5,637 nucleotides of DNA, from the NCBI GenBank assembly GCA_017550765.1, contig JAFZOC010000136.1, positions 1 through 5,637 on the forward strand. The letters run 5' to 3'. The stretch comes from Oscillospiraceae bacterium. Its GTDB lineage: Bacteria > Bacillota_A > Clostridia > Oscillospirales > Oscillospiraceae. Position numbers and translations under genes: made by a program. Shown here piece after piece: positions 1 through 5,637 of the stretch (the first letter of the stretch is position 1; the number at the start of each line of letters is the position of its first letter). The notes beneath the pieces were generated by a model, which saw only the letters and a list, made by a program, of their open reading frames with translations, had not been told where the DNA came from and did no database searches.

Positions 1-357
1 GAAGCCCTGCTCAAGAGACTCATCGAGGAAGACCCATCCGTCGAGTCGGAGATCGCAGCGGTCAGCAGCGTGGAAGAACTCAAAGAAGTGTTCGCAAAGA
101 GAGGCGTCGAGCTCAGCACGGAAGAGCTGGACGAGCTGTTCGCGAGCGCAACGGGAAGTTTCGCTGAGGGCGAGCTGGATGAAGAGGACATGGATAAAGT
201 CGCAGGCGGCATCAGCCTCAAGCAGGCGCTCTCCGCGTGGAGGGTCGGAGCCCGCATCGGTATCGGCGCGAGGATGATCTACGATCACTTCAAGCATGGT
301 AACGCACAGTACACTTATACGCTGAAGCAGCTGAAGAAGGGCACCATCTTCGGCTGA
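1..357 (+). CDS. Nif11-like leader RiPP/bacteriocin precursor, partial at the 5' end
   Basis: The frame is open from base 1 and ends at TGA 355-357, giving 118 visible residues. The first 70 residues (1-210) read as a Nif11-type leader (the TIGR03798/PF07862 kind): an acidic helical region with EALLKRLIEEDP, then VEELKEVFAKRGVELSTEEL, ending in EEDMDKVAGG. Such leaders are recognised by maturation enzymes and cut after Gly-Gly, commonly by a C39-peptidase ABC exporter. Cleavage here would release a 48-residue core (211-354). The core has no Cys, 8 Lys/Arg, 2 His, one Asp, many Gly/Ala, and a GARIGIGAR stretch containing GxxxG. A GTG at 70 is an unlikely start: it has no Shine-Dalgarno and the leader continues in frame upstream. 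The true start is probably a few codons before the window. A role as secreted antimicrobial or signal peptide is inferred; no modification or export gene is visible. Confidence 0.82.
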   Translation, partial: EALLKRLIEEDPSVESEIAAVSSVEELKEVFAKRGVELSTEELDELFASATGSFAEGELDEEDMDKVAGGISLKQALSAWRVGARIGIGARMIYDHFKHGNAQYTYTLKQLKKGTIFG

Positions 358-373
358 CCGCCATTTTGACGCG

Positions 374-400
374 GCGGCGTCGATGCGGCTCGAGCGCCGC
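374..400 (+). other. GC-rich hairpin downstream of the precursor gene
   Basis: GCGGCG-TCGA (374-383) pairs with TCGA (390-393) and CGCCGC (395-400), leaving one bulged G at 394 and a 6-nt loop. It starts 16 nt after the precursor stop. No T-run follows, so it is not a textbook intrinsic terminator. It could protect the 3' end of the mRNA or act as a weak terminator. Confidence 0.35.
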
Positions 401-413
401 GGAAAGAGCGGGC

Positions 414-438
414 CTGTCTTTGACCTGGAGAAGGACAG
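414..438 (+). other. Second small hairpin in the 358-472 spacer
   Basis: CTGTCTTT (414-421) can pair with AAGGACAG (431-438) over 8 bp, including one G-U, with a 9-nt loop. No T-run follows on either strand. It may be part of the 3' untranslated region of the precursor mRNA. Chance formation is possible. Confidence 0.2.
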
Positions 439-472
439 AAAGATCCCACTCAAAAAGTTCATAAAAACGACG

Positions 473-502
473 AAAAAGGCTCTATCCGATGCGGATAGAG
501 CC
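473..502 (-). terminator. Intrinsic terminator of the tRNA-Pro gene
   Basis: GGCTCTATCC (478-487) and GGATAGAGCC (493-502) form a perfect 10-bp stem with a 5-nt loop. Read on the minus strand, the stem is followed at once by five T (complement of 473-477) and lies 8 nt past the tRNA CCA end. The stem can be extended to 13 bp (475-505) by AAA/TTT. On the plus strand the hairpin is followed by only TTT, so it may also weakly stop transcripts arriving from the precursor gene. Confidence 0.88.
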
Positions 503-510
503 TTTCAAAG

Positions 511-586
511 TGGTCGGAGTGGCGAGACTTGAACTCGCGGCCTCATGGTCCCGAACCATGCGCGCTACCAGCTGCGCTACACCCCG
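511..586 (-). tRNA. tRNA-Pro, anticodon CGG
   Basis: The reverse complement folds as a complete 76-nt tRNA. The acceptor arm CGGGGTG/CACTCCG contains one G-U pair. The D arm is GCGC/GCGC with loop AGCTGGTA. The anticodon stem CATGG/CCATG encloses loop TTCGGGA, with anticodon CGG at plus-strand 551-553. The variable loop is 5 nt, and the T arm GCGAG/CTCGC has loop TTCAAGT. The discriminator is A and CCA is encoded (511-513). It reads CCG proline codons, which suits a GC-rich genome. It is a single-gene unit with its own promoter and terminator, convergent to the precursor gene and divergent from the operon starting at 822. Confidence 0.97.
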
Positions 587-598
587 TAAAGCTAGCTC

Positions 599-627
599 AT
601 TATAATGACAACGCATGGAAATGTCAA
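599..627 (-). promoter_or_regulatory. Consensus sigma-70/sigma-A promoter of tRNA-Pro
   Basis: On the minus strand the -35 box is TTGACA (complement of 622-627) and the -10 box is TATAAT (complement of 599-604), separated by exactly 17 bp (605-621). Both boxes match consensus perfectly. The tRNA 5' end (586) is 12 nt past the -10 box, leaving a leader of only a few bases. This is the strong architecture expected for a stable RNA gene. Confidence 0.92.
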
Positions 628-720
628 GAGGGAAGTTGACGCTTTTCGGCGGAAGATACCAGCGGTATAGATCAGCGGGCACCGCATGCCGCATGCGAAA
701 GGGGAGGATCCGGATCGGTC

Positions 721-741
721 GGAGCGCGGGGAAAGCGCTCC
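721..741 (+). other. 7-bp hairpin in the operon leader
   Basis: GGAGCGC (721-727) and GCGCTCC (735-741) are perfect inverted arms around the 7-nt loop GGGGAAA. No T-run follows. If transcribed, it would form a small stable stem about 80 nt before the first start codon. No known riboswitch is recognised. Confidence 0.4.
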
Positions 742-806
742 GGGATATGGCCCGATGCCTGACGCCGCTTGGCGCATGGTGCGCGTCTGCGGCGCATAGG
801 CTCTCC

Positions 807-814
807 GGAGGGGG
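807..814 (+). promoter_or_regulatory. Ribosome binding site that fixes the start at 822
   Basis: GGAGGGGG lies 7 nt upstream of ATG 822, with its GGAGG core at 807-811. This is the only strong Shine-Dalgarno in this frame. It decides the start of the small membrane protein against the longer reading from 615. Confidence 0.75.
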
Positions 815-821
815 GATCTCG

Positions 822-1043
822 ATGAGCGAGAAGAGAGCGCTGTGGTTCGCGCTGCTGCTGTTCCTGCTGTCCCTGTGGAAGCTGCTGGCCCCGGCACAGG
901 CGGAGGCGGCGCGGGCTTGGACGGAGCGATGCCTCGCGCCGGGCGCGGAGGAACGGCTGGAAGTCTGGGGACGTGATCTGACAGGAGCGGAACGGGTGGC
1001 CGCGGTGGCGGAGAGCGGCGCGGCACGGTCGGCAGCGCCTTGA
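822..1043 (+). CDS. Small single-span membrane protein, possible reduced SpoIVFA-like partner
   Basis: This 73-aa protein is not recognised by sequence alone. After MSEKR comes a hydrophobic segment at residues 6-24 (ALWFALLLFLLSLWKLLAP), either a membrane anchor or an uncleaved signal. A roughly 48-residue Ala/Arg/Glu-rich tail follows, containing WTERCLAPGAEERLEVWGRD. The TGA overlaps the TTG start of the M50 protease gene by 4 nt, so the two are probably translationally coupled and may act together at the membrane. In Bacillus and many Clostridia the gene before spoIVFB is spoIVFA, a membrane anchor with an M23/LytM domain. Here the position and anchor match but no M23 domain exists, so a SpoIVFA-like role is inference from context. 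It could instead be an unrelated small protein. Confidence 0.68.
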   Translation: MSEKRALWFALLLFLLSLWKLLAPAQAEAARAWTERCLAPGAEERLEVWGRDLTGAERVAAVAESGAARSAAP

Positions 1044-1645
1044 GGCGGCCTTCGTTGGAGATCGGCGCGGCGGCGCCTTTCGTGGCGGCGCTGCTGAGTT
1101 ATCTGCTCCGACCGGAGGAACTGCTGGCGCTGCTGCTGGCGGTGCTCGCCCATGAGCTCGGACACCTTGTGGCGATCCGGGCCCAGGGGCTGGAACTGCG
1201 GCGTTTTCGCGTGGGCTTCTCCGGCTTCTGCATGGACTGGTCCGGAATGACGGGAGCCTGGGGCCGCGCGCTGGTCGCGGCGTCGGGGCCTGCCGCGGGG
1301 CTCCTGTACGCCTGGGCGGCCTCGCGCCTGGGCGTCGCCTGGGGCCGGGACTGGCTGTGCCTCTCGGCAGGGCTGAGTTTGCTGCTGAGCTTCTTCAATC
1401 TTCTGCCGGCCTGGCCTCTGGACGGCGGACAGCTCCTGGCTGTCCTGGCAGAGGCCGTGCTCGGACCGGAGCGCGGAGAGCGTCTGACCGGTATATCCAG
1501 CCTCCTCACGGCGACGCTGATCTTGATCGCAGGCCTGCGCCGCGCATCTCTCGGCGGGGGCGCCGCCGCCGCTCTGGCAGGGGCCTGGCTGCTTTTTCAG
1601 GCACTGTGGGGGCTGGGGCTTGTAAAAAGGGGAAAGATACGGTAA
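1040..1645 (+). CDS. M50 family intramembrane metalloprotease, SpoIVFB-like, without CBS domain
   Basis: A 201-aa polytopic membrane protein of the site-2 protease type, which cuts substrates within or beside the membrane. HELGH at residues 38-42 is the HExxH zinc site, with Glu39 as the catalytic residue. NLLPAWPLDGG at 120-130 supplies the third zinc ligand, Asp128. Hydrophobic segments lie at about 11-23, 28-47, 74-94, 105-122, 151-166 and 172-194. B. subtilis SpoIVFB, which cleaves pro-sigma-K in the mother cell, is nearly 300 aa and carries a C-terminal CBS domain; here the chain ends after the last membrane segment. Position before the radical SAM/DUF2344 pair supports a SpoIVFB-type assignment, but the substrate is unknown. 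TTG 1040 is taken as start because of its 4-nt overlap with the upstream stop. TTG 1055, behind GAGGCGG, is an alternative. Confidence 0.88.
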   Translation: MRRPSLEIGAAAPFVAALLSYLLRPEELLALLLAVLAHELGHLVAIRAQGLELRRFRVGFSGFCMDWSGMTGAWGRALVAASGPAAGLLYAWAASRLGVAWGRDWLCLSAGLSLLLSFFNLLPAWPLDGGQLLAVLAEAVLGPERGERLTGISSLLTATLILIAGLRRASLGGGAAAALAGAWLLFQALWGLGLVKRGKIR

Positions 1646-1665
1646 AATGGGGCAGGATATCGATC

Positions 1666-1682
1666 AAGGACACGATATGGAG
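1666..1682 (+). promoter_or_regulatory. Competing ribosome binding sites of the radical SAM gene
   Basis: AAGGA (1666-1670) stands 6 nt before ATG 1677, and GGAG (1679-1682) stands 6 nt before ATG 1689. The farthest-upstream ATG, at 1647, has only an A/G-rich stretch about 13 nt away. The start is therefore 1677 or 1689 rather than 1647. Confidence 0.55.
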
Positions 1683-3530
1683 ACGACGATGGACAAACGT
1701 TTGGAACGCATCCTGCCGCGGGTGCAGAAGCCCGCCCGCTACACCGGCGGGGAATACGGCCAGATCCTCAAGGACAGGGACGGAGTGGACATCCGCTTGG
1801 CTTTCTGCTTCCCGGACACCTACGAGATCGGCATGTCAAACCTGGGCATGAGCATCCTCTATGAGACCATGAACAGCCTGCCCTTCGTCTGGTGCGAACG
1901 GGTCTTCGCCCCCTGGGGCGACATGGCAGAGGAGATGAAGAAGGCCGGGATGCCCCTCTATGCCCTGGAGAGCGGCGACAGCCTGGACCGCTTTGACTCC
2001 CTGGCCTTCTCGGTCGGTTACGAGATGGCCTATACCACGGTGCTGGACATGCTGGACATGGCCGGCATCCCTCTGCGTTCGGCCGATCGGCCGGACCTGC
2101 TGCCGCTCATCTGGGCGGGCGGCACGGCCGCGGTGAACGCCGAGCCCATGGCCCCCTTTATGGATCTTTTCGTCATCGGCGAGGGCGAGGATCTGGACAA
2201 CGAGGTGCTGGCCCTGCTGCGGGACGCCAAGCTAGGCGGCTGGTCCAAACACGAGTTCCTTATGAAGGCCGCCCGGATCCAGGGCGTGTATGTCCCCAGC
2301 TTATACGATGTGAGCTACAACGCCGACGGCACCGTGGCCGCCGTGACGCCTCGCGATGGGGCCCCGGCGCGGATCGTCAAGCGCATCGTCCAGGATCTGG
2401 ACGCCGCGCCCTATCCCACCCATCCCATCGTCCCCAGCACCGAGGTGATCCACGACCGGGTGAGCCTGGAGCTCTTCCGGGGCTGCCCCCGGGGCTGCCG
2501 TTTCTGCCAGGCGGGGCATGTGTACCGCCCCCTGCGGGCCAAGAAGCCCGAGACCCTGATCCGCCAGGGCATCGAGTCCCTGGAGAGCACCGGCCACGAG
2601 GACGTGACGCTCCTCAGTCTCTCCACCAGCGACTACCGCCAGCTCCCGGCCCTCTGCGACGGGCTGCTGGCTTACTGCGAGCCACGGAGCATCGGCCTGT
2701 CCCTGCCGTCTCTGCGGGCGGACAACTTCTCCATGGAGATCATGGAGCGGCTGCAGAAGGTACGCAAGAGCGGCCTGACCTTCGCCGTGGAGGGCGGCAG
2801 CCAGCGCCTCCGGGACGCGGTGAACAAGAACGTGACCCAGGAGGACGTGCTGCATACCTGCTCGATCGCCTTCGCTGGCGGCTGGAACGCCGTGAAGCTC
2901 TACTACATGCTGGGCCTGCCCACCGAGACGGATGAAGACGTCCTTGGCATCGCCCGCATGGCAGACGAGATCCTCCAATGCTGGCGCATGCATGCGAAGA
3001 ACAAGGCCCGGGGCGTGAAGATCACGATCTCCACCTCCTGCTTCATCCCCAAGCCCCACAGCCCCTTCCAGTGGGAGGCGCAGATCCAGCTGGAGGAGTA
3101 TCTGCGCCGGGTGAACTTGCTGCGCTCCGCCATCACCGCCCGGAACGTCACCTACAACTGGCACGACGCCGAGACCAGTCTGATCGAGGCGGTGCTCTCC
3201 AAGGGCGACCGCCGTGTGGCCGACGCCATCGAAGAGGTCTGGCGACAGGGCGGGCGCCTGGACGCTTGGAGCGACTATTTCTCCTTCCAGCGCTGGATCG
3301 ACGCCTTTGAGAAGTGCGGCGTGGACCTGGACTTCTATGCCCACCGCGTGGCGGGGAAGGACGAGATCCTGCCCTGGGACCACATCGACGTGGGCGTGCG
3401 CAAGGCCCATCTGTGGAGCGAACGGGAAAAGTGCTATCGCTCCGAGCTCTCGCCGGACTGCCGGCATGCCTGCGCCGCCTGCGGCGCGGCCAAGCTCTTG
3501 ACGGGAGGGATCCGCTGCGATGAGCGATAA
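1677..3530 (+). CDS. Radical SAM protein, TIGR03960 type, function unassigned
   Basis: 617 aa from ATG 1677, with residue numbers counted from there. The N-terminal Rossmann-like part (about 15-230) contains FPDTYEIGMSNLGM at 45-58 and resembles the cobalamin-binding-type domain placed before radical SAM domains, but I see no DxHxxG motif. The radical SAM core begins at RGCPRGCRFCQAG: Cys270, Cys274 and Cys277 form the CX3CX2C that binds the 4Fe-4S cluster and S-adenosylmethionine. A glycine-rich VEGGSQRLRD segment follows, as in related enzymes. The C-terminus has a second CX3CX2C (Cys595, Cys599, Cys602) and Cys614. The family is widespread in Clostridia and occurs beside, or fused to, the TIGR03936/DUF2344 protein, as here with an 11-nt overlap. 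The substrate is not known to me; RNA or protein modification is only a guess. Starts at 1647 (627 aa) or 1689 (613 aa, MDKRLERILPRV) are possible. Confidence 0.9.
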   Translation: METTMDKRLERILPRVQKPARYTGGEYGQILKDRDGVDIRLAFCFPDTYEIGMSNLGMSILYETMNSLPFVWCERVFAPWGDMAEEMKKAGMPLYALESGDSLDRFDSLAFSVGYEMAYTTVLDMLDMAGIPLRSADRPDLLPLIWAGGTAAVNAEPMAPFMDLFVIGEGEDLDNEVLALLRDAKLGGWSKHEFLMKAARIQGVYVPSLYDVSYNADGTVAAVTPRDGAPARIVKRIVQDLDAAPYPTHPIVPSTEVIHDRVSLELFRGCPRGCRFCQAGHVYRPLRAKKPETLIRQGIESLESTGHEDVTLLSLSTSDYRQLPALCDGLLAYCEPRSIGLSLPSLRADNFSMEIMERLQKVRKSGLTFAVEGGSQRLRDAVNKNVTQEDVLHTCSIAFAGGWNAVKLYYMLGLPTETDEDVLGIARMADEILQCWRMHAKNKARGVKITISTSCFIPKPHSPFQWEAQIQLEEYLRRVNLLRSAITARNVTYNWHDAETSLIEAVLSKGDRRVADAIEEVWRQGGRLDAWSDYFSFQRWIDAFEKCGVDLDFYAHRVAGKDEILPWDHIDVGVRKAHLWSEREKCYRSELSPDCRHACAACGAAKLLTGGIRCDER

Positions 3531-4188
3531 ACTGAGGATGCGTTTTGAAAAGACCGGGCGGGCGGTATACATCTCCCACCTGGACCTGATGCACACCATG
3601 CAGCGGGCCTTCAACCGGGCCGGCCTCCCGCTGCGCTATTCAGAGGGCTTCAACCCCCACCCCCAGATCGCCATCGCTCTGCCCCTCTCCGTGGGGACGG
3701 CGAGCCTCTGCGAGCTCATGGACTTCCGCCTGAAGGGGGAAGAGACGCCGGATCTGGCCTCTCTCCCGGAGCGGCTGACCGCCGTGCTGCCCGAGGGGAT
3801 CCGTGTCACGGAGGTCTATGAGACCGCCCGCAAGGTGGCCGAGCTCAAGTGGCTGGCGATCCGGGCCGTCTTCGAATACGACGATCGGGACCCGGCGGAG
3901 ATGGCCGCCGCGCTCACGGCGTTTTTTGCCAGTGAGAGCATCGTCATCACCAAGAAGACCAAGCGGGGCGTGGGCGAGACGGACATCCGCCCCGGTATCC
4001 GGGAGATCGCCTTTACGCCGGGAGAGGGACAGGTTGACATAACAACGATCCTCTCCGCACAGGAGCCCACGATCGACCCGCGCCTGCTGGCGGAGGCGCT
4101 GCGGCAGCTGCGGCCCGAGCTGGCGCCGGACTTTGCCAAGTCCACCCGGATCGAGACCTATGACGCGGACGGGAAGATCTTCCGTTGA
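3520..4188 (+). CDS. TIGR03936 family (DUF2344) radical SAM-linked protein
   Basis: A 222-aa soluble protein of the DUF2344 family. The N-terminal half shows the family signature: LRMRFEKTGRAVYISHLDLM (5-24), RAFNRAGLPLRYSEGFNPHP (29-48), and then IALPLSVGTASLCELMDF. The C-terminal half is less conserved. The ATG at 3520 lies inside the last codons of the radical SAM gene (11-nt overlap), behind GGAGG at 3504-3508. Coupled translation suggests a one-to-one complex, and in some genomes the two are a single chain. The function is uncharacterised; the constant pairing suggests it presents a substrate to the radical SAM enzyme, which is inference. The length is normal and no truncation is seen. 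Confidence 0.9.
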   Translation: MSDKLRMRFEKTGRAVYISHLDLMHTMQRAFNRAGLPLRYSEGFNPHPQIAIALPLSVGTASLCELMDFRLKGEETPDLASLPERLTAVLPEGIRVTEVYETARKVAELKWLAIRAVFEYDDRDPAEMAAALTAFFASESIVITKKTKRGVGETDIRPGIREIAFTPGEGQVDITTILSAQEPTIDPRLLAEALRQLRPELAPDFAKSTRIETYDADGKIFR

Positions 4189-4192
4189 GGAG
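4188..4192 (+). promoter_or_regulatory. Ribosome binding site that fixes the glycosyltransferase start
   Basis: AGGAG overlaps the end of the DUF2344 stop codon and stands 6 nt before ATG 4199. This favours 4199 over the earlier in-frame GTG/ATG codons (from 4133), which fall inside the DUF2344 coding sequence. Confidence 0.8.
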
Positions 4193-4198
4193 AGCGCG

Positions 4199-5374
4199 AT
4201 GAATACCATACGTATCCTGGCTTTGCACCTGGCTTACGGCGGGGTGGAAAAGGCGATCGTCAGCATGGCGAACTTGTTCGCGGAGCGCTATCCGGTCGAG
4301 ATCATCAGTGTGTACCGGATGCCAGGCTCGCCGGCCTTCCCGCTGGACGAGCGGGTGAAAGTCCGCTACCTGCTGGACGAGGTCCCCAATCGGGCGGAGT
4401 GGCATCAGGCCGTACGTGCCAGGAAGCCCCTGGCCATCCTGAGAGAGAGCCTGCGGGCCATCCGGATCCTGTATGCCAAGAAGCGTGCCGTGCGGGAGAC
4501 GATCCTCTCCATCCACGACGGAACACTGATCGCCACGCGGCATGAGGACGATCTGGTCCTCTCTCGGCTGGGCGATCCCAAGGTATGGAAGATCGGACAG
4601 CTCCACCATGATCACGCCTTCAAAAAGAGATATCTCCGAGGCTTTCGCCGGGGCTACTGCGGACTGGACGTGCTGGCACTGCTGACGCCGGGAATGGTGG
4701 AGGAGGCGCGACGCTATATGCCGGAAGGGGCGAAGACCCGCCTGGCATATGTGCCGAACTTCCTGGAGCATTTCCCGGAAAAGGTCCTCTTGGGAAAAAA
4801 AGAGAAGACGCTGCTGGCTGTCGGCCGCCTGGAGCCTGTAAAGGGCTTCGAGAGGCTGCTCGACTGTTTCGTGCAGATCCACGCCAGACATCCCGACTGG
4901 GCGCTGCGTATCGTGGGCGAGGGCTCGGAACGGGAGCGGCTGGAGCGGCGGATCGGGGAACTTGGCCTCGCGGACCGGGTGACGCTCACCGGACGCTTGG
5001 ACAGCGCCGGTGTGGAGGAGGAGATGCTCCGTGCCTCGATCTATGTCATGACATCCCGGACAGAGGGCTTCCCCTTCGTCCTGCTGGAGGCACAGAGCTG
5101 CGGCCTGCCCACTGTGGCCTATGACGTGCGGGTGGGCCCCGCGGCAGTGATCGACCCGGGGCGAGACGGCTACCTGGTCCCGGATGGGGACGGAGCCGCT
5201 TTCGCAGAGCGGGTCCAGACCCTGATCGACGACAGGAGCCTCCGGGAGGAGATGGCTCGCGCTGCCCAGGCCTATTCCCGGGAGTTCTCCCGTGAGAAGG
5301 TCGCCCGGATCTGGGAGGACGTGCTGCGGTGCGGATTTGACCCAGCCCCGGAAGAAAAGAGGAGAGAACGATGA
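4199..5374 (+). CDS. GT-B fold glycosyltransferase, GT4 family-like
   Basis: A 391-aa enzyme that would transfer a sugar from a nucleotide-sugar donor to an acceptor, probably at the inner face of the membrane. The N-terminal domain (about 1-190) starts with a beta strand and LAYGGVEKAI (12-20), the acceptor-side glycine motif of GT4 enzymes. The C-terminal donor domain has VGRLEPVKG (208-216, with Arg210 and Lys215 as likely phosphate contacts), RIVGEGSERERLE, VTLTGRLDS, and the EX7E motif Glu289-Glu297 in TEGFPFVLLEA. GLPTVAYDVRVGPAAVI follows. There is no clear signal or membrane span. The charged C-terminus (EEKRRER) could help membrane contact. Ten nt separate it from the DUF2344 stop, and it overlaps the next gene by 4 nt. 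The role may be polysaccharide, teichoic-acid-like or glycolipid synthesis; donor and acceptor cannot be read from the sequence. It takes the place where many Clostridia carry the RNase G gene. Confidence 0.92.
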   Translation: MNTIRILALHLAYGGVEKAIVSMANLFAERYPVEIISVYRMPGSPAFPLDERVKVRYLLDEVPNRAEWHQAVRARKPLAILRESLRAIRILYAKKRAVRETILSIHDGTLIATRHEDDLVLSRLGDPKVWKIGQLHHDHAFKKRYLRGFRRGYCGLDVLALLTPGMVEEARRYMPEGAKTRLAYVPNFLEHFPEKVLLGKKEKTLLAVGRLEPVKGFERLLDCFVQIHARHPDWALRIVGEGSERERLERRIGELGLADRVTLTGRLDSAGVEEEMLRASIYVMTSRTEGFPFVLLEAQSCGLPTVAYDVRVGPAAVIDPGRDGYLVPDGDGAAFAERVQTLIDDRSLREEMARAAQAYSREFSREKVARIWEDVLRCGFDPAPEEKRRER

Positions 5375-5637
5375 ATGAAAAGTTGGAGAAGAGCCTGGCG
5401 GCCGGCCGTGTGCTCTTCGGGAAACTGAGACCGATCGTGTGGGGAGCGATCCTGCTCTCTGCCCTGATCCTCATCGGCGCGGTGGGGCTCAGCGTTTCGA
5501 TCAGGCGCAATTCCATGCCGGAAGTGGAGCGGGGCGAATACCGCGTGGTGGCGGATGACGACGCGCTGCTCAAGGGCGCGCCCACCAAGCTCGTAGTGGC
5601 GGACGGGATGCTGGCCGCGTACTTCGAGGACAGCGGC
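5371..5637 (+). CDS. Membrane-anchored protein of unknown function, partial at the 3' end
   Basis: The first 89 codons of a gene that runs off the right edge. A positively charged N-terminus (Lys4, Lys7, Arg13, Lys18, Arg20) precedes one hydrophobic segment at about 21-44 (PIVWGAILLSALILIGAVGL and on), followed by RR. This predicts a cytoplasmic N-terminus and an external C-terminal domain. The start of that domain, about 50-89, is acidic to mixed (EYRVVADDDALLKG) and I do not recognise it. ATG 5371 overlaps the glycosyltransferase stop as ATGA and sits 6 nt after GAGGAG (5359-5364); the ATG at 5375 is out of frame. Coupling to the glycosyltransferase suggests a shared envelope task. What follows in the operon is not visible. 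Confidence 0.75.
   Translation, partial: MNEKLEKSLAAGRVLFGKLRPIVWGAILLSALILIGAVGLSVSIRRNSMPEVERGEYRVVADDDALLKGAPTKLVVADGMLAAYFEDSG

Follow-up and report, generated by a model that had tools for sequence, protein, structure and literature searches.

The window, by which we mean the whole stretch of 5,637 nucleotides analysed here, opens with a precursor peptide gene on the forward strand (positions 1..357), whose frame 1 is open from base 1 and closes with a TGA at 355-357. Direct reading of the sequence gives 118 codons plus the stop and a product of 118 aa, with the start codon outside the window because the 5′ end is cut by the contig edge. P0002, a protein of 119 aa that has its own start and is 68% identical to the window protein, begins MNKEELL where the window protein begins EALL; the alignment leaves its MNK unmatched, so the window gene has probably lost about three codons at its 5′ end. 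Residues 1-70 (1..210, forward strand) make up an acidic, Nif11-type leader ending in VAGG, an assignment drawn from a sub-threshold TIGR03798 match, a profile-profile comparison and PDB entry 9zn4. The double-glycine leader end lies at 205..210 on the same strand, and a C39 peptidase would be expected to cut there, after Gly-Gly. The core peptide follows as 48 residues (71-118; 211..354, forward strand); it contains no Cys, two Ser and three Thr, and has a net charge of +7. Cys is absent from the entire open reading frame, leader included. An earlier note on this DNA had described a Nif11-pattern leader, an AGG end and a Cys-free core of 48 residues with five Ser/Thr, and the analysis confirms each of these. 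It had also named the possibility that the frame is the tail of an unrelated large protein, which we reject: the other seven proteins that share the core are only 98-134 aa long.

Downstream of the precursor lies a tRNA-Pro gene (CGG anticodon; 511..586, reverse strand, ARAGORN), followed by genes for an M50 protease, a radical SAM protein (TIGR03960, 874 bits against a cut-off of 462), its TIGR03936 partner and a glycosyltransferase. The radical SAM gene is widespread, with relatives encoded on 115 stretches of other genomes, and we do not take its product for a maturase of the peptide. The M50 protease gene (1040-1645; Pfam, 61 bits) stands directly 5′ of the TIGR03960/TIGR03936 pair, and its DNA aligns in the same order in several relatives. 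Neither an exporter in the window nor a YcaO-type enzyme among the window genes scanned (five with NCBIfam, six with Pfam) was found; the upstream side of the precursor lies beyond the contig edge. The closest relative of the radical SAM protein, 91% identical, comes from a goat-omasum Oscillospiraceae genome (G001, locus L001), and the next matches come from genomes labelled Oscillospiraceae, Ruminococcaceae or Clostridiales, several with ruminant names (goat, sheep and others). Judged from these relatives, both the host, apparently an uncultured Oscillospiraceae lineage, and its habitat, mostly ruminant guts, can be proposed.

The tRNA-Pro gene and a probable mobile element

The surroundings of the tRNA-Pro gene were compared with 80 of the 115 stretches that encode a relative of the radical SAM protein. 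Locus L001 carries two extra copies of the tRNA-Pro 3′ end (window 511-556), of 36 bp (2537-2572) and 46 bp (2794-2839), both identical to the window tRNA and situated about 6 kb from the tRNA-Pro gene of L001 itself. The L001 stretch 2537-8843 is an element integrated at tRNA-Pro; genes for a tyrosine integrase, an AAA protein and a protein with a CHC2 zinc finger lie between the two copies and the tRNA. Past the 46-bp copy, the L001 flank resembles the tRNA flanks of L004 (78% over 136 bp, a stretch that includes 15 bp of tRNA) and L003 (72%), and we therefore take this far flank to be native.

A stretch of 53 bp in the window (452..504, no strand assigned), with hairpin stems at about 478-488 and 492-502, matches the element side of L001 and probably represents the end of an integrated element. 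The local score of this match is 29, against at most 15 in 500 shuffles, and seven other loci and the L001 far flank reach 7-10; of the 30 loci with the tRNA, L001 stands out and 28 have flanks that do no better than shuffles. The tRNA-Pro flank of L007 (5586-5705) bears a weak AT-rich likeness to the window flank (score 15 vs 13), a level reached by one of 2000 shuffles. Clear attachment copies were seen in one of the 30 tRNA loci, L001, and L003 has a 20-bp stretch. No DNA match to window 1-451 was found in any of the 80 loci, and about 95 bp separate the stop codon of the precursor from the 53-bp match. Most likely, then, positions 1-510 of the window form the end of a tRNA-Pro-integrated element, whose far copy and integrase would lie beyond the window. 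Since the DNA between the precursor gene and tRNA-Pro matches the inner element end in L001, the gene is probably cargo of this element.

Leader assignment and the core family

The earlier note's claim of a Nif11 leader holds at the level of the family. Taken singly, the window protein falls below the curated cut-offs for TIGR03798 (18.1 bits, E 0.0023; cut-off 32.3) and for Pfam PF07862, Nif11 (13.2 bits; cut-off 23.8), and it reaches the cut-off of no family in Pfam, NCBIfam or PHROGs. All nine proteins of our alignment A5 match TIGR03798 at E ≤ 1 (best 2e-6), and a comparison by hhalign of the eight-row family alignment with ten Nif11 precursors of the genus gives a probability of 97.2% (E 3.6e-11), mostly over the leader. 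The top PDB match of the family profile is likewise a Nif11 domain protein (9zn4, E 1.7e-4). Profile homology therefore supports a leader of Nif11 type that stands outside curated TIGR03798 membership.

A first search with the window protein returned P0002 as the sole match besides itself, and two further rounds with growing alignments brought the number of proteins sharing the core to eight: the window protein (P0001), P0002, P0003, P0004, P0006, P0007, P0008 and P0009. Common to all eight cores, and absent from six other proteins of the last round, is the motif G-A-R-x-G-x3-R-M-x-Y-D-x4-G-N-A-x3-Y. Relatives keep 39-68% identity to the window protein, and their cores are 47-48 residues long, with one of 59. 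The eight-row alignment has 20 invariant columns, of which 13 fall in the core, four in the VAGG leader end, which is unchanged in every member, and three elsewhere in the leader. Pairs of members are on average more alike in the core (mean identity 0.54) than in the leader (0.40), and in 23 of the 28 pairs the core is the more similar part. This pattern suggests selection on the peptide product.

None of the eight cores contains Cys, which answers the earlier note's question of whether the cores of homologues all lack it; a ninth, distant member, in genome G123, has one. The note's premise that a Cys-free core is unusual behind a Nif11 leader is weak in this lineage. When 40 Nif11 matches of the genus were divided into leader and core, 11 proved to have a Cys-free core, with genome G007 alone supplying four, so the lack of Cys in a single core is unremarkable, and it is the absence across all eight conserved members that is informative. 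Lanthionine formation needs Cys together with Ser or Thr, and the thioether links of lanthipeptides, sactipeptides and ranthipeptides need Cys in the core. We accordingly rejected these three classes for a family with no Cys in any of its eight cores and a single residue in the distant G123 core.

The core appears, on these comparisons, to be a rare family of its own kind, a new core family behind a leader type and with an exporter that are already described. The suggestion that the peptide belongs to a little-described group is supported by a Cys-free core conserved in all eight members. In the libraries searched it corresponds to no named family, and no paper on it appeared among the matches listed, which is no proof of its absence from print.

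An AlphaFold2 model built from the eight-row alignment is helical (mean pLDDT 77, pTM 0.74), with helices predicted in the core at residues 73-80, 85-99 and 108-113. Mean pLDDT, taken by tens over residues 71-110, is 78, 82, 88 and 84, and it is 65 over residues 111-118. Fold searches returned nothing of weight. The core shows GxxxG spacing, and the family matches models of class II bacteriocins weakly: seven of nine members match Pfam PF10439 (Bacteriocin_IIc; best 4e-4) and five of nine match TIGR03949 (cerein 7B type). The window protein scores 11.2 bits against PF10439 (cut-off 27.1), over residues 58-88, which span the leader end. In peak hydrophobic moment the cores do not clearly surpass their own shuffles, 8-51% of which reach or pass the same value; on this measure of amphipathicity a simple pore-former is not supported.

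A distant member and the export clusters of related genomes

A profile of leader and core, run over 394 genomes of the order, picked out the distant member of G123 (E 1.8e-7, calculated for one genome), which is the sole core relative with gene context. With a core-only profile it was recovered at E 5.1e-4 among 20,579 open reading frames, the next match standing at 1.1, and its core scores 20.0-21.5 bits, with shuffles of the same core reaching no more than 14.1 (16,826 reported of 20,000). Overall it is 21% identical to the window protein.

The neighbouring G123 genes include, in this order, those for a protein-kinase-domain protein, two zinc-ribbon proteins, sigma-70-type factor, HlyD, NHLM ABC1, NHLM ABC2, STAS protein, FHA protein and a kinase-domain protein of 1083 residues, after which the precursor lies on the opposite strand. 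NHLM ABC1, with its C39 peptidase, scores 949 bits (cut-off 853) and NHLM ABC2 scores 735 (cut-off 709), and the HlyD protein stands just below the TIGR03794 cut-off (148 bits against 156). Class III/IV lanthionine synthetase models match the 1083-residue protein in its kinase region only, at 82 bits or less against cut-offs of 575 and 650, and Pfam finds no cyclase in it at E ≤ 0.01. No LanM, YcaO, radical SAM or other recognised maturase was found among the 14 neighbouring proteins scanned with Pfam and/or NCBIfam, a set that excludes L258 12384-15877 and smaller open reading frames. A two-peptide class IIb bacteriocin would have a second peptide encoded nearby; one precursor was seen in the open reading frame list for G123, and the corresponding side of the window gene lies beyond the contig edge. 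Neither a partner nor an immunity gene for the peptide was identified. An integrated element with a 45-bp copy (93%) of a tRNA-Thr 3′ end begins 1 kb from the G123 precursor, which lies outside it.

This context bears on the earlier note's choice between an unmodified bacteriocin and a modification not based on Cys. The first option is favoured by G123, where an NHLM exporter is present and the 14 neighbours scanned include no recognised maturase; the second draws on genome G007, where Cys-free Nif11 cores occur with a radical SAM/SPASM protein and an arginase homologue. At L252 6082-14195 of G007, such cores ending in FFRRW adjoin the radical SAM/SPASM protein, a DUF7005 protein and a UPF0489 homologue of peptide arginases; the last matches the peptide arginase model NF052474 at E 1.8e-57 (195 bits, below the cut-off of 350), making this cluster a candidate for an ornithine-containing RiPP. 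The main rival to our preferred reading is accordingly that the window core, too, is altered by Cys-independent enzymes, such as a radical SAM/SPASM protein or a peptide arginase that would turn conserved Arg into ornithine, and that the product is a modified RiPP. Fitting this, Arg-85 and Arg-91 are invariant in all eight members, and radical SAM and DUF7005 genes recur together in genome G493, beside Nif11 precursors that are arranged in tandem and have short cores with a terminal W (L199 8950-12560). PMC12703449 reports peptide arginases (pfam12640) with Nif11 precursors, and PMC12707348 describes BipC, of the UPF0489 superfamily, as a RiPP arginase. However, no such enzyme is among the 14 scanned neighbours of the G123 member, and the cores of G007 and G493 went unmatched by the core-only profile at E ≤ 10. 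We regard this rival as rather unlikely.

Seven NHLM clusters, picked for their NHLM ABC genes, were compared across the relatives. In four of them, those of G123 (L258 9084-19501 and L197 1-9948), G805 (L198), G1282 (L256) and G078 (L157), NHLM ABC and Nif11 genes are combined with genes for STAS proteins and for FHA, TIR, LRR or protein-kinase proteins. A tyrosine integrase lies near three of the four clusters, and three contain a sigma factor. No paper on a pairing of NHLM/Nif11 genes with STAS/FHA/TIR genes appeared among the matches listed. A second kind, with radical SAM and DUF7005 genes, is represented by the clusters of G007 and G493. The window family is linked to the STAS-containing kind through one distant member, that of G123. 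The peptide might then be a signal or self-recognition ligand for the STAS, FHA, TIR or kinase proteins that accompany the exporter, and not a killing peptide; a core on average more conserved than its leader would suit the ligand of a conserved receptor. Against this, only the G123 cluster has a relative of the core, the cores of the other three being different, contact between the peptide and these proteins is purely hypothetical, and the role of the STAS, FHA and kinase parts may be no more than the control of export. We think this improbable. A bolder version, in our judgement also improbable, would make the peptide the unmodified secreted effector or ligand of a type of mobile island in gut Clostridia that couples an NHLM exporter and Nif11 peptides to a STAS/FHA/TIR/protein-kinase set; its STAS/FHA/TIR proteins would sense the peptide or guard against it, in a peptide-based conflict or self-recognition system.

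Across the genus, 55 of 102 genomes have an ABC2 match over the cut-off and 29 of 102 a Nif11 match at E ≤ 0.01. The window holds no exporter, and G001, the nearest genome, gave neither an ABC2 match at 1e-100 nor a Nif11 match at 0.01; an exporter for the window peptide would therefore have to be encoded in the part of the element beyond the window or at another site. These same absences, at the thresholds used, would also suit a relic, namely an orphan precursor left on a mobile element that lacks an exporter, whose peptide is either not made or not secreted. So would G007, where two of the four precursors and the listed ABC2 matches lie on different contigs. The frame is nevertheless intact, and relatives with the level of identity seen here are unexpected under decay; G007 itself suggests that stray precursors may make use of an exporter encoded far away. 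A relic is very unlikely in our view.

Other Nif11-led genes were seen in passing. Stray precursors with unrelated cores occur at L150 8920-9243 (G007, contig C28) and L152 7895-8311 (G057, contig C70) beside similar neighbours, which we take to be housekeeping genes (acetyl-CoA hydrolase-like and RpiB-like). The L152 precursor and one metagenomic protein, P0010, represent a second type of Nif11-led core, hydrophobic, with several Cys and ending in KKGW. In G019 (L145 9215-9940), a Nif11 leader above the PF07862 cut-off (29.7 bits) and ending in Gly-Gly is followed by a stretch of 163 residues resembling Hint or pretoxin-Hint domains, just below the Pfam cut-offs.

Proposed explanation and comparison with known systems

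We favour, with slightly better than even confidence, the reading that the gene encodes a Nif11-led precursor exported by an NHLM-type system after a Gly-Gly cut, that its helical core, free of Cys crosslinks, acts on other cells, and that it is probable cargo of a tRNA-Pro element. The leader would deliver the peptide to a three-part exporter, consisting of two ABC proteins, one of them with a C39 peptidase, and an HlyD protein; this exporter would cleave after Gly-Gly and export the core. Released with no Cys-based crosslinks, the core would be a short helical peptide, as its GxxxG spacing and three short predicted helices suggest, and it may act on other cells, as a narrow bacteriocin in the first place and as a signal in the second. 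The host would be an uncultured member of the Oscillospiraceae, in which the gene is probably cargo at the end of a tRNA-Pro element.

A Nif11 leader is commonly taken to indicate a modified product rich in Cys. A conserved Cys-free core, linked through the distant G123 relative to an exporter with no recognised maturase, suggests that this leader and exporter also serve peptides that genome mining based on Cys would miss. The core is short enough for direct synthesis, and the STAS/FHA/TIR clusters with related exporters pose the question of what role such peptides play in gut Clostridia.

Among known systems, prochlorosins (N11P lanthipeptides; PMC10783134) share the Nif11-family leader, but the window core has none of the Cys of a lanthipeptide. 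Ornithine RiPPs made with peptide arginases (OspR, FlmR and OhkR; PMC12703449) resemble the G007 cluster, whose Arg-containing Cys-free Nif11 cores adjoin a homologue, whereas no arginase was found with the window core family among the 14 proteins scanned in G123, its one available context. Class II unmodified bacteriocins (PF10439, TIGR03949) have in common with the window family a Gly-Gly leader, a cationic, predicted-helical core, GxxxG spacing and the weak model matches given above; the family differs in its long Nif11 leader, in the two-ABC NHLM exporter of the G123 relative, in a window protein that is above no cut-off and in showing no partner peptide. The Nif11-derived peptides (N11P, TIGR03798) are a further known system, and many of their genes stand beside the exporter trio TIGR03794/03796/03797, according to Haft, Basu and Mitchell (2010, PMC2887384). 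The window leader is under the curated cut-off for that family, and no thiazole/oxazole or lanthionine enzyme was found with the G123 relative; yet the acidic helical leader, the Gly-Gly end and the profile homology are those of N11P, and the G123 relative adjoins the same exporter trio, its HlyD component falling just short of the cut-off.
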